Shown here: in pieces, positions 1-64,000 of the stretch
How the letters are laid out: every line of letters starts with the position of its first letter
Position numbering within the stretch: position 1 is the stretch's first letter
The notes under the pieces: generated by a model
Database searches by the model: none
What the model was told of the DNA's origin: nothing
Seen by the model: only the letters and a program-made list of their open reading frames with translations
Source: Pseudomonadota bacterium
Lineage (GTDB): Bacteria > Myxococcota_A > UBA9042 > GCA-2863065
Assembly (NCBI GenBank): GCA_005776585.1
Contig: SXOX01000088.1
Location: forward strand, 62,001 to 126,000
Direction of reading: 5' to 3'
Length of the DNA: 64,000 nt
Position numbers and translations under genes: made by a program

Positions 1-195
1 GTTCGACGCGTCGGCGCCGGTCACCTCCTGGGGCGACTCGGCGGCCGTGAGGAAGCCCTCGAAGCCCAGATCCGCCGCCTGATAGTTCGGCGTGTCCGCA
101 TTGACCAGGTTGGCCGTGAGCAGGTCCTGCCGTTGCAGCCGCAGGTCGAGGCTGGCCTCGAGCGCCCGTGTCGCGTCGTCGAACCGCAATCCCAT
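1..195 (-). CDS. flgB: Flagellar basal-body rod protein FlgB (N-terminal part, cut by window edge)
   Basis: Only the first 65 codons are inside the window; the frame stays open to the left edge. Residues 29-39 read NLVNADTPNYQ, matching the N(I/L)ANADTPGY signature at the N-terminus of axial flagellar rod proteins. The following stretch, with ADLGFEGFL, fits FlgB rather than FlgC or FlgG. FlgB forms part of the proximal rod of the flagellar motor in the periplasm. The ATG lies 3 bp after the stop of the sigma-54 activator gene, so the two are probably co-transcribed and translationally coupled. The flagellar operon presumably continues to the left (FlgC, FliE and others), which cannot be seen here. 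Confidence 0.85.
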   Translation of the reverse strand, partial: MGLRFDDATRALEASLDLRLQRQDLLTANLVNADTPNYQAADLGFEGFLTAAESPQEVTGADASN

Positions 196-198
196 GAG

Positions 199-1212
199 CT
201 AGCCCTCCGTGGTCCCGCTGCCGACGAGCGTGAGGTGGCCGTCGAGATCGACGTCGGCCGGTAGCGTGCCCGCCTCGCGATACTCGCGGAGCTTGTTGCG
301 CAACGTGCGCACGCTGATGTCGAGCGCCTCCGCGGCGTGCGTGCGGTTGTTGCGGTGACGGCGCAGGCTCGTGACGATCGCCTCCCGTTCGAGCTCGGCC
401 AGCGTCAGCTCGACGCGTTGGAGGGCGCGCTCGAGTCCCATCGGGTTGGGCTCCGGAAGCGCGACGACGAGCGCCTCGGCCTCGATCACGTCGTCCCCGG
501 AGAGGATCATGGCCCGCTCGAGCAGGTTCTCCAGCTCGCGCACGTTGCCCGGGACGTCGTAGCCCTCGAGCAGCGCCATCGCCGCCGGCGAGATCGTCGG
601 GGTCGCGCGCCGGAAGCTGCGCGAGAGCCGCGAGAGGAGCGCGTGGGTGAGGGCCGGCAGGTCCTCGGGTCGGGCGCTCAGCGACGGAATGGTGATGGGA
701 AAGACGTTCAGGCGGTAGTAGAGATCGCGGCGGAAGGTGCCCGCCTCGACCATCGCGGCGAGATCGCGGTGCGTCGTGGCGATGAGGCGCACCGGAGGGG
801 CGGCCGCATGCGACTGGCGATCCTGGCGGTCGTGGATGAGCCGCAAGAGCCGCGCCTGATGCTCCAACGGCAGCTCGGAGACCTCGTCGAGCACGAGGGT
901 CCCGCCGTCATTGCCGTGGAAGAGCTCGGTCGCGTCGAAGGTCGGAGCCAGCACGGCGCAGTTGACCGCGACGTAGTCCCCGGGGCGGCCGCTCTCCGCA
1001 TGGATGAGGCGCGCGAAGATCTCCTTGCCGGCGCCGGTGTCACCTTGGAGCAGCACGGTCGTGGGTGCATGCGCCACACCGCGCGCCATGGCCAATGCCC
1101 GCGCCATGGTCGGGTTGACCGACTCGAGCACGGCGTGCTCGAGTCCCGCGCGCGGGTTGGAGGTCGGGCTGCTGCCCGGGTCGTTGAGCTGTATCGCCGT
1201 CGCTTGAATCAT
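199..1212 (-). CDS. Sigma-54 activator-like AAA+ regulator lacking the GAFTGA loop, in a flagellar operon
   Basis: This 337-residue protein has a short N-terminal extension, a AAA+ domain with Walker A GDTGAGKE (57-64), Walker B LVLDE, and a GNVRELENLLERA sensor II region, and a Fis-type helix-turn-helix at the C-terminus (RTHAAEALDISVRTLRNKL). There is no receiver domain. Between the NC motif and the Walker B GGT-LDE it is 18 residues shorter than the activator at 3428-4519. The missing piece is exactly the segment that carries GAFTGA, the loop that touches sigma-54. The ATG at 1212 overlaps the stop of the upstream gene by 4 bp, and flgB follows after 3 bp. I infer a flagellar regulator that binds DNA and ATP but may modulate another activator rather than open promoters itself. 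A longer upstream frame exists but has arginine-rich shadow composition. Confidence 0.85.
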   Translation of the reverse strand: MIQATAIQLNDPGSSPTSNPRAGLEHAVLESVNPTMARALAMARGVAHAPTTVLLQGDTGAGKEIFARLIHAESGRPGDYVAVNCAVLAPTFDATELFHGNDGGTLVLDEVSELPLEHQARLLRLIHDRQDRQSHAAAPPVRLIATTHRDLAAMVEAGTFRRDLYYRLNVFPITIPSLSARPEDLPALTHALLSRLSRSFRRATPTISPAAMALLEGYDVPGNVRELENLLERAMILSGDDVIEAEALVVALPEPNPMGLERALQRVELTLAELEREAIVTSLRRHRNNRTHAAEALDISVRTLRNKLREYREAGTLPADVDLDGHLTLVGSGTTEG

Positions 1213-3191
1213 GACTTCGGAGCCTCCATGCCAGCCAGGAGCTGGAGCCGTCGGCCGGTTCCAGCGCGCCACGTCGCGCTCTCGTGCGCGAGTCGAACGA
1301 TGTTCTCGAGGGTCGGATCCACGTCCGCCGCAGCGTAGACGCGCGCGGCCTCGAAGTAGACGGCCGCCTCGACCGCCCTGCCCTCTCGCAGCAGGCACGC
1401 GCCCGAGTAGAGCAGGGTCTCACCGGGGGCGAGAGCCAGAGGCTCCGCGGCGCGCGCCAGCGCAGCGCAGTCGCCGGCGGCAAAGGCCAGATCGGCGCGC
1501 ATCACGGCCGTGGCTACCGCTCCGCCAGCGACGTCGAGGAGCGCCCGCGCTGACGTCAAGCCTTCGGTCTCGAGCGCACGCGCCGCCGCGGCCGTCAGGG
1601 TCGTGGCGCTCTCGACGTCGACCTGGCCCGCGCCGCTCGCCGCGAGCGTGCTCACGGCGGCGTTCGAGCCCTTGGCGTTGCCCCGGAGCCGCTCGGCACG
1701 CTCCCGCAGGCGGAGGTGTGCCGGCGCCGTGCGCAGCTCGGGCCGCTTCTCGTCCAGCCAGTCGAGCGTCTGACGCGCCCGATAGCCGTCCTCGGCCTCG
1801 AGATACGTCTCCGTGAGCGCCTCCAGGACAGCGAGTTCATCGGCGCGGGGCCGATTCGCGTCGGCCGCGGCCTTTCCGAGCCGCGGGCAGCGCTTGACGT
1901 CGACCGTCTCGCCCGCGCAGGCCAGCAGCGTCATGTAGACCGGGACCGCGCGCCGCGGAAGCCCCACGTGGCGGAAGGCGAGCGCCCCCAGCTGCTGCGT
2001 GTCGAGCCAATAGGGGGTCAGCGGGGAGACCTCCGCCGGAATGTCGGCGAACGTCGTCGCGGCCAGGTCCCAGCGACCGGAGTGACCGCCGTCGCGCACG
2101 GCCCGCCAGCGCAGGACGTTGAGCAGCGTCGAGCCGTGCAGAAACGGGCTCTCCGGCCGAGCACGGGCGAGCGACTCGAGCGCTGCCACCGCCGCGTGCG
2201 CCTCCGAACGCAGCAGGTGCACGCGTGCAAGGCGATAGCGCGCCTCGTCGCTGACGCTCCCGCCGTGGAGCTCGTTGTCGGCGACTTGCCGATAGAGGGC
2301 GGCGTCGAAACCGGCGCCGAGCGCGTTCCCGGAGACGGCGTCCGAGCGGAGACGGGCCAGCACCGTCGCACCAGGGACCCGACCGTCCTGCGCCACGCGC
2401 TCGAGGCGCGCCAGCGCTTCGGCGGCATTCCCATTGCGCGCGAGGCAATCGGCCGAACGGAGCGTCGCCCAGGTCTCCACCTCGCGGCGCGCGGCCTCGT
2501 CTGGCGTCTCGTGCGACGCGGGCAGCGCCTTGGCCAACGCCTGCGCCGCACCCGAGGCTGCTGGACGCGCGGGACGGGCGAGGAACGCGACGGCCAGCGG
2601 CTCCAACGCGCCGCACCCGGAGTCGATCTTGCCCGTGGAGAGGTCCCGCTCGGCGCCCATGAGCTGCGCGCGACCCTCAGCCTCGTCGTCGATGAGGTCG
2701 GCGTACGGGACGACCGGCACGCTCAAGGGACCCGCCTCCAGGTCCGGCGGCGGGGTGCGCCGCTCGCCGACGCGCAGGACCCACCGCACCGGGGCCTGCT
2801 TCGTGTAGATCTGGACCGAGAACGTGCCGACGCCGAGACGCGCGACGATGCCGACGGTCTTGCCCGCCTCGACGAGCGGCTCGAAGCCCGAGAAGAAGCG
2901 GTGCTTGGTCTCGTTACCGAGCTGGAGCTCGAGAAGCGACGCCCACTGGGCCGGCAAGCGCTTGAACCGCAGCGTCAGGGTGGCCAACACCGGATCGAGG
3001 GTCACCGTCGGGCGCTCGAAGCCAGCCGACCGATGAAAGACGAGGTAGGAGACGGCCTTCAAGTCGGCGAACTCGGACCGCTCCTGAGCCTGGGCGACCG
3101 CGGCGACGCTGAGCAGGACCCCGAGGGCGACGAGCCGTGGGGCCAGCCCGGTGAGTCGTGCGCGTCGGTGTGAGTGCAGGTCGCGATGCAT
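1209..3191 (-). CDS. Exported TPR-like protein of the flagellar operon
   Basis: This 660-residue protein begins with a basic N-region and a hydrophobic stretch ending VAQAQ (about residues 15-35), a Sec signal peptide. Residues 40-140 look like a beta-rich domain resembling AMIN-type repeats. The rest is alanine- and leucine-rich helical sequence with TPR-like spacing, such as DEARYRLARVHLLRSEAHAAVAAL and TALYSGACLLREGRAVEAAVYFEAA near the C-terminus. The ATG at 3191 follows a GGGAGG ribosome site and lies about 15 nt after the predicted start of a sigma-54 transcript. It overlaps the next gene by 4 bp (ATGA). I infer a periplasmic scaffold linked to flagellar assembly. No enzyme motif is seen and the exact family is unknown to me. 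Confidence 0.7.
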   Translation of the reverse strand: MHRDLHSHRRARLTGLAPRLVALGVLLSVAAVAQAQERSEFADLKAVSYLVFHRSAGFERPTVTLDPVLATLTLRFKRLPAQWASLLELQLGNETKHRFFSGFEPLVEAGKTVGIVARLGVGTFSVQIYTKQAPVRWVLRVGERRTPPPDLEAGPLSVPVVPYADLIDDEAEGRAQLMGAERDLSTGKIDSGCGALEPLAVAFLARPARPAASGAAQALAKALPASHETPDEAARREVETWATLRSADCLARNGNAAEALARLERVAQDGRVPGATVLARLRSDAVSGNALGAGFDAALYRQVADNELHGGSVSDEARYRLARVHLLRSEAHAAVAALESLARARPESPFLHGSTLLNVLRWRAVRDGGHSGRWDLAATTFADIPAEVSPLTPYWLDTQQLGALAFRHVGLPRRAVPVYMTLLACAGETVDVKRCPRLGKAAADANRPRADELAVLEALTETYLEAEDGYRARQTLDWLDEKRPELRTAPAHLRLRERAERLRGNAKGSNAAVSTLAASGAGQVDVESATTLTAAAARALETEGLTSARALLDVAGGAVATAVMRADLAFAAGDCAALARAAEPLALAPGETLLYSGACLLREGRAVEAAVYFEAARVYAAADVDPTLENIVRLAHESATWRAGTGRRLQLLAGMEAPKS

Positions 3192-3216
3192 GAGAGCCTC
3201 CCGGGTCGAGCCGCGG

Positions 3217-3232
3217 TGCAGCCGGTGTGCCA
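3217..3232 (-). promoter_or_regulatory. Sigma-54 promoter for the flagellar operon
   Basis: On the minus strand this reads TGGCACACCGGCTGCA. It has the -24 GG and -12 GC of the TGGCAC-N5-TTGC consensus at the required 12-base offset, with one mismatch in the -12 box (CTGC for TTGC). Transcription would begin near 3206, leaving a short leader that carries GGGAGG before the ATG at 3191. Confidence 0.8.
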
Positions 3233-3427
3233 CCCGAGGACAGCGCTCAGAACGCGTGCGGCGAAGGCAGCGGCTGCGCGCAGCGCCCAATTCCCGGTCA
3301 AACCGTCAGCTGGCTGACAGGCCATGCGCGTCAAAAAGGTGACAAAAGCTCGCGAGCCCAGGGGCCGTGGCGTAGGCTTCCGAGGACGAGCCGCGTAGCC
3401 CGCCGGGCGAAGAGTGGAGACGACACC

Positions 3428-4519
3428 ATGACCACGATGACGGGACCCACACGCGGCGCGACGCCCGAGCCCGGCGACGGCGCCGAGGACACGCCGATCT
3501 TCGGTCCCGGCTCACCGCTGGCGAACGTCCTCGCGCTCATCCGACGCGTCGCGCGCACTGACTGCAACGTGCTCATCACGGGCGAGAGCGGGACCGGCAA
3601 AGAGGTCGTCGTCCGCGCGCTGCATCGCTGGTCGCAGCGGAAGAAGGGGCCCTTCGTTCCGGTCAACTGCGGGGCCATCCCCGAGAACCTGCTCGAGTCC
3701 GAGCTGTTCGGGCACACCAAGGGCGCGTTCACGGGTGCCGACCGCACGCGCCCGGGGCGCTTCGAGCTGGCGCATCACGGGACGATCTTCCTCGACGAGA
3801 TCGGCGATCTGCCGCTGCTCCTTCAGGTGAAGCTCCTGCGTGTCATTCAGGAGCGGCGGATCGAGCCATTGGGGGCTACTGCCGCGCGCGATGTCGATTT
3901 TCGGCTCGTCGCGGCCACGAATGCGCCGCTCGAGGACGCGGTCCGCAAGGGCGCATTTCGCGAGGACCTGTATTTCCGCCTGAACGTGCTGCGCGTCCAC
4001 CTTCCGGCGCTGCGTGAGCGGCCCATGGACGTGCCGCCGCTCGTGGCGCACTTCGTGGCGATGTACAATCATCGGCTCCTGACCGAGGTCCGCGGCTTCA
4101 GCGATAGCGCGCTCAAGCTCCTCTCACACCAGCCGTGGCGCGGCAACGTGCGTGAGCTCGAGAACTTCGTCCAGGGCCTCATGGTGCTCGTCGGTGAGGG
4201 ATGGGTCACCGATCAGGACGTCCGCGCGCGGCTCTCGGAGCGCGATACGATGGGCTTCGGCGGGGCACCGGGGAGCGGGACCGGCGCGCCCGGGCTCGGC
4301 GCGGGCGGGGCCGTCATGAGCCTCGCAGACGACGACTTCCCCGAGGAGGGCGTGGACCTGGTGCGGCGGCTCGAGGCCTACGAGAATCGGCTCGTCGACG
4401 AAGCGATGCGCCGCGCGGACGGCAACAAGAGCAAGGCGGCGCGGCTGCTCAACCTGAATCGCACGACGCTGGTCGAGAAGCTCAAGCGCCGTGGGCTCCT
4501 GGACGGCTCGGGAGATTGA
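3428..4519 (+). CDS. Sigma-54-dependent transcriptional activator without receiver domain
   Basis: This 363-residue protein has a 25-residue disordered N-terminus, then a complete AAA+ activator domain: Walker A GESGTGKE (52-59), GAFTGA (99-104), Walker B IFLDEIGD and the FREDLYFRLNVLRV arginine-finger region. The C-terminal Fis-type helix-turn-helix contains GNKSKAARLLNLNRTTLVEKL. It lacks a receiver or other obvious sensor domain, so activity is probably set by a partner protein or by expression, as in FlrA/FleQ-like or FlbD-like regulators. The ATG at 3428 follows GTGGAG. It is transcribed away from the flagellar operon, whose sigma-54 promoter is about 200 bp to the left, so it is a candidate activator of that operon (inference). 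A glycine-rich linker joins the AAA+ and DNA-binding parts. Confidence 0.88.
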   Translation: MTTMTGPTRGATPEPGDGAEDTPIFGPGSPLANVLALIRRVARTDCNVLITGESGTGKEVVVRALHRWSQRKKGPFVPVNCGAIPENLLESELFGHTKGAFTGADRTRPGRFELAHHGTIFLDEIGDLPLLLQVKLLRVIQERRIEPLGATAARDVDFRLVAATNAPLEDAVRKGAFREDLYFRLNVLRVHLPALRERPMDVPPLVAHFVAMYNHRLLTEVRGFSDSALKLLSHQPWRGNVRELENFVQGLMVLVGEGWVTDQDVRARLSERDTMGFGGAPGSGTGAPGLGAGGAVMSLADDDFPEEGVDLVRRLEAYENRLVDEAMRRADGNKSKAARLLNLNRTTLVEKLKRRGLLDGSGD

Positions 4520-4535
4520 CGCGCGTGGCCCGCAG

Positions 4536-4551
4536 CGGCATGGATGTTGCG
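4536..4551 (+). promoter_or_regulatory. Possible sigma-54 promoter for the FHA gene
   Basis: CGGCATGGATGTTGCG has GG and GC at the 12-base offset, and a full TTGC -12 box. The -24 box differs from TGGCAC at two positions. It lies about 80 bp before the FHA start and just after a sigma-54 activator gene. Confidence 0.4.
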
Positions 4552-4585
4552 ACGGTAACCCGGTAGAAGGCCTTGGGCTCGGCGA

Positions 4586-4603
4586 GCGTCAGCGCGCTGA
4601 CGC
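4586..4603 (+). promoter_or_regulatory. Perfect 18-bp palindrome in the leader of the FHA gene
   Basis: GCGTCAGCGCGCTGACGC is its own reverse complement. It sits between the possible sigma-54 promoter and the ATG at 4630. The near-zero loop length fits a dimeric protein site better than a terminator hairpin, and no T-run follows it. Confidence 0.4.
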
Positions 4604-4629
4604 ATCCGAGCGCGGGAGCGTGAAGGCAC

Positions 4630-5277
4630 ATGGATTCGGTGGACAAGTACCGCAAGATCGCCGCGACGCTTACGCGGGCCGAGTTCCTGGCCGAGTTTCC
4701 ATCGCCCGTCTTCGTCATACGGGAGATCGTCGGCGGTCGCTTGACCGATCGCATCACGACGCCCGACCGTGGTGAGCCCGACAAGCACGCCAAGAGCGCC
4801 GCTCGTCCGGCGGCTGCGCGCGCAGCGCGCATCAAGTCTCGGACGTTGGAGCACTTGCGGCCCGACGAGATCGACGATCCGCGCTCAGATGACGTCCTCG
4901 TGACGCGCCGCCTCCAACAGGAGTTTTGCGCGGCCATCCGCAAGGGCTCGACGACGCCCCGCGACCAGCCGATCACGATTGGGCGCTTCACGGACGCCGA
5001 CGTGGTGCTCAACGACTACACGGTCTCGAAGGTCCACGCGTGGTTCACGATCGACCCCATGTTGGGTCACTATCGCGTGTCGGACGCCGGCTCGACCAAC
5101 GGGACGCGCGTCGGTGAGCGCCGCCTCGAGTCCAACAAGCCCACGCTCATCAACAGCGGTGATCGCGTCACGTTCGGGCGCCTCATCTGCGATTTCCTGA
5201 CCGCGGACGACTTCCACCGATGGTTGACCGTCGGAGTCGAGCCGCCCAAGGTCGTCGAGGTCTCACTACGTCGCTGA
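4630..5277 (+). CDS. FHA-domain protein
   Basis: This 215-residue soluble protein has a C-terminal forkhead-associated domain at about residues 100-195: ITIGRFTDADVVLNDYTVSKVHAWF, then DAGSTNGTRVGERRL, then NSGDRVTFG. The GR, SKxH and STNGT motifs that bind phosphothreonine are present. The first 100 residues are not a recognisable domain. It contains the element SPVFVIRE, a basic alanine-rich stretch and a conserved-looking helical piece. The ATG is preceded by GGGAG and GAAGG. There are no membrane segments. It probably reads Ser/Thr kinase signalling in the cytoplasm. The adjacent sigma-54 activator suggests shared regulation, but no kinase gene is nearby. Confidence 0.8.
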   Translation: MDSVDKYRKIAATLTRAEFLAEFPSPVFVIREIVGGRLTDRITTPDRGEPDKHAKSAARPAAARAARIKSRTLEHLRPDEIDDPRSDDVLVTRRLQQEFCAAIRKGSTTPRDQPITIGRFTDADVVLNDYTVSKVHAWFTIDPMLGHYRVSDAGSTNGTRVGERRLESNKPTLINSGDRVTFGRLICDFLTADDFHRWLTVGVEPPKVVEVSLRR

Positions 5278-5319
5278 AGCACGGAGACCGGACGCGATGG
5301 CAACCTTCACGAATTTCCA

Positions 5320-5352
5320 GGTGGCGGTTTTCCGACGACGAATCCCGCCACC
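5320..5352. promoter_or_regulatory. 8-bp inverted repeat upstream of the cysteine-rich giant gene
   Basis: GGTGGCGG at 5320-5327 and CCGCCACC at 5345-5352 are perfect inverted arms 17 bp apart, in the 137-bp gap between the FHA gene and the gene starting at 5415. It could be an operator or a weak FHA terminator; there is no T-run. Confidence 0.3.
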
Positions 5353-5414
5353 GGGAATGGAAGGATGGAACCCGCGTGACTAGGCTCGGTCTCAGCGGCG
5401 GGTAGGAGCAGGGC

Positions 5415-11223
<5,809 letters not shown>

Positions 11224-11243
<20 letters not shown>

Positions 11244-11676
11244 CGACTCCGCGCCGGCTGAATCGCAGGCGTCGCGAGGCGCGGTCGGTCGGATCGTCGT
11301 CGATCTCGATCCAAAGCGCGTCCTGGGGTACGGCCTCCGGGGCGCGATCAGCCCACTCGATCACGACGACGCCGGAGCTTCCGAGCAGATCGCGCAGACC
11401 GACCGCCTCGAGTTCGTCGGCGCCCTGGACGCGGTAGAGATCCAGGTGCCAGATGGGCAGTCGCGCACCATCATAGCGATTGACCAAGGCAAACGTCGGG
11501 GACGTCACGGGCACCGCAGCCGGGAGCCCCAGGCCACGACAGAGGCCGCGCACGAGACAGGTCTTCCCTGCGCCGAGCGGGCCGACGAGCGCGATGACGG
11601 CACCAGGGGCGAGCCCACGCGCGAGACGGCGTCCGACCCCCTCGGTCGCCCGGGCAGACCGCGAGGTGAGCTCCAT
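11224..11676 (-). CDS. tsaE: tRNA threonylcarbamoyladenosine biosynthesis ATPase TsaE
   Basis: This 150-residue protein shows the TsaE pattern: Walker A GPLGAGKT, then the TSPTFALVNRY switch motif, HLDLYR, and the VVVIEWADR Walker B region. TsaE works with TsaB and TsaD to attach threonylcarbamoyl to A37 of ANN-decoding tRNAs. Length agrees with the family (about 150). I chose the ATG at 11676, because the longer frame begins with TTG and an arginine/proline stretch. It lies 27 bp after the stop of the membrane protein gene and is probably co-transcribed with it. Its last 20 bp overlap the end of the convergent cysteine-rich gene. Confidence 0.9.
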
Positions 11677-11703
11677 GCCGGCCGCTGGAGGTCGTCGCGC
11701 CAA

Positions 11704-14562
11704 CTAGGTCGCGCTCGCCGTGCCCTGAGTCTCCGTGTCGCGACCAGGGAAGACGATCCACGCAACGAGGTAGATCCCGGCGACGCAGACCAGCATGGCG
11801 CGGAAGCCGAAGTGGATACTCCCGAGATCGGTCAGCACCGCGGCCACGACGCTGGTCGCGCCGTTGATCCCCCACGCCCAGGGGACCAGGGGGCGGAGGC
11901 GCTCGGACGCGTCGAGGGCCGCCATCCCGGTCGGAAACGGAAAGCCCAGACAGAAGGCCATTGGTGCGATGAGGACGGTCGCGACCAGCATCCGAACCAC
12001 GGTCGGCAGGCCAAGCAGAACGCGCAGCAGCGGATCGGCGGCGGTGACCCAGAACAGGACCGATAGGCCGATGCCGAGCGCGGCGACCCCGAGCGCGCGC
12101 GTACGGCGTGGCCCGAATCGCTCCGCGTAGCCGCTCCCGAGCCCGCTGAACAGCAGGATGGCGGCGAGCACGATGGTCGTGGCGTAGAGCGGGCTCGCGA
12201 GAAACAACGTCAGCTTCCGGATGAGGACCATCTCGGCGACCATGAAGCCGAGCCCCAGGCAGGCGAAGTAGACGAACGTCCGCGCCTTGTGTGGCGCGGT
12301 CCGGACGCCGCGGCGCGACAAAACGACGGGGAGGAGGATGAGGAGCGCGCCAAAGGCGACGGCCTGCGCGAGCGTGACCCAACGGGTGACGACGCTCCAG
12401 AGGTCGACCGGCAGGTGCGCAAGGAGCTCGAAGAGGCCCGTGGGCGGAGGCGGCGCTGCGGGCGCGTCGGCGGCCTCGGCAGCCTCGGCGGAGCCCCGAG
12501 CGGGCGTCACGGGCGCGGCGGGCCCGCCCGGCTCCATCGGCGGCCCCTCGTCCAGGTTCGGAACATCGGGCGGCGTGACGGGTGGACCGTCGTCCAGGTT
12601 CGGAACGCTCGGGGGCGGCTCGTCCAGGTTCGGAACGCTCGGGGGCGGCTCGTCCAGGTTCGGAACGCTCGGGGGCGGCTCGTCCAGGTTGGGGACGGCG
12701 GCGCCGGGCCTGGCGGGGTCGGGCGGTCCGGGGATTGCGGGAGAGACGCCGGGGGGCTCCGACCAACGCGAGGGCGCCGCTTGGGCAGCGACCGAGGCAC
12801 GCTGATACTCGCGAAGCCCGGTCAGCGTCGACGCTTTGACGACCTCGCTGAAGTAGGGCCGATCGTCCCAGGTGGGGGTGACATCAAACAGATAGCCGTC
12901 AGTGACGGAGACGCCGTCGATGAATCCGCTACCGGTGAGGACCGCGCGCGCGACCTGCGTGTAGTGCTCTGAGAGCAGCGCCGTGTACTGATTGACCTCG
13001 CGCGGACGGACGCCGGGGATCCAGCTGATGTCGAAGCTGCGCTCGCGGCTGAAGCGCCGCATGGTCACCAGGTCACCGGCCTCGAAGCCGTCGGGCTTGA
13101 CCAGCAGCAGCCCGACGAAGGTGTCGCGGATGAAGGCGACGCGGCGGCCGAGATCGTCGCGACCCGCGCGCCGGAGCGCCTCCGCGGCCGTGGGGATGAG
13201 GCGAATGGCAGTGTACGGCGGCACCGAGAGCCGCATCGTGAAGGCGACGATGCCCCCGGGCTCGAGCGCGCGGAAGTAGGCCTCGAAGGCCTCGACCGTC
13301 AGCAGATAGCTCTCGGCGCTCCCGGGCGTCGCCGAGACGGAGAGGCCCGACGCGTCGAGGCCGCGCAGCATGACGAGGTCGAAGCGCTCCTGCGTCGTCT
13401 CGGCCACGCCGCGGCCGTCGGCGACGACGACCTCGACGCCTGGCCGACCGAGCAAGTTCCCCGAGTAGGTCCTGAACTCCTCCAGGAGGTCGACGTATTG
13501 GGGGTTGGTCGCGACGCCGAGGATCCGCTGCGCGCCGTGGTGGACGGCCTCGGCGACGTCCTCGCCTCCGGCCACGCCGATGGCCATCACGCTGGTCCCC
13601 TGGTCTGATCGCGCGCCCGAGGCGTTCGCCTGAAGCTGGTAGGGCAGCGCCGAGATCAACCAATCGAGGTAACGGCCCTCCTCGGCCGACAGGAGGCGCG
13701 CGAGCGAGCCGACCTTCTCGCCATCGACGAAGAGGGCGTGCTGCTGTGGAGGTGAGATGCCGAACGGCGTCGCAGCCGAGAGACCTGGCGCGGTGCGCTC
13801 GGAGGTCGACTCCACGACCTGCAGGAAGCCCATGGGCCCGTAGCGCTCGGCGATGATGGTCGCGCCGCTCACCGACTTCGTCCGCAGCGTCCCGAGGATC
13901 CCCTTGTACTCGTTGAAGCGCACGCGACCGAGGCCGATGGCCGCGGCGATGGTGACGACCGCCACCGCGAGCGCCACCAACTGCTGAGGGCGGCCGCGGG
14001 CGACGAGCACCGCGCCGATCGCCGCAGGGATGATGGGCAACAGCGGATAGAGCTGTGGGGGGACCACCCACAGGAGCAGCAGCACGGCGAACGCGCTGAC
14101 CCCCGATGCCGCAAGATCGGCCGAGTAGAGCCGATGGACGTGCTCGGTGTAGCCCACGAGCATGACACCGATGAAGACGCTCGCGGCAAAGAGGGGGACG
14201 AGCGCGTTGACGTAGAAAATCAAGAGCCACAGGGCGTGCTCGGGGTCCGCGATCATCTTGCCGGGGACGAACGGCACGTGCTGGTTGGCCAGGTGGGCTG
14301 CGAGCACGAGCGGGATGAAGGCCACGGCGGAGACGAAGAGGACCGCCTCTCGGTGTCGGATGAACCACTCGCGTCGAACGGTCAGCAGGGTGCCGGAGGC
14401 ACCGAACCCGAGCAGCGCGACGGAGATGACCATCGCTCCGAACGAGGCGTACGATTCGATCGCGAACGTCCGCATGAGGACGATCTCGAAGGCCAGCACC
14501 GCAGAGGCGACCGCGGCGATGGCGGCCATGAGGCGCGAGACGGAGTGGGCGGGGACGTGCAC
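11704..14562 (-). CDS. Polytopic membrane protein with spermidine-synthase-like domain
   Basis: This 952-residue protein has about six to seven N-terminal transmembrane helices (residues 10-215), a soluble Rossmann-like segment (about 225-600) and a second group of membrane helices (about 720-945). The soluble part contains GVAGGEDVAEAV and VVVADGRGVAETTQERFDLVMLRG, resembling the SAM-binding fold of spermidine synthases, but the canonical polyamine-binding acidic motif is not clear. Such fused membrane synthase-like proteins are common in deltaproteobacteria and their substrates are not established. A low-complexity proline-rich linker near residue 640 carries three perfect 10-residue repeats (VPNLDEPPPS). 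The GTG at 14562 is chosen because a TTGAGT-17-TAGGGT promoter ends 6 nt before it, so the mRNA is probably leaderless. The next gene, tsaE, is on the same strand. Confidence 0.75.
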   Translation of the reverse strand: MHVPAHSVSRLMAAIAAVASAVLAFEIVLMRTFAIESYASFGAMVISVALLGFGASGTLLTVRREWFIRHREAVLFVSAVAFIPLVLAAHLANQHVPFVPGKMIADPEHALWLLIFYVNALVPLFAASVFIGVMLVGYTEHVHRLYSADLAASGVSAFAVLLLLWVVPPQLYPLLPIIPAAIGAVLVARGRPQQLVALAVAVVTIAAAIGLGRVRFNEYKGILGTLRTKSVSGATIIAERYGPMGFLQVVESTSERTAPGLSAATPFGISPPQQHALFVDGEKVGSLARLLSAEEGRYLDWLISALPYQLQANASGARSDQGTSVMAIGVAGGEDVAEAVHHGAQRILGVATNPQYVDLLEEFRTYSGNLLGRPGVEVVVADGRGVAETTQERFDLVMLRGLDASGLSVSATPGSAESYLLTVEAFEAYFRALEPGGIVAFTMRLSVPPYTAIRLIPTAAEALRRAGRDDLGRRVAFIRDTFVGLLLVKPDGFEAGDLVTMRRFSRERSFDISWIPGVRPREVNQYTALLSEHYTQVARAVLTGSGFIDGVSVTDGYLFDVTPTWDDRPYFSEVVKASTLTGLREYQRASVAAQAAPSRWSEPPGVSPAIPGPPDPARPGAAVPNLDEPPPSVPNLDEPPPSVPNLDEPPPSVPNLDDGPPVTPPDVPNLDEGPPMEPGGPAAPVTPARGSAEAAEAADAPAAPPPPTGLFELLAHLPVDLWSVVTRWVTLAQAVAFGALLILLPVVLSRRGVRTAPHKARTFVYFACLGLGFMVAEMVLIRKLTLFLASPLYATTIVLAAILLFSGLGSGYAERFGPRRTRALGVAALGIGLSVLFWVTAADPLLRVLLGLPTVVRMLVATVLIAPMAFCLGFPFPTGMAALDASERLRPLVPWAWGINGATSVVAAVLTDLGSIHFGFRAMLVCVAGIYLVAWIVFPGRDTETQGTASAT
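12591..12690. repeat. 30-bp in-frame tandem repeat
   Basis: Three identical 30-bp units lie at 12591-12620, 12621-12650 and 12651-12680. A 10-bp partial fourth unit follows, and a diverged copy begins at about 12550. Each unit encodes VPNLDEPPPS in the linker of the membrane protein at 11704-14562. Perfect identity implies recent slippage expansion. Confidence 0.9.
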
Positions 14563-14568
14563 GCGACG

Positions 14569-14597
14569 ACCCTACGGCGGATCGCTGTGTCACTCAA
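14569..14597 (-). promoter_or_regulatory. Sigma-70-type promoter, leaderless, for the 11704-14562 gene
   Basis: On the minus strand this is TTGAGT, a 17-bp spacer and TAGGGT, followed by 6 nt and the GTG start. The -35 lies inside the first unit of a tandem repeat. Confidence 0.6.
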
Positions 14598-14616
14598 CAG
14601 CTGTGCCACTCAACAA
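14585..14616. repeat. Two tandem 16-bp repeats in a divergent promoter region
   Basis: CTGTGTCACTCAACAG (14585-14600) and CTGTGCCACTCAACAA (14601-14616) differ at two positions and share CACTCAACA. The first overlaps the -35 of the leftward promoter and the second lies 22 bp from the -35 of the rightward promoter. This is a candidate binding site controlling both genes. Confidence 0.5.
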
Positions 14617-14637
14617 ATGAGGCGAAGGGCGGCCGCA

Positions 14638-14667
14638 TTGGACAGAGGGCCTCAATGCCGCTAGGGT
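14638..14667 (+). promoter_or_regulatory. Sigma-70-type promoter for the solute-binding protein gene
   Basis: TTGGAC, an 18-bp spacer and TAGGGT end 8 nt before the ATG at 14676. Transcription would start at or next to the start codon. This argues against the upstream ATG at 14655, which would not be in the mRNA. Confidence 0.55.
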
Positions 14668-14675
14668 CCAGCGCG

Positions 14676-16205
14676 ATGCGCACGTCGCACGCACCACCCC
14701 TCCTCGGCGCCCTCCTCGCCATCGTCTGTGCTCAACCGGCTGCCGGCCAGCAGACGTTCGGGACGCTCGTGGTCGTCGAGGCTGGCCCCATCCCGGCCAA
14801 TCCGAGCCCGCTGTCGGCCGAGACCGCGGCCGAGTGGCGCTTCGTCGAGCTCGTCTACGCGCCGCTCTACGCGGCGATGACCGCGCCGACAGCGACGGCG
14901 ACGGTCGAGCCGGTGCTCGCCAAGGGGGTCGCGGTTGAAGACAGCGGCAAGCGGCTCCTGGTGTCGCTGCGCGAGGACGCACGCTGGTCGAACGGCCAGG
15001 ACGTCACGGCCGCAGACGTCGTCTACACCTACGAGCTGGCGCGAACCGGCAAGTGGAATCGCGCCTGGATTCAGCGGCTCGCGCAGGTCAGCTCCGTCAA
15101 GCGCGCCGATGACGGGCTGCAGGTCATCTTCGAGCTCTCGGAGGCCGTTCGGGAGCCAGAGCGCCTGCTCACCGTGCCGCTCGTCCCTCGCAGCCTGCAC
15201 GGGCCGCTCGACAGCCCCGATCTGCTCCGTCCCCAGCCGTACTCGGCGATAGGGGCGGGGCCGTTCGCCGTGCACACCGGTGGCGCGCCCGGCGTGCTCC
15301 AGGCCAACGCCGAGGCCATCCGCAAGCCGCGCATCAGCGAGGTGCAGATCATCTCGGCAGGCAGCCGCTCGCTCGCCGCGGACTACGTGCGTATGGTGGG
15401 TGAGTCAGTCACCTTCGACCTCGATCCAGCGGACGCTGCGCTCGCCCGGACCGAGTTCGGCGCGCGGCGCATCGAGCTGCCGCGCCGGCGCATCGTCGCG
15501 ATCGCGTTCGCCAAGGTGGGCTCTCGGCTCGCGGAGCCGGTGGTTCGCCGCGCGTTCGACCGCCTCGTCGATCGGGCCGAGCTCTTCTCGACGGGCGAGG
15601 GCATGGCGCCCACGCTCGCTCCCGTGGACCCCGCGAGTCCGATCTACCCGCGCGGCCTGGCGATGCCCACGCGCGACCCGGCCGAGGCCGCGAACCTGCT
15701 GCGGGGCGCGGGTTGGAATCGCGAGGGCTCGTGGCTAGCGCGAAAAGCCGACAACGGCAGCATCGAGGAGCTGTCGATCGCGCTGGTCATCGACGCCGAC
15801 GACACCGCGGGGATTCGGCGCGTGCGTGTCATCGAGGAGCGGCTGCGCGAGGCGGGCATCAAGCTCGAGGTCGACCCCCGGCCCCGGTACGAGTTCCTCT
15901 CGCGCGTCGGCTCGCGCAAGTTCCCCGCGGCGCTGATCACGTTGGAGATTGGTCCCGACGGGAGCCTCGCATCAGCGTTTCACTCGCGTGGCGCGGACAA
16001 CATCACGAACCTGGCCTCGCCGGAGATCGACCGCGCCCTAGAAGCGGGCGACCTTGCTGGCGCCGTCGGGCTCATCGTCGCGGCCGACCAGGTCGTATTC
16101 CTGGGTACCGGGCCGGTTGTCGGCGCCGTCGGGCGCAACGTGCAGGCGGGCTCGGTCACCGGCATGGGTGGCCTCATGCGCGTCGACAAGTGGGTCGTGA
16201 AGTAG
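14676..16205 (+). CDS. ABC transporter family 5 (oligopeptide/dipeptide-type) substrate-binding protein
   Basis: This 509-residue protein has a signal peptide ending QPAAGQ and the layout of SBP_bac_5 proteins. It shows LLVSLREDARWSNGQDVTAADVVYTYELAR (about residues 90-120), the typical substrate-binding signature region, and a C-terminal lobe with RRVRVIEERLREAGIKLEVD. No lipobox cysteine is present, so it is probably periplasmic and soluble. The start at 14676 fits a leaderless promoter. No permease or ATPase gene is adjacent. The next gene, on the same strand 8 bp later, is a beta-propeller protein. The two may form a small operon whose transporter partners lie elsewhere, or the protein may have been recruited as a ligand sensor. 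Confidence 0.75.
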   Translation: MRTSHAPPLLGALLAIVCAQPAAGQQTFGTLVVVEAGPIPANPSPLSAETAAEWRFVELVYAPLYAAMTAPTATATVEPVLAKGVAVEDSGKRLLVSLREDARWSNGQDVTAADVVYTYELARTGKWNRAWIQRLAQVSSVKRADDGLQVIFELSEAVREPERLLTVPLVPRSLHGPLDSPDLLRPQPYSAIGAGPFAVHTGGAPGVLQANAEAIRKPRISEVQIISAGSRSLAADYVRMVGESVTFDLDPADAALARTEFGARRIELPRRRIVAIAFAKVGSRLAEPVVRRAFDRLVDRAELFSTGEGMAPTLAPVDPASPIYPRGLAMPTRDPAEAANLLRGAGWNREGSWLARKADNGSIEELSIALVIDADDTAGIRRVRVIEERLREAGIKLEVDPRPRYEFLSRVGSRKFPAALITLEIGPDGSLASAFHSRGADNITNLASPEIDRALEAGDLAGAVGLIVAADQVVFLGTGPVVGAVGRNVQAGSVTGMGGLMRVDKWVVK

Positions 16206-16213
16206 GAGCCCCC

Positions 16214-17245
16214 GTGAACCGACTGGTGCCCATGACCCTGACGCTCACGCTCGCTGGCATCGCAGTCGCCGCGCCCCCGCCGGCACCTCCGCCGGGCAGC
16301 GCGCGGCTCCTGTCAGCCCCAGGGGAGGAGGTGCTCCACCCGCGCCTCGACCCCACGACCGGGATCGTCACCTATGAGGTCGTCGAGGAGGGCCGGCGTG
16401 CCGTTCGGCAGGTCGCGCTCGGCAACGGCGGCCCTCGGCCCGTGGGCACGGAGACCATGCGCGACGTCGTCCCCGCGCGACTCGGTCGCCCTGTGGGGAA
16501 TCGGCTGGGACCCGACGGTCGCTGGAGCGTCACGGTCGCGGGTCAAGAGCCGTGCTCTGCGTCCGCGGCCAGCGACATGCACCCGGCGCTGTCACCTGAT
16601 GGCCGACTCGTCGCGTTCGCCTCTGGGCGCTCCGGACGCGGTGACATCATTGTTGCAGACGCCGTCAAGCACTCTCAGAGCGGGCGCCGCGCCTCGCAGG
16701 ATCCGAGTCCAGAGGCCTCGCCGGTCTTTGCACCGGACGGCAAGAAGCTGGCGTTCCTGCGATTTGGCCCGAAGGGCCGGTCAATCGTGATGGCGACCGG
16801 CTTCGACGGCAAGGGCTCGGCGTCAGAGCGCGTGGTGGCTGACGAGCGCGACGGCGCGCTGAGCGTGAGCTTTCGACCCGACGGAAAGACGCTCGCCTAC
16901 TACGGCCGCGACTGGACGGTCGGGACGTCGCTGTTCGTGACCGACGTCGACGGCAGCGCCGGACGGCGCTTGTTCTCCGACGTCAAGGCCCAACGCGCGG
17001 GCCCGGCGTGGCTGGCTCAGCCGGGCGGAGCGGTCGTGGTCGCGGTCCGACAGGACGACCAGATCGTGCTCATCGCCGACGACGGCAGCGACACGCTGGT
17101 CACCACCGAGTCGGTCGGGAACACCGAGGTGACCGCGGGTACGGTGCGCGGCCAACGCTGGATCGTGTTCACCGCGCTCGGCCTGGAGAAGGACGAGTCG
17201 AAGGACCTCCGGCGCCTCAAACTATACGCAATCCAGCTTCAGTAG
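16214..17245 (+). CDS. Exported TolB-like beta-propeller protein
   Basis: This 343-residue protein starts at a GTG preceded by TAGGAG. A signal peptide (LVPMTLTLTLAGIAVAAPP) is followed by PD40/WD40-like repeats: HPALSPDGRLVAFASGRSGRGDIIV, SPVFAPDGKKLAFLRFG and LSVSFRPDGKTLAYYGRDW. The SPDG-x-aF pattern is typical of TolB-type six-bladed propellers. It starts 8 bp after the solute-binding protein gene, so the two are probably an operon. It lacks the N-terminal TolB domain and is not next to tol-pal genes, so it is unlikely to be TolB itself. Role unknown; periplasmic. Confidence 0.7.
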   Translation: MNRLVPMTLTLTLAGIAVAAPPPAPPPGSARLLSAPGEEVLHPRLDPTTGIVTYEVVEEGRRAVRQVALGNGGPRPVGTETMRDVVPARLGRPVGNRLGPDGRWSVTVAGQEPCSASAASDMHPALSPDGRLVAFASGRSGRGDIIVADAVKHSQSGRRASQDPSPEASPVFAPDGKKLAFLRFGPKGRSIVMATGFDGKGSASERVVADERDGALSVSFRPDGKTLAYYGRDWTVGTSLFVTDVDGSAGRRLFSDVKAQRAGPAWLAQPGGAVVVAVRQDDQIVLIADDGSDTLVTTESVGNTEVTAGTVRGQRWIVFTALGLEKDESKDLRRLKLYAIQLQ

Positions 17246-17272
17246 CCGCATCGCCGGGCCCGGACGTCACGC

Positions 17273-18535
17273 TCAGCGCAGCGCCTTCTCGAGCTCACGC
17301 AGGTTGTCCTTGAGCTCGGGGTTCGAGCCGGCTCCGTCGAGGCCCGGCAAGGACTCGAGCCCCGCAGGGAGCAGCCCCCCTTCGCCGGGCAGCACGCTCT
17401 GGAAGCCCCGCACGAGTCGCACCGCCGTTAGGCCGAGCAGTGAGAGCACGAGCAGCGCCATTACGCCGCGGCGCGTCCAGTCCAGGGCATGGAGAAAGGC
17501 CTCGCGGGCGTCGCGCCGGAGCTCCGAGAAGACCCGCTCGAGGTTGCCGTCGCGCTCCCCGGCGGTGACCAGCAGCAACGCTTGCGGCCCAAACCAGGGC
17601 TCGCCGCGGAGCGCTTGCTCGAGCGTCCGACCGCTGGCGACGCGCTCGGTGACGCGGTCGGCGACCGCCGCGTCATCGGGCCATCCGGTCGAGGCCGCGG
17701 CGTGGCGAAGGCTCTCGGGCACGGGGACACCGGCACGGAACGCCAGCGCTAGCGCGTCGCAGCGAGCGAGCTCGGCACGGCGACGGACCGCAGCACCGAG
17801 GAGCGGCACCCGCGCGAGGAGGCGGAGCACCGGATAGAAGAGGCGCAACCGCCGCAACGTCCACGGGAGGCCGACGAACAGGCCTAGCGCGAGGGCCATG
17901 GAGAGACCGAGCTCGCGACCGACGTCCCGCAGATAGGCGGCGGTGCCCCCAAAGACCGCCGTGGGGACATTGAGGACGAAGATGCCGAGGAGCCAGAGCG
18001 TGGCCGGATAGGCGATCGCTCCGAGTAGACGACGTCGCAGCGCCAGAACCGCCTCGGCCTCTTCGGCGAGCGCGTCCAGGACGTCGGGGAGACACCCCAC
18101 GCGCTCGGCGGTAAGGAGCTGCGCCTCGCCGGCTAGGCCCAGGGCGACGCCGCCTTCGGTCAGGGCGGAGCCGAGCGGCCGTCCGGTGTCCAGCGCGGCG
18201 ATGAGCGCGGCCGCGAGCCGCCCGTGGGCACGCCCACCGGTCTCGCGCAGCACGTGCGCCGCGTCGCGCAGCGGTACCCCGGAGCGCAGGTAGCGCGCCA
18301 ACGTGCGCAGGACGACCGCCCCTTGGGCGATGGACATCGTAGACTTGGGTCGCGGCGGGGACAGCCTCCGAGGCGGGGGCGCCGTCGCGGTCGCAGCGGG
18401 GGCTGCCGTTTCGGCGGGGCGATGACCAGGACGGAAGCGCGCAAACACGATGCCGCAGCGAGCGCATTCGGTCGCGACCGGCTGGACGTGCCCGCACTTG
18501 GGGCAGGGCTGATGCGCGTCCGAAGGAGAGTCCAC
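17273..18535 (-). CDS. Orphan GspF/PilC-like inner-membrane protein with N-terminal zinc ribbon
   Basis: This 420-residue protein has an N-terminal zinc ribbon (CPKCGH and CARCG, residues 10-30), a proline/alanine linker, then two T2SS-F domains. The first (about residues 75-185) begins with ARYLRSGVPLRDAAHVLRETG; the second (about 255-385) contains ALAFRAGVPVPESLRHAAASTGW. Three hydrophobic membrane segments sit at about 170-195, 210-230 and 365-385, as in GspF and PilC assembly platforms. No secretion ATPase or pilin gene is nearby, so the partner machine is elsewhere. I chose GTG at 18535: the upstream TTG (18571) is the -35 of a TTGACG-18-TACACG promoter that ends 6 nt before this GTG. 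The cytoplasmic zinc ribbon is not a usual part of GspF. Confidence 0.8.
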   Translation of the reverse strand: MDSPSDAHQPCPKCGHVQPVATECARCGIVFARFRPGHRPAETAAPAATATAPPPRRLSPPRPKSTMSIAQGAVVLRTLARYLRSGVPLRDAAHVLRETGGRAHGRLAAALIAALDTGRPLGSALTEGGVALGLAGEAQLLTAERVGCLPDVLDALAEEAEAVLALRRRLLGAIAYPATLWLLGIFVLNVPTAVFGGTAAYLRDVGRELGLSMALALGLFVGLPWTLRRLRLFYPVLRLLARVPLLGAAVRRRAELARCDALALAFRAGVPVPESLRHAAASTGWPDDAAVADRVTERVASGRTLEQALRGEPWFGPQALLLVTAGERDGNLERVFSELRRDAREAFLHALDWTRRGVMALLVLSLLGLTAVRLVRGFQSVLPGEGGLLPAGLESLPGLDGAGSNPELKDNLRELEKALR

Positions 18536-18541
18536 TCTCGG

Positions 18542-18571
18542 CGTGTAACGGTCCGGCGCGCCTCGCGTCAA
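18542..18571 (-). promoter_or_regulatory. Leaderless sigma-70-type promoter for the GspF-like gene
   Basis: On the minus strand: TTGACG, 18-bp spacer, TACACG, then 6 nt to the GTG at 18535. Confidence 0.5.
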
Positions 18572-18644
18572 CTCGGTCGCGCGGCTCCCGTCTCCGCGAC
18601 AAGGGGGCTAGACTCCCGTAGTGGCCGGTTCGGACGGTTTTGGG

Positions 18645-18659
18645 TGTGTAAAGTACACA
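18645..18659. promoter_or_regulatory. Palindrome TGTGTA-AAG-TACACA between divergent genes
   Basis: Two perfect 6-bp arms with a 3-bp centre lie in the 292-bp divergent region between the GspF-like gene and the lipoprotein gene. Its low G+C content stands out. It is a candidate operator for a dimeric repressor; the rest of the gap shows only the two promoters noted. Confidence 0.45.
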
Positions 18660-18789
18660 ACAAGACAACATGTTCGTCTCGCATCGCTCCTGCGTCGCTG
18701 CTGCAACGAGTTCGTCGGTTTTTTGCGGAGGACGACCCCAGCACCCCCGATTTCTTGGGGAATCCGGACCCCCCGATGGCGAGCGGCCC

Positions 18790-18818
18790 TTATCGCGAGA
18801 CTGGTGGCAGGCTACACT
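18790..18818 (+). promoter_or_regulatory. Sigma-70-type promoter for the small lipoprotein gene
   Basis: TTATCG, 17-bp spacer and TACACT, with the ATG 9 nt downstream at 18828. It supports this start over longer upstream frames. Confidence 0.45.
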
Positions 18819-18827
18819 CGCGCACGT

Positions 18828-19418
18828 ATGCGAGCCCACGCCTTCCGCGAGACCGACCGACGCGCACCTGGCCTCGTGCGCCGCTGGCGTCGCGTCGCCG
18901 CCGCGGCGGGAGTCCTGCTCGGGGTATCGCACTGCGACGGCAAGGCACCGCCGGCGCCTCGTGCGGAGCCCGACCAACAGGTCAAGCGCTTGAGGGACGA
19001 CATGGACGTCGAGCTCGAGGACCTGCGCGGCCGCTGGCTCGCCGCGGAGGCCGCCTTGCTGAAGGCAAAGGAGCAGCTGCGATCGCAGCGCACGGAGCTC
19101 GACGCCACCGCGCTCCGCCTCGGCGATCACATGAGCGGCTTGGAGGTACGGCTTGCGGGCTGCGAGGCCCGGCTGCAGCCGTTGGAGGTCGGGGCCGTGA
19201 CGCGGGCGGTCCCGCTGCCGGTCGAGGACCGCGCGGCCCGTGCATTCGAGGAGATCGAGTGCCTGCGACGTCGCGGAGTCGAGGAGGGCTACGACGAGAT
19301 CCGCGGCCGGTGGGGCTTTACGACCGCCGAGGCGTGGTCGGATGCGTGGCAGAGCGCCGTGCGCAAGGACGGCTTCGAGCGGGACGTGCGGGCCCGCATC
19401 GACCGCCTCTGCCCCTAA
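18828..19418 (+). CDS. Putative lipoprotein with coiled coil
   Basis: This 196-residue protein has a strongly basic N-region, a hydrophobic stretch AAAAGVLLGVSHC and a cysteine that would be lipidated (GVSHC; the histidine at -1 is atypical, so this is uncertain). Residues 40-115 are heptad-rich and charged (DQQVKRLRDDMDVELEDLRGRWLAAEAALLKAKEQL), predicting a coiled coil. The C-terminal 70 residues, with CLRRRGVEEGYDEIRGRWGF, form a small helical domain I do not recognise. The start follows a -10 hexamer by 9 nt. It converges on the beta-propeller gene 18 bp away. Likely an envelope-anchored structural protein. Confidence 0.6.
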   Translation: MRAHAFRETDRRAPGLVRRWRRVAAAAGVLLGVSHCDGKAPPAPRAEPDQQVKRLRDDMDVELEDLRGRWLAAEAALLKAKEQLRSQRTELDATALRLGDHMSGLEVRLAGCEARLQPLEVGAVTRAVPLPVEDRAARAFEEIECLRRRGVEEGYDEIRGRWGFTTAEAWSDAWQSAVRKDGFERDVRARIDRLCP

Positions 19419-19436
19419 GCGCCCCGACGACGGGGC

Positions 19437-21536
19437 TCAAAGCGGAAACCCGCTGAGTCGCGCGGTCCAACCGGCGAGCGTCGCTGGATCGTCACGCGCG
19501 AGCAGCTCCTCGCCCCGGCGCCACCGAAGAAAGGGGCGCGCCGATTCGGACGCGCCATACCCCGCGGTCCCGAGGCTGACGATGGCGTCGCCCGAGAGCG
19601 GCTGCACGCGCGCGACGACGCGCCCGGCCGTCGGATCGATGACGATGACGCGCGCTCCATCGGAGACGGCGACGCGTGACCCGCCCGGCGCGACCGCGAC
19701 GTGGCGTGCGCCGGGCATCGGCAAGGCGATGGCGCTGGCGCTCAGCTCGGCCTGAGTGGGGTTCTGCACGACGATGACGCTCTGCGGGGTGAGGAAGACG
19801 ACCGTCCCGCCGTCGGGGCTGGTGCTCGCAGGGCACGGCGCAGTGGCCTCCATGCCGATGCTCGTGCGCTGGCGCTCGGCCCGCGTGTCCAGATCGCGCA
19901 CCGAGAGGGTCCCGTCGCGATGCGCCACAAAGGTCACGGGAGCGCGGGGATGGGTGGCGATCGCGAGGGGCCCGTCCTCGGCCGGCACGAGCGGGTCGGA
20001 GCCCACCTGGCCCGACTGCGCATCGACGAGCACGACCGCCGCTCCCACCAGCGCGACGACGCGACGACCCGCTGGATCGAGCGCTGCGCCGAAGACCGGG
20101 CCACTCATGCGGTGCTCCCAGCGCGGCGCGGTGCTCCCGACCTCGACGACGCCGAGGTGCTCGCCCCGGAATCGCACGTCGGTCACGCCGCCAGAGCGTT
20201 CGCCGACCGTCCAGCCGATTCCAGACGCCCGATCGGTGGCGAGCCGCGCCGGTGACGCGGCGACCTGGGGCATCGGCGATGCAGGCCCGATCGTGAGGGC
20301 ACGTCCCTCGGTATCGGCGACATGCAGGGCGAGCTGCCCGTCGGACAGGTACCGGAGACCGTGAATCGTGACCTCGGTCTCCACGCGTCGAAAGCGCGGC
20401 TCGCGCTCGCCGCTCACCCAGCTCGTGAGCTCCATGCGCCCGCCATCGGAGGTCAAGAGCGCCACGCGCGACGCGTCGTCGGACACAGCACCCGCAACGA
20501 CGACGCCCCGTGCAGGGAAGGCTCCCGCGGCTTGTCCCGAGCCCACGTCGGACACGGTGACACGCCCCTCGGCCGATTGCGCCAGAATGTCGCCCGAGCC
20601 GTTCATCGCAAGCGCGTGATGGCCGTCCAACGCCGATGGGACCGCCACGGCCTCGCCCGTCGCCGCGCTCCACGCGACGGTCGTCGTGGGACCCAGCCCC
20701 ACGAGCAAGGCGCCGCTCGACGTGAGCTGCGGGACCTCGCCGCCATAGCGGGCCACCGCACGCCAGCGACGTCCTGCGACCCCGCCCCGCAGCCAACCCT
20801 CGTTGACGACGACGGACGACGCTCCATCCGTGCGGCTCTTGCCGCCTACGAAGACGACCTCGGCCTCGGCGCTGGCGGCGAGCGCGTCGATCCGCCCCCG
20901 GAAAGGCAGCTCGCTCCGGTGCGAAGCGACGGAGCCGTCGACGGAATGAACGGCAATCGCGCCATTGGAGGCTACGATTGCCCGTGTCCCATCGACGGAG
21001 AGCGCACACGTCGCGTCAGGCGCCGTGTCGGCCCCCCAGGTCTCGAGCTCCACTCCGGTCATGGTGGAGATTGCGCGCACCTCGCCGCCGCGTGAGACGA
21101 GGAGGACGCGGCCGTTGGGCGAGACGAAGGGTGTGCCGCACACTCTCCACGGATGCAGGGATTGCTCGACTGCGACCCGGCCGCTGGCGAGCTCGATGAC
21201 CTGGACGAGGTCTGCGCTCGCGGCGGCAATGAGCCATCGGCCGCCGGTCGTGACCGTCAGACCGTGAGCGTGCCCGAGCTTGAGTCGGTCCACGACGAGT
21301 TCCGTCTGCGACACGGAAGGCGAGCGGCCCGGAGCACCGCGAACCAGAGCCTCCGGAGACTCCGGCGGCTCCTCGGAGCGCGTCGCTCCGCTCGGGAGTG
21401 AGGGCAGCGTCAGCCGTGTGCCGGTCTCCCGACGGCACCCTACGGACGACGCAATCAGCGCTGACAACAGAGCCAGCACGGGAGCCGTACGGGCAAGCAG
21501 GCGATCCTTGGTTGGGAGGTTCAACGTCACGTCCAT
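19437..21536 (-). CDS. Beta-propeller (WD40-like) lipoprotein
   Basis: This 699-residue protein has a lipoprotein signal ending IASSVGC (lipid cysteine at about residue 34) and a serine/proline linker. From about residue 80 to the end it carries repeated four-stranded blades of the WD40/YVTN type: LTVTTGGRWLIAAASADLVQVIELASG, TPFVSPNGRVLLVSRGGEVRAI, CALSVDGTRAIVASNGAIAVHSV and ATHPRAPVTFVAHRDGTLSVRDLDT. Two propellers would fit this length. No catalytic motif is visible. The ATG at 21536 has no strong ribosome site. It diverges from the AT-hook gene across a 354-bp gap. Probably envelope-anchored and protein-binding. Confidence 0.7.
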   Translation of the reverse strand: MDVTLNLPTKDRLLARTAPVLALLSALIASSVGCRRETGTRLTLPSLPSGATRSEEPPESPEALVRGAPGRSPSVSQTELVVDRLKLGHAHGLTVTTGGRWLIAAASADLVQVIELASGRVAVEQSLHPWRVCGTPFVSPNGRVLLVSRGGEVRAISTMTGVELETWGADTAPDATCALSVDGTRAIVASNGAIAVHSVDGSVASHRSELPFRGRIDALAASAEAEVVFVGGKSRTDGASSVVVNEGWLRGGVAGRRWRAVARYGGEVPQLTSSGALLVGLGPTTTVAWSAATGEAVAVPSALDGHHALAMNGSGDILAQSAEGRVTVSDVGSGQAAGAFPARGVVVAGAVSDDASRVALLTSDGGRMELTSWVSGEREPRFRRVETEVTIHGLRYLSDGQLALHVADTEGRALTIGPASPMPQVAASPARLATDRASGIGWTVGERSGGVTDVRFRGEHLGVVEVGSTAPRWEHRMSGPVFGAALDPAGRRVVALVGAAVVLVDAQSGQVGSDPLVPAEDGPLAIATHPRAPVTFVAHRDGTLSVRDLDTRAERQRTSIGMEATAPCPASTSPDGGTVVFLTPQSVIVVQNPTQAELSASAIALPMPGARHVAVAPGGSRVAVSDGARVIVIDPTAGRVVARVQPLSGDAIVSLGTAGYGASESARPFLRWRRGEELLARDDPATLAGWTARLSGFPL

Positions 21537-21890
21537 CGCTGAGTTGCCAGCGTTCGAGTCACACGCAGTGCATTGGCCTCGCGCGCGGGGTCACGAGCAC
21601 CCGAGTCTACATCGGTATCTCGTGAGCGCAAGCGCCGGGCGCACACTGACTTCCCACAGACCCCGATCGGTCCGCGGTGCGCCGCCTCGGGGGCACACCG
21701 ACCGATGACGAAACTTCGGCGAAGAACAATTGCGTTGCCGGTTGACAGGCAGTCGAGCCGTGGTACAAACCGCCCTGTTCCGTGGGGCCGGTCGCGAGCG
21801 GTTCGCGCAGCATTGGCTCAGTCACCCGGGGCGCCACCCGGTGCAAGTTTCGAGACGGTTGTACACTCAGAAAGTGATGACGAGGAGACG
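21537..21890. other. 354-bp divergent intergenic region
   Basis: This gap separates the beta-propeller lipoprotein and AT-hook genes. It holds one clear promoter (21742-21769) and a 100-bp leader for the AT-hook gene. An open frame continues upstream of the AT-hook start but has no start signal or domain-like composition. I see nothing else. Confidence 0.6.
21742..21769 (+). promoter_or_regulatory. Strong sigma-70-type promoter for the AT-hook gene
   Basis: TTGACA, 16-bp spacer and TACAAA. A consensus -35 is rare in this GC-rich sequence, suggesting strong expression. The start codon is 121 bp downstream, leaving a leader of about 115 nt. Confidence 0.6.
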
Positions 21891-23165
21891 ATGAAGACTG
21901 CCCGTATTGCTCACCTCGAGGGAGCCCATTTCGGCGAGCTATTGACGCTTGCGCGTGGAATGGAGCACCTCACGATCCCCGCGGCGGAGGCCGCGGATTT
22001 GATTCGGCTGATTCAGGACCTGCTCAGCGCAGCCCCCGGACGGGCTTCGGCTCCTACCGGCGTCACGCGGGCGGCGGCGTCGGCCATCGCAGTGGAGGCC
22101 ACTCCGGCGGCGCCACCGGCAACGGCTGCGCCCAAGGGACCGGCCGCCGTCGAGCCGGCCGCACCCAAGCGCCGTGGTCGACCGCCCAAGGCGGCGCCCG
22201 TCGTTGCCGCGGCTGCCCCTGCCGCACCCGCGGCCTCCGCGGCCAAGCCCGTCACGAGCGGCCGGCGTGGACGCGTCTGGGAGGGCATTCAAGACTACAT
22301 TCGCGCGCAGGGCCGACCGCAGACGTTCGACGCGCTGTTGCGGATGGTCATCGATCAAGGCCTCACCGATCGCAACCCCGAGCACGCGCTGCGGATCGCG
22401 GTGGGCAAGAAGCTGTCCGCTGAGGAGCTGCTGAAGACGGCAGACGGTCGTTTCACTCTCCCCGGAGGGGTGGCACCCGTGGCTGGAGCGAGCGCGCCGG
22501 CCGTGGCTTCGGCGCCCGCTGGCGCTGCGGCGGAGGCCCCGGCGCGACGTCCGCGCGGTCGGCCCAAGGGCTCAGGAAAGGCCGCCAAAGCCGCCGCGGC
22601 CGCAGTCGCCGCCAAGGTCGCCGTCGCACCGGCGGCGGTGGTCGCCGAGGCGCCCAAGGCGCGTCGGGGGCGTCCGCCCAAGGCCAAGGCCGAGAGCGAG
22701 AGCGAAGCGCCCAGCGCGGCGCGCAAGCATCGGCCGGGCGCGCTGTGGAAGTCGATGCGGGAGTGGCTCTCGACCCGGACGGACGGCGCGACGCGAGAGG
22801 AGCTCATGGACGCGGCCGCCCGGGAGCACTGGACGAACGCCAATAGCGTCGAGCACGCGATGAAGATCTGCTTGACGCGGGTCGACGAGCAGCTCGAGGT
22901 CGCGGGAGACCGGTTCTACCTCAAGGGCATGCGGCCCACGCCGCCGCCGCTCGTCCCAAAGATGCTGCTTCGCAAGAAGAAGCGGGACGCGGGTGCCGAG
23001 GAGGCGACTCCCGGTGAGGACCCTGGCCCTGCCCCCACGGCAGCCAACCCTGCGACCGACGGCACGGAGCGTCTGGACGACGAGGGCGGCGAGGAGGGAG
23101 AGTTCGGCGGTCGCTTCGACGCGTCGAAGTTCTACCACAAGCCACGGACGGCTCAGCCACGCTAG
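21891..23165 (+). CDS. AT-hook DNA-binding protein with two related winged-helix-like domains
   Basis: This 424-residue basic protein has a helical N-terminus (residues 1-55) and long alanine/proline linkers. Three AT-hook cores lie at about residues 92-98 (RRGRPPK), 217-224 (RPRGRPKG) and 254-262 (RRGRPPK). Two compact domains at about 124-190 and 280-345 appear homologous: each has G-R/A-x-W-x-x-I/M-R-x-x-I/L, a helix, NPEHALRIAV or NSVEHAMKICL, and ends with DGRFTLPG or GDRFYLKG. That is the shape of a small winged helix with a final beta-hairpin. It probably compacts or regulates AT-rich DNA, like the myxobacterial HMGA-type CarD C-terminus or histone H1-like proteins. The start is set by GAGGAG before ATG, and the promoter is strong. 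Confidence 0.75.
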   Translation: MKTARIAHLEGAHFGELLTLARGMEHLTIPAAEAADLIRLIQDLLSAAPGRASAPTGVTRAAASAIAVEATPAAPPATAAPKGPAAVEPAAPKRRGRPPKAAPVVAAAAPAAPAASAAKPVTSGRRGRVWEGIQDYIRAQGRPQTFDALLRMVIDQGLTDRNPEHALRIAVGKKLSAEELLKTADGRFTLPGGVAPVAGASAPAVASAPAGAAAEAPARRPRGRPKGSGKAAKAAAAAVAAKVAVAPAAVVAEAPKARRGRPPKAKAESESEAPSAARKHRPGALWKSMREWLSTRTDGATREELMDAAAREHWTNANSVEHAMKICLTRVDEQLEVAGDRFYLKGMRPTPPPLVPKMLLRKKKRDAGAEEATPGEDPGPAPTAANPATDGTERLDDEGGEEGEFGGRFDASKFYHKPRTAQPR

Positions 23166-23188
23166 CAACCCTCGCTGTGACGGCAAGG

Positions 23189-23217
23189 TTGCTTCGGCGC
23201 TGATGCGGCCCTAGACT
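23189..23217 (+). promoter_or_regulatory. Sigma-70-type promoter for the GAPDH-like/phosphoesterase operon
   Basis: TTGCTT, 17-bp spacer, TAGACT, 70 bp before the ATG at 23288. Confidence 0.45.
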
Positions 23218-23287
23218 CGGTCGGGGGCAACGGATGGCCGTGCCCCCGGCATCCATCGACTCCGGACCGCCTCTCGGGGGCCTTGCC

Positions 23288-24355
23288 ATGACCCAGAAGA
23301 ACAACGTCCACGTCGTCGGCACCGGCACGATCGGCGAGCCGCTTATCGGTATTCTCAGCGTCATGCGTCGTGAGTTTGGAATAGACGACGTAACGTTTCA
23401 CAAGGCAACGCCGCGGTTGACGGACCGACCCAAGGTGCGCGCCCTGCAGGACAAAGGCGCCACGTTGGCCGCGACGCCCGAGACGTACGACGCCTTTCGC
23501 AAGCTCGGGATCGAGCCGGTCATGACGCACGAAGAGGCTATCGAGCAGGCGCGCGTCGTCATCGACTGCACGCCAGTTGGCAATGAGAACAAGGATCAGC
23601 TGTTCACCAAGTTCGACGATGGCTCGCGGGTCTTCGTCGCCCAAGGGAGCGAGTTCGGCTTCGGCAAGCCCTATGCGCGCGGGATCAACGACGGCGCGCT
23701 CGTCCGTGGCGAAGATCGCTGGGTGCAGGTCGTCAGTTGCAACACGCACAACATCGCGGTGCTCATCAAGACGATCGGCGGGGTCGGCGGCGGCGCCGGG
23801 AACCTCGAGTCGGCGCGGTTCTTGTGTATTCGCCGGGCAACGGACATTTCACAGAACGATGACTTTCTGGCCTCGCCCGAGGTAGGCAAACACGAGGACG
23901 CCAAGTTTGGCACGCACCACGCGCGCGACGCGGCCTATCTGTTTCACACGCTCGGGCACGACCTCGACCTGTTCAGCTCGTCGATGAAACTAAATACACA
24001 GTACATGCATGCGATTCACTTCGACATGCGCTTGACAATCGACATCAACACCGAAGAGGTCATTCGTCGCCTGCGCGACGAGCGCCGGGTGTCGGTCACG
24101 CATCGGCGCGACTCGGCCACGATCTTCAGCTTTGGGCGCGACCACGGCCTGTACGGTCGCATACTGAACCAGACCGTCGTGAGCATCCCGACGGTCGCCG
24201 TGCGCAACAAGCGTGAGGTGGTCGGCTTCTGCTTCACGCCGCAGGACGGGAACTCGCTGCTGAGCTCCATCTCCGTCGCGCTCTGGGCGCTGCACGAGAC
24301 CGGCTGGGACGACCGGATGCGCAACCTTCGACCCTATTGCTTCTCCGAGATCTAA
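23288..24355 (+). CDS. Type II (archaeal-type) glyceraldehyde-3-phosphate dehydrogenase-like protein
   Basis: This 355-residue protein has an N-terminal Rossmann motif VHVVGTGTIGEPL, DCTPVGNENKDQ and the catalytic-type motif VVSCNTHNIAVLIKTI (about residues 150-165). The order resembles archaeal type II GAPDH (GxGTIG, VVDCTPxG, VVSCNTT) rather than the bacterial GapA signature SCTTN. It also carries a C-terminal region (RNKREVVGFCFTPQDGNSL) longer than I expect for the archaeal enzyme. The assigned cysteine is present, but substrate and cofactor cannot be told. The ATG at 23288 is chosen because the domain begins immediately afterwards. The phosphoesterase gene follows by 24 bp, so they probably form an operon. 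The function could be a dehydrogenase other than GAPDH. Confidence 0.7.
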   Translation: MTQKNNVHVVGTGTIGEPLIGILSVMRREFGIDDVTFHKATPRLTDRPKVRALQDKGATLAATPETYDAFRKLGIEPVMTHEEAIEQARVVIDCTPVGNENKDQLFTKFDDGSRVFVAQGSEFGFGKPYARGINDGALVRGEDRWVQVVSCNTHNIAVLIKTIGGVGGGAGNLESARFLCIRRATDISQNDDFLASPEVGKHEDAKFGTHHARDAAYLFHTLGHDLDLFSSSMKLNTQYMHAIHFDMRLTIDINTEEVIRRLRDERRVSVTHRRDSATIFSFGRDHGLYGRILNQTVVSIPTVAVRNKREVVGFCFTPQDGNSLLSSISVALWALHETGWDDRMRNLRPYCFSEI

Positions 24356-24379
24356 GGGAGAGCGAGGACGACGCGGCAC

Positions 24380-25111
24380 ATGCGGATTGCCATCATCTCG
24401 GACATCCACAGCAACGTCGAGGCGCTCACGGCGGTCCTCGAGTTCTGCCGCTTCAATCGCATTCACAAGTACATTTGCCTTGGGGACGTCGTGGGCTACG
24501 GTCCCGATCCCAACCCGTGCTGTGAGCTGATCCGGGGCGTGGCGAGCGTCACGCTCCTCGGCAACCACGACGCGGCCGTCATCGGGATGATGGACACCGA
24601 GTACTATTATCCTGCCGCGCGACGGGCGCTGATCTGGACGCGGGAGCAGCTCTCGGAGGACAACTTCAATTGGCTGTACGGCCTGCCATATACCTACAGC
24701 ACCGAGAACCTCGGCTTCTATCACTCGGCGCCGATCCTGCCGTCACAGTTCTTCTACGTGGTGCGAAACGAGGACGCCCAAGCGCACCTCAAGGTGTACG
24801 ACCGACTGCAAGAGTTCAATCTCGTCGGCCATAGCCACCTCACCAGCCAATACCTCCTTTCTCCGCGTAAAGTCAAGGATGTCTCTGGAAAACCCGTGGA
24901 GTATCAGCACGACCGCAAGTGGATCATCAACGTCGGCTCTGTCGGACAGCCGCGCGACCGCGACAATCGAGCGTGCTTTGGTATATTCGACACTGATGAG
25001 CAGACATTTGAGCACGTGCGCATCGACTACGACATCGACGGGACAGCGACAAAGATCCTGCGTGCCGGACTCGACGAGAAGTTCGCCAAGCGACTCTACG
25101 TCGGGCTTTAG
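24380..25111 (+). CDS. Calcineurin-like metallophosphoesterase
   Basis: This 243-residue cytoplasmic protein has the metallophosphoesterase motifs in order: SDIHSN (residues 7-12), GDVVGYGPDP (about 35-44), LGNHDA (about 60-65) and GHSH (about 155-158). These are the ligands for the two-metal site. The arrangement and length match the YfcE/PrpE-like group often labelled metallophosphatase family protein, which hydrolyses phosphodiesters or nucleotides. The substrate is unknown. It starts 24 bp after the GAPDH-like gene with an upstream GGGAGAGCGAGGA, suggesting co-transcription. A hairpin at 25199-25219 lies downstream. Confidence 0.85.
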   Translation: MRIAIISDIHSNVEALTAVLEFCRFNRIHKYICLGDVVGYGPDPNPCCELIRGVASVTLLGNHDAAVIGMMDTEYYYPAARRALIWTREQLSEDNFNWLYGLPYTYSTENLGFYHSAPILPSQFFYVVRNEDAQAHLKVYDRLQEFNLVGHSHLTSQYLLSPRKVKDVSGKPVEYQHDRKWIINVGSVGQPRDRDNRACFGIFDTDEQTFEHVRIDYDIDGTATKILRAGLDEKFAKRLYVGL

Positions 25112-25198
25112 GAGCGTGCTGAGTATTGCCGGCGCGAAGCCATTGGTTGGATCACGCGGGGCATCTCGCGAAGCGCGCAGCGCTGTTCAAACGGCGAA

Positions 25199-25219
25199 GG
25201 GCGGGCTGGATGCCCGTCC
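25199..25219. terminator. Possible hairpin between convergent genes
   Basis: An 8-bp stem with one G-U pair and a TGGAT loop lies in the 159-bp convergent gap between the phosphoesterase and cysteine desulfurase genes. No T-run follows on either strand, so it is at best a weak or factor-assisted terminator. Confidence 0.25.
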
Positions 25220-25270
25220 GAACCCTTTGGCGCGAGAGGCGCCCGTGAGCCGACCAAGGGCGAGTGACGG

Positions 25271-26518
25271 TCAATCCGCAACACGCTCCGAGGAGCCGGC
25301 TGCGGTCCAGGTCACGGAGTCGGGCGAGGCGCCGGCCTGCATCATCGACCAGAGGGGCGAGAGCGCACGAAGCCGCTCGACGGTCGCCACGGTCCGCTCG
25401 AGCGCGAGGTCGATGTCGGCATCCGTCGTGCCGCGACCCAACCCGAATCGCAGGGCGCTGAACGACAGCGCACGGGGGACGCCGATGGCGTCGAGCACGT
25501 AGCTCGGTTCGAGCGACTGCGACAAGCAAGCGGAGCCGGAGGAGACCGCCAGGCCGTCGAGGCCCATCAGCAGCGCCTCTCCCTCGACGCAGGCGAAGCT
25601 CACATTGAGGTTGTTCGGCAGCCGATGGCTCAGGCTGCCATTGACGCGCACCTGCGGCACGCGGGCGAGGAGCCCGGCGAGTAGGCGGTCGCGCAAGGTC
25701 GCCTGGCGCTGGGCCTCGGCTTCGCGCTCGGCGAGCATGAGCTCCGCGGCGCGGGCGAAGCCCACGATCAACGGCACGGGCAGCGTACCGGAGCGATAGC
25801 CACGCTCGTGCCCTCCGCCGTCCATCTCGGCGAGCAGGCGGACGTCCGGAGCGCGCCGGACCACGAGCGCGCCCACGCCCTTGGGACCATAGAGCTTGTG
25901 CGCCGAGAGGCTCACGAGGTCGAGCGCGTCGTCGTGCAGGTGCAACGGCAAGCGCCCGAAGGACTGCGCCGCGTCCGTGTGGTACGTGACGCCACGCGCC
26001 CGGCACAGCGCGGCGATGGCGCGAATCGGCTGGACCACGCCAATCTCGTTGTTGGCGTGCATCACGCTCACCAAGACGGTGTCCGGCCGCAGGGCCTCGG
26101 CGACCTGTGCGACGGTCACCAGGCCCTCGCCGTCGACCGCGAGCCGCGTGACGCGGACGCCCTGCCGCTCGAGAGACGCGGCGGTGTCGAGGACCGCCTT
26201 GTGCTCGGTGACGACCGTGACGATGTGACAGCCCGCCAGTCCACCGAGGCGCTCCGAGGCCGCCGCCGCGACGCCCTTCAACGCAAGGTTGTCGGCCTCC
26301 GTCGCGCCGCTCGTGAACACGATCTCCTTCGGGCTCGCCCCGATTGCGCTCGCCAGGCTCTCCCGCGCCGCCTCGACGGCGTCTGCGGCCTCCCAGCCGT
26401 AGACGTGGCTCTTCGATGCCGCGTTGCCGAAGCGGTCGGTGAAGTACGGCAGCATCGCCTCCAGCACGCGCGGATCCAGTGGCGTCGTCGCGTGATGGTC
26501 GAGGTAGATCGGGCGCAT
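25271..26518 (-). CDS. Cysteine desulfurase (NifS/IscS family)
   Basis: This 415-residue PLP enzyme begins [19 protein letters not shown], the typical NifS/IscS start. It contains [14 protein letters not shown], the PLP lysine in [12 protein letters not shown], and the active-site cysteine in SSGSACLSQ. It removes sulfur from cysteine to form a persulfide for Fe-S clusters or thionucleosides. The last 30 residues extend past the usual end and look unstructured. The ATG at 26518 is chosen because TAGACT lies 7 nt upstream and the domain begins at once; the longer frame has shadow composition. No isc or suf scaffold genes are adjacent. A second, diverged desulfurase-like gene lies at 47096. Confidence 0.88.
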
Positions 26519-26525
26519 TGCCGCC

Positions 26526-26531
26526 AGTCTA
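26526..26531 (-). promoter_or_regulatory. -10 element next to the cysteine desulfurase start
   Basis: TAGACT on the minus strand ends 7 nt before the ATG at 26518. No good -35 is visible. It implies a leaderless or near-leaderless mRNA. Confidence 0.4.
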
Positions 26532-26646
26532 CTCGATCCCGAGCCTCGAAGGTTCCGGGCCACGACACGATTCGAGGACGCTCGTCGAGCCTCTAGCACC
26601 ACGATCTCGGTGCGGCGGAGGCCATTTTTATTTTCAGCGGACTCCA

Positions 26647-26675
26647 TTGCGAGCGCCAGTAGCGACCGTTATAGT
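26647..26675 (+). promoter_or_regulatory. Sigma-70-type promoter of the ATP-grasp cassette
   Basis: TTGCGA, 17-bp spacer and TATAGT. Transcription would start near 26682, 35 nt before the GTG of a small ORF that carries its own ribosome site. Confidence 0.6.
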
Positions 26676-26716
26676 CCGCGCCATACGCTTCTTCGGGCAA
26701 GGTGGAGGCCGAGACG

Positions 26717-26866
26717 GTGAGCAGCAGGACCTACGAGCAGACGGAATCGGCGCCAGTCGAAGCCGGCCCACGGCAAACAGAGGTGGCGGCCGTGGACGCC
26801 TCGTCGGAGGACGCCGAACCACCAGACTCCCCAGCCGCGCCCGCACGGGCCCAGGGTGGACGATGA
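26717..26866 (+). CDS. Small 49-residue ORF leading an ATP-grasp ligase cassette
   Basis: A GTG at 26717 is preceded by GGTGGAGG with 8 nt spacing, and a good promoter ends about 40 nt upstream. The peptide is acidic and rich in Ala, Glu, Pro and Ser, ends in RAQGGR, and has no hydrophobic segment. Its TGA overlaps the ATG of the first ATP-grasp gene (ATGA), so the two are translationally coupled. It could be a substrate peptide for the ligases, a regulatory leader, or a chance frame in GC-rich DNA. The signals around it are better than chance, but no homologue is known to me. Confidence 0.4.
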   Translation: MSSRTYEQTESAPVEAGPRQTEVAAVDASSEDAEPPDSPAAPARAQGGR

Positions 26867-27882
26867 AGATCGGCATCACCTTCGACCTGCGGTCTGACTA
26901 CGCGCACCTCGACGTTGGCCCCGAGGACCGCCTCGAGGAGTACGACAGCGACACGACGGTCGACGCGATCGCGCAGGCGCTCGCGGAGCTGGGCCACACG
27001 CCCGTGCGGCTCGGCGGCGGCCGCGCGTTCCTGCAAGCCGTGCTGACCTCGCCGCCAGACCTGGTCTTCAACTTCGCCGAGGGCTATGGGACGCGCTCGC
27101 GCGAGGCGCACGTGCCCTCGGTGCTCGAGATGCTCGGCATCCCGTTCACGCAGTGCGATCCGCTGACCGCCGCGCTCACGCTGGACAAGCCGCTCGCCAA
27201 GCGCGTCGTGGCCTCCTTCGGCATCCCGACCGCCCGTTTCGCGGTCATCGACGACGCCGCCCACCTGGACGCGGCGCTGGAGCTCGCGTTTCCGGTCATC
27301 GCCAAGCCCGCCTTCGAAGGGTCGAGCATGGGCATCCGCCGCTCGTCACGCTGTGTGGACCCGGATGCGCTACGGGAGCTGGTCCTGGCGCTCCACGCGG
27401 GCTACGCGCAGCCGGTCCTCGTCGAAGAGTTCCTACCCGGTGCGGAGTTTACCGTCGGCGTGCTCGGCACCGGGCCAACGGCGCGCTGCATCGGCGCCAT
27501 GGAGATCGTGCCCAAGCGCGCCCCGATCGCGTCGTTCGTCTATTCGCTGGAGGCCAAGCGCGACTATCAGAACGAGGTGAGCTATCACGCGCCGCCGCGC
27601 CGGCCTGCGGGGCTGGTCGAGGCGGTGGAACGCGTCGCGCTGGACGCCTACCGCGCGCTCGGCTGTCGGGATGTTGGCCGCGTCGACGTCCGGCTCGACG
27701 CACAGGACCGGCCCTGCTTCATCGAGGTCAATCCCCTCCCGGGGCTCAACCCGGTGACGGGCGATCTGGTCCTCCTCGCGGCGGGCTGCGGCATGGACTA
27801 TCGCGAGCTGATTGGGGCCATCGTCACGGGTGCGTGTCACCGCGCCGGCCTGCCCATCGGCGAGAAGGGACGCGCCCTGTGA
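26863..27882 (+). CDS. D-Ala-D-Ala ligase-like ATP-grasp enzyme (first of a tandem pair)
   Basis: This 339-residue protein has the ATP-grasp fold of the Ddl family: an N-terminal lobe (MKIGITFDLRSDY), DLVFNFAEGYGTRSREAHVPSVLEMLGIPFTQCDP, the ATP-binding FPVIAKPAFEGSSMGI (about residues 145-160), VEEFLPGAEFTVGVL, and the metal-binding CFIEVNPLPGLNP near residue 288. Canonical Ddl ends in EINTxPG, so this is a related carboxylate-amine ligase with unknown substrate. It overlaps the upstream small ORF (ATGA) and the downstream ligase (GTGA). It is not in a cell-wall cluster, so a role in true D-Ala-D-Ala synthesis is unlikely. Confidence 0.8.
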   Translation: MKIGITFDLRSDYAHLDVGPEDRLEEYDSDTTVDAIAQALAELGHTPVRLGGGRAFLQAVLTSPPDLVFNFAEGYGTRSREAHVPSVLEMLGIPFTQCDPLTAALTLDKPLAKRVVASFGIPTARFAVIDDAAHLDAALELAFPVIAKPAFEGSSMGIRRSSRCVDPDALRELVLALHAGYAQPVLVEEFLPGAEFTVGVLGTGPTARCIGAMEIVPKRAPIASFVYSLEAKRDYQNEVSYHAPPRRPAGLVEAVERVALDAYRALGCRDVGRVDVRLDAQDRPCFIEVNPLPGLNPVTGDLVLLAAGCGMDYRELIGAIVTGACHRAGLPIGEKGRAL

Positions 27883-29039
27883 ACCGTAAGCCGTTTCGAG
27901 TGGCCGTCCTCTACAACGAGTGCGCCACGCCTCAGTCGGTCGGACGCGGAGAGCTGCTCGACACCATCGCCGTCCGTGGCGTGCTCGACGCCGTGCGTGG
28001 CGTCGCGACGGCCTGCGAGCAGAACGGCTGGGAGGCGCTGCCGCTGGCGGCCTCCGACGATCCCCGTCAGATCCTGGCCGACCTCCAGCGCCTCCGTCCG
28101 GACGTGGTCTTCAACCTCGTCGAGGAGCTGCGCGGAGACGCGCGGTGCGAGGCGGGCGTGGCCTGGCTCCTGGAGCTGGGCGGTTTCCCGTACACAGGGT
28201 GCACGCCCTCGGCCATCGCGCTCGGCCTGGACAAGCCGGTGACACGGGCTGTGCTGCGCGACCGCGGCGTGCCGGTGCCGCAGGGACGCGTCCTGGCGAC
28301 CGGCGACGAGTCGCTCAGCGGCATGCGCCTGCCGGTCATCGTGAAGCCGTCGCGCGAGGACGCGAGCCTCGGGATCACCGCCGCGAGCGTCGTCCGCACT
28401 CACACCGCAGCCCGGGAGCGGGCGCGCTACGTCATCGACCGCTATCGCCAGCCCGCGCTCCTCGAGGAGTTCATCGACGGGCGCGAGTTCAACGTGTCGG
28501 TCATCGGCCACGGCCCCACCGCGCGCGTCCTGTCGTTGGCGGAGATCGACTTCTCCGGCCTGCCGGCGCACCTCCCGCAGATCGTGACCTACGACGGAAA
28601 GTGGCTCGCGGACAGCCCCGAGTGCCTCGGCACGGAGGCCATCGCCGGACGTGCGACCGCCCCGGACCTGGAGCGCGCGATCGTCGCCACGGCGCTCGCC
28701 GCCTATCGCATCGTGGGCCTGCGCGACTACGGTCGCATCGACCTGAGGGTCAGCGCCGAGCGGGGCCCGTTCGTCATCGAGGTCAACCCCAACCCCGACA
28801 TCTCACCCGACGCGGGCCTCGCCAGAGCCGCCTCACGGAGCGGCATCCCCTATGAGCACCTCATCGCGCGCATCGTCGAGTCCGCCGCCGAGCGAGCCCA
28901 CCCGCATTCGACCCCTCGCAGCGTCCGACCGCGCGCGGCTCGCGGAGATACTGTCGGCGACCGGGGCCTTCTCAACCGACGAGATCGCGGTGGCGCTGGA
29001 GCTGATCGACGCCGCATCGAGCCCGCAACCGGACCCTGA
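27879..29039 (+). CDS. D-Ala-D-Ala ligase-like ATP-grasp enzyme (second of a tandem pair)
   Basis: This 386-residue protein starts at a GTG overlapping the previous stop (GTGA). It is an ATP-grasp enzyme with DVVFNLVEELRGDARCEAGVAWLLE, LPVIVKPSREDASLGI (about residue 150), LLEEFIDGREFNVSVIG and FVIEVNPNPDISPDAGLARAA (about 300-320). It is clearly diverged from its partner, suggesting different substrates or a heterodimer. The recognisable domain ends near residue 345. The last 45 residues are Arg/Gly-rich and overlap the next gene for 188 nt in another frame, so they may be an unstructured read-through tail. The two enzymes probably act in sequence on one pathway. Confidence 0.78.
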   Translation: MNRKPFRVAVLYNECATPQSVGRGELLDTIAVRGVLDAVRGVATACEQNGWEALPLAASDDPRQILADLQRLRPDVVFNLVEELRGDARCEAGVAWLLELGGFPYTGCTPSAIALGLDKPVTRAVLRDRGVPVPQGRVLATGDESLSGMRLPVIVKPSREDASLGITAASVVRTHTAARERARYVIDRYRQPALLEEFIDGREFNVSVIGHGPTARVLSLAEIDFSGLPAHLPQIVTYDGKWLADSPECLGTEAIAGRATAPDLERAIVATALAAYRIVGLRDYGRIDLRVSAERGPFVIEVNPNPDISPDAGLARAASRSGIPYEHLIARIVESAAERAHPHSTPRSVRPRAARGDTVGDRGLLNRRDRGGAGADRRRIEPATGP

Positions 29040-29376
29040 GCCGTATCTCGTCTCGGTGGCCACGCACGCCGACCGGGTCGTAGGCTATGCGTGCTACGGC
29101 ATTACGCCGCTTACGGGTGGCGGGGTCTACGATCTCTATTGGATCGCGGTGGACCCGACGCTCCAGGGCGGCGGCGTTGGCCGCCTGCTGATGGCCCACG
29201 TCGAACGCGAGGTGAAGGCCGCCGGCGGGCGCAAGGTCCTGGTCGAGACGGCGTCCAAGCCGTCCTACGCGGCCACACGCGCGTTCTACGAGCGCATCGG
29301 CTACGTCGAGGAGGCCCGCCTGCGGGACTTTTACGCCGAAGGGGACGACAAGCTCATCTACTCACGCCGGGTCTGA
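28852..29376 (+). CDS. GNAT family N-acetyltransferase
   Basis: This 174-residue protein begins its fold at TRIRPLAASDRARLAEIL (residue 17). The core follows: VVGYACYGITPL, VYDLYWIAVDPTLQGGGVGRLLMAHVEREV (acetyl-CoA pyrophosphate loop Q-x-x-G-V-G, about residues 103-120), and the YAATRAFYERIGYVEEARLRDFY motif typical of RimI-like acetyltransferases. It would transfer an acyl group from acyl-CoA to an amine. The ATG at 28852 lies inside the preceding ligase gene; a later start is possible because the first 15 residues are Ser/Pro-rich. The overlap with the ligases implies joint expression, so the acceptor may be their product. It overlaps the convergent Rieske gene by 15 bp. Confidence 0.85.
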   Translation: MSTSSRASSSPPPSEPTRIRPLAASDRARLAEILSATGAFSTDEIAVALELIDAASSPQPDPEPYLVSVATHADRVVGYACYGITPLTGGGVYDLYWIAVDPTLQGGGVGRLLMAHVEREVKAAGGRKVLVETASKPSYAATRAFYERIGYVEEARLRDFYAEGDDKLIYSRRV

Positions 29377-30474
29377 CCCGATCCAGCGGCTCAGCACCGC
29401 GTGGAAGTGGGCCAGCGCGACCTCCTGCGCGTGATAGTGGTGCGACGGCGAGCGCCCCGAGGCCACGCCGCGCTGAAACCGGTTCAGGATCCAAAAGTCC
29501 TCGTGAAGGATCCATCGGGACGCCAGCCAGGTCGCCCGAGCGCGCAGCCACTCGAGCCCGCGGGCTCCTTCGCGCTCATAGAAGCCGTAGAAGAAGCGGC
29601 ATTGATCGACCGCGGTGGGCCAGACGACGAAGACCGTCAGGTGATACGGCAACACGTTCATCAGGAAGTTCGGGAAGAGGACGTACTTGTGGAGCGCGGC
29701 GCGCTGGCGCTCCGTATACGGTCCGCCGCGCGCGGTCAGGGAGTCCAACGACCGGCGCCACCCGGTGTTGGCGATGGCGAGCGTGAGGCGATAGTGGTCG
29801 CCATACGTCGTGAACTCGGGCCGCTCGCTCACGTGCCGGTCGACCGAGCCCCCATGGACGAACGGCAGGTGATAGGACTCGGTCGCGTTGTCGAGGACCG
29901 CCTTCCAGTTGAGCGATTCGGTCCAGGTCACCTCCTGGATGGGGCGCATCTCCTCGAGGCGATAGGGGCGCAGCTCGTCGACGAGCGTGCCGAGCGTGTC
30001 CAGCAGCGGCGGCGCGGTGTCACTGAGCGTAACCCACAGCTGGCCCGCCCACTCCGCGGCGCGCACCGGCAACAGGCTCAGGCTCGCGCGATCGATGCGG
30101 CCGTCGAAGCCGTCCTGCCCTGGGATGTGGCGCAGGCGGCCGTCCAAGGCGTACTTCCAGTCGTGATAGGGACATCGTATCGCCTTGACGTGGCCCGTTG
30201 GCCCTTCGAGCAGGCGGGTGCCCCGATGCCGGCAGGTGTTGTGGAACGCGCGCAGGGCGCCGTCCGTGTCGCGCCAGAGCACCAACGCCTCGCCGGACGC
30301 ATCGAAGGTCACGTAGTCACCCGGCACCCGCAGATGACGCGCGGGCCCGGCGCACAGCCAGGCGCGGCGAAACACGCGCTCGCGCTCGAGCGCCAAGAAC
30401 GCGGGCTCCACGTAGCGGGCGGTGGGCACCGTCCACGAACGCTCACCGGTGCCATGGCTCTCTCCAACCCTCAC
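29362..30474 (-). CDS. Rieske non-haem iron oxygenase, alpha subunit
   Basis: This 370-residue protein has a Rieske [2Fe-2S] site (CRHRG at about residues 82-86 and CPYHDW at about 100-105) and the mononuclear iron pocket DNATESYHLPFVH (about 195-207). The third ligand is probably the aspartate in HEDFWILNRFQ near residue 325. The layout matches aromatic ring-hydroxylating dioxygenases and choline monooxygenase-like enzymes. No beta subunit, ferredoxin or reductase is adjacent, so it must use electron donors from elsewhere. The GTG at 30474 is supported by TACACT 6 nt upstream. A perfect AT-rich palindrome at 30521-30535 suggests repressor control. Substrate unknown. Confidence 0.85.
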   Translation of the reverse strand: MRVGESHGTGERSWTVPTARYVEPAFLALERERVFRRAWLCAGPARHLRVPGDYVTFDASGEALVLWRDTDGALRAFHNTCRHRGTRLLEGPTGHVKAIRCPYHDWKYALDGRLRHIPGQDGFDGRIDRASLSLLPVRAAEWAGQLWVTLSDTAPPLLDTLGTLVDELRPYRLEEMRPIQEVTWTESLNWKAVLDNATESYHLPFVHGGSVDRHVSERPEFTTYGDHYRLTLAIANTGWRRSLDSLTARGGPYTERQRAALHKYVLFPNFLMNVLPYHLTVFVVWPTAVDQCRFFYGFYEREGARGLEWLRARATWLASRWILHEDFWILNRFQRGVASGRSPSHHYHAQEVALAHFHAVLSRWIGSDPA

Positions 30475-30480
30475 AGCGCC

Positions 30481-30486
30481 AGTGTA
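30481..30486 (-). promoter_or_regulatory. -10 element next to the Rieske oxygenase start
   Basis: TACACT on the minus strand lies 6 nt before the GTG at 30474, implying a leaderless mRNA. The -35 is weak, which would suit an activator or regulated promoter. Confidence 0.4.
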
Positions 30487-30520
30487 CTCAGCTCACCTCG
30501 CGGTTGCTGCCGCGCACACA

Positions 30521-30535
30521 AATTACGTCGTAATT
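30521..30535. promoter_or_regulatory. Operator-like palindrome AATTACG-T-CGTAATT
   Basis: Two perfect 7-bp arms flank a single central base, in the 99-bp region between the divergent Rieske oxygenase (30474) and membrane protein (30574) genes. It is strongly AT-rich against a GC-rich background. It lies about 35 bp above the Rieske -10 and 38 bp before the rightward GTG, so one regulator could control both. Confidence 0.6.
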
Positions 30536-30573
30536 GTTGATCTTGCACCCGTCCGGGTCGACGTTCCGGGGCC

Positions 30574-32643
30574 GTGATCGCGCCGCATGACCCAAGCTTG
30601 ACCGGCTTCACCGGAGCCTCCCCGACGGACCACGAGGAGACGACCGACCTCGCGCTGTCGGTCCATGACCTGCTGCGCCACTACGCGGAGCGGCGACGCG
30701 CCGACCGTGACTTCATCCGCGGCATCGCGGGCTCGGCGGGGGACGTCACGACGCTCTTCCTCGAGGGCCTCGCGCTTCGACTCGAGCCGCTCGATACGGC
30801 CGAGCGCGAGCGCTTCTTGCTGCGCGCGCTCGTCGACATGGCCTGGCTCGACCTGGAGCTGGGCGTCCGGGCGCTCCCGGCGCTGTTCAGTCGCCTCGGC
30901 GCCGCCGAGGCCGCCGCGTTGGGCGTGACGGGCGTTCGCCTCGTTCGCTCGCTCGATCACGGGGACCGGCCCGCCGCCTGGGAGCGCGCTCCGGACGTGG
31001 CGCTCGGGCTGCTGGGGGGCGGCGCGCCCACGACCGAGGACGCGACCGAGGACACGGCGCGCGCGGTGCGTCTCGCACGGCTCTTGGGCCTGCTGGTCCA
31101 CGCGTCGGACGAGGCGCTGCGCGAGGCGCTGGCGCTGGTCGAAGATCGCCCCACGCGCGGGCTCCTCCGTGCGCTCGTGCAGGACGAGGTCGCCGTCGCC
31201 GAGGAGCGCTGGCTCGCCGCGCTCGTGCTACAGAGCGGCTCCATCGGGCTCGCGGTCGGCACGGCCAGCCTCACGCACGCGCCGTCGCGCACGTTGACCC
31301 GCATTCGGGACCTGCTGTGCGTCGCGCCGACCGACGCCCTCGTGCGCATCGCGGAGGCGCACGGCCTGCTGTCGCTTTGCTCCGATGGGGGCACCGATAC
31401 CGCCGAGATGCTGCGTACGGCGTACCTGACGCAGGCCTGGCTCGCCACGCCGCTGACAGGCCACGGCCTGCATCGCGCGTTTCGCGGCGAGCTCATCGTC
31501 GCCAAGACGCTGCCGGAGCTCGGGCCCGCCGCGGAGTCGCTGGCTCGGGATGCCTGCACGGGGATCCCGCAGCTCATCGGGGCGACCGGCTCGGACGACG
31601 CCCTCGCCGATCCCGTGCGACGTGACGCCATGGCCACCTGCCTCGCCCGCGTCATGCTCGCGGACTCGAGCTACTGCGCCTCCCTTCGCATCACCGAGAG
31701 CCGGCTGGCGGAACTGAACCGCGCCGGAGACGCCTCGACGCTCGCCAGCGGGCTCCGCGGCTACGCCATCTTGCTCGTGACGACCGCGCGCCTGCTGCTC
31801 GGCGACGAGCGCGGCCGGGACGCGGCGCTGCGCCTCTATGCGCGGGTGCTGCGCCTCCGCCAGCAGCACACGGAGCTGCTGCCGCGCCACCTGTTCCCCG
31901 ACACGCTCGACGCGGCGATTCACGTCACCGATCCCGAGCGCGCGGCGCGACGCTGGCTCATGCGTGAGCAAGGTCATGCCCTACCGGCCGAGCGCACGCC
32001 GGTCCAGGACACCAGCCGAGCGCGGACCGAGACCTTCGCCGTGGCCACCACGCAGATGGGCGCCGCGCTGCCGGAGCCGCTCGCCGGCTGGGCCGGTGCG
32101 CCGCGCTCGTGGCCCGCCAGAATCGCCTCATGGCTGCTGCCACTCCCGGTCCGCTACCTGGCCGAGACCCTGATGCGATGGTTGGGCTTTGGCCCCGCGG
32201 CGGATCTGGCCGTCACCGGGGACGGCGTGACGCGCATCACGGTGACGCGCCGCTTCTTCGGGCTGCCCGTGTACCGCTCGTTCGCCGGCGTACGCACAGT
32301 CCTGCCCTTGGAGGCCGGCGCCAGCGCGGCCGATCGCATGCTGGGCCGCTGGTCGGCGGTCCTGCTCGTGTGCCTGACGGTCGGCGCCTTTGCCCTGCTC
32401 CGCGGGCAAGCCGACGGCGTCCGGAGCCTCGAGCTGGGCGGAGGAATCGCGATTGGTGGCGGCCTGCTCGGCTACTTCGTCGCGCTCCGACTGCATCGCC
32501 TGGTCGTGCGCGGTCGCGCGGTCGCGATCGTCGATGACCAGGGTCGGACGACGTTGTGGCGGCTCTCGGCGGATGCGCAAGCGCTCGTGGGCGGCGCGAA
32601 CGAGACCATCCCGCCGGGCGAGCTGACCATCGGCGCCCCGTAG
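30574..32643 (+). CDS. Hypothetical large protein with C-terminal membrane segments
   Basis: This 689-residue protein is not in a family I recognise. The first 500 residues are almost entirely helical, Ala/Leu/Arg-rich and without repeats of fixed length. Residues 505-580 are a short linker followed by a small beta-like part (DLAVTGDGVTRITVTRRFFGLPVYRSFAGVR). Two hydrophobic helices follow at about 590-610 and 620-645 (SAVLLVCLTVGAFALL and GGGIAIGGGLLGYFVAL). The tail is cytoplasmic-looking. The start is a GTG with a weak site. It diverges from the Rieske oxygenase across a palindromic operator and converges with the M1 peptidase gene 16 bp away. Confidence 0.6.
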   Translation: MIAPHDPSLTGFTGASPTDHEETTDLALSVHDLLRHYAERRRADRDFIRGIAGSAGDVTTLFLEGLALRLEPLDTAERERFLLRALVDMAWLDLELGVRALPALFSRLGAAEAAALGVTGVRLVRSLDHGDRPAAWERAPDVALGLLGGGAPTTEDATEDTARAVRLARLLGLLVHASDEALREALALVEDRPTRGLLRALVQDEVAVAEERWLAALVLQSGSIGLAVGTASLTHAPSRTLTRIRDLLCVAPTDALVRIAEAHGLLSLCSDGGTDTAEMLRTAYLTQAWLATPLTGHGLHRAFRGELIVAKTLPELGPAAESLARDACTGIPQLIGATGSDDALADPVRRDAMATCLARVMLADSSYCASLRITESRLAELNRAGDASTLASGLRGYAILLVTTARLLLGDERGRDAALRLYARVLRLRQQHTELLPRHLFPDTLDAAIHVTDPERAARRWLMREQGHALPAERTPVQDTSRARTETFAVATTQMGAALPEPLAGWAGAPRSWPARIASWLLPLPVRYLAETLMRWLGFGPAADLAVTGDGVTRITVTRRFFGLPVYRSFAGVRTVLPLEAGASAADRMLGRWSAVLLVCLTVGAFALLRGQADGVRSLELGGGIAIGGGLLGYFVALRLHRLVVRGRAVAIVDDQGRTTLWRLSADAQALVGGANETIPPGELTIGAP

Positions 32644-32659
32644 GCCTCCGTAGTCCCGT

Positions 32660-34870
32660 TTAGTCCCCGAGCAGCTTCAAGATGGCGTCGGTCGCGTCGA
32701 TGATGGCGTCCGTCTTCGGGTCACCACCGACGAGTTGCTTGGCGAGCACCTTGACGAGGCCCTTGTCGTTGCCGGCCAGGACGTCGTCGATCAGGTTCGG
32801 GTTCTTCGACAAGACGTCACCGACCTTGCCCAGGATGCCGCCGTCGTCGCCGCCTTCCGAGCCCATCAGCTTGGCGGCGAGCTTCACGATCGCGCCGTAG
32901 TCGATGGCCTCCTTGACCTCGCCGTCCGGCGAGATGACGCGCTGGAGGAGCTTGGCGATCTCACCGGCGCCCTTGTCGTCCAGCAGCTTCACGACGCTGG
33001 CCATGGGCCCTTGCAGCAGCTCGTCGCCGAGCATCGTCTTGAGCAACGCGGTCCACTTGATGGGCCCGATGTCCTCGTCGCCGTGCGTCTGCTTGAGCCA
33101 TCGGTCCGCGAGCGCGACCGTGCGATCCGGGCTCGGCGAGGCCTTCGCGAACGCATCGATGAGGTCCTCGGGCTTGGCAATCCCGAACGCGTGCGCCTTG
33201 TAGTAGCTCTTGACCACGCCGAGGTAGGCGCCATCGCCCATCTGCTGGCGCAGCGTGTGAAAGAAGAGCGCTCCCTTGCCGTAGACGATGGCAGCGTACT
33301 CCATCATGCCGTTGTACTGGTCGGTCGGCAGATCGACCGGCCGGTCCTTGGAGCCGACCATGCGCGCCAGCTGATACGGCAGCTTGAGCTGCATCTCGAC
33401 CTGGGCGTCGCCGACGGCCTTGCCGTGCACGCGCTCGAAATAGAAGGCCGCCGTCGCGTTGGCCATGGCCTCGTCGACGAACGGATGCCGCTTCGAGTCG
33501 GAGCCGACGACCGCGTTCCACCACTGGTGGGCGACCTCGTGCGCGACGACGAACTCGAGGGTCTCCTTGACGTACTTGCTGTTGGCGAGCGCCATCGTCG
33601 CCTGCGCGCCGCCACCGGCGGGCGCGGCGTCGGAGGCGTAGAACATCTTGCCGATGGTCGTCAGACCCGGGAACTCGACGCCACCGGCACCGCCGACGAG
33701 CGGCGCCTCGGCGAGATCGAGCTCCGTGTACGGGTAGGGCCCGAACTCGGTGTTGTAGAGCTTGAGCGCGGCCTTGCCGTACTCCAGCACGTCCTTGCCG
33801 GTCTTGGACTCGGTCTTCTTGTACCAGCTCGTGATCTTTACGCCATCTACAAATGCCGAGGTGCTCTCGTATTCTCGCGAGGCCTGGATCGTGAACTCGC
33901 GCACCGCGCCGGCCACAAAGCGCGTCGTGCGTCGATTCTGCGCGTCGCCTGCCTGCGCGCGGGAGAGCTCCACGCCGGTCGTCGCGAGCTGCAGGTCGGC
34001 GGAGGTCGTGACCGTGACGTCGTAGTTCGAGACATCGAAGTAGCTCACGTCCCCGAGATCCGTGTCGTGCTTCGAGTCCCAGCCGTTGTCGTCATACGCC
34101 GCGACCTTGGGGTACCAGAGCCCGAGGCTCGTGATGCCGTCGCCCACGCTGTAGATGCCGTAGCCGCCCTTCTGGCCGGCGTCGCCCATGATCATCTGGA
34201 TGACCTGCTGCAGGGCGAGCTTCTGCATGTCCGAGCTGCCCTCCGCCTGGCGGTGGATGACGCCCTTGAACGACATCGTGACCGTCACGCGCTTGCCGGG
34301 CTCGAGCTTGGACTCGAGCGGAATTCGCAGCCGCTCGGCCTTCGTGTCAGCCTTGACGGGTCGCCCATCGACGAGGACGTCCTCGACGACGAGGTTCTTG
34401 ACCCCCGGGTCGCACAGCTCCTTGGAGTTGGGGTAGAGCAGGAAGTTGAGCTCAGTCAGCGCCTCCTTCTCCTGGTTCGTGTAGTCGAGCCGCTCGGTGC
34501 CCTCGTAGGCGTAGAGCTCCGAGTCGAGGTCGATGGTGAGCGTGTAGTGCGGCGCGGAGTGAAATCGCTCGGTCTTCTCGACGGTTGAGTTGAGCGACTG
34601 CTTGAGGATCTCGGCGACCGAGATGGGCGCTCCGGCTGGGACCACCGAGGCCCCCGGGCCGGTGCCGGGCGCGGGGGACGCCGCAGCGCCTGCGGTGGGC
34701 TCTCCGGCGGGCGCCATGGGGTTCGGGGCGGTGACCGTGGAGCCCGAAGGCGCGGTCCCGTCGGCGTCCGCCTTCTTGCAGGCGGCGACGCTGGTCGCTA
34801 GGCCGGCAACAGCGGCAGCACCAATTACGAGCAGACCGGCTCGTGCGGCTCCAATCGAGCGCATGATCAT
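32660..34870 (-). CDS. M1-type (gluzincin) zinc aminopeptidase lipoprotein
   Basis: This 736-residue protein has a lipoprotein signal ending TSVAAC (cysteine at about 31) and a Thr/Pro/Ala linker. An N-terminal beta domain carries typical M1 phrases (YTLTIDLDSELYAYEGTERLDYTNQEKEALTELNFLLYPN). The substrate motif GGVEFPGL replaces GAMEN, and the zinc site is HEVAHQWW at about residues 445-452 with the second glutamate in FVDEAMAN about 19 residues later. A helical C-terminus of 150 residues ends in repeated DAIID/LLGD helices. It is anchored in the envelope and probably trims peptides outside the cytoplasm. The ATG at 34870 follows GAGGGTGACTCG. The next gene upstream is on the same strand 75 bp away. 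Confidence 0.82.
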   Translation of the reverse strand: MIMRSIGAARAGLLVIGAAAVAGLATSVAACKKADADGTAPSGSTVTAPNPMAPAGEPTAGAAASPAPGTGPGASVVPAGAPISVAEILKQSLNSTVEKTERFHSAPHYTLTIDLDSELYAYEGTERLDYTNQEKEALTELNFLLYPNSKELCDPGVKNLVVEDVLVDGRPVKADTKAERLRIPLESKLEPGKRVTVTMSFKGVIHRQAEGSSDMQKLALQQVIQMIMGDAGQKGGYGIYSVGDGITSLGLWYPKVAAYDDNGWDSKHDTDLGDVSYFDVSNYDVTVTTSADLQLATTGVELSRAQAGDAQNRRTTRFVAGAVREFTIQASREYESTSAFVDGVKITSWYKKTESKTGKDVLEYGKAALKLYNTEFGPYPYTELDLAEAPLVGGAGGVEFPGLTTIGKMFYASDAAPAGGGAQATMALANSKYVKETLEFVVAHEVAHQWWNAVVGSDSKRHPFVDEAMANATAAFYFERVHGKAVGDAQVEMQLKLPYQLARMVGSKDRPVDLPTDQYNGMMEYAAIVYGKGALFFHTLRQQMGDGAYLGVVKSYYKAHAFGIAKPEDLIDAFAKASPSPDRTVALADRWLKQTHGDEDIGPIKWTALLKTMLGDELLQGPMASVVKLLDDKGAGEIAKLLQRVISPDGEVKEAIDYGAIVKLAAKLMGSEGGDDGGILGKVGDVLSKNPNLIDDVLAGNDKGLVKVLAKQLVGGDPKTDAIIDATDAILKLLGD

Positions 34871-34945
34871 CGAGTCACCCTCCCTTGTTGAGAGTCACAT
34901 GTGAAACGGGTTGGCACGGCGCTGGGAACCCGGCCTTGGTGGGCG

Positions 34946-35422
34946 CTATTCCGCGCGGACCTGAATCGGCACCCGACGACCGGACACGAACATGAGCACG
35001 GGTCGCTCTCCATCGAAGTCGAGCCACCGAGTGAGCGCGCTCGTCGCATCGCGCAGCAGCCGCGCGCGGCCGCGACCGGAGAGCTCGGCGTGGACGTGCC
35101 CGGCGGGCGTCATCTCGAGCGTGCTCGGGTCGAGGTCGACCTCGCTTCCATCGGCGAGTGTCGCGTGCAGCGCGTCGTTGGTACGCCGAAGGCGCGTCAC
35201 AAACCAAGGAACATCGTCCACAAATTGTACGTAGGCCCACTGCGGCCCGACGCGCAGGACGAGGCGGCCCGTGTCGGCCTCGAGCGAGAGGCCTTGATGA
35301 AAGAGGCGCTCGACGCGCGGGTGCGCGACCCGCTCTTCCGCGAGCCAGAAGTGACCGTCGCAGTCCAGCCGCAGCCGTGAGTTGCGGCGGAGGTGATCGA
35401 GCACGTCGGGAGGGAGCGCCAT
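34946..35422 (-). CDS. DUF1285-like small protein
   Basis: This 158-residue soluble protein reads RLRLDCDGHFWLAEERVAHPRVERLFHQGLSLEADTGRLVLRVGPQWAYVQFVDDVPWFVTRL. That resembles the DUF1285 pattern of a D-G-x-W strand, a buried F/L helix, a conserved glycine-aspartate turn and a V-E/D-D-x-P-F/W-x-V motif. DUF1285 proteins are small two-domain beta proteins of unproven function. The C-terminal half is also beta-rich. ATG at 35422 follows GAGG. It diverges by 38 bp from the HECCH-motif gene. Assignment to the family is by eye only. Confidence 0.55.
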   Translation of the reverse strand: MALPPDVLDHLRRNSRLRLDCDGHFWLAEERVAHPRVERLFHQGLSLEADTGRLVLRVGPQWAYVQFVDDVPWFVTRLRRTNDALHATLADGSEVDLDPSTLEMTPAGHVHAELSGRGRARLLRDATSALTRWLDFDGERPVLMFVSGRRVPIQVRAE

Positions 35423-35448
35423 GGTTTCGCCTCATCCTGAATGTGCCA

Positions 35449-35454
35449 TACGAT
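35449..35454 (+). promoter_or_regulatory. -10 element before the HECCH-motif gene
   Basis: TACGAT lies 6 nt before the GTG at 35461, fitting the leaderless spacing seen at other genes in the window. The -35 is weak. Confidence 0.3.
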
Positions 35455-35460
35455 GGCGCC

Positions 35461-35913
35461 GTGCGTGAACCTACGACCCCGTCGCGTCCGCCCTGGCCTC
35501 GGTGGGCGCAGCTGGCGGTCACGCCGCTGATGACCGCTTGGACGCTGCCACAGACGCTGGCCGGCCTGGCGCTCGTCGGCTGGCACCGCGCGCGTGGCAT
35601 CCGGTCGCGCCTCGTGCGCTTTGGCCCGTTCCTCGTGGTGTTCGTGCCCGCGAAGGCGCCCGCGTCATCGGGGCTGTCGCTCGGGCTCGTGATCGTGGCG
35701 GATCCCGAGTGGCTCCTGCACCACGAGTGCTGTCACGTGGTGACGGCCGTGTGGCTCGGCTGGCTCTACTTGCCCGTCTATGGGCTGGAATACGCCGTCT
35801 TAGGCCACGACCGCTCGCCACACGAGCGGCTCACGTGCTGGCTCGAGGGCCGGGTCCCGTGGCGTCCGGAGCGATGGGCGACGACGCCTGGAGCGCCGCA
35901 TGGCCGGCCATGA
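35461..35913 (+). CDS. Small protein with an HExxH (HECCH) motif
   Basis: This 150-residue protein has an N-terminal hydrophobic stretch, two beta-like strands (RLVRFGPFLVVFVPAKAP), then HHECCHVVTAVWLGWLYLPVYGLEY at about residues 81-105. HECCH is an HExxH zinc-ligand pattern at the start of a hydrophobic helix, as in minimal site-2-protease-like or peptidase-like proteins. A third ligand could be the E in LPVYGLEY or the H in GHDRSPHE. I do not recognise the family. The GTG start is tentative, supported by TACGAT 6 nt upstream. Its 3' end overlaps convergent purK by 83 bp, which is long and may mean the true end or start differs. Confidence 0.5.
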   Translation: MREPTTPSRPPWPRWAQLAVTPLMTAWTLPQTLAGLALVGWHRARGIRSRLVRFGPFLVVFVPAKAPASSGLSLGLVIVADPEWLLHHECCHVVTAVWLGWLYLPVYGLEYAVLGHDRSPHERLTCWLEGRVPWRPERWATTPGAPHGRP

Positions 35914-37009
35914 CGCGCGCGACGGCGTCCTCGGGCGTGGACCCGACGGCGGAGAGGTGCCCCATCTTGCGACCGGACCGGGCGACACGCTTGCCGTACA
36001 GATGAAGGCGAATACCAGGAAGCGCAAGCGCGCGGTCAAACGCTGGCGTGTGGGCCCACAGGTCGCCGAGCAGGTTGACGATGGCAGCAGGCGTGTGCAC
36101 GGCCGCGCTGCCCAGCGGCAGATCGCACACTGCGCGGACGTGCTGCTCGAACTGACTGGTGTAGGCGCCGACCTCGGTCATGTGGAAGCTGTTGTGCGGG
36201 CGCGGCGCGAGCTCATTGACCAGCAGCGTGCCACCAACCAGGAAGAGCTCGATGACCAGGAGCCCCTCGATGGCCAGCGCGCTCGCGATGGCGCGACCCA
36301 GCTCCTGCGCCTGTTGGGCGAGGGCCGGCGCGATGGGCGCGGGCAGGACCGACCACGTCAGGATGCGATTGTCGTGGTGGTTGAAGGCGGGCGGGTAGAC
36401 GGCCACCTCACCGCTGGGACGGCGCGCGACGAGCACTGACAGCTCCCCGTCGAGCGGCAAGGCAGTCTCGAGCACGCAGGGGCGGTGACCGAGCGACGCA
36501 AAGGCCGCGGGGAGCGCGTCGGCGGAGCGTACCCGCACCTGCGACCGCCCGTCGTAGCCGCCCTGACAGGACTTGACGAACAGCTCCGAGCCGAGGTCCG
36601 CCGCGGCAGGCGCCAACTCAGTGGCGTGGGACACGACCCGAAAGGGACCGGTCGGGAAGCCGTGCTGCGCGAGCCAGCGGCGTTGGACGCCGCGGTCCTG
36701 CACGATGCCGAGCACGTCACCATTGGGCCGAACGGGCGCGTGCCGGGAGGCGGCTTCGAGCGCAGGCAGCGCGATGCTCTCGATCTCGAGGGACACGACG
36801 TCACTCGCGGCCCCGAGCGCGGCGCCGGCGGTGGCGTCGTCGAAGGCGGCGGTAAGCGTGCGATCGACGACGAAGCGCGCGGCGCACGAGGGGTCCGGAT
36901 CCAGCGCGACGATGTGATAGCCCAGCCCACGTGCGGCCATGGCCGTCATGCGGCCGAGCTGACCGCCGCCGAAGAGGCCGATCGTGCTGCCGGGGAGGAT
37001 CGGGCTCAT
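35831..37009 (-). CDS. purK: N5-carboxyaminoimidazole ribonucleotide synthase PurK
   Basis: This 392-residue ATP-grasp enzyme starts [33 protein letters not shown], the PurK N-terminus. It contains [17 protein letters not shown] and the C-terminal [36 protein letters not shown]. It converts AIR, bicarbonate and ATP to N5-CAIR in purine synthesis. The ATG at 37009 overlaps the stop of purE by 4 bp, so the pair is translationally coupled. The last 25 residues are a Pro/Ala-rich extension that overlaps the convergent small gene. Confidence 0.93.
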
Positions 37010-37509
37010 TGGGGCGACGCGTTCTGGAGGACGTGCGCCGTGCGCTCGGCGCGCCACGCCCGCAGGCGTTCTCTCACCTCGGGTCGCGCGGTGGCGACGA
37101 TCTGCACCGCGAGCAGGCCGGCGTTGGCCGCGCCCGCGGGACCGACGGCGAGGGTCCCGACCGGGACGCCCTTGGGCATCTGGACGATGGACAAGAGCGC
37201 GTCGAGGCCGTTGAGCGCCGTGGCGACCACGGGCACGCCGAGCACGGGCAGCAGCGTCTTGGCTGCGACCATGCCGGGCAGATGCGCTGCGCCGCCCGCG
37301 CCCGCGATGATGCAAAGCAGCCCACGGGCCTCGGCGGTGGCCGCGTACTCGAACATGGCGTCGGGCGTGCGGTGCGCCGAGACGATGCGCACCTCGTGAG
37401 GCACCGACAGCACCTCCAAGATGGTGACGGCCTCGCGCAGCGTGGCGAAGTCGCTCTGGCTGCCCATGATGACCCCGACGAGGGGGCTGGCGTGTGCGTC
37501 AGACGCCAT
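37006..37509 (-). CDS. purE: N5-carboxyaminoimidazole ribonucleotide mutase PurE
   Basis: This 167-residue protein has the PurE signature: [18 protein letters not shown] at the N-terminus, [17 protein letters not shown] with the active-site [22 protein letters not shown], and [31 protein letters not shown]. It moves the carboxylate of N5-CAIR to give CAIR. The ATG lies within the last codons of ribBA (11-bp overlap), and its stop overlaps the purK start. Order ribBA-purE-purK suggests one operon linking riboflavin (from GTP) and purine synthesis. Confidence 0.95.
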
Positions 37510-38740
37510 CGAGGAGGTGTCCGAGCTTGTGCTTCTTGGCCTGGAGGTAGCGCGTGTTCTCCGGCACCGGCGTGGTCTGGAGCGCCTCGCGACCCTCGAC
37601 CTGGATGCCGAAGGCGGCGAGCCCCGAGACCTTGCGCGGGTTATTGGTAAGGATGCGCACGCGGTGCACGCCCGCCTGGGTGAGGATCTGCGCGCCGATG
37701 CCGTAGTCGCGCGCGTCCGCCTTGAAGCCGAGCTCTTCGTTGGCCTCTACGGTGTCCCGTCCGCGATCCTGAAGCGCGTAGGCGCGCAACTTGGAGACGA
37801 GGCCAATGCCGCGCCCCTCCTGTCGCAGGTAGAGCAAGGCGCCGTTGGGCTCGGCCAGGATGCGCGCCATTGCGGCGTCGAGCTGAGGTCCGCAGTCGCA
37901 GCGCAGGCTATGGAACACGTCGCCGGTGAGGCACTGCGAGTGTAGCCGCACGAGCGGCGCAGGCTGGTCGGCGGGCGGCGCGAGCGTGCCGTGCTGGAGC
38001 AACAGGTGCTGCTCGCCGTCCAGCAGGTTCTCCCAGACGGTGACGTCCAGGTCTCCAAAGCGGGTTGGGACGCGGCCCGACTCCAAGCGCCGCACGTGGC
38101 ACTCGCGCGCCATGCGGTGGCGCACGAGCGCGGAGGTGGGGATGAGTGGAGCGCCGAGCCGAGTGGCCAGTGCGTCGAGCTCGGAGGCGGTCGCGACCTC
38201 GCCATCGGGTCCGAGGACCTCGGCGAAGACAGCGGCGCCCGACGCGACGCCCGCAAGCCGCGTGAGGTCGCACGCGGCCTCGGCAAAACCAGCGTTGGCG
38301 AGGACGCCGCCCGGGTGGACTCGGATGGGGAAGATGTGGCCCGGGCTGACCAGATCCGCCAACGTGGCGGTCGGGTCGATGAGGACGGCCACCGTGCGGG
38401 CGCGGTCCGCCGTGCTGATGCCCGTGGACACGCCCTCGGCCGCCTCGACCGAGACCGTGAACGCGACCGCGTCGGGGTCGCTCCGCGGCAGCAGACCGAT
38501 GCCGAGCACGTCGAGCCGGGCACCCGACAAGCCGACGCACACCACGCCACGCGCCTCGGAGGCGAGGACGTTGACGGCGTCTGCCGACGTGGCCTCCGCG
38601 GCGACGGCGAGCGCGCCGCGGGGAGGGTCGACGCGATCATCGGCGAGCACGACGAAGCGGCCCGCGGCCATCGCGCGCAGGGCGGCCTCGAGCTCCGTCG
38701 CGTCGGGCACTGGAGCGACCGTGGAGGTGCTGGAGCTCAC
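37499..38740 (-). CDS. ribBA: RibBA: active GTP cyclohydrolase II fused to a degenerate DHBP synthase domain
   Basis: This 413-residue protein has the two-domain RibBA layout. The C-terminal GTP cyclohydrolase II half is intact: zinc cysteines in [17 protein letters not shown] (about residues 270-290), [10 protein letters not shown], and [11 protein letters not shown]. The N-terminal 3,4-dihydroxy-2-butanone-4-phosphate synthase half keeps the fold (RPGHIFPIR-like [16 protein letters not shown], and TGIS) but has lost catalytic residues. The DDxDRENEGD acidic loop reads [10 protein letters not shown], and the GHTEA motif reads GFAEA. It should make the pyrimidine branch of riboflavin but not the four-carbon unit, so a separate RibB is expected elsewhere. 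The GTG start is at 38740; it is followed by purE and preceded by ssb on the same strand. Confidence 0.88.
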
Positions 38741-38755
38741 GTGAGCGTGGCGCGG

Positions 38756-39310
38756 CTAGAAGGGGATGTCGTCGTCGTTGAAGCTGCCACCCGGCGGACC
38801 TGGGGGCGGACCCGACGAGGGACCCGAAGGACCGCCACGCCCACCACCCATGTCGCCGCGGCCGCTGGGACCGGGACCGCCGCCTTGGCCACCACTGTAG
38901 CCGCCACCGGGGCCGCCACCGGGGCCGCCACCGGGGCCGCCACCCATGCCGTCCGCCTCTCCGCGCGCCTGGCCCTGGCCTTGGCCGGAGCCCAAGAACA
39001 TCACGCGATCGGCGCGAATCTCGGTGGTGAACCGGCGGTTGCCCTCCTTGTCCTGCCACTCCTTCGTCTGGAGGCTGCCCTCGACGTAGACCTGGCGGCC
39101 CTTGCGCAGGTACTCCTTGCAGTTCTCCGCGGTGCGCCCCCACACGACGACGCGGTGCCACTCCGTCCGCTCCTGCTTCTGGCCGGCCTTGTCCGTCCAT
39201 TGCTCGTCGGTGGCGACGCTGAGGTTGCCGACCGCCATGCCCGAGCCCGTGTAGCGCACCTCGGGGTCCTGCCCCAGTCGTCCGATGATGATGACCTTGT
39301 TGACCGACAC
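38756..39310 (-). CDS. ssb: Single-stranded DNA-binding protein SSB
   Basis: This 184-residue protein has an OB fold ([58 protein letters not shown]) in residues 1-110. A glycine/proline/glutamine-rich linker follows, then the conserved acidic tip DDDIPF, which docks partner proteins. The linker holds a run of GGGPGGGP repeats. I chose GTG at 39310, giving VSVNKV at the N-terminus, because GGGGAGG lies 6 nt upstream; an earlier GTG at 39334 would add eight residues. It sits 15 bp upstream of ribBA on the same strand. Confidence 0.95.
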
Positions 39311-39450
39311 CTGAACCTCCCCGTTCTCAGTCACGCACGTGTTCCGCGTCGAGGGGCGCCCCCCGCGAGCGCGCGCACCCTAGCATGCGCTCGCGCGACG
39401 CAAATACTGAACCTCAGTTTAGGCATCGACTCAAATGGGTCAACGGAAAT

Positions 39451-40644
39451 TTATTGGCGCGGCGCGTCTGAAAGCAGTGCACTGTGAAGTCGGCGCACGA
39501 GCTCCGGTGCCTGCTCGCCGGACAGCCACGCCGTCCACGACAACGGGCCGAGCACCGAGGGGTGGCCAGCAAAGAGGGCCCCGATCACCCGGCGCACGGA
39601 CGCGTACTCGCCGAGGCCGTGCCCAACGACGCTGACGCTCCCGGCCGGATGCTCCGTTCGCGCACCGGCCGCCTCGAGCCGCGCGCGCAGCGGCGCCATC
39701 TCGTGGACATCGTCTGACGAGACCAGCCAGCGTACGGCGGTCGCACTGGCGATGCGATGGCACCACGGGACGTCATCGAGGACGCCCTCGACGTCGGTTG
39801 CGTAGGGCCCCTCTGCGTCCACGCGGAGCAGGCCCGCGCGCGAGGTGATGGCGACCACGGGCGTCGGCGCCGGCGGCAGATCGACGCGCACCTCCGTCCC
39901 GCGATCGGTGGAGGGCGCAAACGTCGAGCGCGCGTACAGCGCCACCCCGTGGCGCCGAGCCCAGGCCACGGCCTCGCGGTGCATCACCTTGGCACCGTTG
40001 CGGGCCAGCTCCTCGAGGGCGTCGTGAGTGACCGCGCCAAGCCGCCGCGCTTCGGGGACAACGCGCGGATCGGCCGTATAGATGCCGTCGACATCTGAAT
40101 AGACCTCGCACGCCTCCGCCCCGAGCGCCGCCGCCAGCGCGACGGCGGTCAGATCGCTCCCGCCCCGCCCGAGGGTCGTGATGTCCCGCCGATAGCTCGT
40201 GCCCTGGAAGCCGGCGACGATGACGACCGAGCCCTTCTCTAGCTCGTCCTGCACGCGATAGGGGCGCACCTCCATGATCTGCGCCCGCGCGTGGCTGTCG
40301 GTGGTCAGGATGCCGCACTGGCTCCCCGTGAGCGACACGGCCGGCTCGCCGAGCGCGTGGACCGCCATCGACAGGAGCGCGGCCGTCGTGCGCTCACCCA
40401 CCGACAGGAGCATGTCGAGCTCTCGCCGCGAGGGCTCCGCCGCGACCTCGCGCGCCAAGCACAGGAGCTGGTCGGTCGTCTTGCCCATCGCGCTGACGAC
40501 GACGACAACGTCCACCCCTGTCCGCTTGCGCGCGACGACCCGCTCGGCGACCTGGCGAATTCGCTCGGGATCGGCCACCGAGGAGCCGCCGTACTTCTGC
40601 ACGATGATGGGACGACGCGAGGATTCGACCGCTGACGCGCTCAT
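39451..40644 (-). CDS. lysC: Aspartate kinase
   Basis: This 397-residue enzyme has [22 protein letters not shown] at the N-terminus, [15 protein letters not shown], and [38 protein letters not shown], the amino-acid kinase signatures of aspartokinase. The C-terminal 140 residues correspond to the paired ACT domains that bind lysine or threonine, but they are diverged and short. It makes aspartyl phosphate for Lys, Thr, Met and cell-wall precursors. The ATG at 40644 follows GGAGG. The 116-bp gap to ssb holds AT-rich sequence and probably the ssb promoter. It diverges from pepA. Confidence 0.9.
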
Positions 40645-40791
40645 CGCTGCCTCCGTCCGGGCCGGGAGTCATCGGAAGTCACGGCTGCGCAGCCTACTCC
40701 AGCTGCGCGCCCGCCGCATCGTAGTCGGCGTCCAGATTTGCTCCGGCCCGTAAACCGTGGTACCGACCCCCGTTCTTCGGGAGGAGCATTC

Positions 40792-42267
40792 GTGACCCAA
40801 GCATTCGACATCTCTCGCCACTCCGGTTCCGTCCTCGACCTAGCCTGCGACGCGCTCGTGATTGGCTCCGTCATCGGCCACGCGCTCGAGGGCCCGGCCT
40901 CCGAGGTGGACAAGGCCCTTGGAGGCCTGCTCGCCGCCGTCGTCTCGGAGGAGGCCTTCGAGGGCAAGGACGGTCAGCGGGTGCTGGTGCACACGCATGG
41001 GCGCCTGAACGCGAAGCGGGTGGTCCTCGTCGGCCTGGGCAAGAGCGCCGACGACGGCGGCCGGCAGCTGGGCGCGCGTGCGGCGCGACTGGGCCGCGAG
41101 AGCGGCTTCGCCAAGGTCGCAGTCGCCGCGTCGGCGCGCGTCTCCGCGCGGTCGGTCATCGAGGGCGCACGGCTCGGGCACTACACGTACGACAAGTGGC
41201 GCACCACGGAGAGCAAGCCCAGCAAGCTCAAGACGCTCACGCTGTGCATGCCGATCCCCAAGGGCGAGCGTGAGCTGGGCGAGGCGACCGCGAGCGCCAT
41301 CATGTTGGCGCGGGACCTCGTCAATGAGCCGCCCGCCACGATGACGCCGCGAATCCTGGCGGATCAGGCCCGCTGGGTCGCCGAGAGCGGCGGCCTCGAC
41401 GTCACGCTGTTCGACAAAGCGGCGCTCAACGAGAAGGGCATGCGGCTCATCCTGGCCGTCAGCGCGGGCAGCTCCGAGGAGCCGCGCCTCATCCATCTCA
41501 CGTGGCGCCCGCCAAACGTGACCGCGGACACGCCGTCGGTCGCGCTCGTCGGCAAGGGCATCACGTTCGATGCCGGTGGCCTCTGCCTCAAGCCCACGGG
41601 CTCCATCGAGGACATGAAGATGGACATGGGCGGCGCGGCCGCGGTCATCGCGACGATGCAGGCCATCGCCACGCTCAAGCCCGACCTCATCGTCCACGCC
41701 ATCGTGCCGGCCAGTGAGAACCTGCTCGGCAGCGCGGCCTACAAGCTCGGAGACGTCTACCGGAGCTACAACGGCAAGAGCGTCGAGATCATGAACACGG
41801 ACGCGGAGGGCCGTCTCGTCCTGGCCGATGCGCTCGCCTACGCCGTGGAGCAGAAGCCGCGGGAGATCATCGATCTCGCGACGCTGACGGGCGCCATCAC
41901 GATCGCGCTGGGCGACGAGACCGCGGGCGTCTTTGGCAACGACCAGGCGCTCATCCAGGAGATCCTCGCCTGTGGCGCGGAGGCCGGCGAGGCGCTCTGG
42001 CACATGCCACTCGACAGCAAGCTCAAGAAGCAGATCAAGAGCGACGTCGCGGACATGAAGAACGTCGGAAAGCGTACTGGCGGTGCGATCACCGGCGCGC
42101 TCTTCCTCGAGGAGTTCGTCGGCGGGACGAAGTGGGTCCACCTCGACATCGCCGGTCCGGCCTGGTCCACGCGCAACGAGGACACGTGGTCCAAGGGTGG
42201 CACCGGCTTCGGCGTCGCCACGTTGCTCCAGTACCTCTCGCGCGCCGCCGCTCGGCTCAAGGGCTAG
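40792..42267 (+). CDS. pepA: Leucyl aminopeptidase PepA (M17)
   Basis: This 491-residue protein is a cytosolic M17 aminopeptidase. It contains the metal-binding VALVGKGITFDAGGLCLKP (with K and D ligands), KMDMGGAAAVIATM, and the signature NTDAEGRLVLADALAYA, followed by DLATLTGAITIALG. It releases N-terminal amino acids using two divalent metals. The GTG at 40792 is chosen because GGGAGGAG stands 5 nt upstream. Downstream, the symporter gene starts 3 bp after its stop, suggesting coupling of peptide breakdown and amino or dicarboxylic acid transport. Confidence 0.94.
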   Translation: MTQAFDISRHSGSVLDLACDALVIGSVIGHALEGPASEVDKALGGLLAAVVSEEAFEGKDGQRVLVHTHGRLNAKRVVLVGLGKSADDGGRQLGARAARLGRESGFAKVAVAASARVSARSVIEGARLGHYTYDKWRTTESKPSKLKTLTLCMPIPKGERELGEATASAIMLARDLVNEPPATMTPRILADQARWVAESGGLDVTLFDKAALNEKGMRLILAVSAGSSEEPRLIHLTWRPPNVTADTPSVALVGKGITFDAGGLCLKPTGSIEDMKMDMGGAAAVIATMQAIATLKPDLIVHAIVPASENLLGSAAYKLGDVYRSYNGKSVEIMNTDAEGRLVLADALAYAVEQKPREIIDLATLTGAITIALGDETAGVFGNDQALIQEILACGAEAGEALWHMPLDSKLKKQIKSDVADMKNVGKRTGGAITGALFLEEFVGGTKWVHLDIAGPAWSTRNEDTWSKGGTGFGVATLLQYLSRAAARLKG

Positions 42268-42270
42268 CCC

Positions 42271-43539
42271 GTGGCTCCGGCCCGCCCGCTGGCTGTCCTC
42301 TCCGGCCTGGCGGCGGGTGCTCTCCTCGGTGTCATCGCCAACACGACGCTCAGTGGCACGGCCACGCTCGACGGCCTGCTCCGCTACGGCTCGGACCCGA
42401 TCGGCACGATCTTCCTGCGCCTGCTGCTCATGCTCGTCTTGCCGCTCGTGCTGGCGGGTCTCGCGAACGCCATCGCCACCTTCGATCTCAAGGACCTCGG
42501 TCGGCTCGGGCTGCGCGCGCTCGGCTACACAATCGTCGTCTCGGCCATCGCCGTGTTGATTGGCATCACGACCATTCGGGTGCTCGAGCCAGGCGCGGGG
42601 CTCTCGGACGAAGCACGCGCCACGCTCGCCGAGGCGGCCAAGAAGAACGCCGACCGCGTCGCCGAGATGAAGGCCGGCAACAAGAGCGGGGCGGACCTGC
42701 TCGTCACGATGGTGCCCGACAATGTCATCAAGGCGGCAGCGACCGACAACATGCTCGCGGTCATGGTCTTTGCGCTGTTTCTGGGCGTCGGTCTCACGTT
42801 GACGCGCACGGCCGCCTCCGAGCGGCTGCGAGAGTCACTCGAGGGCCTGTTCGACGTCAGCATGCGCCTCGTCGCGCTGGTCCTGAAGCTCGCGCCGTTG
42901 GGCGTCGGCGCGCTCGTGTTCTCAACGACAGCGCGCCTCGGGGTCTCGGTGCTTTCAGCGCTCGCCGGCTACGTCGGGGCCGTGCTGCTCGCGCTGGCCA
43001 TTCACCAGTTCGGCGTCTACTCACTTGCGCTGCGCTGGCTCGGCAAGATGTCGCCCGCGCACTTCTTCCGGTCCGTGCGCCGCGCGATGCTGACGGCCTT
43101 CTCCACAGCCTCGAGCAACGCCACGCTCCCGACCGCAATCGACGTCGCCGAGACCGAGCTGCGCCTGCCGGCGCGCTCGGCCCGCTTCATGTTGACCGTC
43201 GGCTCCGTGATGAACCAGAACGGCACGGCGCTCTTCGAGGGCATGACGGTCCTGTTCCTGGCGCAGCTCTATGGCATAGACTTATCGCTCTCGAGCCAGC
43301 TGACGGTCGTCCTGGTCGCGATCCTCGGCGGCATCGGGACCGCGGGCGTGCCGGCCGGCTCCCTGCCGGTCGTCATCATGCTGCTCGGCATGGTCGGGGT
43401 CCCAGCGGAGGGCGTCGGCATGGTGCTGGGCGTGGACCGGCTGCTCGACATGTGCCGGACGACGCTGAACGTGACCGGCGATCTGGTCGCCGCGGTCGTC
43501 GTCACGCGCGGCGAGCGCGAGGCCATGAGCGCGCCGTAG
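42271..43539 (+). CDS. Dicarboxylate/amino acid:cation symporter (DAACS family)
   Basis: This 422-residue membrane protein shows about eight helices and the family hallmarks. The serine-rich hairpin is FSTASSNATLPTAI (about residues 280-293), the sodium motif is MNQNGTALFEG (in place of NMDGT), and the second hairpin and substrate helix are GTAGVPAGSLPVVIMLL and GVDRLLDMCRTTLNVTGD. The arginine or aspartate that sets glutamate versus dicarboxylate preference cannot be resolved confidently. It would import glutamate, aspartate or C4-dicarboxylates with Na+ or H+. The GTG lies 3 bp after pepA, so the two are likely co-translated. Confidence 0.88.
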   Translation: MAPARPLAVLSGLAAGALLGVIANTTLSGTATLDGLLRYGSDPIGTIFLRLLLMLVLPLVLAGLANAIATFDLKDLGRLGLRALGYTIVVSAIAVLIGITTIRVLEPGAGLSDEARATLAEAAKKNADRVAEMKAGNKSGADLLVTMVPDNVIKAAATDNMLAVMVFALFLGVGLTLTRTAASERLRESLEGLFDVSMRLVALVLKLAPLGVGALVFSTTARLGVSVLSALAGYVGAVLLALAIHQFGVYSLALRWLGKMSPAHFFRSVRRAMLTAFSTASSNATLPTAIDVAETELRLPARSARFMLTVGSVMNQNGTALFEGMTVLFLAQLYGIDLSLSSQLTVVLVAILGGIGTAGVPAGSLPVVIMLLGMVGVPAEGVGMVLGVDRLLDMCRTTLNVTGDLVAAVVVTRGEREAMSAP

Positions 43540-43543
43540 CGGC

Positions 43544-44872
43544 TCAGCTCGCCGCGTACCGGATCAGCAGCGCCGCCTCACGCCCGGCCGAGCGCACTCC
43601 GCCGTCCTTCAGGCGGCGTCGCAACCCGCGTGCGCCGAGGTGGTAGGAGACCGTGAACTGCCGCGCCAGCGCGCGCAGGTCCGGAGCGGAGAGCGGTCCT
43701 GGGAAGTGGTCCGGAAAAGGCTCGCCGCCCTCGCCGAAGACCTCCGCGTGAAACGGCGTCCCGGGATACGGCGTGGCCACCTGGAACGAGGCGTAGGTCG
43801 GGCCGAGGGCCTCGGCGAAGCGCAAGGTCGCGTGCATGTCGGCCAGAGACTCACCGGGGAGGCCCAGCAGGAAGTAGCACAGCGTGCGCATGCCGACCGC
43901 GCGCGCCTCGGCGACCGCGCGACGCACCGCATCGAGGCTCTGCCCCTTGTCGGTGCGCTCGACGATCGCGGGCACACCCGACTCGACGCCGAAGTGGATG
44001 AGCTCGCAGCCCGCCGCGCGCATCACCGTCAGCAGCGCCGCGTCGACCGTGTCCGGCCGCGTCTGACAGGCCCAGCGCAGCGGCAGACCGCTCCGGCGCA
44101 GGGCCTCGCAGAGCGCGGTGACGAGCGTGTGATCGATGGTGAACTCGAGATCCTGGAAGTACGCGGTGCGAAAGCCGGCCGCCCAGGCCGCGCGAATCTC
44201 GACCATCATGCGATCGATGGTCTTCCGTCGGTATTTTTTTCCGTACATTGACAACAAGCAAAACCGGCAACGCCACGGACAGCCCCGGGTCAGCTCGAAG
44301 AGCGCCAGTCGGTCGCCGAGGACCTCATAGCGATAGCGGCGCGCGTCCAGGAGATCGAACGCCGGAAAGGGCAGCGCATCGAGCGACGCGAGCGGCGCGG
44401 GCTCAGCCGTCGTGCAGTGCACGCCATCCCACTGCACGAGCGCGGGCACCTCGCGTTCACCTACCGCCAAGGCGCACATCGCCGCCTCTGGCTCGCCCAC
44501 GACGCCGCGCGAGACCCCGAGCCGGTCGAGCGTCCACTCCGGCCGCGTGGTGACCTGCGCGCCATAGACGACGAGGCGGTCGTGAGGGAGGCGCGCGACG
44601 GTGGTGTCGAGCGCGTCGAAGTCGACATTGGGGCATTGCCACCGGTCGAGCGGCGAGAGCGCCAGCACGACCAGGTCCGCGTCACCCGGCGACGCCCGCA
44701 GCAGCGCGCCCGGCTCCGCACGCTCGTCGATGACCCGCACCGTCCAGCCGCGCTCGCGGAAGGCGCCGGCCACGTGCAGGAGACACAGCGGCGGAAAGCG
44801 GCGATTGTAGCGACGGACGCGCCCGGAGAAGAGCGACCCGAAGCTCGGATTGATGAGCAGGGCGTGCGGCAC
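43544..44872 (-). CDS. B12-binding-type radical SAM protein
   Basis: This 442-residue protein has an N-terminal cobalamin-binding-like Rossmann domain (HALLINPSF, RFPPLCLLHVAGAFRERGWTVRVIDE; residues 1-140). A radical SAM domain follows with the cluster motif CPWRCRFC (about residue 205), LTRGCP and GVESGV (E-x-G). The conserved HxxE-type B12 ligands are not obvious. Substrate unknown; such enzymes methylate or rearrange lipids, hopanoids or natural products. I chose GTG at 44872: TACTGT lies 6 nt upstream and the domain starts immediately, whereas the longer frame begins at a TTG and is shadow-like. It diverges from the GMC oxidoreductase operon. Confidence 0.75.
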   Translation of the reverse strand: MPHALLINPSFGSLFSGRVRRYNRRFPPLCLLHVAGAFRERGWTVRVIDERAEPGALLRASPGDADLVVLALSPLDRWQCPNVDFDALDTTVARLPHDRLVVYGAQVTTRPEWTLDRLGVSRGVVGEPEAAMCALAVGEREVPALVQWDGVHCTTAEPAPLASLDALPFPAFDLLDARRYRYEVLGDRLALFELTRGCPWRCRFCLLSMYGKKYRRKTIDRMMVEIRAAWAAGFRTAYFQDLEFTIDHTLVTALCEALRRSGLPLRWACQTRPDTVDAALLTVMRAAGCELIHFGVESGVPAIVERTDKGQSLDAVRRAVAEARAVGMRTLCYFLLGLPGESLADMHATLRFAEALGPTYASFQVATPYPGTPFHAEVFGEGGEPFPDHFPGPLSAPDLRALARQFTVSYHLGARGLRRRLKDGGVRSAGREAALLIRYAAS

Positions 44873-44878
44873 GAGGCC

Positions 44879-44884
44879 ACAGTA
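44879..44884 (-). promoter_or_regulatory. -10 element before the radical SAM gene
   Basis: TACTGT on the minus strand, 6 nt before the GTG at 44872. The -35 is weak. Confidence 0.35.
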
Positions 44885-44928
44885 GTCGACTTTGGCGGCG
44901 GCGACGAGGCCGCGCCGCTCTCCCGAGG

Positions 44929-44957
44929 TTGTGGCCAAGGGCTGCCCCCGCTATGGT
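44929..44957 (+). promoter_or_regulatory. Sigma-70-type promoter of the GMC oxidoreductase operon
   Basis: TTGTGG, 17-bp spacer and TATGGT, ending 7 nt before the ATG at 44965, so the mRNA is probably leaderless. Confidence 0.5.
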
Positions 44958-44964
44958 CCCGCCG

Positions 44965-45546
44965 ATGGTGTCGTCCCCCGAGTCCCCGCAGCCGACCCGC
45001 GAACGAGCTCCGACCGCCGCGGCCGCGAGCACGCCGGCGCTGCTGCTCGCCGACCGCTGGCCGATGGGGCGCGCGACCGAGCGGGCCTTTCACGCCGTCA
45101 TCGTGGCCCTCTGCCCTCCGGAGCCGGTCGTGCCGGAGCTCGTGCCGCGCATCGACGACCACGTGCGCCGCCTCATGCGGTACATGCCGTGGCCAATGGC
45201 CATCGGGCTCATCGCCGCGTTCTTCCTGCTGGACTGGTCGCCCCTGTGGCGCTTCCAGGCCTTCGGGCGCATCTCGGGGCGCGCCTCGCCCACGGCCGCG
45301 CAGGCCGCGCTGAACGCCGTGGCGCACTCGCGCTTCCTGCTCCAGCGCACGCTGATGATGGCCGCCAAGGGCGCCATTCTGTCGGCGTTCTACGACCTGC
45401 CGGAGATCCAGCGCGCGCTTGGAGTGGACCTCCACGCCCATGCACGGGAGCGCATCGAGCTGCGTCGCCGCCTCTTGGCCGGGGAGCCGACCCACGCCGC
45501 AGACCGCCTCGGCCGTCGCCCGGATCCGCCCGAGATGACGCCATAA
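44965..45546 (+). CDS. Small partner protein of a GMC oxidoreductase
   Basis: This 193-residue protein has a Ser/Pro/Ala-rich N-terminus and a helical core: RATERAFHAVIVALCPPEPVVPELVPRIDDHVRRLMRYMP, then one hydrophobic helix (MAIGLIAAFFLLDW, about residues 85-98), then LLQRTLMMAAKGAILSAFYDLPEIQRALGVD. The pattern, with the gene fused head-to-tail to a GMC enzyme (TAATG, one-base overlap), resembles gluconate 2-dehydrogenase subunit 3-type partners in role. No sequence motif proves it. It may anchor or fold the oxidoreductase. The start is set by the promoter 7 nt upstream. Confidence 0.6.
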   Translation: MVSSPESPQPTRERAPTAAAASTPALLLADRWPMGRATERAFHAVIVALCPPEPVVPELVPRIDDHVRRLMRYMPWPMAIGLIAAFFLLDWSPLWRFQAFGRISGRASPTAAQAALNAVAHSRFLLQRTLMMAAKGAILSAFYDLPEIQRALGVDLHAHARERIELRRRLLAGEPTHAADRLGRRPDPPEMTP

Positions 45547-47078
45547 TGGCCTCGCCGATCCTCGCGGCCAGCGAGTGCGTCGCGCCCGGCCAGGAGCGCG
45601 TCTTCGAGTGCGACGTCGCAGTCGTGGGCACGGGCGCAGGCGGCGCGGTCGCGGGCGCCCTGCTCGCCGAGGCGGGCCTGCACGTCCTCTTCCTGGAGGA
45701 GGGCAGCTACACGCCCACCGAGCAGCTGTCTCCGGCGCTGTCGGTGGCCTTGCCCCGGCTCTATCGCGATGGCGGCGTCTCGGCGCTGGTGGGCACGCCC
45801 CCGATTCCGTTCGTCGAGGGCCGCTGCGTCGGCGGCTCGACGCTCATCAACGGCGGCATGATGTGGCGCCCCCCGGTGCACGTGCTGGAGGAGTGGGCGC
45901 GCCTCACGGGCTCGCCAGCGCTCGGTCCCGAGGGGATGGAGGCGCTCTTCCTGGAGGTCGAGGACGTCGTCTCCGCGCGACATCATCACCCGCTCGCGAT
46001 GGGCGACGAGAACCGCCTCATGCTCGAAGGGCCGCGCCGGCAGGGCTGGCACGTAGACATCAACAAGCGCAATCAGTCGCTGTGCGTGGGCACCAACCAC
46101 TGCGTCACCGGCTGCCCGACGGGCGCCAAGCAGTCCACGTTGGTCACCTACGTGCCTCGCGCCATCGCCGCGGGCGCGCGGTGCCTGACCGAGACGCGCG
46201 TCGAGGCGCTGCGCATCGACTCCGGTCGGTGCGTCGGTGTGGAGGCGCGTGGCTACGACCCCCGCACACGCAAGCTCGACCGCCGCATCTTGGTGCGCAG
46301 TCGCGCCGTGGTCGTCGCGGGCGGCGCTGTGCAGACGCCGTACCTCCTGCTGAAGCACGGCCTCGGCCGCCCGAGCGGGCGCCTCGGCAAGAACCTCACC
46401 GTGCACCCCAACGCCAAGGTGCTGCCCATCTATCCGTTCCCCATCAAGGGCTGGCAGGGCGTCAATCAATACGCGCAGATTCGCCACTTCCACGACGAGG
46501 GCATCCTGATGGCCGACAACATGATCGGCCCCGCCATGGTCGCCAGCCACCTGCCCGCGCATGGACGCGCGGCGCATGCGCTGATGGAGCGGTACGATCA
46601 CATGATCCTGACCGGCGTGCTGGTCGAGGACTCGGTCACAGGCCAGGTCTCGCGCGGGCCGTTCGGCATGGCGATCGCGCGCTACGACATCTCGGAGCAA
46701 GACCACGCGCGCTTCAAGAAGGGCGTGAGGCTGCTGGCCACGATGCACTTCGACCTCGGGGCCACCGAGATCCTGGTGCCGTACGCGCACACGCCGATCG
46801 TCCGGTCGATGGACGAGCTGCGCGCTGCCGAGGCACGGCAGACGAAGCGCTCGACGCTCGAGCTCTTCACGGTCCACCTCATGGGGACGGCGGGCATGGG
46901 GTCGAACGCGCGCTCCTCGGTCACGAGCCTCGAGGGCGAGGTCTGGGACCTTCCGGGGTGCTACGTGGCCGACGCGAGCCTGTTCCCAACGGCTATCGGC
47001 GTAAACCCGCAGCTCGGCATCATGGCCCTGTCCTCACGCGTGGCGCGCGGCTTGGCCTCACGCTTGAATCGTAGCTAG
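45546..47078 (+). CDS. GMC-family FAD-dependent oxidoreductase
   Basis: This 510-residue enzyme has the FAD dinucleotide motif VAVVGTGAGGAVAGALLAEAG (residues 24-44), GRCVGGSTLINGGMM (about 100), and the C-terminal HLMGTAGM, VADASLFPTAIGVNPQLGIMAL signature where the active-site histidine/asparagine pair lies. A cysteine cluster in CVGTNHCVTGCPTGAKQST (about residues 180-200) could hold an iron-sulfur centre or disulfides and is a feature of the cholesterol-oxidase-like and long-chain alcohol oxidase branch. There is no signal peptide. It oxidises an alcohol, sterol or sugar; substrate unknown. It is coupled to the preceding small gene, and a desulfurase-like gene follows after 17 bp. Confidence 0.85.
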   Translation: MASPILAASECVAPGQERVFECDVAVVGTGAGGAVAGALLAEAGLHVLFLEEGSYTPTEQLSPALSVALPRLYRDGGVSALVGTPPIPFVEGRCVGGSTLINGGMMWRPPVHVLEEWARLTGSPALGPEGMEALFLEVEDVVSARHHHPLAMGDENRLMLEGPRRQGWHVDINKRNQSLCVGTNHCVTGCPTGAKQSTLVTYVPRAIAAGARCLTETRVEALRIDSGRCVGVEARGYDPRTRKLDRRILVRSRAVVVAGGAVQTPYLLLKHGLGRPSGRLGKNLTVHPNAKVLPIYPFPIKGWQGVNQYAQIRHFHDEGILMADNMIGPAMVASHLPAHGRAAHALMERYDHMILTGVLVEDSVTGQVSRGPFGMAIARYDISEQDHARFKKGVRLLATMHFDLGATEILVPYAHTPIVRSMDELRAAEARQTKRSTLELFTVHLMGTAGMGSNARSSVTSLEGEVWDLPGCYVADASLFPTAIGVNPQLGIMALSSRVARGLASRLNRS

Positions 47079-47095
47079 CCGGGAGCAGAGGCAGC

Positions 47096-48622
47096 ATGGG
47101 AGCGGAGATGGACGCCTTTCTTGGACTCGAACAGCAGGATCCCGTCATCGGCCTCGACGGGCAGCGCGGCGAGCGCCGCCGCACGTACCTGGACTCGGCT
47201 GCGACGACCCTCATGTCCCGCTGGGTCTACACCCAGGTGACCCACTACCTCGAGACGTCGTGCGCCAACTCGCACACGCACGCCCATCGGGCCGGGCGCG
47301 CGACGACTGTCGCCATCGAAGGCGCCCGTGACGCCGTGGGGCGCCTCGTCCACTACGATCCCGGCGCGGATCTGGTGCTCTTTACGGGCAACGGCGCGAC
47401 GGGCGCGCTCAACTACCTCGCCCGCGCGTTGTTTCCGCCGGAGCTGCGGCGCTGCCTGAAGACGGCCGACCCCAAGAAGACCGCCGTGGATGCCCAAGCC
47501 ATTGTCGGTCGGGCGACGGCCGCGCGGCTCGCCGAGCTCGCCCGTCGCCCGCTCGTCGTGACGACCGTCATGGAGCACCACTCGAACCTGCTGCCGTGGA
47601 TCGAGGCGGTCGGACGCCACCACTGTCGGTTTGTGGAGACGCGTCCTGATGGCCAGCTCGACCTGGCCGATCTCCAGCGCATCCTCGCGCGCGAGGGCGA
47701 CCAGGTGCGCGTCGTCGCGGTCGCTGGAGTCTCGAACGTGACCGGTGTGCGCAACCCCATTCACGCGATCGCGGCGCTCGCGCACGCCGTGGGCGCGGAG
47801 ATCGTCGTCGACGCAGCCCAGATGGCCGCCCATGCGCCCATCCACCTCCACGTCGCCGATCCGGAGCAGTCGCTCGACTACGTGGCGCTCTCGGGCCACA
47901 AGATGTACGCGCCGGGCTCGCGTGGCGCGCTCGTGGGTCGGCTCGCGCACACGGTCGGCACGGCCTGCGTCGGCGACGTCGGCGGTGGCATGGTCGACTC
48001 GGTGTCGCTCGACGACTACGTCCCCAAGGACGACATCACGGCGCGCGAGGAGGCCGGCACGCCCAACATCCCGGGATCCATCGCCATGGGCCTCGCAGCC
48101 GAGCTGCTCCAAAATACGGGCTTCGAGGCCATCGAAGCGCACGAGGCGGAGCTGGTGGCGGACACCCTGAGCCGGCTCGGGGCGATCCCAGGGGTGCGCC
48201 TGTTCGGACCGGCGTGGTCGGAGCATCGTCGCGCCGGTGTCGTCACCTTCAACGTCGATGGAGTCCATCACGGACTCACCGCCGCCTTCCTCAACGACGC
48301 CTACGCGGTGGCGCTCCGCAACGAGTGCTTCTGCGCCCACCCCTACGTCAAGCGGCTGCTCGGCATCACCGACGCGCAAGAGCATCGCTATCTCGCCGAG
48401 ATGCAGCACGGGGAGCGTCGCAACGTGCCGGGGATGGTGCGCGCGAGCTTCGGGCTATACTCGACCCAGGCGGACGTGGACGCGCTCGTCGCCGGAGTGA
48501 CGGAGCTGGCCCGGGAGAAAGAGCGCGTGCTGGCCAGCTACGAGGCGCACGTGTCGGGCGAGTTCACCCGACGTGGCGTCGGCGCAGCGCTCGACCTGCC
48601 GCCGCTGTTCACGGGCCGCTAG
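47096..48622 (+). CDS. Class V aminotransferase / SufS-like protein, enlarged
   Basis: This 508-residue PLP protein begins TYLDSAATTLMSRWV and has TTVMEHHSNLLPW, DAAQMAAHAPI, the lysine motif YVALSGHKMYAPGSRGALVG, and RNECFCAHPYVK, matching the position of the SufS catalytic cysteine. It is about 100 residues longer than SufS, with extra sequence around residues 125-150 and a 40-residue C-terminal tail. It may be a desulfurase, or a related lyase such as an isopenicillin-N-epimerase-type enzyme. It starts 17 bp after the GMC gene with a GGGAGCAGAGG site. No suf genes are adjacent. Confidence 0.78.
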   Translation: MGAEMDAFLGLEQQDPVIGLDGQRGERRRTYLDSAATTLMSRWVYTQVTHYLETSCANSHTHAHRAGRATTVAIEGARDAVGRLVHYDPGADLVLFTGNGATGALNYLARALFPPELRRCLKTADPKKTAVDAQAIVGRATAARLAELARRPLVVTTVMEHHSNLLPWIEAVGRHHCRFVETRPDGQLDLADLQRILAREGDQVRVVAVAGVSNVTGVRNPIHAIAALAHAVGAEIVVDAAQMAAHAPIHLHVADPEQSLDYVALSGHKMYAPGSRGALVGRLAHTVGTACVGDVGGGMVDSVSLDDYVPKDDITAREEAGTPNIPGSIAMGLAAELLQNTGFEAIEAHEAELVADTLSRLGAIPGVRLFGPAWSEHRRAGVVTFNVDGVHHGLTAAFLNDAYAVALRNECFCAHPYVKRLLGITDAQEHRYLAEMQHGERRNVPGMVRASFGLYSTQADVDALVAGVTELAREKERVLASYEAHVSGEFTRRGVGAALDLPPLFTGR

Positions 48623-48633
48623 CGCGACGACGC

Positions 48634-48648
48634 GGGGCAATAAGCCCC
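48634..48648. promoter_or_regulatory. Enhancer-like palindrome 1 upstream of usp-hemN
   Basis: GGGGCAATAAGCCCC has perfect 5-bp arms. Its centre is 81 bp upstream of the -24 GG of the sigma-54 promoter, and 32 bp (three helical turns) from palindrome 2. It also lies just after the 47096-48622 gene, so a weak hairpin terminator is an alternative. Confidence 0.6.
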
Positions 48649-48665
48649 GGCTCTGAAAACAATGC

Positions 48666-48680
48666 GGGGCAAAATTCCCC
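48666..48680. promoter_or_regulatory. Enhancer-like palindrome 2 upstream of usp-hemN
   Basis: GGGGCAAAATTCCCC is centred 49 bp upstream of the -24 GG. It shares GGGGCAA and the 15-bp size with palindrome 1 and with the element at 56320-56334. Confidence 0.65.
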
Positions 48681-48720
48681 ATTCGCCAATCCGATCGCGA
48701 CACTGCGCGCGATTGGCCGG

Positions 48721-48736
48721 TGGCCCAAGCCTTGCT
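48721..48736 (+). promoter_or_regulatory. Sigma-54 promoter of the usp-hemN operon
   Basis: TGGCCCAAGCCTTGCT matches TGGC-N7-TTGC, with GG and GC at the exact 12-base offset. Transcription would begin near 48746, giving a 33-nt leader with CGGAGGA before the ATG at 48779. Confidence 0.85.
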
Positions 48737-48778
48737 TCTGCCACCGTGCGGTTGCGTGTGCGCGACCCGGAGGACCTC

Positions 48779-49717
48779 ATGACCACGCTGACACCGACAG
48801 ACATTCGACCCATCCTGGTACTGACCGACTTCAGCGACACCGCGAAGGCCGCCTACCCGCACGCCCTGCGGCTGGCGCGAGCGCTAGGCGCGCCGATCCG
48901 GCTGCTGCACGTCATCGACACGATGGCGTACGTGGGACCTGATCCGATCCCGGTGGGGACGTGGCAGGCCCATGTGGTGGACGCGGTCGAGGCCAAGCTC
49001 GAGGAACATCGCCGGCTGCTCGATCACCTCGGCGCACGCATCGAGACCGCCTACCGCATTGGCATGCCCGCCTACGAGATCGTGCGCGAGTCCCACGAGG
49101 GCGTCTCCGCCATCGTGCTTGCCACGCACGGCTACGGCGGGATGAAGCGGCTGCTGCTCGGCTCGACGACCATGAAGGTCATCCACCACGTGGACGCGCC
49201 CGTGCTCACCGTCGGGCCGGAGTGCCCGGATCGGGACGTGCGCCGCATCGTCATGCCGGTGGAGCTCGTGGAGGACGCCGAGCGGACGCTCGAGCAGGCC
49301 GCGTGGATGGCCTCGCACTATGGCGCGTCCATCGAGCTGTATCACGCCGTCGTTCCACGCGCGCTCCCGGTCTTCATCCCGGGCACAGGCCTCGAGGCGC
49401 AGTCGTATGGCGACACGCCCACCGATCGCCGCGTTCGCGCCGCGCGCGAGCTCGGACGCCTGGCCGAGACCGTGCGCGCCGCTCACCCGGACGTCGCCGT
49501 GAGCGTGTTCGTGACCGAGGCCTACCACGCCGCGGAGGCCATCTGTCAGCGCGCCGAGCAGCTCGAGGCGGACCTGCTGCTGTTGCCGGCGCACAACGGC
49601 CGCGTGCTCTCGCGGCTCATGCTCGGCTCGGTGGCGGACGCCGTCGTTCGCCGCGCGACCGTCCCCGTGCTGGTGCTCAAGCCCGAGGCGCAGGTGGCGG
49701 AAGTGGAGCCCGGCTAG
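48779..49717 (+). CDS. Universal stress protein with two UspA domains
   Basis: This 312-residue protein has two tandem Usp domains. The first (residues 5-145) has ILVLTDFSDTAKAAYPHALRLAR, IVLATHGYGGMKRLLLGSTTMKVIHHVDAPVLTV, an ATP-binding G-2x-G-9x-GST motif. The second (150-300) has LLLLPAHNGRVLSRLMLGSVADAVVRRATVPVLVL. It is likely a nucleotide-binding stress or energy-status protein in the cytoplasm. The start follows GGAGG. It is the first gene behind a sigma-54 promoter, and hemN starts 3 bp after its stop. Usp proteins are frequently part of low-oxygen regulons, which fits its neighbours. Confidence 0.9.
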   Translation: MTTLTPTDIRPILVLTDFSDTAKAAYPHALRLARALGAPIRLLHVIDTMAYVGPDPIPVGTWQAHVVDAVEAKLEEHRRLLDHLGARIETAYRIGMPAYEIVRESHEGVSAIVLATHGYGGMKRLLLGSTTMKVIHHVDAPVLTVGPECPDRDVRRIVMPVELVEDAERTLEQAAWMASHYGASIELYHAVVPRALPVFIPGTGLEAQSYGDTPTDRRVRAARELGRLAETVRAAHPDVAVSVFVTEAYHAAEAICQRAEQLEADLLLLPAHNGRVLSRLMLGSVADAVVRRATVPVLVLKPEAQVAEVEPG

Positions 49718-49720
49718 CGC

Positions 49721-51112
49721 ATGGCGAACCCTCTGATGGACCCAATTCGGCTCAGCAGCCTCATCCGGAAGTACGACGTCCCTGGACCACGCTATACAAG
49801 CTACCCGACGGTGCCGTACTGGAGTCGCGTCCCGACAGAGGCCGAGTGGCTCGGCGCGCTGCGTGACGCCCTCGCGCGGGCGCAGGCGCACTCCGAAGCG
49901 GCGTCGGTCTACGTGCACCTCCCCTTCTGCGAGAGCCTGTGCACCTACTGCGGCTGTACCACGCGGATTACGAAGAACCATGGGCTCGCGCTGCCGTATG
50001 TGGACACCGTTCTGCAGGAGTGGGCGCTCTATCGCGCCGCGCTGGACCAAGAGATTCCCGTCGGTGAGCTCCACCTCGGAGGTGGTACCCCCACGTTCCT
50101 CTCGCCCGACGAGCTCGATCGGCTCGTGACCGGCATCTTGGGTACAGCCGCTCCCGCACCGGAGGGCCGGCCCATGCTGTCGGTCGAGGCGGACCCGCGG
50201 GTGACCACGCCGGCGCACCTCGATCGCCTCGCCCGCCTCGGGTTCACGCGGCTCTCGCTCGGCGTCCAGGACTTCGATCCCGAGGTGCAGCTCGCCATCC
50301 ACCGCGTGCAGTCGGAGGCCCAGGTGCGCGCGGTCGTGGAGGGCGCGCGCCGCCTCGGCTTCACGAGCGTGAACATGGACCTCGTCTATGGCCTCCCGTT
50401 CCAGACCGCGGACTCGGTCGAGGGCACGGTCCTGGCCATCACGCGCCTGCGACCGGATCGCATCGCGTTCTACGGCTACGCGCACGTCCCGTGGGTCAAG
50501 CCTGGCCAGCGCCGCTACTCCGACGCCGACGTCCCCGCAGGTCCCGAAAAGCGCGCGCTCTACGAGCTCGGGCGCGTCCGTTTCCTGGAGGAGGGCTACG
50601 TCGAGATCGGCATGGACCACTTCGCGCTGCCCGACGATCCGCTCGCGGTCGCACAGCGCAATGGCACCCTGCACCGGAGCTTCATGGGCTACGTGGAGCG
50701 GCACTGCTCGCCGATGTTCGGCCTTGGCATGTCGGCCATCGGAGACGCCTGGACCGCGTTTGCGCAGAACGAGAAGGACCTGGAGCGCTACGCCGCACGC
50801 GTGCAGTCGGGTGCCCTGCCCTTCTTCCGCGGGCACCTCCTGGACACAGAGGACGAGGTGCTCCGGCGCCATGTGCTGGAGCTCATGACGACCCACAAGA
50901 CGACCTGGGCCTCGCCACCGGAGACGGCCTACCTGGCGTCGGTGCCTGACCGCCTGCGCGAGATGGCCGAGGACGGCCTCGTGGAGCTCTCGCCCGGCAG
51001 CGTCGCCGTCCGCGACGCGGGCCGACCGTTTCTGCGCAACGCCTGTCTGGCGTTCGACGCGCGCCTCCAGCGCAGTGCGCCCGAGACGCAGATCTTTAGC
51101 CGCACGATGTAG
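49721..51112 (+). CDS. hemN: Oxygen-independent coproporphyrinogen III oxidase HemN
   Basis: This 463-residue radical SAM enzyme begins DVPGPRYTSYPTVPYW, the HemN N-terminus. It carries the extended cluster motif CESLCTYCGC (about residues 67-76), GGGTPTFL, and GVQDFDPEVQLAIHRVQ. The length matches true HemN (about 450-460) rather than the shorter HemW. It decarboxylates coproporphyrinogen III to protoporphyrinogen IX without oxygen, supplying haem under anaerobic conditions. It lies 3 bp after usp, so both would be transcribed from the sigma-54 promoter. This links haem supply to the multihaem cytochromes on the right. Confidence 0.94.
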   Translation: MANPLMDPIRLSSLIRKYDVPGPRYTSYPTVPYWSRVPTEAEWLGALRDALARAQAHSEAASVYVHLPFCESLCTYCGCTTRITKNHGLALPYVDTVLQEWALYRAALDQEIPVGELHLGGGTPTFLSPDELDRLVTGILGTAAPAPEGRPMLSVEADPRVTTPAHLDRLARLGFTRLSLGVQDFDPEVQLAIHRVQSEAQVRAVVEGARRLGFTSVNMDLVYGLPFQTADSVEGTVLAITRLRPDRIAFYGYAHVPWVKPGQRRYSDADVPAGPEKRALYELGRVRFLEEGYVEIGMDHFALPDDPLAVAQRNGTLHRSFMGYVERHCSPMFGLGMSAIGDAWTAFAQNEKDLERYAARVQSGALPFFRGHLLDTEDEVLRRHVLELMTTHKTTWASPPETAYLASVPDRLREMAEDGLVELSPGSVAVRDAGRPFLRNACLAFDARLQRSAPETQIFSRTM

Positions 51113-51180
51113 TGCCCCAGGTCGGCGGGCGCAGGTCGTCTCGGTTGCTCCGGCAACCTGCGCCATCGATGACCTCGTGA

Positions 51181-51209
51181 TTGACACATAGTCATGATGG
51201 TCACATGCT
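51181..51209 (+). promoter_or_regulatory. Promoter/operator of the toxin-antitoxin operon
   Basis: TTGACA, 17-bp spacer and CATGCT end 6 nt before the ATG of the antitoxin, implying a leaderless mRNA. The spacer contains TCATGA, and TGAC/GTCA half-sites flank it, a plausible autoregulatory operator. Confidence 0.5.
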
Positions 51210-51215
51210 GGGCCC

Positions 51216-51491
51216 ATGACGCGCGTCAATGTGGCCAAACTGAAGTCGCAGCTTTCCAGCTACCTTCGACGTACGCGCGAAGGTGAGCGCTTCTTGGTCA
51301 TGGATCGCAACGAGCCTGTGGCAGAGCTGACTCCAACGCGTACCCCAGAAGACGACGGCTGGCTACACCGCCTCGCGGCGGACGGCCAAGTTCGTCTCCC
51401 TGCGGGTGCGCTCAGCGACGTCGTCGTGACTCCGTTATCGACCGGCGTCCAAATACAAGATCTCATCACCGCCGATCGCGACGAGCGATGA
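51216..51491 (+). CDS. Phd/YefM-type antitoxin of a VapBC pair
   Basis: This 91-residue protein begins RVNVAKLKSQLSSYLRRTREGERFLVMDRNEPVAEL, the Phd/YefM fold that binds operator DNA (N-terminal) and wraps the toxin (C-terminal). The C-terminal half (residues 45-91) is variable, as expected. Its stop overlaps the toxin ATG (ATGA), the usual arrangement for a coupled antitoxin-toxin operon. It probably represses its own promoter together with the toxin. Confidence 0.85.
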   Translation: MTRVNVAKLKSQLSSYLRRTREGERFLVMDRNEPVAELTPTRTPEDDGWLHRLAADGQVRLPAGALSDVVVTPLSTGVQIQDLITADRDER

Positions 51492-51913
51492 CGCACCGGT
51501 TCTCGGACTCCAGCGCCTTGCTCCGGCTGCTGTTGGGTGAGCCTGGCGAGACGATTCGCCTGGACGATGGCCCCATCCACGCGTCGATTCTGGCCGATAT
51601 CGAATGCCATCGCGCCATGTACCGAGCTCACGCGTTAGGGCGGCTCAGCGATCGCGAGCTCGCCATCAAGCTCGGTGAGTTGGAACGGCTGCTCTCGGCC
51701 CTCACGGTCTACATGCTGACTCCGGAAGTGGTCGCTCTTGCGCGGGCACCGCACGCGATCGCCACGGTGCGCTCCTTGGACGCGATTCACGTCGCCACGG
51801 CATGCCTCGTCGCGAGACATCTGCCGGCCCCGGTCGAGTTCTGGACTCACGACGAGCGCCAAGCCACAGCCGCCCTGTCGCTTGGATTGACCCTTCGCGG
51901 TGTGAGCGTCTAG
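51488..51913 (+). CDS. PIN-domain ribonuclease toxin (VapC family)
   Basis: This 141-residue protein has the PIN-domain acidic set: Asp in FSDSSALLRLL (residue 7), Glu in ADIECHRAM (about 39), Asp in RSLDAIHVATA (about 98) and Asp in WTHDERQATAA (about 117). These bind the metal ions for RNA cleavage, so the toxin looks intact. It is coupled to the Phd-type antitoxin. Its 3' end faces the leftward 13-haem cytochrome gene with a 24-bp gap. The pair lies between hemN and the cytochrome locus, which could hint at a mobile or variable junction, but no repeats flank it. Confidence 0.87.
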   Translation: MTHRFSDSSALLRLLLGEPGETIRLDDGPIHASILADIECHRAMYRAHALGRLSDRELAIKLGELERLLSALTVYMLTPEVVALARAPHAIATVRSLDAIHVATACLVARHLPAPVEFWTHDERQATAALSLGLTLRGVSV

Positions 51914-51937
51914 CGCGCGTATTCGACAGCTCTGCGG

Positions 51938-52993
51938 CTAGCGGTGACACATCACGCAGGCATGGCCGCGCTGCGGGTCGATTCGGGACTCCCAGCCCGG
52001 TGGGTGCGGGTTGCCGCCCACGCCGCCGACCTTGTGGCAGCCGATGCAGTTCGACTCCGCCCCACGCTCGTGACACGTCGCGCACGAGCCGATGTCGCGT
52101 CGCGCCGGCGGACCGTGGAAGTCGCCCGAGCCCTTGACCAGCCACCCCGACGGATGCGGCCCGAGCCCGTTGGTCAGGCCGCGCGCGCTGAGCCCGTTCT
52201 TGGTGTGGCAGTCCTGGCAGAAGTTCTGACGGTGGCACGTGAGGCACTGCTTGCCGTCGAGGCGCGCGTCCATCGGGTGCGTCGTGAGGAAGTCGCCGCG
52301 GTGGATGAGCTGCCGATCGGGCTCGTCGCTGCGCATGAGGCTCGGCTTCATGGGCGCCATGCGGCTGTGGCAGTCCGTGCAGAAGTTGTCCTTATGGCAG
52401 TGCGAGCACACGACCAGGTCGCCCTTGGCGACGATGGGGTGCTTCTCGAGGAAGTTGCCGCGGTGGCTGAACAGGTCGAACGGCTTCTGGCGCAGCTCCG
52501 TGAGATTCGTATGGCACTTCGTGCACTCGATGTTGCGGAAGTCGCTCTTGTGGCACTGCATGCACTCGTCGAGCATCTCCGGGCGCGTCGAGTAGCGCGG
52601 CTCCTCGGCCTCCATCACGCGCTTGTGGCAGGTGGCGCAGTCGTTCTTGGTGCGCTGAGCGTGGTTCTTGTGGTTGAACAGGATCCCGCCGAGGACGTTG
52701 CGGGCAGCCGGCTCTGGCGCGCTCGGAGTCACATGACAATATGCGCAGGCCTTCTCGCGGTCCTCGTGGCACTCCAGGCACTTGGCCATCGGAGGCAGGC
52801 GCGACTGAACCATATCCACGACCTGCGTCATGTCGCCGTGGCAGTCGACGCAGGCGGCGCTCTCGCTCAGATGGCGCTTGTGCGAGAAGATGATCGCGTC
52901 CGGCTTTTGAAAGACGTAGCACGTGGACGCGACGAGCCCGCACGCGAGCGCAAGCGCTGGCAACAGGACGCGGGGCTGAACGAGGCGCTTCAT
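51938..52993 (-). CDS. 13-haem c-type cytochrome (periplasmic side of a porin-cytochrome conduit)
   Basis: This 351-residue protein has an N-terminal hydrophobic segment (LLPALALACGLVASTC), a signal peptide or membrane anchor, followed by 13 CxxCH motifs in about 320 residues. Many additional histidines before them (FSHKRH, FNHKNH, LIHRGDF) could be distal ligands. Repeats of the type HRGDFLTTHP/HRGNFLEKHP suggest internal duplication. It is the last gene of a leftward trio behind a porin and a 20-haem lipoprotein, the gene set of outer-membrane electron conduits (as in OmaB/OmbB/OmcB or MtrABC). It probably carries electrons across the periplasm to the porin. Its ATG shares one base with the porin stop (TGATG). 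Confidence 0.88.
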   Translation of the reverse strand: MKRLVQPRVLLPALALACGLVASTCYVFQKPDAIIFSHKRHLSESAACVDCHGDMTQVVDMVQSRLPPMAKCLECHEDREKACAYCHVTPSAPEPAARNVLGGILFNHKNHAQRTKNDCATCHKRVMEAEEPRYSTRPEMLDECMQCHKSDFRNIECTKCHTNLTELRQKPFDLFSHRGNFLEKHPIVAKGDLVVCSHCHKDNFCTDCHSRMAPMKPSLMRSDEPDRQLIHRGDFLTTHPMDARLDGKQCLTCHRQNFCQDCHTKNGLSARGLTNGLGPHPSGWLVKGSGDFHGPPARRDIGSCATCHERGAESNCIGCHKVGGVGGNPHPPGWESRIDPQRGHACVMCHR

Positions 52994-54321
52994 CACGGCA
53001 CCATGAGCGGCTCCGGGAGACGCCCGGAGAGGTCGTAGGTAAAGCGCAGCATGCCGGCCCATTGCTGCGAGAACGTCGGCGAGACGAGGACGGACACGTC
53101 CGCCATCAGCCGTCCGCCGGCAAAAAGATCGACCGCGGCAGTCAGGCGCGACACGTTCGACCAGCGATGACCGTTGGTCCTGGCGCTGTCGTCGTAGACA
53201 CCGAAGTCGACGTCGCCAGTGAGGTGCAGCTTGGACGTCGGGCTCCACATGCCGTAGGCGCGCGTCTGCCAGTAGCCGGACGTGCCGGTGCCGACGCGGC
53301 CGAGCTCGATGCCGATGAGGTTGCCGAGGCGGCGGTCGAGCAGCAGCCGGGCACGGAGGCGGGCGCGGTAGCCAATATCGTCGGCGTCGTAGACCAGGAC
53401 GGAGGCCCCGCCAAAGAGCGAGAGCATGCCGTTCAGGGGGAAGAAGCCGATCCAGCCGCCCGCCTGATCGTAGGTGGCGTTCGAGAAGACGCTGAAGATC
53501 GACGTCTTCGGGATGCGCGCGGCGACGTCGACGTGTCGGTATTCGGCCTGGAGCTGCCACTCGCGGGTCGGGTGCCCTTCGATGTACAGCTCGGCCTCCT
53601 GGAGCCGCCGTGAGAGGTCGTCGATGAGGAAGTAGCCCGTCGTGTCGAGCCACTTGAACTGCCGCCACGCGAAGTCGATGCCGACGAGCTCACGGGACGG
53701 CTCGCCGAACATCCGCTCCTGCGCGAACGAGACGCCCAGGTGGCCCACGTCGAAGGGGCTCCAGGCCGCACGCGCGCCCGCCTGCCAGCGGTCGGTGCCC
53801 CAGTCGAAGCCGGGCTCGGCCGTGAAGCCGCCCCACGCCTCGAGCGTGAAGCTCAGCGGCAGCTCGAGCCGTCCAGAGAAGCCGTCGATGATCGCGTTGT
53901 TGGCCGCGCCGACGTGCACGATCTGGCGGCCGGCCTTGAGCATGAGCATGTCGTTTGGGAGGCCGCGCCACGCGATGGTCGCCATGAGGAGATCGCCGCG
54001 GCCGCGGTTGCCGACCAGCGGCTCGACCGACTCGATCTCGCCGTAGCCGAGCGCCTCGATGCTGAGGCCCTTGACGCCCACGCGATTGCTGCCGACGTAG
54101 ACGGTCTGCAAGAACGGCAGCCGAAAGCGCTGCGTCGCGCGATCCTCGGGCGAGGTGTCCTGCCAGCCGCGAATATAGGTCCGCAACTCGCCGTAGACGC
54201 GCGGCGGCTCGGCCGGCGTCGCCGGTTTCGCCGGAGTGTCTGCACGCGTCAGGGCGGGCGCTGCGCAGAGCAGCACCAGCGCGCCGAGCGCGCTATGGGC
54301 CCTTGAAGTCGACCGTGCCAT
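52993..54321 (-). CDS. Outer-membrane beta-barrel porin of the cytochrome conduit
   Basis: This 442-residue protein has a cleavable signal (ALGALVLLCAAPALTRA) and then alternating amphipathic strands with aromatic girdles (for example LSFTLEAWGGF, DVGHLGVSFAQERMF, WQLQAEYRHVDV, WIGFFPLNGMLSLFGGASVLVYD). It ends in SQQWAGMLRFTYDLSGRLPEPLMVP, with strands near the C-terminus. There are no haem motifs. The size is nearer to Geobacter OmbB-type porins (about 400) than to MtrB (about 700). Located between two multihaem cytochrome genes and translationally coupled to one, it would be the barrel through which haems pass. Start at ATG 54321; the longer frame overlaps the cytochrome gene without domain sense. 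Confidence 0.82.
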   Translation of the reverse strand: MARSTSRAHSALGALVLLCAAPALTRADTPAKPATPAEPPRVYGELRTYIRGWQDTSPEDRATQRFRLPFLQTVYVGSNRVGVKGLSIEALGYGEIESVEPLVGNRGRGDLLMATIAWRGLPNDMLMLKAGRQIVHVGAANNAIIDGFSGRLELPLSFTLEAWGGFTAEPGFDWGTDRWQAGARAAWSPFDVGHLGVSFAQERMFGEPSRELVGIDFAWRQFKWLDTTGYFLIDDLSRRLQEAELYIEGHPTREWQLQAEYRHVDVAARIPKTSIFSVFSNATYDQAGGWIGFFPLNGMLSLFGGASVLVYDADDIGYRARLRARLLLDRRLGNLIGIELGRVGTGTSGYWQTRAYGMWSPTSKLHLTGDVDFGVYDDSARTNGHRWSNVSRLTAAVDLFAGGRLMADVSVLVSPTFSQQWAGMLRFTYDLSGRLPEPLMVP

Positions 54322-56251
54322 TGAGGTGTCTCCCGGGACCGGTGTCGTGACAGGCGCCACATGGAAAATCGCCGACGGGCGGATGCGTCGTGGGTGGCGA
54401 GCCGTGGCAGGCGCCGCAGGCCTTGGCCGCACCGTCGGTCGCGTCCCACTGGGGCGTGGTCAGGGTGCCGCCGAGCGTCGCCGAGCCGTGGCAGTACGTG
54501 CCGCTACAGGTGCGCGCGGTCGGGCTCCAGGTCGGCGAGCTCGCCTTGTGCAGCGCGAGTCCGGAGAACGTAAGCTCCGCTGGCGCAGGCGAGTCGAGGT
54601 GACCCTGCGCGAGCACGGTCGCCGGCACGACGTGGCACGTCTCGCAGGGGACACCGAAGCTCAGATGCGCGGCGTGCGCTCCCGTAGCCGGAGCGGGAGA
54701 GCTCGCGTCGCCGTGACAGGCGCTACAGGAGGGCTTGGCCACGACCTGCACCTGACCGTCGAGGTGCAGCACTCGGCCGGCCGCTGAGATTGTTGGCCCA
54801 GTCAACCCCGAACCTGCGACGGGCGCGTGGCACACGTCGCAGCGATCGCTCTGCGGATGCGCACCGCCGGGCGGGGCGCCGTGACAGGAATCGCACGCGG
54901 CGCCGGGTCCCTTGGCGCTGGCCCACGCAGGCTGCGCGGGTCCGTGGCAGGCCGTCCCGCTGCACTTGCCGGCGGTCCAGTCCGGAGTCGCGTCACCTAT
55001 GACGGCTTTACCAGCGAACGTCAGCTCGACCGGAGCCGGCGTGTCGACGTGACCCGGAGAGAGGACGGCCGCGGGGACGAGGTGACAGGTCGCGCACGGG
55101 ATGCTCGCCATCGTGGAGTCGAGATGGGTCGTGTGCCCGCCGTCGAGCGGAGCGCCGGAGTCGCCGCCGGTCCCGTGACACGCCGAGCAGGTCGTCGGGA
55201 GCTGGCTGTCGACCACGCCGTCGATGTGACGTGACGGCACCGCGATGCCGGCCTGCGTGTGCACTGGTGCGTGGCACTGGTGGCACGCGCCGACCTGCGG
55301 ATGAGGTGCCGCTGGAGGCGCGGTGTGACAGGTCGTGCACGACAGCGGACCCACGGTGCCCTTCCACGCGAGCGGCGTCGGGCTCGCTCCGTGACACGAC
55401 ACGCCGCTGCAGGAGCCGGCCTCGTAACGCGCATTGGGGCCAGCAGCCACACCGAAGGTCACGCGTGCCGGCCCGGAGTGCAGGTGACCGACCTCGGCGA
55501 CGGTGGCCGGGACCGGGTGACACGTCGCGCAGTCGACCGGCTTGGAGCGCCCCGTCCCGAGCACGTGCGCTCGATGGGTCGGATCCGTCGGCGCCGGCGA
55601 GCTGGCGTTGCCATGACATCCAGAACATCCGGTCGGAAGGGCGAGATCAATCGTCCCGTTCCCGTGACGCTCTGCCCGCTGGGGCCCATGGCACGTGTCA
55701 CAGGATCCCGTCGCGGGGTGAGCGCCTCCCGGAGGGGCACCGTGGCAGGACCCGCAGGCGACCTTGACCGGCGCGAGCGGATTCCAGACGGGCGTCGGCG
55801 TCGTGGCACCCGGGAACGGGCCCTCCTTGCGCGCGCCGTGGCAGGCGACGTCGGAGCAGGCGCGCGTCACGGGATCGTAGGTGGCTGCAGGCCCGCCCGG
55901 GATGAGAGCCGCGCCGCTGAGGCTCACCTCCGCCGGCCGCGGCGAGTCTGCGTGCCCGCGCTCCGACGGCGACGTCGGGACGCGATGACACGTCTCACAG
56001 GCCACGGTCGGAAACCCGGCAACGCCCATCAGGTGGGCCCGGTGGAGCACGTCGGTTGGTGCCGGCCCCTCGAGGTCGCCGTGGCAGCCGATGCACGCGG
56101 CGTTGCGCGCGACGGCGGTCTCCGGGCCAAGGTCGCTGCTCGAGGCAAGACCAGGTGACCGCAGCTCCGTGCAGGAGGCCATCACGCCAGCCGTCACCAA
56201 GAGGGCCAACAGGGATCGGTTTCCGGAGGTCTTTGCCAAGGTCGAGCGCAC
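54293..56251 (-). CDS. 20-haem outer-surface lipoprotein cytochrome with CX2CH and CX4CH motifs
   Basis: This protein (652 residues from GTG at 56251) has a lipoprotein signal ending VTAGVMASC. Twenty haem-binding motifs follow: sixteen CxxCH and four CX4CH (CSDVACH, CSGVSCH, CSGTACH, CSGTYCH). They form four imperfect repeats of about 150 residues, each with CATCHxVPAT, GHxDSPAPxELTF, one CX4CH and CGSCHGAPPGGAHP. This mixed pattern is that of the Geobacter CxxxxCH/CxxCH repeat domain. It is likely the outer-surface member of the conduit with the porin. An ATG at 56326 is in frame but falls inside the enhancer palindrome, so I prefer the GTG. It overlaps the porin start by 29 bp. Confidence 0.85.
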   Translation of the reverse strand: MRSTLAKTSGNRSLLALLVTAGVMASCTELRSPGLASSSDLGPETAVARNAACIGCHGDLEGPAPTDVLHRAHLMGVAGFPTVACETCHRVPTSPSERGHADSPRPAEVSLSGAALIPGGPAATYDPVTRACSDVACHGARKEGPFPGATTPTPVWNPLAPVKVACGSCHGAPPGGAHPATGSCDTCHGPQRAERHGNGTIDLALPTGCSGCHGNASSPAPTDPTHRAHVLGTGRSKPVDCATCHPVPATVAEVGHLHSGPARVTFGVAAGPNARYEAGSCSGVSCHGASPTPLAWKGTVGPLSCTTCHTAPPAAPHPQVGACHQCHAPVHTQAGIAVPSRHIDGVVDSQLPTTCSACHGTGGDSGAPLDGGHTTHLDSTMASIPCATCHLVPAAVLSPGHVDTPAPVELTFAGKAVIGDATPDWTAGKCSGTACHGPAQPAWASAKGPGAACDSCHGAPPGGAHPQSDRCDVCHAPVAGSGLTGPTISAAGRVLHLDGQVQVVAKPSCSACHGDASSPAPATGAHAAHLSFGVPCETCHVVPATVLAQGHLDSPAPAELTFSGLALHKASSPTWSPTARTCSGTYCHGSATLGGTLTTPQWDATDGAAKACGACHGSPPTTHPPVGDFPCGACHDTGPGRHLNGTVDFKGP

Positions 56252-56263
56252 GCCGAGCCCTAA

Positions 56264-56279
56264 AGCAAGCGCCGTGCAC
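56264..56279 (-). promoter_or_regulatory. Weak sigma-54-like element for the leftward conduit operon
   Basis: On the minus strand GTGCACGGCGCTTGCT has a good -12 box but TG in place of the near-invariant -24 GG. The palindrome at 56320-56334 is centred 49 bp from it, the same distance as at the usp promoter. Predicted start is near 56254, only 3 nt before the chosen GTG. Confidence 0.3.
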
Positions 56280-56319
56280 AGCCTGCCGTCGCTGTTTTGC
56301 GCCAGGAAGCAGAACAAAT

Positions 56320-56334
56320 GGGCCATTTTGCCCC
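56320..56334. promoter_or_regulatory. Enhancer-like palindrome between the divergent cytochrome operons
   Basis: GGGCCATTTTGCCCC (GGGGCAAAATGGCCC on the other strand) shares GGGGCAAAAT with the usp-hemN elements. Its centre is 94 bp from the -24 of the rightward sigma-54 promoter. It is well placed to serve both directions. Confidence 0.6.
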
Positions 56335-56419
56335 ATCACGGGTCACTCTGGCATGGGTCACATCGTCCTGAGAACGTGTGAAACCCGAGGACCGCGCCCG
56401 AAATGCGCCGCGCGGACCG

Positions 56420-56435
56420 TGGCCCACGCGTTGCA
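56420..56435 (+). promoter_or_regulatory. Sigma-54 promoter of the tetrahaem/decahaem cytochrome operon
   Basis: TGGCCCACGCGTTGCA matches TGGC-N7-TTGCA with the exact GG-GC offset. It shares TGGCCCA and TTGC with the usp promoter. Transcription would begin near 56446, leaving a 16-nt leader that carries GAGGAG before the GTG at 56462. Confidence 0.85.
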
Positions 56436-56461
56436 GCCGCCCGCCGCCGAGGAGTGCCGTC

Positions 56462-57220
56462 GTGAACGAAAACGCAACCAGCTCTGCCCTCTCCACCGCG
56501 GCCTCGACGTGGGCCGCCCACGCTCCAACGCATGGCTCCGGCCTCGGAGAGCTGCTTCAGGTCGTGACCATCGGAGTCGCGCTGCTCGCCGCCACCGTCA
56601 TCGTCTTTGCCATGGTGCGCGGCAAGCGCGTCGGGCTCGACGTCGGCATGAAGCTCACGCTGCTCCTGGGCCTGGGCGTCCTTCCGGCTATTGCCACGAC
56701 GACGGGCCTTGGCGCCGTCATGGAGCTGACCAAGGCACCCGAGGCCTGCGGGAGCTGCCACGTGATGACGCCCTATGTCGAGGACATGAAGAATCCGGCG
56801 AGCACCACCCTGGCGGCCAAGCACTACAAGAATCGCTACATCCCCGAGTCACAATGCTTCGAGTGCCACAGCTCGTATGGCATCGGAGGCATCCTGGACG
56901 CCAAGGTCTCCGGGCTCGGCCACATCTACCGGTACCTGACGGGACGGTACGAGGAGCCCATCACGCTCCACGCGAAGTCCTACCTGCCCAACTGCATGAA
57001 GTGCCACGCTGAGTCCCAGAAGTTCCTCGGGGTCAGCGACCACCAGGACGCGGCGGCAGACCTGCAGAGCGGCAAGATGAAGTGCACCGAATGCCACGAC
57101 TCGCCTCACCCGCGCCCCGCCAAGAAGGAGGCGGAAGAAGCGGCACCCGCTGGGCCCGAGACTGTTCCCGAGGCAACCCCGGCCGCGTCACCTGAACCAG
57201 AGAACGGGACAAAACCATGA
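56462..57220 (+). CDS. NapC/NrfH-type tetrahaem quinol dehydrogenase
   Basis: This 252-residue protein has one or two N-terminal membrane helices (VTIGVALLAATVIVFAM and LTLLLGLGVLPAIATTTGL, residues 30-80) and four CxxCH motifs: CGSCHVM, CFECHSS, CMKCHAE and CTECHDS. The KHYKNRYIPESQCFECHSSYG region resembles the NapC/NirT family, whose members take electrons from menaquinol or ubiquinol and pass them to periplasmic cytochromes. The last 45 residues are Pro/Glu/Ala-rich. It is the first gene behind the sigma-54 promoter and overlaps the next gene by 4 bp (ATGA). It is the probable entry point of electrons into this locus, like CymA. Confidence 0.88.
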   Translation: MNENATSSALSTAASTWAAHAPTHGSGLGELLQVVTIGVALLAATVIVFAMVRGKRVGLDVGMKLTLLLGLGVLPAIATTTGLGAVMELTKAPEACGSCHVMTPYVEDMKNPASTTLAAKHYKNRYIPESQCFECHSSYGIGGILDAKVSGLGHIYRYLTGRYEEPITLHAKSYLPNCMKCHAESQKFLGVSDHQDAAADLQSGKMKCTECHDSPHPRPAKKEAEEAAPAGPETVPEATPAASPEPENGTKP

Positions 57221-57471
57221 ACACGACCTCTCAAACGCCGCGACTGACTCTCATCTCGGCGATCTTTGCGCTCCTCGGACTCGCGGGGATCCTCGCGCCG
57301 CAGCTGCACTTCACGCCGACCATGCTGGCGATCTTCATCCTCGTCGGCGTGCCCTGCTCTCTGCTGGGCCTGGGCCTCTACGCGCTCAGCGTGACGCGCG
57401 AAGCGTTGAAGGCTCCGGTCGACCCGGCAGCGAGCGCGGCGGGCTCGACCGCTGACGCGAAGCGAGGCTGA
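57217..57471 (+). CDS. Small two-helix membrane protein
   Basis: This 84-residue protein has two hydrophobic helices (ISAIFALLGLAGILAP and MLAIFILVGVPCSLLGLGLYAL) and a short Ala/Ser-rich tail. It is not homologous to anything I recognise. It is overlapped by the tetrahaem quinol dehydrogenase gene (4 bp) and precedes the decahaem gene by 3 bp, so it is clearly part of the operon. It probably sits in the inner membrane beside the NapC-like protein, perhaps helping it fold or assemble. Confidence 0.7.
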   Translation: MNTTSQTPRLTLISAIFALLGLAGILAPQLHFTPTMLAIFILVGVPCSLLGLGLYALSVTREALKAPVDPAASAAGSTADAKRG

Positions 57472-57474
57472 GCC

Positions 57475-60400
57475 ATGGCCGTCTGGAAACGTCGAGACGT
57501 GATGGGGCGCGCAACGGCGAGCGGGCTGACCGCAGCGCTGCTGCTGGCCCTCGGGTGCAGCGGGCCGGAGGGCACCTCGGGCGCCGCGGGTGCGACCGGG
57601 CCCACCGGTCCCAAAGGCGATCCGGGCGCCGCGGGCGCGACGGGTCCGACCGGGCCGCAAGGTCCTACGGGAGCCGCGGGCAAGGACGGTGCGGCCGGTG
57701 CCACGGGACCGCAGGGCCCGATCGGACCGAAGGGCCCGACTGGGGCTACCGGCGCGACGGGCGCCACGGGAGCGACCGGGGCCACCGGCGCCACGGGAGC
57801 GACCGGGGCAACGGGTTCGACTGGGGCCACCGGCGCCACCGGCGCGCCGGGCACGACGACCATCATCCCCATCGACACGGCGCTCGAGCCGTGGGAGCCG
57901 CTGCCCGGCCTCGTGCTGACGATCGACGAGGTCTCCGGTGGAAGCGCGGCCAACGGCACTTTCCAGGCGGGCGACTTCGTCACGGTGCGCTTTCGCGCGA
58001 CGACTGCGGCCGGCAAGGTCATCCCGCTGGCCGAGCTGAACTCGCTCGGCGTCTGGCTCTCGGGCCCGACGAGCGGCTATCAGCGCGTCCTCGCGCGCAA
58101 AAACGACGTCATCGCTACGGCGAAAGCGCACGGTGACGGCTCCTACAGCACCACCTTCACAACGCCGATCCCGACAGGCTACCTGGCGCCGCTGAACGAC
58201 TCGCCGAGCTTTGGCACCGCCGACGGCGAGCGGACGGGGGAGGCCCTGGACCCGGGGACGTACACCGTCGTGATGGACGGCTACAAGACCTACACGGTGG
58301 AGGGCGTGTCCTTCCGCGACGGCGATGACGCGACGTTCGACGTGCTGTTCGGGGGAGCGACGACCCTCGAGAACTCCGAGGTCGTCACGACCGCCAACTG
58401 CAATAGCTGCCACGAGAGCCTGCGCGCGCACGGCGGGCAGCGCAAGGACGTCAAGGGCTGCGCGACGTGCCACACGGCCGGCGCCGAGGACAAGAACGTC
58501 GCGACGGCAGCCGGCGGCACGCCGGGCGTCTCCATCGACTTCAAGGTCATGATTCACAAGCTGCACAACGCCAAGCATCTGCCTTCGGTCAATGGCGTAG
58601 GGACGAACGCCGACGGCTCGCGCAACTATGGCGCGCCGAAAATCCCGTATCAGCTCGTGGGTTTCAACAACACGGTCTTCGACTTCTCTTCGGTCGCGTT
58701 TCCGCGGTGGCCGAACCTCAACATCCCCATGCCCAGAGACACTGGCTACACGGCGCTTTCGGCGAGCGACAAGGCGACTGAGGACACGCTGCGGATGGGC
58801 ACGACCGCGTGCGGCGCCTGTCACGGCGATCCGGACGGTGCCGGCCCGCTGCCCGCGCCCAAGGACGGCGAGAACGCCAACACGAAGCTCACGCGCGTCG
58901 CGTGCGGGAGCTGCCACGACGACGTCGATTGGGCCAAGCCGTACACGGCGAACGGGTACACGATGCCGCCGCAGCCAACCGACCTCGCCTGTGCGGCGTG
59001 CCATGGCTCGCTGCTCCCGACCGCGCCTGCACACGTGCATCCGTTGTTGAGTCCCGCGCACAACAAGGGTCTGAACGTGGCCATCACGAGCCTGGCGGAG
59101 GCGGGAACGCACAACGGTAACGGGACCATCGACCCCGGCGAGAAGGCGCTCGTCACCTTTGCGCTCACCGACGATGCTGGCGCGACGGTGGCACCGGGGG
59201 ACGTCGCCTCGTTCAGCTTCGCCCTGTCGGGTCCGACGATGAACCTCAACATCGTGCACACGGGTGCCCTCCCCGTGAAGGCGCTCGGCACGGGCACGAC
59301 ACAGTCGCTGGCGCTCCCAGAGAACGTCGTCTTCGAGCGGCTCGGCAAGGCGACTGACGACGGTACCCTGGAGAGCTTCCTGACCGTGCGCGCGCCGCAC
59401 TGGAACGTGACGGGTGCGGACACGAGCGTGTGGGAGCGCACAGCGACGGGGCTCGGGACCACGCTCTCGAGCGCGGCGCCAAAGGACCAGCTCTTCATCG
59501 ACGTCGCCGACACGACAGGCTTTGCGCGCAGTGACACGGTCGTGCTCGACGACGGCCAGACGACCGAAGAGTATCGGCAGGTCGCGCTGGTCGACTCGAA
59601 ACGTCTGTGGCTGATGAGCTCCGGTGCCCGGAGCGGGCTGGTCCAGGGCCACGCGGCGGGAGGCACCGTGACGAAGGTCACCCTCGTGAAGAAGACGGCA
59701 GTCACCGACTACGGGCTCGATGCGGCCACCGGGAAGATCACCGAGACCGGCGCTGCGAGCTTCGCCGCGGGGCGCGTGCTCGTCGCGTCGTACACGACCG
59801 ACTGGGTCATGCCGGCCACCTTCCCACCGGCCATCAACGACTCGCCCGACGTGGGTCAGGCCGTTGGGAAGTGGGCTCGTCTGCCGCTGGTCCCGGGCAC
59901 CTACACGCTCGGTCTCTGGGGCTACCGCAACATCGAGGTGTCCGTCGGCACGGAGAAGACGACCTACCGAGGCACCTCCGCTCCGGCGAACGTGAACTTC
60001 CTCGTGGGCGGGGCGACGACGGTCGAGCCCTGGAGCACAATCGAGGGCGGCGGAGCCACCTGCGCGAACTGCCATGGCGACCTGTACTTCCACGGAGGCG
60101 GGCGACGCGGCTTTGACACCTGTATCGTCTGCCATGGCGCAGCGGGCGCCGAGGATCGGGCGCAGTACACGGCGGCCAGCGCGCCGGCCACGCCAGGGGT
60201 GCTCGTGAACTTCCGCGAGCTGCTGCACAAGATTCACATGGGCAAGGAGCTCACCAAGAAGGACAGCTACCAGGTCAACGGCTTTGGCGCCGGGGCGTAC
60301 CCGAACAACTTCACGTCCTACACCTACAGCGCCGTCGGCTTCCCGGTTCAGCCGGGCGGCGTGGCCAGCTGCGCGAGCTGCCACGGCGCGGGGTCTACGT

Positions 60401-60606
60401 GGCAGGCGCCAGTCAACCGCACGCACCCCACGGCCGCGACGGAGCTCTCGCGGGACTGGGGCTCGGCCTGCGGTAGTTGTCATGATTCGGACGCCGCGCA
60501 GGCCCATATCAGCCTGCAGACGACCGCAAGCGGAGCGGAAGCGTGCGCCGTATGCCACGGCGAGACGAAGTCCAATCCAGTCGACGTAATGCATCTCGCG
60601 CGCTGA
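57475..60606 (+). CDS. OmcA/MtrC-like decahaem lipoprotein cytochrome with collagen-like stalk
   Basis: This 1043-residue protein has a lipoprotein signal ending LLLALGC (cysteine 28). Residues 30-125 are 32 uninterrupted G-X-Y triplets, mostly GAT and GPx, like bacterial collagen stalks. The rest follows the OmcA/MtrC plan: split beta domains with two pentahaem groups. Ten CxxCH motifs are present: CNSCH, CATCH, CGACH, CGSCH and CAACH at about residues 305-505, and CANCH, CIVCH, CASCH, CGSCH and CAVCH at about 860-1035. It is probably the outer-surface terminal reductase for metals or electrodes. The collagen segment should trimerise and hold the haem head away from the membrane. The ATG follows the previous stop by 3 bp. 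Confidence 0.9.
57562..57849. repeat. Collagen-like G-X-Y triplet region, including a 27-bp tandem duplication
   Basis: Thirty-two consecutive 9-bp units encode G-X-Y triplets. Within them 57760-57786 and 57787-57813 are near-identical 27-bp copies (two differing bases), encoding GAT x3, evidence of recent expansion. Confidence 0.85.
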
Positions 60607-60637
60607 GCAACGACTGCGGCGCGCACAGGAGGACCCG

Positions 60638-60922
60638 ATGAGACAATGGTTGACGGTACTGGCGGTCGTCGCAGCGGCAGCGAGCGTGACGGGAGTGACG
60701 CGCACGGCCGGCGGCAAGCTGGCCTACAAGAAAGAGCTCGGCATGGCGAGCTGCACGACGTGCCACACCGACGGTAAGGACAAGAAAGAGGCCAACCCGA
60801 CGAACAAGCTCTGGGCCAAGGCCAAAGACCAGGTGACGCAGCTCAAGGAGCAGAAGGGCGCGTTCGCCGGGAAGAAGACTTGCAACGACTGCCACAACGG
60901 CAAGCAGGTCCCCGCCAAGTAG
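60638..60922 (+). CDS. Small dihaem c-type cytochrome
   Basis: This 94-residue protein has a signal peptide (LTVLAVVAAAASVTG) and two CxxCH motifs (CTTCHTD and CNDCHNG), in a lysine-rich mature part of about 70 residues. It is last in the rightward cytochrome operon, 31 bp after the decahaem gene, with an AGGAGG ribosome site. It is probably a soluble periplasmic shuttle between the quinol dehydrogenase and the conduit. Its end faces the kinase gene with an 11-bp gap. Confidence 0.88.
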   Translation: MRQWLTVLAVVAAAASVTGVTRTAGGKLAYKKELGMASCTTCHTDGKDKKEANPTNKLWAKAKDQVTQLKEQKGAFAGKKTCNDCHNGKQVPAK

Positions 60923-60933
60923 CTGGCTCGCGA

Positions 60934-62472
60934 TCAGGGGGCGAGCGGGAGCTCCACGCAGAAACGCGTTCCGCCCGTGGGGACGCGCTCTGCAGTGATG
61001 CGCCCGCCGTGGTCGCGCACGATGCCGCGCACGACGGCAAGGCCGAGGCCGGTGCCCTCACCACGCGCCTTGGTCGTGAAGAACGGCTCGAATATCATCT
61101 CGAGGTGCTCCTCAGTGATGCCCGTGCCATCGTCGGTGACGGTCAGGCGCAGCGTCTGGCCACGCCCGACGACCTCGGCGTCGAGGACGATCGTCTTGGA
61201 CTCGGCGTCCACCGCGTTGAGGACCAGGTTGAGGATGACCTGCTGGAGCTGGTGGAAGCTCGCGACGATCGTGCTGCCGAGGGCTGGGACGCGGTTCTCG
61301 ATGGTGACCATGCGCTGCATGGCGCGCGTCTGGAGCAGTGGCAACGTGTCGGCGAGCACCGCCGAGAGCCGAATCGGCGCACGCCCATCGCCGCTGTCGG
61401 TGCGCGAGTAGTCGAGCAACTGGCGGACCAGGATCGCGATGCGGTCGATCTGTCGGACGATGATGCGCAGGCCATCGGCCAAGGCGGAGTTCGTGTCGAC
61501 CTTGCCGAGCAGCGTCTCCGCGCGACCGCTGATGATGTTGAGGGGCGTCCCAATCTCATGCGCCACGCCCGCGGCGAGGCGGCCGACAGCCGAGTGCTTC
61601 TCGGCCTCGACGAGCGTCTGCTGCTGCGTCCGCAGGCGATCGTAGGCGGCATGGAGCTGCTCGTGGTAGATGGCGCGCTGAAACGCGCTCGAGATCTGGC
61701 GGCACATGAGCTCCACGAGCTCCACGTCCGACGGCGGCGGCGACATCATGACGACCACGACGCTGTCGCTCGGTGTCCCCGATGACGCGGTGGACCAGAC
61801 TCCACGCACGCATTGGGGCCCGTCGGCCTGCACGGTGGCGGCGAGCCCCGCGAGCCAGGTCGGGTCGGCGAGCTGAGCAGCGAGCTCTGCCGGAGGCTGA
61901 CCGACGACCCAGGTCCTCGGCGGCGTCTCAGCGGCGGTCTTGGCGACGACCGCGGTCAAGGTCGCGCCCGTGGCGAGCCGAATCGTTTCGGCACCAACGC
62001 ACGCGACGGTGCCGGGATCACCGACGCCCACGAGCTGGCCCAGCAGGTCGTAGACGAGCTGCACGCGCCGTGATTGGCGCTGGGCCTCGTCTTGGAGGGA
62101 GCGGCGCTCGAGGATCTCCTCGAAGACTTGAATGACCACGCGCGGGTGGCACGGCTTCTGGAGGTAGCGGAAGGCGCCGACGGCGACGGCGTCGATGGCG
62201 GTCTCGAGTGACGCGTTGGCCGTAATGAGAACGATGTCCAGTTCTGGACGAGCCTCGCGCAGCTCGCGCGCAAGCCTGAGGCCACTCCCGTCGGGGAGCA
62301 TGATGTCGATGAGCGCGACCGCGTAGTCTTCAGTCGGCGCGGCACGGCGGCGCGCGTCGGCGATGCTGGAGGCAGCCGTTACAGCGAAGCCGTGCTCTTC
62401 GAGGATATCGACTAACGTCTGCTGAATGTTGACGTCGTCTTCGACAAGCAGGATCTGGTGCTCGACCGTCAC
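60934..62472 (-). CDS. Response-regulator/histidine-kinase hybrid (receiver at N-terminus)
   Basis: This 512-residue protein starts with a receiver domain (ILLVEDDVNIQQTLVDILEEHG; phospho-acceptor D in ALIDIMLPDGSG; KP in YLQKPCHP; residues 1-125). A GAF-like sensory segment follows (about 150-270), then the kinase core: HisKA with AVGRLAAGVAHEIGTPLNIISG (about 300) and HATPase with NLVLNAVDA, DDGTGI and GTGLGLAVVRGIV. There are no membrane segments, so it is a cytoplasmic kinase. It may phosphorylate itself and pass the signal through the sigma-54 regulator. GTG at 62472 lies 19 bp after that regulator's stop, in one operon. Confidence 0.85.
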   Translation of the reverse strand: MTVEHQILLVEDDVNIQQTLVDILEEHGFAVTAASSIADARRRAAPTEDYAVALIDIMLPDGSGLRLARELREARPELDIVLITANASLETAIDAVAVGAFRYLQKPCHPRVVIQVFEEILERRSLQDEAQRQSRRVQLVYDLLGQLVGVGDPGTVACVGAETIRLATGATLTAVVAKTAAETPPRTWVVGQPPAELAAQLADPTWLAGLAATVQADGPQCVRGVWSTASSGTPSDSVVVVMMSPPPSDVELVELMCRQISSAFQRAIYHEQLHAAYDRLRTQQQTLVEAEKHSAVGRLAAGVAHEIGTPLNIISGRAETLLGKVDTNSALADGLRIIVRQIDRIAILVRQLLDYSRTDSGDGRAPIRLSAVLADTLPLLQTRAMQRMVTIENRVPALGSTIVASFHQLQQVILNLVLNAVDAESKTIVLDAEVVGRGQTLRLTVTDDGTGITEEHLEMIFEPFFTTKARGEGTGLGLAVVRGIVRDHGGRITAERVPTGGTRFCVELPLAP

Positions 62473-62491
62473 TCGGCGGAGGGTCGCCGAA

Positions 62492-63937
62492 TCAGCGTTC
62501 CGCGTCAATCGCTCGATCGAGATCGTGGCGCGTTCGCCATCGGTAAAGCGTCCGCCGGTCGATCCCGAGGATGCGGGCCGCGTCTTCCTTGTTGCCCTTG
62601 GTGTGCCGCAGGACCTGTACAATGTATCGTCTCTCCAGCTCCTCCAGCGACGGAAGGTCATCCGGCTCAGGCGTCGGGCTCGCGGGCTCCGCCGGCCGCG
62701 CCGCCGCAGGGCGGAGCTCCTCCAGCAGATCGTCGGACTCGATCGTGTCCCCTTGCGTGAGGATGTGGGCGCGCTCGATGACGTTCTCGAGCTCGCGGAC
62801 GTTGCCCTCCCAGGGGTAACGCATGAGCTGCCGCATCGCGTCGGAGCTGACCTGCTTCTCGGGGCAGCTGAGCTCATGCGAGACGCGGTGAAGGAAGTGC
62901 CGCACGAGCAGCGGGATGTCCTCCGGTCGCTCGCGTAGGGCAGGCAGGCGGACCGGGATCACGCTGAGTCGGTAGAAGAGGTCCTCTCGAAATCGCCCTT
63001 CGCGAACCTCGCGACGCAGGTCGCGATTGGTCGCCGCGACGATGCGTGTCTGAACGGGGATCTCCTTGTTGCCGCCCACGGGTCGGACGGTCTTCTCCTG
63101 GAGCGCGCGCAACAGCTTGGCCTGGAGTGCGGGCCCCATGTCGCCGATCTCGTCGAGAAAGCGTGTGCCTCGCGGGGCCTCGACGAACAGGCCGTTCTTG
63201 TTGGCGTGCGCGCCGGTGAACGCACCCCGCACGTGCCCGAATAGCTCGCTCTCGAGTAACCCCTCCGGCAGCGCAGAACAGTTGACCGCGACGAACGGCT
63301 GGTCGCGCCGCGCGCTGTTGTAGTGAATCGCCTTGGCGACGAGCTCCTTGCCGGTACCGCTCTCACCGAGGATAAGGATGCTCGAGTTGGTGGCGGCGAC
63401 GCGCTCGATGAGCCCGAACACCTGCTGCATGAGGTGGCTCTTGCCGATGATCTCGCCGAAGCGATACCTGCGCTCGACCTCGCGCCGTAGCCGCACGTTC
63501 TCGGCCTCCACCCGCTGATGTTGCAACGCGCGCTCGACGACGAGCAGCACCTCCTTCATGCGGAAGGGCTTGGTGATGAAGTGGAAGGCCCCCTTGCGTG
63601 TGGCCTCGACGGCGACGTCGATGGACCCAAACGCCGTGATCAAGATGACGGGCACGCTCGGGTGAAGCGTCTTCATGCGCTCGAGCAGGGTCATGCCGTC
63701 GAGGCCCTGCATCTTGAGGTCGGTTATGACGAGCGCCGGCGGCTCGTCGGTCATCGTGCGCAGCGCCAGCTCGGCGTCGGTGAAGACCTCCGGGTCGTAC
63801 CCCGCGTCTTGGAGCACGTCGCCCAGCAATGAGGCCATTTCTTGCTCGTCGTCGACGACGACGATGCGATCGGACGGCGACCCATGGGGCGTTTCGCCCC
63901 GCTGCGGATCCCGTGATGGGGTATTTGTTCTCGTCAC
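62492..63937 (-). CDS. NtrC-family sigma-54 response regulator
   Basis: This 481-residue protein has a receiver domain (IVVVDDEQEMASLLGDVL, D in LVITDLKMQGLDG, KPF; residues 23-140). The AAA+ domain has Walker A GESGTGKE, RGAFTGAHA, FLDEIGDMG and FREDLFYRLSVIPVRLPALRERPEDI. A Fis-type DNA-binding helix-turn-helix closes it (NKEDAARILGIDRRTLYRWR). It activates sigma-54 promoters after phosphorylation. Two strong sigma-54 promoters lie in this region, ahead of usp-hemN and the cytochromes, so those are its best targets (inference). The GTG at 63937 overlaps the end of an upstream kinase gene (GTGA), and the hybrid kinase gene follows. Confidence 0.93.
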   Translation of the reverse strand: MTRTNTPSRDPQRGETPHGSPSDRIVVVDDEQEMASLLGDVLQDAGYDPEVFTDAELALRTMTDEPPALVITDLKMQGLDGMTLLERMKTLHPSVPVILITAFGSIDVAVEATRKGAFHFITKPFRMKEVLLVVERALQHQRVEAENVRLRREVERRYRFGEIIGKSHLMQQVFGLIERVAATNSSILILGESGTGKELVAKAIHYNSARRDQPFVAVNCSALPEGLLESELFGHVRGAFTGAHANKNGLFVEAPRGTRFLDEIGDMGPALQAKLLRALQEKTVRPVGGNKEIPVQTRIVAATNRDLRREVREGRFREDLFYRLSVIPVRLPALRERPEDIPLLVRHFLHRVSHELSCPEKQVSSDAMRQLMRYPWEGNVRELENVIERAHILTQGDTIESDDLLEELRPAAARPAEPASPTPEPDDLPSLEELERRYIVQVLRHTKGNKEDAARILGIDRRTLYRWRTRHDLDRAIDAER

Positions 63938-64000
63938 GTTGGCAGCTCCAGAACGAAGGTGGCGCCCGTGCCTTCCCGTGGCGCGAGAAAGAGCCGGCCC
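63934..64000 (-). CDS. Histidine kinase (C-terminal end only, cut by window edge)
   Basis: The last 21 codons read GRLFLAPREGTGATFVLELPT and stop. The G-T-G-A-T-F-V-L-E-L-P ending is typical of the HATPase domain of sensor kinases. The stop overlaps the start of the sigma-54 response regulator (GTGA), so this is the likely cognate kinase. The sensing domain lies beyond the right edge. Confidence 0.75.
   Translation of the reverse strand, partial: GRLFLAPREGTGATFVLELPT

Follow-up and report, generated by a model that had tools for sequence, protein, structure and literature searches.

A conserved pair of Ddl-like ATP-grasp ligases with a GNAT acetyltransferase as a candidate cassette for small-molecule biosynthesis

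Clusters for microviridins combine two ATP-grasp ligases with a GNAT acetyltransferase, and in the pathway of N-acetylglutaminylglutamine amide (NAGGN) an N-acetylated dipeptide is the joint product of an ATP-grasp ligase and a GNAT. The solute NAGGN (PMC1224877) and the osmolyte N-epsilon-acetyl-beta-lysine (PMC3543383, PMC9337991) both provide analogues for an acetylated product of the kind proposed below. In a window of 64,000 nucleotides, the whole stretch of DNA that was analysed, we find two ligases of the Ddl type (PF07478), termed G1 and G2, followed by a GNAT, an arrangement that resembles each of these systems in part. With Ddl the ligases share the ATP-grasp fold, the Lys, Arg, Asp, Glu and Asn residues of the ATP/Mg site and their length, whereas the cassette contains two divergent paralogues in tandem together with an acetyltransferase. 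With the AblA/AblB pathway of N-epsilon-acetyl-beta-lysine many relatives of the cassette share the clustering of a lysine 2,3-aminomutase with a GNAT and, presumably, a charge-masking acetylation, but two ligases come in addition, the acetyltransferase is not AblB and the cassette in the window has no aminomutase. NAGGN biosynthesis similarly unites an ATP-grasp ligase with a GNAT, but the cassette has two ligases of the Ddl type and an association with lysine 2,3-aminomutase, and its annotated neighbours include no glutamine amidotransferase (AsnO-type) partner. Finally, microviridins and other graspetides show the same combination of two ATP-grasp ligases and a GNAT, yet the cassette ligases are not RimK-like macrocyclases and no conserved precursor peptide accompanies them. 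The features of the locus are as follows.

26647..26675, + strand: sigma-70-like promoter match TTGCGA-17-TATAGT (consensus scan, 9/12)
26717..26866, + strand: 49-codon open reading frame (ORF) of the preliminary description, GTG start and TGA stop, almost certainly not a gene
26863..27882, + strand: G1, Ddl-like ATP-grasp amino-acid ligase, 339 aa, ATG start and TGA stop (PF07478, E 1.1e-29)
27879..27882, + strand: GTGA stop/start overlap of G1 and G2, 4 nt (ORF coordinates)
27879..29039, + strand: G2, second Ddl-like ATP-grasp ligase, 386 aa by ORF, GTG start (PF07478, E 1.8e-23)
28852..29039, + strand: reading-frame overlap of G2 and GNAT, 188 nt (ORF coordinates)
28852..29376, + strand: GNAT acetyltransferase, 174 aa, ATG start (PF00583, E 1.3e-13)

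G1, G2 and GNAT are real genes, and much of what the preliminary description had stated about their layout holds: both ligases and the acetyltransferase are recovered by family searches, and the overlaps of 4 and 188 nt are exact. The promoter that it had placed ahead of the cassette corresponds to the single sigma-70-like site listed above, against a mean of 0.1 in shuffled sequences; such a match would by itself constitute no evidence of function. A riboswitch or other RNA upstream of the cassette was rejected, as Rfam yielded no match across 24-31 kb of the window. The cassette lies between a divergent gene for a cysteine desulfurase of the IscS/NifS type and a gene for a Rieske oxygenase, and thus does not reside in a cell-wall context, as had been proposed.

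The relationship of both ligases to Ddl is evident in their structure. AlphaFold models of G1 and G2 (pLDDT 91.6 and 85.0) display the Ddl fold, with Ddl as best Foldseek matches (E 8.7e-27 and 6.4e-23), and the ATP-grasp catalytic pattern is kept in alignments of both proteins. Their scores remain far under all Ddl and Van cut-offs shown, with 162 (G1) and 132 bits (G2) compared to a cut-off of 243 for NF002378, and 128 and 103 bits compared to 245.65 for TIGR01205. The 'KY' motif of Ddl, containing the tyrosine equivalent to Tyr216 of E. coli DdlB, is replaced by KR in G1 and KW in G2, and the 'S-L' motif of the second substrate by 'TGDL' and 'AG-L', respectively, with G1 carrying an invariant aspartate (Asp301) in latter region. 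Both motifs are retained in a separate canonical Ddl encoded in the genome of the window (L003) and in L052. G1 and G2 are thus two paralogues that have diverged from Ddl. These properties bear on the possibility that the pair would synthesize D-Ala-D-X variants for peptidoglycan, as in glycopeptide resistance. Such a role would agree with the best profile and fold matches, which are all Ddl or Van ligases, and with a MurJ-like flippase gene that adjoins some pairs of aminomutase and G1 in relatives. The low scores, the replaced motifs, the presence of a canonical Ddl in the same genome and the lack of van or mur genes flanking the cassette in the window all speak against it, and a linked GNAT and lysine aminomutase would be unexpected, so that we regard a function in the cell wall as improbable.

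The preliminary description had interpreted the 49-codon ORF as an acidic substrate or carrier of the ligases. Its overlap with G1 in the sequence ATGA (26863-26866) is present, although it is automatic, since G1 begins with a conserved Met-Lys (ATGAAG) and any ORF in that frame stops at TGA; short, unrelated ORFs also terminate at this ATGA in L036, L042, L044, L057 and L065. The codon-usage score of the ORF is -0.26, compared to 0.44 +/- 0.19 for true 49-codon segments sampled from genes of the window, none of which scored lower, while a higher score was reached by 33% of the segments read in a wrong frame. The ORF has a GC3 of 0.71, compared to 0.79-0.91. Its product has no family match in Pfam or NCBIfam. 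The conservation in relatives that had been suggested as a check, and whose lack had been named as a refutation, is not found: a search of 53 genomes returned the window itself as the sole convincing match, with no homologue above chance level in the 52 related genomes and four further matches with E of 0.02-0.09, none of which is located at a cassette. Equally, the regions ahead of G1 in 24 other loci contain no recurring ORF of this kind. From its codon usage and these comparisons we have rejected the ORF as a gene; nothing supports a role as substrate or carrier, and at most translation could be influenced by it as an upstream ORF specific to this lineage. With it the case weakens for a graspetide-like system, in which the ligases would crosslink the 49-residue product as a precursor peptide and the GNAT would acetylate it. 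The layout recalls microviridin clusters, and a plausible Shine-Dalgarno sequence as well as the promoter-like site precede the ORF, but the candidate precursor shows neither a coding signature nor conservation and the ligases belong to the Ddl instead of the RimK type. We thus consider this reading highly improbable and largely refuted already. The best explanation of G1, G2 and GNAT is a cassette for small-molecule biosynthesis, not a system for the modification of ribosomal peptides.

To place the cassette in the context of its relatives, we have searched 53 related genomes and named GTDB contigs and conducted a survey of the phylum. Tandem G1-G2 loci occur in the class and phylum of the window and in Thermodesulfobacteriota, Bacteroidota and Planctomycetota, and all three genes together are found across the window's phylum, Thermodesulfobacteriota and Bacteroidota, where they constitute an old module. 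The 4-nt overlap of G1 and G2 recurs in L040, L042 and L146 and possibly in L071 and L073. In-frame fusions of G2 and GNAT are present in L140 and L141, and several loci, L064, L067, L147, L148 and L150 among them, encode tandem ligases of the G1 type as a single fused chain. In a tree of 103 ligase domains, both ligases of the window cluster with proteins from the same pair of genomes (G054, locus L142, and G196, locus L145), with G1 joining the G1 proteins of L145 and L142 (SH-aLRT 99) and G2 being sister to that of L142 (support 91). The respective protein identities are 62% to L145 and 58% to L142 for G1, and 53% for G2 and 55% over 120 residues for GNAT to L142. No gene for a transporter or a salt response is found in consistent linkage with the cassette.

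By sequence, the acetyltransferase belongs with the GNAT family of PDB entry 2r7h, since the family profile of the cassette GNAT (A3) matches this protein with 193 bits over positions 5-155 of 158, far above a runner-up of 44 bits. The entry itself is named 'putative D-alanine N-acetyltransferase', a function that is itself a putative annotation. An assignment of the GNAT as AblB was ruled out, as neither this protein nor any other in the window's genome matches TIGR03827. In two Desulfobulbaceae loci, the GNAT is fused to a histone-deacetylase-like domain, which in one of them (L042) is located between G2 and GNAT.

In many related loci, the gene beside G1 encodes a radical-SAM lysine 2,3-aminomutase (PF12544 and PF04055). 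It adjoins the ligases in L038, L039, L040, L042, L043, L046, L049, L051, L065, L071, L073, L075 and L078 and further in L135-L144, L151 and L152, with the aminomutase preceding G1-G2-GNAT in L039, L040, L042, L046, L140, L141 and L142, the latter being the nearest full cassette to that of the window, and following the three genes in L071, L073 and L075. In the survey of the phylum, at least 23 of 96 genomes bearing G1 contain the C-terminal aminomutase domain (LAM_C) no more than about 2.5 kb from it on one contig (G009, G016, G052, G054, G073, G100, G107, G108, G115, G119, G133, G141, G148, G152, G156, G164, G183, G191, G194, G195, G207, G214 and G223), a lower bound that compares to about 0.2 linked genomes expected by chance, in an estimate based on no more than two such genes per genome of about 5.5 Mb. 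Two more linkages (G020 and G024) were contained in the initial survey of 53 related genomes.

The aminomutase of L042 aligns with the lysine 2,3-aminomutase 2a5h over 360 residues. All 25 linked aminomutases retain the cysteine triad and the PLP lysine (Lys337), and 16 of them also both Asp293 and Asp330 of 2a5h, the residues known to hold the lysine side chain. Asp293 is replaced by glutamine in eight proteins, which form one clade of G1-linked aminomutases, and by glutamate in one, and the substrate may for that reason differ between subtypes. Cassette aminomutases exceed the TIGR00238 cut-off; those tested from five relatives score 317-494 bits compared to the 525-bit cut-off of AblA, and scores are also below the EpmB cut-off (e.g. 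245 compared to 369 bits), which makes them KamA-family enzymes that are not covered by either equivalog model. Beta-lysine would thus be a probable usual building block of the pathway. The same scores bear on a modification of proteins, where, in analogy to the action of EpmA/EpmB on elongation factor P, beta-lysine or another amino acid would be attached as a tag that is subsequently acetylated. The set of aminomutase, ligase and acetyltransferase is compatible with such a pathway, but the distance to EpmB and the lack of a linked gene for a conserved target protein render it quite improbable.

The cassette of the window has no aminomutase in it or nearby, and neither have the same-class f5 cassettes or, further, L145 and L146. 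In the genome of the window, which is 87% complete, two aminomutases are encoded elsewhere, L093 on another contig and the more distant L094. We considered L093 as a relocated cassette enzyme and rejected this origin, since a tree places it among unlinked aminomutases of other genomes. Beta-lysine in this organism is thus suggested by homology to the related cassettes. Alternatively, the cassette in the window might produce an N-acetylated di- or tripeptide of ordinary alpha-amino acids, with beta-lysine confined to those cassettes that bear an aminomutase. This reading is favoured by the missing gene in the window and in the mentioned relatives and by aminomutases of the own genome that are not of the cassette type. 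Conversely, the nearest full cassette (L142) contains an aminomutase and the window's ligases group with those of the same genome, and one of the unlinked aminomutases has Asp293 and Asp330 intact, which leaves the confinement to alpha-amino acids rather unlikely in our view.

Our preferred reading, to which we assign about an even chance, is a pathway without a template in which beta-lysine (or lysine) is joined to other amino acids and the resulting compound is acetylated, in a manner similar to the osmolyte pathways of acetylated dipeptides or beta-lysine. Building on the computed gene module, its conservation, fusions and aminomutase linkage, the lysine-binding residues of the aminomutases and the finding that the ligases have diverged from Ddl, we infer substrates, order of ligation, acetylated position and physiological role, as well as the conversion of lysine by an aminomutase, whether linked or not, as follows. 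In many related cassettes, the linked aminomutase would supply beta-lysine from L-lysine, whereas in the window's organism the unlinked L093 could take this role, or the ligases might accept other amino acids. As members of the ATP-grasp family, G1 and G2 would each activate a carboxylate with ATP to an acyl phosphate that is joined to an amine, leading to a di- or tripeptide with beta-lysine or a related diamino acid, and the third protein, as a GNAT, would transfer an acetyl group to an amine of either the building block or the product. In analogy to known acetylated solutes, latter would most likely be an N-acetylated, charge-masked short peptide that serves as compatible or stress solute, a role as exported secondary metabolite with bioactivity being less likely. 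The undescribed pathway for the ligation of peptides or amino acids that the preliminary description had suggested is the best reading of a conserved pair of Ddl-like ligases with an acetyltransferase outside a cell-wall context.

With appreciable doubt, we put forward a broader proposal, according to which lysine 2,3-aminomutase, two Ddl-derived ligases and a GNAT of the 2r7h type would make acetylated beta-lysine di- or tripeptides in several phyla, as a widespread and undescribed class of untemplated beta-amino-acid peptides, with subtypes such as those with the Asp293Gln replacement or fused ligases leading to different products. The enzymes are of known kinds, and we found no description of aminomutase, tandem ATP-grasp ligases and GNAT in searches of open-access literature; a comparative survey of amidoligases that Iyer and colleagues published in 2009 could contain the neighbourhood, and we make no claim of first sight. 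This compact cassette occurs commonly and is uncharacterised, and annotation can readily mistake its proteins for D-alanine ligases. If our reading was true, a large number of 'extra Ddl' genes found in the phylum of the window, which is probably Myxococcota, as well as in Planctomycetota, Thermodesulfobacteriota and Bacteroidota, would have to be reinterpreted as genes for enzymes of peptide solutes or natural products, and acetylated beta-lysine peptides offer a defined chemical prediction.

The overlap of 188 nt between G2 and GNAT is the longest among the examined cassettes with separate genes. In relatives, the two genes overlap by 4 to about 95 nt, are separated by up to about 70 nt or are fused in frame, as in L140 and L141. 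The conserved part of G2 in the window ends near position 28914, and G2 of relatives stops within few codons of the window's residue ~345, whereas the frame in the window extends to residue 386. It is this extension of G2, about 40 residues beyond the point where its relatives stop, that makes the overlap long. The segment (residues ~346-386) has no counterpart in any relative, and residues 351-386 show a pLDDT below 50 in the AlphaFold model. The frame of GNAT displays a coding-like GC3 of 0.86 across 28903-29373. The overlap reflects a run-on of G2, with no special feature of its own, and a sequencing error in the draft genome may be its source.

Two matches to the GNAT on plasmids of Nostoc and Aquisphaera were inspected, neither of which adjoins ligases. 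On a plasmid of Thioflavicoccus mobilis, a gene for a Ddl-like ATP-grasp protein is found together with a KamA gene and genes for the synthesis of 2,3-diaminopropionate.

Some pairs of the first Ddl-like ATP-grasp ligase (G1) and the lysine 2,3-aminomutase LAM in related loci of other genomes have a transport gene beside them. A gene encoding a MurJ-like flippase is located immediately 3' of the pair at L136:8155-9813 and L151:7399-9009 (coordinates within the respective locus), and the aminomutases of these pairs contain a Gln at the position of Asp293, which holds the lysine side chain in the structure 2a5h. Pairs combining this residue with a flippase possibly constitute a separate subtype with a different substrate. 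In two genomes, a gene neighbouring the pair encodes an AbgT-family transporter of the p-aminobenzoyl-glutamate type (L135:8497-10164, L152:2640-4202).

Among fuller cassettes, a cyanophycin-synthetase-like gene (L141:3-2900) immediately precedes a LAM-G1-G2-GNAT cluster on its 5' side, and the GNAT is fused with a histone-deacetylase-like domain at L042:8000-10249 and L039:8012-10258. On the Thioflavicoccus mobilis plasmid pTHIMO01 (L154, 6691-12172), consecutive genes encode a diaminobutyrate transaminase, an SbnA-type 2,3-diaminopropionate synthase, an ornithine cyclodeaminase and a Ddl-like ATP-grasp protein, adjoined by a convergent KamA radical-SAM gene, a set that likely serves a diamino-acid peptide pathway. 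Solo G1 relatives are accompanied by a nitrilase-type hydrolase in Planctomycetota (L036, L037), a cyclic-nucleotide-binding/HEAT protein in Gammaproteobacteria (L041, L045) and an adenylate-cyclase/TPR protein in Rhizobiales (L044, L047, L048; domains annotated in L044 only).

Two further genes of the window are:

25271-26647, divergent cysteine desulfurase, listed start at 26647
23234-24355, diverged protein resembling the type II (archaeal-type) glyceraldehyde-3-phosphate dehydrogenase

The listed desulfurase start is probably too far upstream. Since the NifS/IscS match begins at about residue 45, the true start likely resides near 26518, which would widen the intergenic region. The dehydrogenase-like protein, judged by its family profile score (78/185 bits), falls well short of the family cut-off.
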